From positions 1 to 10,000 of the forward strand of contig VSJD01000167.1 of the NCBI GenBank assembly GCA_008636095.1: a stretch of 10,000 bases of DNA, read 5' to 3'. This document shows positions 1 through 10,000 of the stretch, piece after piece (positions within the stretch are counted from its first letter, which is position 1; every line of letters starts with the position of its first letter). Origin of the DNA: Kiritimatiellota bacterium (GTDB lineage: Bacteria > Verrucomicrobiota > Kiritimatiellia > JAAZAB01). The position numbers and the translations under genes were made by a program. The notes beneath the pieces were generated by a model. It was not told where the DNA came from. It saw only the letters and a program-made list of their open reading frames with translations, and did not search any database.

Positions 1-1506
1 ATCCGTCGTAAAGGGATTAAAGACCGTCAAAAGCGGGACAATAAGCATGCCGGCTATGAGGTAAGGCAGTTTGACAAAGCGCCGAATCATCATTAAAAAC
101 AGCAGATACACAAACAACCCCCAGCATCCCACCACCTGGTAAAAAATAAAGAGCTGATACACTGCCAGGCGAAGATAAGGATTCTCCGGCACACTGATTA
201 TCAAGTTCCGGAAAATAAAATTGACCGGCTCCGTGGGAAGGCCCGCGTGGGGCATAATCATATCAGGGGAAATCCATGAACCAGGCTTGAAATGCCGGAT
301 GGCGGCAAACCAGGCGAAAAACACAAGAAGCAGGATGCCGGCCATGATCAAGTTTTTCCACTCTCTGACGGTCCAGCGGTTATCGCGAAGAACCCGCCCT
401 GCGTAGTCATCCAGACGAAGCAAGGGTGTTCGACGATTGCAAAAATCCGTAAACTTACGCCAAAGCATTTTTGTTGTTTCCCAAAGACTCAGCGCTAAAG
501 TCATGAAAAAAATAAACAATGCCTCCTGGGCATGAATTGCATTGGTCACAATCAATAAAACCGGCGCAATCCAAAGCGCATGCCCAAGCCACCTGTGGTG
601 CCTGCACTGAGCGAAGTCGAAGCGAGCGCTGTCGAACCACCTGTGGTGAGCATAGCCGAACCAGCGATTAGACCTCAGCCAGTCAATAATCACCGCCATG
701 GCCGCAAGAAAGAGAACATAATTAAGAATTGTGGGGGCAAATGCATAATAACGGATATAGGCAAACACATTGTTTCCCATAGTGGCGGCGGCAAACAAGG
801 AAGCAATCGCCGCCATCATCATTTTCTTGAGCGCGCTGATACGCAGGCCGGAAAAAAGAAACAGGCCGAAATAATAGAATCCTAAAAGAAAAACTGTAAC
901 ATTTACGAATGTCAGGACATGCAGAAATTCCATAATCGCCAGACCAGAAACATGGCCAAGCCAGGCATGCATAAAATACCAAGGATTAAAATACCAAGGA
1001 GAGAAGGTCTGATACAAAAGAAGGTTCTGAAAAGATAAGCCGGGCGGAAAGCAAACCAAATTAATCATATCAGATTTATGCCACTGGAACCAGGACGCAT
1101 GCGTCCACGCATCCGTTGGAATTTCAAGATAGATGCCGGCATACGCCAGATAACCGCAAATCACTCCGGCCAGGAACAAGGGGACGAGCAGGCGTGGCAG
1201 GCACAGGCGGGAATTCAAAAAACCACGGATAGAATCGGAGAAATCTTTTTGGGAAAACACAAGAGTCTTGACAACGGCCAAAACCGCCAAAATCACCCAT
1301 TCCAACAGAACACACCATTGCCAACGGGCAATCGGCTGGGCATAATATTCAAACGGCAGGAGCGTAAGAACGAGGAGGGCATAGGAGAACGCGAACGAAA
1401 GTAGAAAGCGGAATTTTTTAATCCCCAGGATTACCGTGATAAAAAATCCCGGCAGGAAAAAGAGGACGACAAACAACTCAAGGTAAATGATAAGTGAAGA
1501 AATCAT
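1..1506 (-). CDS. Polytopic inner-membrane protein, possible GT-C-like transferase (3' end outside window)
   Basis: An uninterrupted minus-strand frame runs from ATG at 1506 to base 1: 502 codons, no stop, C-terminus outside the window. The protein is strongly hydrophobic. Likely membrane segments lie near residues 5-28, 35-50, 64-84, 105-125, 193-220, 229-242, 256-275, 309-322, 329-342, 385-403, 446-472 and 481-496. After the fourth segment a loop carries PTDAWTHASWFQWH (130-143); an Asp in the first large outer loop resembles the acidic motif of GT-C glycosyltransferases, but this is only an analogy. I do not recognise the exact family. The start is preceded by GGATTAGAG, a weak ribosome binding site. 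The gene lies 148 nt after the YdcF-like gene, on the same strand, at the end of the sugar cluster, so an envelope polysaccharide role is inferred. Residues 287-306 hold an odd repeat (separate entry). The open frame and membrane nature are seen directly; the function is a guess. Confidence 0.82.
   Translation of the reverse strand, partial: MISSLIIYLELFVVLFFLPGFFITVILGIKKFRFLLSFAFSYALLVLTLLPFEYYAQPIARWQWCVLLEWVILAVLAVVKTLVFSQKDFSDSIRGFLNSRLCLPRLLVPLFLAGVICGYLAYAGIYLEIPTDAWTHASWFQWHKSDMINLVCFPPGLSFQNLLLYQTFSPWYFNPWYFMHAWLGHVSGLAIMEFLHVLTFVNVTVFLLGFYYFGLFLFSGLRISALKKMMMAAIASLFAAATMGNNVFAYIRYYAFAPTILNYVLFLAAMAVIIDWLRSNRWFGYAHHRWFDSARFDFAQCRHHRWLGHALWIAPVLLIVTNAIHAQEALFIFFMTLALSLWETTKMLWRKFTDFCNRRTPLLRLDDYAGRVLRDNRWTVREWKNLIMAGILLLVFFAWFAAIRHFKPGSWISPDMIMPHAGLPTEPVNFIFRNLIISVPENPYLRLAVYQLFIFYQVVGCWGLFVYLLFLMMIRRFVKLPYLIAGMLIVPLLTVFNPFTTD
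589..648 (-). repeat. In-frame repeat insertion flanked by 12-bp direct repeats
   Basis: CCACCTGTGGTG occurs at 589-600 and again at 637-648, exactly 48 bp (16 codons) apart. The 36 bp between them contain ACTGAGCGAAGTCGAAG and AGCGCTGTCGAA. Each 12-mer is itself almost self-complementary (CCAC..GTGG). In the membrane protein each copy encodes HHRW (residues 287-290 and 303-306), and the spacer encodes FDSARFDFAQCR, a charged stretch between two hydrophobic segments. One copy plus spacer can be removed without changing the frame, so this looks like a small repeat insertion tolerated in a loop, comparable in principle to protein-coding palindromic elements of Rickettsia. Confidence 0.6.
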
Positions 1507-1586
1507 CTCTAATCCGATTCCACTGGCGTCCCATAGTGACGTTGAGACTGTAGCAGTTTAGGCCGTAGGCTGTAAGTCGAAATCAA

Positions 1587-1660
1587 TAAAACACATCGCG
1601 AGCATCCTATGGGATACTACTGACCTTGTTCCTGCATTCTGCATTCTACATTCTTCATTT
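1587..1660. repeat. Intergenic repeat: TAAAACACATCG, ACTACTGA and heptamer array
   Basis: The 148-nt gap between the YdcF-like gene and the membrane protein gene holds TAAAACACATCG (1587-1598), ACTACTGA (1616-1623) and four degenerate heptamers (1633-1660: TGCATTC twice, then TACATTC and TTCATTT). The last heptamer contains the stop codon of the YdcF-like gene. The first two words recur in the same order in the next intergenic region (2317-2359). TCCCATAG (1529-1536) and CTATGGGA (1607-1614) form an inverted pair across the gap. No convincing promoter or terminator was found. Confidence 0.5.
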
Positions 1661-2308
1661 CTGCCATGGTGCCAGTCCATACCGCTGCCAGTAAAGAACG
1701 GTTTTGATAATTTCATTAACCACATTCACCAATCCTTCCTCATCCCGCCACCAATTGTCCGGGGTGAAGGGCAAATTGGTTGAACTGCTAATATAAACAG
1801 AGATATTTGTGTCGGCAATAGAATGCTTGATTACATTCGCCGCCCGGCGGGTGTGATACCAGCTCGTTACTATAATAATAGAATTTATTCTACGTTCTTT
1901 GATCAAGGCCGCAATTGATTTTCCGTCCTCAAACGTGCTGGTTGATGGCAACAATTTGATTTTTTCCTTCGGCACGCCATGGCGCGAGGCAAAATTCAAA
2001 GCCTGCTCTGAATCCATGAAGTCCGATCTTGCCTCAAGCGGTTTATCGCCGGTGTACCACAGCGCTGGTGCCAACCCGCGTTTGTACAATTCCATTCCGT
2101 GGCAAAGCCGTTCCGGCCCGCCTCCGGCCAAAATGACAATGGCTTCGGCATTTGTAATTTTTGTTTGTACGAAAAACCAATGACCGATTGCCGGGAGCCA
2201 TGACTTGGCGGTGCTGATAAGCAAAAAAGCCAGAATCAATATCGTATAAAACGCCGTGAAAAGGACCCGTTTACCAGAGTTTTCGTTATTTGACGGACAG
2301 TGTTTCAT
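1655..2308 (-). CDS. YdcF/SanA/ElyC-like membrane protein (DUF218 domain)
   Basis: The 217-residue protein has one N-terminal membrane segment (about 14-33) after a short basic leader, then a soluble domain, so it is probably anchored with the domain in the periplasm. DUF218 features are visible: a hydrophobic strand and Gly-rich turn AIVILAGGGPER (56-67), STFEDG (124-129) with its acidic pair, and VTSWYHTRRA (147-156), the typical Ser/His/Arg strand of this family. Family members ElyC and SanA affect envelope integrity and peptidoglycan or undecaprenyl-phosphate lipid-carrier metabolism; the biochemical reaction is poorly defined. DUF218 genes are common in polysaccharide clusters, which fits. 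ATG at 2308 is preceded by AGGGG four nt upstream. The gene is probably complete. Its stop codon lies inside a heptamer repeat array, so the last few residues may be repeat-derived. Confidence 0.85.
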   Translation of the reverse strand: MKHCPSNNENSGKRVLFTAFYTILILAFLLISTAKSWLPAIGHWFFVQTKITNAEAIVILAGGGPERLCHGMELYKRGLAPALWYTGDKPLEARSDFMDSEQALNFASRHGVPKEKIKLLPSTSTFEDGKSIAALIKERRINSIIIVTSWYHTRRAANVIKHSIADTNISVYISSSTNLPFTPDNWWRDEEGLVNVVNEIIKTVLYWQRYGLAPWQK

Positions 2309-2316
2309 TTAACCCC

Positions 2317-2362
2317 TAAAACACATCGTCTGCGGAAATTTTTGACTTCTGACTACTGAATT
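2317..2362. repeat. Intergenic repeat: TAAAACACATCG and CTGACTT-type heptamers
   Basis: Just upstream of the YdcF-like start, TAAAACACATCG (2317-2328) is followed by three degenerate heptamers (2342-2362: TTGACTT, CTGACTA, CTGAATT) containing ACTACTGA (2352-2359). TAAAACACATCG and ACTACTGA also occur at 1587-1598 and 1616-1623 before the next gene, in the same order and orientation. The 12-mer ends within a few bases of the AGGGG ribosome binding site. It may be a dispersed repeat or a shared leader; sequence alone does not decide. Confidence 0.5.
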
Positions 2363-2527
2363 CAGAGCATGCACTCGCGCCAAACAGTCAAGCCACACAA
2401 TCCAACAATTGCACTGACAATCACGATCACAAGCCCAATATGTTTATAATCAAAAACGATTCCGCCTGCCAATTTACGGGCAGGAACAATAGAGTTCACG
2501 GAAATGAAATTCCCAACCGCAGCAACC

Positions 2528-2557
2528 TACTCCGTCCGTCAGCTGATGGACGGAGTA
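2528..2557. repeat. 30-bp near-perfect palindrome
   Basis: TACTCCGTCC (2528-2537) is the exact reverse complement of GGACGGAGTA (2548-2557). The centre holds a second palindrome, TCAGCTGA (2539-2546), with a single mismatched pair (2538/2547) between the two. A cruciform or RNA hairpin of about 14 paired bases is possible. Neither strand has a following T-run, so it is not a standard intrinsic terminator. It looks like a dispersed palindromic repeat unit. Confidence 0.75.
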
Positions 2558-2694
2558 AACTGGACTGGTGAAGTAGGATAATCCGCCACGCTCGGCAGAT
2601 CATGACCATGCTCCGCTCGGGACATGATGGCTCGGGCCGCTCGTACAATATCTTCCAACAGGGGGTAACAAACTTTTTCCAGCGAGACACTCAT
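2539..2694 (-). CDS. Short ORF after the transketolase genes, 51 aa, unknown
   Basis: ATG at 2694 lies 15 nt after the transketolase stop, with AAGGA six nt upstream, so translation is likely. The 51-residue product begins MSVSLEKVCYPLLEDIVRAA, a good amphipathic helix. Its second half (from about residue 24) is less protein-like: the DNA there is rich in short inverted repeats such as ATCATG/CATGAT, and the last codons and TGA lie in the 30-bp palindrome. It is most likely the surviving N-terminus of a longer third gene of the transketolase unit, truncated by repeats. No function can be assigned. Confidence 0.45.
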   Translation of the reverse strand: MSVSLEKVCYPLLEDIVRAARAIMSRAEHGHDLPSVADYPTSPVQFTPSIS

Positions 2695-2700
2695 GGATAA

Positions 2701-2705
2701 TCCTT
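2701..2705 (-). promoter_or_regulatory. Ribosome binding site of the short ORF
   Basis: AAGGA on the minus strand with a six-nt spacer to ATG 2694. It favours this frame over an overlapping 64-codon frame starting at GTG 2690, whose product is rich in Arg, Trp and Cys and does not look like a real protein. Confidence 0.6.
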
Positions 2706-2709
2706 GTGA

Positions 2710-3630
2710 TTAATTCGTGAACAGATTGCGGACAGTTGCGGCAATACTGGCCGCATCCAAACCATAGTGATCTCTAAGCCAGTCGCGACTGCCGAGTTGG
2801 GAACAGTATTCGTCGGGCACACCAATCTTGGCAAACCGTCCTGCATAGCGGTACTGCAGGAGTACTTCTACAATCGCCGTTCCTAAACCGTTAATCACGC
2901 TATGTTCTTCAGCCGACACTATTGCCTTACAGGATGAGGCTATATCAATCACGCCGGCTTCGTCAAATGGTTTAAGCGTATGGGCGGAATATAATCGGCA
3001 TGGAATACCCGCCTCGGCCAACAAGTGGACAGCCTTTGCGCAACTTGGCAGGAGAGATCCAGTTGTGATGATAGCAACTTCTCCGCGAGCATGGAGACAG
3101 CTCAATTTTCCCAGCACAACCGGCGGCTCTTCCGTATGAACACGCAGGTCATTATTACTACCGAGACGGAGATAGCACGGAGTTTGCAGGTTCAACGATT
3201 GAAACAACAAAGCTTCGCATTCCAGGGGATCGCCAGGGGAGAGAATGGTCATTCCCGGAAGAGCACGGGTGACAGCGATATCCTCGATGGCATGATGCGT
3301 CATGCCCTCCATGCCGTAGGAAAGGCCGCTGCCAACCCCTACAAGCGTGACCGGAAGACGCGAAGCACACAGGTCGGTCCGAATCTGATCCAGGGTTCGA
3401 AAAACCAGAAACGGCACCATGGAATAGCAGAAAGGGCGAATATTCCGCATAGCCATTCCAGCGGCCAGGCCGATCATGTTGGCTTCGGCGACCCCGACAT
3501 TAGTAATATGGTCAGCGTACTTGTCGAGATACGGCGTCAACACGCCAAAACCCAGGTCGGCTGTCAGCAGGTGAAGGGGATGACCTTCATCCACGAGTCG
3601 AAAGAAATTCTGGAAGAATGTCGAGCGCAT
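2710..3630 (-). CDS. Transketolase-like protein, C-terminal subunit
   Basis: The 306-residue protein carries the pyrimidine-binding and C-terminal domains of a split transketolase. The catalytic Glu that activates thiamine diphosphate is in NVGVAEANMIGLAAGMA (E49). The aromatic cofactor pocket is FCYSMVPFLVFR (67-78). GMEGMTHHAIEDIAV (106-120) and LPGMTILSPGDPLE (124-137) are typical of the family. From about residue 180, the strand VAIITTGSLLP starts the C-terminal domain, which closes with a GLGTAIVEVL helix. With the preceding gene it should form one active enzyme moving a two-carbon ketol unit between sugars. Length (about 300) is normal for the split form. The start lies six nt after the upstream stop with no clear ribosome binding site, so translational coupling is likely. 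In a polysaccharide cluster such pairs are thought to serve unusual or branched sugars; the substrate is unknown. Confidence 0.9.
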   Translation of the reverse strand: MRSTFFQNFFRLVDEGHPLHLLTADLGFGVLTPYLDKYADHITNVGVAEANMIGLAAGMAMRNIRPFCYSMVPFLVFRTLDQIRTDLCASRLPVTLVGVGSGLSYGMEGMTHHAIEDIAVTRALPGMTILSPGDPLECEALLFQSLNLQTPCYLRLGSNNDLRVHTEEPPVVLGKLSCLHARGEVAIITTGSLLPSCAKAVHLLAEAGIPCRLYSAHTLKPFDEAGVIDIASSCKAIVSAEEHSVINGLGTAIVEVLLQYRYAGRFAKIGVPDEYCSQLGSRDWLRDHYGLDAASIAATVRNLFTN

Positions 3631-3636
3631 GAACGA

Positions 3637-4461
3637 TTATTTTTTCGGCGATCCCGAAAGCTCCTGTAAGGCAGCATGAAATTCATTCCCCTTCGGACAG
3701 CGATAGTGCCACAACAACTGGTTTTCCATGAAACTAACGCCTTTGCCCTTGATAGTATGAGCAATAACGGCCAAAGGCTTGGGGGACGTGCCGAGACGGG
3801 AGTAGGTCTCCCACAAGGCACGGTGATCATGACCGTCCACTTCGACGACCTCCCATCCGAACGATTGCCAGCGGACCGCATGATCGGTCGGCAACAGGAT
3901 GTCCTTGGTAAAGCCCATGGCCTGCATCTTGTTGGCATCCAATGTCATGCATATCTGATTAAGCTTGTGATGCGCTGCAAACAGGGCGGCTTCCCACACG
4001 GAGCCTTCATTGGTTTCACCGTCCGACTGAACAACAAAAACACGCGCGGCGCTCTTCTGCTTATGGGCGGCGAAAGCTAATCCCACGGCAATGGGAAGGC
4101 CATGGCCCAGAGACCCCATATTGGCTTCCAGACCGATGGCCGGTTCAAAATGCGGATGATGTCCAAGGTGCGTGCCGTTACGGGCATACGTTTCAAATAC
4201 ATTTTTGGGTATGATTCCCTTTCGATACAGGACCGAATACAATGCTGCACACGCATGCCCCTTGCTCAGGAGGAGCCGATCCCGTTCAGGGTCTATGGGT
4301 TGGCCTTGGAGAATACCCGAATATAGCACTGCCAGGATATCGGCCACGGAAAAGGCCGAACCCACATGGCCGGTCCCGGTCTGTTCGCACATGTTCAGGA
4401 CATCCATGCGGATAGTTTTGGAAAATTGAACGAGATCTGAAATATCAGGCATGTTTGTCAT
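3637..4461 (-). CDS. Transketolase-like protein, N-terminal subunit
   Basis: The 274-residue protein is the thiamine-diphosphate (pyrophosphate-binding) half of a split transketolase. Visible motifs: GHVGSAFSVADILAVLY (31-47), SKGHACAALY (66-75), GSLGHGLPIAVGLAFA (116-131) and the Mg/ThDP motif SDGETNEGSVWEA (146-158) followed by DANKMQ (175-180). The first residue of the usual GDGE is Ser, which I believe is common in split transketolases. KGKGVSFMENQLLWHY (238-253) carries the substrate-side His. It pairs with the next gene, six nt downstream. AAGGTGAT lies directly before ATG 4461. A second ATG at 4452 (residue 4) has a longer spacing and could be used instead. The ribosome binding site lies partly in the terminal repeat of the MITE-like element upstream, so expression may have changed when that element arrived. 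Confidence 0.9.
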   Translation of the reverse strand: MTNMPDISDLVQFSKTIRMDVLNMCEQTGTGHVGSAFSVADILAVLYSGILQGQPIDPERDRLLLSKGHACAALYSVLYRKGIIPKNVFETYARNGTHLGHHPHFEPAIGLEANMGSLGHGLPIAVGLAFAAHKQKSAARVFVVQSDGETNEGSVWEAALFAAHHKLNQICMTLDANKMQAMGFTKDILLPTDHAVRWQSFGWEVVEVDGHDHRALWETYSRLGTSPKPLAVIAHTIKGKGVSFMENQLLWHYRCPKGNEFHAALQELSGSPKK

Positions 4462-4469
4462 ATCACCTT
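4462..4469 (-). promoter_or_regulatory. Ribosome binding site donated by element terminal repeat
   Basis: AAGGTGAT on the minus strand matches the 16S-complementary tail (AAGGAGGTGAT type) and abuts ATG 4461. Its first five bases (AAGGT, 4469-4465) are the outermost bases of the 14-bp terminal inverted repeat of the 4465-4789 element. Confidence 0.55.
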
Positions 4470-4789
4470 AATTTTGCACGAACATCAGCGTTTGGTGATT
4501 GTTTTTCAACCTGCCCGCAGTCGCTGCGCTCCAGCGCTGTAGGCGGGTAGCAACGGCGTGCAAACTATTTTTTGCACCACTTTTTCTTTTTCAGCCGGAG
4601 GCTGATCCGCCCAGGCGGAAACCCAACGGGTTATGAAGGTATCCTGCAAAAACGCTGATGTTCGTCGCAAAAGACGGTCGCGTAATTTTGGCACATCTAC
4701 TTTGTTGCGCGGGGTTTGCAGTATGCTTATACAGCGGCACCCCGCGCGCCGCGCATCTGCGCCAAACTGACGCGATGCAAAATTAAGGT
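4465..4789. mobile_element. MITE-like element, 325 bp, with nested inverted repeats
   Basis: ACCTTAATTTTGCA (4465-4478) and TGCAAAATTAAGGT (4776-4789) form a perfect 14-bp terminal inverted repeat. Directly inside, ACGAACATCAGCGTTT (4478-4493) has a perfect 16-bp complement at 4650-4665. The left arm is therefore continuous, while its right partner is split by a 110-bp block (4666-4775). That block has its own stems: GCGTAATTTTGGC (4680-4692) against GCCAAACTGACGC (4761-4773), 11 of 13 pairs, enclosing a GC-rich hairpin. The left interior (4500-4640) is a row of small hairpins: GTGCAAA/TTTGCAC (4558-4577), CAGCC/GGCTG (4592-4604), TCCGCC/GGCGGA (4606-4619) and AACCC/GGGTT (4620-4632). No credible protein is encoded. 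The element fills all but 23 nt of the gap between two operon genes. No target-site duplication is evident. It is probably a non-autonomous element or a structured repeat. Confidence 0.6.
4707..4747. repeat. GC-rich hairpin inside the element
   Basis: GCGCGGGGT (4707-4715) pairs perfectly with ACCCCGCGC (4739-4747). The 23-nt loop includes GTATGCTTATAC, itself partly self-complementary. The hairpin sits at the tip of the longer imperfect stem 4680-4773. Such hairpins resemble REP-like or IS200/IS605-type end structures, but no transposase is present. Confidence 0.65.
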
Positions 4790-4809
4790 AGCAGCAATGC
4801 GTTTTTGGC

Positions 4810-5544
4810 TTATTCCTTTATTGCATAACTGATATATGGATCCCACTCCAGACGGCGCAGGCAGAGCCCGGATATCTTAATAGAATCCAACAAAGCCTGC
4901 GTTTCACCAGGCCACATGGGATTGTCCAACTCGTCAAAGGCAATGATGGCCCCCTTTGGCATTAAAGGGAAGAAATGTTTGATCGCGACTTTCGTTGGTT
5001 TATACAGATCTAAATCAAGGAAGAGCAGGCTCACTACAAGATGCGGGGCTGACTTAATGAATTCAGGAATGGTCTTGGTAACATCGCCCTTTATTAGATG
5101 AATCTTATCGATGTGGCCCAGAAAACGATCCTTGTCATATTCCGCGATTAGCGCCTTCAGTTCTTCGTAAGAATCAGCGGCCAGGGCGCCTGTTTTAGGC
5201 ATGGCCACCCGGTTATGATCCTTGTGGGAATACGTAGGGAACCCGGCGAAGGAGTCAAAGCCATAGATGCGCCTGGTGAGGTTTTCCGGCTCAAGCATAG
5301 CACTGAGCTTGGCCCAGGACATGAGACCAAAGCCTTTGAAGACTCCACATTCCACGATCGAGCCCTTGACAGGCAGAGCCAGTTTAAAAATCTCATACAG
5401 TGCCAGAAAGCGTTTGAGGTGCTGTCGTCGCACATATTTTGTAAAATTTTCCAGTTTAATCTCAATCGGGTCTATGCACCCGGAAAATATCCGGGCGATA
5501 TTGGATCCCACCTGTTGCTCTGCTTCAGTTCTAAACTTCCTCAT
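4810..5544 (-). CDS. TylF/MycF-type O-methyltransferase
   Basis: The 244-residue protein matches the macrocin-O-methyltransferase (TylF) family of SAM-dependent, metal-using sugar methyltransferases. Motifs in order: SAM-binding VECGVFKGFG (64-73), YGFDSFAGFP (94-103), the GDV turn (153-155) in a helix-strand region, LFLDLDLYKPT (174-184) with the acidic residues expected to bind metal, and AIIAFDELDNP (199-209). Length (about 240-260) is normal. It likely O-methylates a hydroxyl of a sugar, either on the nucleotide sugar or on the growing glycan. The start lies two nt after the reductase stop (TAG CC ATG), so translation is probably coupled. It is the last gene before the MITE-like element. 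Family assignment is firm; the substrate is unknown. Confidence 0.88.
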   Translation of the reverse strand: MRKFRTEAEQQVGSNIARIFSGCIDPIEIKLENFTKYVRRQHLKRFLALYEIFKLALPVKGSIVECGVFKGFGLMSWAKLSAMLEPENLTRRIYGFDSFAGFPTYSHKDHNRVAMPKTGALAADSYEELKALIAEYDKDRFLGHIDKIHLIKGDVTKTIPEFIKSAPHLVVSLLFLDLDLYKPTKVAIKHFFPLMPKGAIIAFDELDNPMWPGETQALLDSIKISGLCLRRLEWDPYISYAIKE

Positions 5545-5546
5545 GG

Positions 5547-6503
5547 CTATTTCCCTTTCAAGCGGCGGATTAATTCCAAATCGCCCGAACTCAAATGTTC
5601 AAAATCCTCTGGCGCCAAACGCCAGTCGCATGCTCCCGCGTTTTCCACCACTTGACCGCATGTTTTAATGCCGGTCAACGCGCAGGTAATAAATGGATGG
5701 TCTAACACCCATCTAATTGCGACACGGGCGACTGTTTTACCTCTCTTCCGCACCACGTTTTCAATCCGTTCAAGTGCGGCAAGATTGATTGCAAGTTTGT
5801 CTCCGGCAAACAGCTCACTCCTCTGGCGCAGATCTGTTCCTTGAAAAGAGGAATTTCCAGCATATTTACCAGTAAATAGACCTTGCGCAAGCACATTGTA
5901 GGCGAATGCCGACATCTCGTATTTTCCGACACATTCTTTCAGTATGCAATCATAATAACGCTGTCCAAGGCTGAAAGGCATCTGAATGGAATCAAGACGA
6001 CCACAAGCCTGAGCCCGATCAACAAGCTCCGCGCTGAAATTGCAACATCCAATATAACGAACCTTTCCCATCGTCTGGCATTCGAGAAGAGCCTCCATCG
6101 TTTCCTCAATCGGCACTTTTGCATCGGGCCAATGAATCTGGCAAAGATGAATACAACTCACACCGAGCCTTTGCAGGCTGGCTTCAACCGCTCGAAACAC
6201 CGCCGCGCGACTCAGATCGCGAAAAGTCGAGCCGTCGGGACGCCAAACAACCCCCACCTTGGTGGCAATCACCGCCTCATCTTGACGCGAACGGATTGCT
6301 CTGCCCAAAACTTCCTCCGAATGACCAAACCCGTAAATATCCGCCGTGTCAAAAAAATTAATGCCCTGGTCGAGAGCGGTTAAAATTGCATTGATGCTCT
6401 CCCGGTCATCAGTTTTGCCATAATCATAGCCACCGATCGCGGCGCACCCGAAACCGATTCGCGAGATTTTCAAGTCAGTCCTGCCGAATTTCGCGTATTC
6501 CAT
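5547..6503 (-). CDS. Aldo/keto reductase
   Basis: The 318-residue protein is a complete NAD(P)H-dependent aldo/keto reductase. It begins with the usual MEYAKFGRTDLKISRIGFG. The catalytic tetrad is visible: Asp52 and Tyr57 in FFDTADIYGFG, Lys82 in VIATKVG and His124 in CQIHWPD. VRYIGCCNFSAEL is the typical strand 6-7 region, and the C-terminal part carries ALTGIKTCGQVVENAGA for the cofactor phosphate/adenine side. Members in sugar clusters reduce keto sugars or related aldehydes. ATG 6503 lies inside the end of the upstream transferase gene (29-nt overlap) with AAGGA nine nt before it, so it is co-transcribed. A role in making a deoxy, branched or reduced sugar with the SDR and transketolase is inferred. 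It could also be a recruited housekeeping reductase. Confidence 0.9.
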   Translation of the reverse strand: MEYAKFGRTDLKISRIGFGCAAIGGYDYGKTDDRESINAILTALDQGINFFDTADIYGFGHSEEVLGRAIRSRQDEAVIATKVGVVWRPDGSTFRDLSRAAVFRAVEASLQRLGVSCIHLCQIHWPDAKVPIEETMEALLECQTMGKVRYIGCCNFSAELVDRAQACGRLDSIQMPFSLGQRYYDCILKECVGKYEMSAFAYNVLAQGLFTGKYAGNSSFQGTDLRQRSELFAGDKLAINLAALERIENVVRKRGKTVARVAIRWVLDHPFITCALTGIKTCGQVVENAGACDWRLAPEDFEHLSSGDLELIRRLKGK

Positions 6504-7116
6504 TTTTTCGATTCCTTTTCCGCCGGAACGGGAGCGACAATACCATGCATAGGGTTGTAAAGATGATTTTAAAATCCTCCGGGAAGGATTGGTTTTCCAC
6601 GTATTTCAATCGCAGACGGTTTTTCTTTGCCCGGATCGTGGACACATAGACCTGGTGAGGATTATCGCTTCCCAAGACCTCGGCAAGGTTGTAGAACTCG
6701 ATCGACGAATAATCCGTGATACCGGGCAGAACGTTCAGGATTTTTCGTTCCTCCTCAGTATACTCGTTCGTATGTTCGGCTACTTCAGGCCTCGGTCCGA
6801 CAATGCTCATATCGCCTTTCAGAACATTGATCAGTTGCGGCAACTCATCCAACTTGTATTTCCTGAGAAAAAAGCCGACACGGGTGATTCGACCGTCATT
6901 AACAGTCGAAGTTGTTCCCTGGGATTCCGCTTCCCGGCACATCGTCCTAAACTTGATAATCTTAAATGGTCTGCCATGCAGACCGGTCCGCTCTCCGCAA
7001 TAAAACACAGGCCATCCGGATCGTATCAGGATGAGCAAGGCAATGACTATCAAAACAGGAGAAAGCAAAAGAAGACCTAAAATTGCCGATGTGAAATCAA
7101 AGATTCTTTTCAACAT
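6475..7116 (-). CDS. Initiating phosphoglycosyl transferase (bacterial sugar transferase, PglC/WcaJ type)
   Basis: The 213-residue protein is a small monotopic phosphoglycosyl transferase. It moves a sugar-1-phosphate from a nucleotide sugar to undecaprenyl phosphate at the inner face of the membrane, the first step of a repeat unit. Evidence: the N-terminal re-entrant membrane helix (about 4-31), FKIIKFRTM (51-59), the catalytic Asp-Glu pair in LDELPQLINVLKGDMS (D90, E91) and IVGPRPEV (105-112). Only the C-terminal catalytic domain is present, without the four extra membrane helices of WcaJ-size enzymes, so it is of PglC length. ATG 7116 lies 20 nt inside the upstream methyltransferase and has AGAGGA six nt before it. 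The end overlaps the reductase start by 29 nt. Sugar specificity cannot be read from the sequence. Confidence 0.93.
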   Translation of the reverse strand: MLKRIFDFTSAILGLLLLSPVLIVIALLILIRSGWPVFYCGERTGLHGRPFKIIKFRTMCREAESQGTTSTVNDGRITRVGFFLRKYKLDELPQLINVLKGDMSIVGPRPEVAEHTNEYTEEERKILNVLPGITDYSSIEFYNLAEVLGSDNPHQVYVSTIRAKKNRLRLKYVENQSFPEDFKIIFTTLCMVLSLPFRRKRNRKNGIREIRQD

Positions 7117-7966
7117 CGTCGTTCCTCTTACGAGGTTTGCGGGCGATAAAAATCATCTGCCAGGCGTATTTACCAATCCATTTATTGGTCAGGATAACGG
7201 CGTCTATCCCGTTAAGTAAAGCACGAAGTGGTTTAAACAGCGGAGTTTTCCTGAGCGGCACGGCGGCCAACACTGCCAGGTGAAAAAACTTCACCTCGAC
7301 CTCCTGAAAATATTTCCTTACGATATCCAAGTCCTTGACGGATAAGATGTGCTCCACTTCCCACTGGGTTCGCAAATGCATGGTCCTTGTCCTGTACCAG
7401 TGAATCAAAGGATTATGCCTCAACGCTTCCACGCATATCATTTCCCCGTCAGGCTTTAATACTCGGCAAAGCTCAGACATGGCTTTATCAAGGTCCACAT
7501 GATGAAGCGCCCCATATTCGACTGCGAGATCAAACGTGCTGTCTGGAAAAGTCATATTTTCGCCGTCCATAACCTTAAAATGGCAGTGATCTGCCAGACC
7601 AGCCTGCGAAGCATTGAGGTTTGCGTTGGCAACGCCTTCCGGAGAGATGTCTATTCCCTCTGTCTCAGCCCCGCACTGGGCCGCATATAAACCGTTTTCC
7701 CCGTTGCCGCATCCAAAATCCAGTATCCGGAGCCCTTTCCTGCATTTGGACTTAAACCAACTATGCTCGTAATTCTCGCTGGCCTGGATTATGGAATAAT
7801 ACTTAACGTTGGAAAAATGGAAATCAAATGCCTTCTGGTCGCTGATCAACTCATCGAGATTGGCGGTTTTCTCGTCAGCGACGGTATCCGAATGCCGCTC
7901 AAACCCTTGGAGAATCGTCCGCCGGGTCCGGGAATGCTCCACTTCTTTCAATTTTCGGTCTTCCAT
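7097..7966 (-). CDS. Class I SAM-dependent methyltransferase
   Basis: The 289-residue protein has a Methyltransf_11-like fold. Motif I is LDFGCGNGENG (82-92); the acidic residue binding the SAM ribose is in EGIDISPEG (D106); then VMDGENMTFPDSTFDLAVE (132-150) and ALHHVDLDKAMSELCRVLKPDGE. The first 80 residues are helical and unassigned. The C-terminal part (about 190-289) has a hydrophobic stretch (FFHLAVLAAVPL) and a basic tail. I chose ATG 7966 rather than TTG 7981 because AAAGGA is placed six nt before the ATG. The gene starts 11 nt after the glycosyltransferase stop and overlaps the next gene by 20 nt. It probably methylates a sugar or the glycan, but similar proteins modify other small molecules. 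Confidence 0.88.
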   Translation of the reverse strand: MEDRKLKEVEHSRTRRTILQGFERHSDTVADEKTANLDELISDQKAFDFHFSNVKYYSIIQASENYEHSWFKSKCRKGLRILDFGCGNGENGLYAAQCGAETEGIDISPEGVANANLNASQAGLADHCHFKVMDGENMTFPDSTFDLAVEYGALHHVDLDKAMSELCRVLKPDGEMICVEALRHNPLIHWYRTRTMHLRTQWEVEHILSVKDLDIVRKYFQEVEVKFFHLAVLAAVPLRKTPLFKPLRALLNGIDAVILTNKWIGKYAWQMIFIARKPRKRNDDVEKNL

Positions 7967-7972
7967 GCCATT

Positions 7973-7978
7973 TCCTTT
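7973..7978 (-). promoter_or_regulatory. Ribosome binding site deciding the methyltransferase start
   Basis: AAAGGA with a six-nt spacer to ATG 7966; it overlaps the last base of the upstream stop codon. It argues against the TTG at 7981, which would place the site inside the gene. Confidence 0.6.
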
Positions 7979-9246
7979 CAAGACCTATTCAATGTCGGCA
8001 TTCGCGTTTTTTCAATATCAGGTTTTGGAATCCCTGCAACCTCTTGCAATACCGCTTCGAAACGCTCCACACAGCACGCACGATTATGATTCTGCACCAG
8101 ATAGCGACGGCCGTTTATTCCCATTTGCACCAATTCTTCCGGGTGGCTTGCCGCCCAACGCAATGACTCGACCAGCTTGTCCGGCTCGTCAGGTGGTACC
8201 AGCAATCCGCATTGACCCTCGGTGACTAAACGGGCAAGTTCATTCTCTGCGGAACAAATCGCCATGATGGGACGACCTGCCGCCATCTGCTTATAAATCT
8301 TGGAAGGTACCGATACAAACGTCGCTTTACTGTTTAAGGTGACGAGGTTCATGTCTGCCGCCAGCAGGACTTCCGGATACCGCTCCCGCGGCACAAACGG
8401 CCGGAATTGCAAATTGACAAGCCCCTTTTCGGACGCCAGCTTCTGCAGTTTTGACTTATGAATACCCTCGCCAATGATGACGAAAGCGAAGGGCTCATGC
8501 CGCAAGATATCCGCGGCATAAATTACTGGTTCGAGATTGGAATTATGCGTCAGGCCGCCGGAGTAAATCAATGTAAAACATGTTCCGACGTTCAACTCTT
8601 TTCGAAAGCTATTATCCTTGGATCCGGGCTTTATGAAATCGGTGTCCGCCCAATTGGAGACAACGGAAATCTTCGCGGGGGAAACTCCTTTGCTAATCAA
8701 ATTTTGCCGAAAACCTTCGGAGATTACGACGATATGATCTGCCCTTCGATATACCCACTTCTCCATCTTCTCGAAGAAGCGGATTATCCGGCGATTAGTC
8801 AAAACTCCCAGTTGCACTGCCGCAAGCGGAAAAATGTCCTGGACACTGACCACAAGACGAGCACGCGTAATTTTTGCCAGAGCGAACCCCGTCAATCCAA
8901 GCGGTAATGGGGGTATGGAAGTATAGACAACATCCTTGCGCCCAATGGTAAACATACCAAATGCCAGGGACGACGCGCAAAAACTGCCGAAGTTGATAAG
9001 GCGAGGCAGTAATTTCTTTTTAGAGGTGGCATATACCCAGGTGCGGATGACTTTGACGCCATCTAAAACCTCCCGCTGAAACACCTTGCCCCTATATCCA
9101 TCGTAAACACGATCTTTCCCGTAGTGGGGGAACGCGGTCAGCATTGTTACGTCGTGCCCTTTAGTAAGCAACCCGGTGGTCAATTCGTGGTGATAAAAGT
9201 TCTGCTCTTCGGGCGCGTAGTTCTGGCATAATCCGAGAATCTTCAT
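7978..9246 (-). CDS. Glycosyltransferase family 4 (WcaI-like)
   Basis: The 422-residue protein is a GT-B fold, retaining glycosyltransferase of the GT4 type. The N-terminal acceptor domain starts MKILGLCQNYAPEE, with GHDVTMLTAFPHY (30-42) and a membrane-associating hydrophobic/basic area around 80-130. The linker carries VVSNWADTDF (195-204). The donor domain opens with FTLIYSGGLTHNSNL (224-238), continues with FVIIGEG (255-261) and ends with SVPSKIYKQMAAGRPIMA (312-329) and CGLLVPPDEPDKLVE. Where classic GT4 enzymes have E-x7-E, this one has V311 and K319, a variant I believe is shared with WcaI-type members. It should add a sugar to the lipid-linked intermediate at the cytoplasmic membrane face. 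ATG 9246 has TGAGGA upstream, overlapping the SDR stop seven nt away. Confidence 0.92.
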   Translation of the reverse strand: MKILGLCQNYAPEEQNFYHHELTTGLLTKGHDVTMLTAFPHYGKDRVYDGYRGKVFQREVLDGVKVIRTWVYATSKKKLLPRLINFGSFCASSLAFGMFTIGRKDVVYTSIPPLPLGLTGFALAKITRARLVVSVQDIFPLAAVQLGVLTNRRIIRFFEKMEKWVYRRADHIVVISEGFRQNLISKGVSPAKISVVSNWADTDFIKPGSKDNSFRKELNVGTCFTLIYSGGLTHNSNLEPVIYAADILRHEPFAFVIIGEGIHKSKLQKLASEKGLVNLQFRPFVPRERYPEVLLAADMNLVTLNSKATFVSVPSKIYKQMAAGRPIMAICSAENELARLVTEGQCGLLVPPDEPDKLVESLRWAASHPEELVQMGINGRRYLVQNHNRACCVERFEAVLQEVAGIPKPDIEKTRMPTLNRS

Positions 9247-9253
9247 ATCATCC

Positions 9254-10000
9254 TCAAGTTTGACACGTATTTAGCCATTTGACAGTTTCTTGTACGCCTT
9301 GATCAACGGTAAAGGGCAACGGACCACATACGGCCTCGGTTGCACCCAGATCAAACGTATACTCTGTTAAAACGTTATTGAGGCGAAATGAATTGAATGG
9401 AAAGCTTTTAAACCCGCATATATTAATAACATCGCCAAGTCGGGCAGCCAGGCGCGCGATTGACTCAGGACATGTCGGGATCGGCGGTGCCTTGAATTCC
9501 CGCTGAAAAGCGTTGGCCCAGGCACGTAAAGACAGCGGTGCATAGTCTGCCAGATAGAAAACCTTGCGGTGGATTTGAGCGGTTGGCGCCTCCAATATCC
9601 GCAAATACTGGCAAATAACATTTCCAACATAACCATACGACTTATATAATGGACGCGGCCCCACATGAAAATAGCGCCCGCGCCGGATCATCCCGAAGAA
9701 TCTCTGGTAATGGGGCTTCATGCCAGGCCCCCAAACGGTGGTCGGCCGGCCCAAGCACCATTCAATATTACCGCCATCACGCTCCCGAACAATCTTTTCC
9801 GTGAGGACTTTACTCTTACCGTAAAGCGTGGTGGGCGCATAGTCTGTATCCGACTTCGGGACATATCCCACATGGCATACCAGTTGGGTAGAAGTGAAAA
9901 TTGCACGCCTTACAGACTTGGCAGCCCGGATTGCGCCGACAAGATTTTCTACGCCGGCAATATTCGCGTCATAAGCGTCGGGTTCTTTCTCATTCAACTC
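9254..10000 (-). CDS. NAD-dependent epimerase/dehydratase, SDR family (5' end outside window)
   Basis: The frame is open at the window edge, giving 248 residues of the C-terminal part; the N-terminal GxxGxxG Rossmann segment is missing. Visible extended-SDR features (numbered from the edge): NIAGVENLVGAIRAAKSVRR (13-32), the FTSTQ strand with the catalytic Ser/Thr (35-39), the catalytic pair in YGKSK (Tyr60, Lys64), and LGRPTTVWGPG (83-93). The C-terminal half reads as the variable substrate-binding domain. A TTG at 9997 is in frame but internal. The stop is seven nt before the glycosyltransferase start, inside its ribosome binding site, so the two are coupled. It most likely epimerises, dehydrates or reduces a nucleotide sugar; relatives include 3-beta-hydroxysteroid-dehydrogenase-like proteins of unknown substrate. 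Confidence 0.88.
   Translation of the reverse strand, partial: ELNEKEPDAYDANIAGVENLVGAIRAAKSVRRAIFTSTQLVCHVGYVPKSDTDYAPTTLYGKSKVLTEKIVRERDGGNIEWCLGRPTTVWGPGMKPHYQRFFGMIRRGRYFHVGPRPLYKSYGYVGNVICQYLRILEAPTAQIHRKVFYLADYAPLSLRAWANAFQREFKAPPIPTCPESIARLAARLGDVINICGFKSFPFNSFRLNNVLTEYTFDLGATEAVCGPLPFTVDQGVQETVKWLNTCQT

Follow-up and report, generated by a model that had tools for sequence, protein, structure and literature searches.

The 325-bp sequence that separates a TylF-type methyltransferase gene from a transketolase gene in the window, the 10,000-nucleotide stretch of DNA analyzed here, is a MITE, a non-autonomous and non-coding DNA transposon that recurs within one bacterial family of Kiritimatiellota type. 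On balance, we favor the reading that this MITE was inserted beside the transketolase start, where it supplies a Shine-Dalgarno-like AAGG. The features of the element and of the adjoining genes, with the strand where one applies, are as follows.

2710–3630, minus strand: transketolase C-terminal subunit (Pfam PF02779 and PF02780)
3637–4461, minus strand: transketolase N-terminal subunit, the gene that adjoins the left end of the element (Pfam PF00456)
4462–4464: ATC, presumed to be the left copy of an imperfect 3-bp target duplication (AGC on the right)
4465–4789: MITE copy of 325 bp, comprising a core of about 258 bp and two nested repeats, with dispersed copies in its own genome and in relatives
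4465–4478, plus strand: left terminal inverted repeat; the left-type end continues as CGAACATCAGCGTT
4466–4469, minus strand: outermost AAGG of the terminal repeat, a candidate Shine-Dalgarno sequence ahead of the ATG at 4461–4459
4479–4664: left hairpin of the cloverleaf, with an outer stem of 4479–4493 paired to 4650–4664 (folding and covariation)
4510–4547: nested palindromic repeat A, 38 bp, without counterpart in the uninterrupted copies of a 20-copy alignment; related stretches occur elsewhere
4591–4619: nested palindromic repeat B, 29 bp, without counterpart in the uninterrupted copies; related stretches occur in genome G019, outside the family
4678–4775: right long hairpin of the cloverleaf (folding and covariation)
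4776–4789, minus strand: right terminal inverted repeat; inward from this right-type end, the minus strand continues as TCGCGTCAGTTTGGC
4790–4792: AGC, presumed to be the right copy of the 3-bp target duplication
4810–5544, minus strand: TylF-type methyltransferase, encoded upstream of the element (Pfam PF05711)

The element lies within a run of minus-strand genes that encode an epimerase, a glycosyltransferase, a methyltransferase, a sugar transferase, an aldo/keto reductase, and the TylF-type methyltransferase, followed by the element itself and the two transketolase subunits. The gap between the TylF gene and the gene for the transketolase N-terminal subunit is 348 nt, of which the element accounts for 325 and other sequence for 23. 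A preliminary description of this DNA had stated that the element fills a junction of otherwise 23 nt in an operon whose upstream junctions are short or overlapping, and both statements agree with our measurements: using the longest open reading frames, the junctions upstream of the element were determined to be 2 and 7 nt, or overlaps of 4, 20, and 29 nt.

The perfect 14-bp terminal inverted repeats reported in that description were verified at 4465–4478 and 4776–4789, and no open reading frame of at least 80 amino acids was found inside 4465–4789. Complete copies of the element are small (255–370 bp), and those that are uninterrupted measure 255–259 bp. In the 20-copy alignment, other copies hold other small inserts at further sites; several short repeat families have landed in the MITE, at about six sites in all. 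The core pattern of repeat A was found, with up to two mismatches, at six places among six genomes, all of them in the source genome. A stretch resembling repeat A was also noted by eye just upstream of the orthologous transketolase gene of genome G006 (L177, about 3828–3859), at a locus free of the MITE.

Copies with the same ends are present in the source genome. With the full 325-bp query, 52 matches were reported there, many of them partial, and the 14-bp end ACCTTAATTTTGCA was found with at most one mismatch at 12 + 12 places (24 in all), against 0 + 0 for the reversed control. The 325-base sequence matched each of the nine family relatives at least once. The element ends are established in the source genome and in eight of these nine relatives; in the ninth, G006, all ten matches are to nested repeat A only, with one additional lone match to the 14-bp pattern and none to the longer end patterns. 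Lone 14-bp matches in G001, G004, G005, G006, G010, and G012 are weak because the reversed control also matches in these genomes (one or two matches each at one mismatch). The longer end patterns were located at 40 (left) and 24 (right) places; either pattern is represented in seven of the ten family genomes, and the controls gave zero. Outside the family, 3 of 48 genomes of the same class were matched, by internal segments only: G019 (repeat B), G027 (repeat A), and G052 (internal segments at about 227–299). The exact 21-base left-end pattern was found in ten stretches of a collection of named genomes, in metagenome-assembled genomes labeled Kiritimatiellae bacterium or Verrucomicrobia bacterium. 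There was no match to the element in plasmids, and a single exact left-end pattern of 21 bases was absent from viral contigs. Solo left ends of about 30–50 bp, with none of the remaining MITE, were observed in short gaps between open reading frames (L155 3299, L115 2971, L112 2621, and similar sites); these are possibly shorter derivatives.

When complete copies were defined as inverted ends paired 240–400 bp apart, 22 were obtained, and the loss of one flank at a contig end left 21 for the analysis of target duplications. An exact 3-bp duplication flanks 11 of the 21 copies, for which the chance probability is about 4e-15, and 18 of the 21 have at most one flank mismatch, against an expectation of 16%. 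The copy in front of the NMT1 gene (G003:C24) has a left end too diverged for inclusion among the 22 pairs; its duplication was found separately to be exact. The duplicated triplets are varied (ACC, ATA, AAT, CTT, AGG, CAT, CGT, GAT, and ATT), with no obvious common motif. The flanks of the window copy, ATC and AGC, differ by one mismatch, and because of this imperfect duplication the element and its present flanks may not be the original pair. The same imperfection, together with the two palindromic repeats nested inside, would fit a mosaic of REP-like palindromes assembled by chance or rearrangement and never transposed as a unit. We regard such an origin as having almost no probability, since it is already contradicted by the existence of complete copies, which share the same ends, a similar length, and the duplication across several genera.

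The orthologous junction could be inspected from the transketolase side in G006, which belongs to another genus. The transketolase genes of G006 are 78% identical in DNA sequence up to base 4465, the first base of the element, and no further; no element end was found in that contig. The sequence upstream of transketolase differs in G006, and the TylF query found no match in this genome. Of the 192 remaining genomes in the class sample, 27 match TylF, with a best identity of 41%; because TylF thus has no close ortholog in the sample, the putative empty site is seen from the transketolase flank alone. The empty locus of G006 is also less telling than one in a copy-rich genome would be, because G006 bears almost no trace of the element. 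The multiple copies, the 3-bp target duplications, and the absence from the orthologous transketolase locus bear out the MITE-like character first proposed. The two findings that would have spoken against it, an absence of other copies and a leader conserved at the same site everywhere, did not occur.

No autonomous partner was identified among the loci searched. None of the 22 PF01609 loci in the ten genomes has an end within three mismatches of the 14-bp repeat. Derivation from IS982 had been considered for the AC ends of the element, which we take to be IS982-like, and gained no support: PF13612 is found in none of the ten family genomes and in 4 of the 193 class genomes. The genomes are incomplete and the search covered PF01609 and PF13612, and thus an autonomous partner may exist unseen.

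Two copies in the source genome enclose genes. At L054 882–2348 (G000:C229:11381–12847), a right-type and a left-type end enclose a gene for a 419-residue GNAT_C/NAT_N acyltransferase in place of the MITE core, and the copy has an exact 3-bp duplication, GGC. Other matches to this acyltransferase in the ten family genomes are 31–49% identical. Either capture by the element or later replacement could account for the arrangement, and the two are indistinguishable. At L013 1367–2491 (G000:C212), a diverged MITE copy with flanks ATG/ATG is interrupted by a gene for a 250-residue SAM methyltransferase. Mobile insertion cassettes are gene-carrying non-autonomous elements, and these two copies resemble them in having genes between their ends; here the joint movement of gene and ends is putative.

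At its left end, the element reads on the minus strand as AAGGTGAT-ATG, that is, AAGG-T-GAT-ATG of transketolase, in agreement with the original claim that AAGGT stands directly ahead of the ATG at 4461. This AAGG lies at a plausible distance from a genuine gene start, as the motif does at further genes, and is a candidate ribosome-binding site. It is the only obvious ribosome-binding sequence there; when the leader was modeled with the element removed, AAGG was absent from the 25 nt before ATG 4461. The claim that translation signals are carried at both ends held, as a matter of sequence, for the left end, where AAGG precedes the transketolase ATG, and failed for the right end, where the ATG at 4797 on the plus strand opens just 11 codons (by eye) and no open reading frame of at least 80 amino acids, and was rejected as a gene start. 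In the reading that we favor, the MITE would have been inserted next to the transketolase start codon, and the outward-facing AAGGT at each end would have placed a Shine-Dalgarno-like motif 4 nt ahead of ATG 4461 in place of the prior leader. Such ends may allow the element to settle in tight operon junctions and survive. Ribosomes would then use the AAGG, and expression of the distal genes would shift; both of these steps are putative.

The position of an element end just before the next gene, pointed out in the preliminary description, recurs at other genes. From nine of the ten family genomes, 87 ends were gathered and the gene starts lying outward of them were examined. An open reading frame of at least 80 amino acids starts 0–31 nt outside 34 of these ends, of which 16 were counted, 4 have ambiguous starts, and 14 have no Pfam match. 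The counted set consists of 16 different genes, each with a Pfam match and a clear start within 32 nt of the end. Ten start at 0–7 nt, one at 8–19 nt, and five at 20–31 nt; for the first interval, 4 would be expected under a uniform spread (P = 0.0016). The genes, by distance from the element end, are listed below, and both end types are represented among the ten nearest.

0 nt: atpC
0 nt: PdhB-like protein
3 nt: transketolase
3 nt: 6-O-methylguanine methyltransferase-type protein
3 nt: NMT1 substrate-binding protein
4 nt: pilin-like protein (short N_methyl motif alone)
5 nt: BPD_transp_2 permease
5 nt: HAD hydrolase
6 nt: metallo-hydrolase
6 nt: BNR-repeat protein
11 nt: thiC
21–30 nt: MlaE, cupin, SpoU, GFO/IDH, and DUF4838, some with their own visible GGAG-type motif

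The rows left out for ambiguous starts are Sua5 (G002:C131), SNase (G004:C6), AICARFT (G004:C20), and a FabA-like protein (G002:C126). Those left out for want of a Pfam match at 1e-5 are G000:C269, G001:C80, G004:C50, G000:C173, G003:C31, G009:C126, G004:C86, G004:C12, and G002:C212, as well as G000:C71, G000:C76 (both ends), G002:C197, and G003:C50. Four of the five open reading frames in this last group lie at 10–16 nt; should they be genuine, the gap at 8–19 nt would be less marked, but a longer open reading frame lies opposite them on the other strand. An additional open reading frame of 71 residues without a Pfam match starts at 24 nt in G000:C205. When this one and the Pfam-less rows G000:C173, G004:C86, G004:C12, and G002:C212 were added, 11 of 21 starts fell within 0–7 nt (P = 0.006), and when three starts were moved to alternative downstream codons, 8 of 16 did so (P = 0.027). 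As a control, the distances of nested repeats A and B to gene starts were collected, but with six copies passing the filter and three sides having a long open reading frame, the sample was too small.

The clustering of starts fits the survival of insertions that restore a motif or spare the native one; it fits a target preference equally well. The near-start peak would then come from the choice of target by the transposase (for example, AT-rich or start-region DNA) and not from survival aided by AAGGT. Two of the ten near-start genes, atpC and the PdhB-like gene, abut the element at zero distance from the ATG, a spacing too small for the normal motif distance, which would accord with such a choice. 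So would the state of the motif: AGG survives undamaged in 7 of the 10 ends near a start versus 57 of 71 other ends, and therefore no extra preservation, or visible selection, is evident beside genes. The varied duplicated triplets argue against a targeting explanation, which we consider unlikely.

Folded as RNA, the window element has a predicted free energy of −149 kcal/mol (z −8.96). Eleven uninterrupted copies from G000, G002, G003, G004, G007, and G009 share 66 common pairs in a cloverleaf-like fold, in which the inverted repeats form the terminal stem and there are three hairpins: one on the left, a small one in the middle, and a long one on the right. Of the cells in their alignment, 93.7% pair. 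Changes on both sides were found for 23 pairs and 63 cells, compared with shuffle means of 13.2 and 20.8, and none of 500 shuffles was as high; the structure was derived from the same 11 sequences, and the shuffles ignore relatedness. Control versions in which the partner was slid reached at most 9 pairs and 11 cells with two-sided changes. Additional pair types stand out less, at 42 against 37.8 in the shuffles, with 22 of 500 as high. Covariation is seen inside the hairpins and in the terminal repeat alike. Such covariation could arise without selection on the RNA if one arm were corrected by the other during replication. A known RNA family was rejected, as no covariance model in Rfam matched the element.

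A conserved fold with compensatory changes is what would be expected of a structured leader RNA of transketolase genes, such as a riboswitch, that is not mobile. We find this explanation very improbable. It is already contradicted by the dispersal of the copies, which stand beside unrelated genes and carry 3-bp duplications and inverted ends, and it must also contend with the orthologous G006 genes, which lack the element, and with the Rfam result.

The fold bears directly on the candidate ribosome-binding site. In the modeled window transcript, AAGG is paired with the opposite terminal repeat, and its predicted unpaired probability is 0.00; when 4776–4812 was held open in the model, the two A residues were freed and the two G residues were still paired. 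The motif is thus predicted not to be accessible in the transcript, and its use would require unfolding or processing of the terminal stem, for which RNase III cleavage may be one route. A scan of the element region for signals gave one terminator-like site, on the plus strand, against 0.8 expected. No promoter-like consensus match was found in 4400–4900, and a promoter inside the element was accordingly rejected.

The stability of the fold, the predicted burial of AAGG in the terminal stem, and the lack of a promoter-like match are also compatible with a MITE that is real but whose end is no working ribosome-binding site. The fold and the 348-nt untranslated spacer would then uncouple transketolase from TylF and lower its expression, and the insertion would be tolerated or slightly harmful. 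Repeated landing 0–7 nt from gene starts is unexpected if insertions only harm, because harmful insertions would be purged; we hold this account to be unlikely.

An extension of the favored reading, in which the MITE supplies the AAGG, is self-repair. With a Shine-Dalgarno sequence at both ends, the element would mend the leader whenever an insertion splits the native site from its start, and could thereby colonize tight junctions, among them TylF-transketolase, atpD-atpC, a dehydrogenase-hydrolase pair, and others; the sealed cloverleaf would make translation conditional on melting or cleavage. We offer this proposal as tentative.

Prokaryotic MITEs are described as small, non-coding, and mainly intergenic, with terminal inverted repeats, direct repeats, and highly paired transcripts, and all of these traits are seen or, for the transcript, predicted in the present element (PMC10969869). 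Nested elements are described there among pneumococcal repeats, and the window MITE likewise holds nested repeats. Section 4.1 of the same 2024 review lists six kinds of effect on expression (promoters, IHF sites, RNase cleavage, inactivation, sRNAs, and possible riboswitches or terminators), and a Shine-Dalgarno sequence from a terminal repeat is not in that list. The Correia elements of Neisseria resemble the present MITE by description: both lie immediately upstream of genes, and Correia transcripts are processed at the terminal repeats. The reported effects differ, those given for Correia elements in section 4.1 of PMC10969869 being promoters, binding of IHF, and cutting of the terminal repeats by RNase III. 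MITEAba12 of Acinetobacter is likewise non-autonomous with defined ends and duplications, and outward promoter-like signals have been proposed for it (PMC6382973). It differs in its 9-bp duplications, its length of 111–114 bp, and its partner, ISAba12; for the present MITE the duplication is 3 bp, the length is about 257 bp, and no partner was found. A bacterial MITE with a Shine-Dalgarno sequence from its terminal repeat was not found among the matches listed in a literature search that covered few subscription journals. We conclude that the element is a new family of a known type, the MITE, and that leader self-repair is its possibly novel part.

Should the element end prove to act as a ribosome-binding site, it would show how a parasitic element can take up residence in operons while the downstream genes escape silencing, and the insertions at no fewer than ten genes would offer a natural series for measuring the effect. 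The clear covarying fold bears, in addition, on why MITE structures are conserved.

Several further observations were made. At L006 1455 and L126 933, the upstream gene, identified from Pfam as an ADH-type dehydrogenase (L006) and the ATP synthase beta subunit (L126), has a stop codon whose final base doubles as the outermost base of the element. Because the stop codon overlaps one end and the next gene begins 6 and 0 nt, respectively, past the other, the element occupies the whole junction in both cases. Elsewhere in the window, a repeated CCACCTGTGGTG-type stretch at about 590–660 lies inside the open reading frame of a large membrane protein (1–1506, minus strand); it is translated as HHRWFDSARFDFAQCRHHRW and resembles, by eye, a dispersed repeat within the gene. 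A perfect palindrome, ACTCCGTCCGTCAGCTGATGGACGGAGT, was also noticed by eye at about 2530–2557, in the gap after the gene for the transketolase C-terminal subunit.
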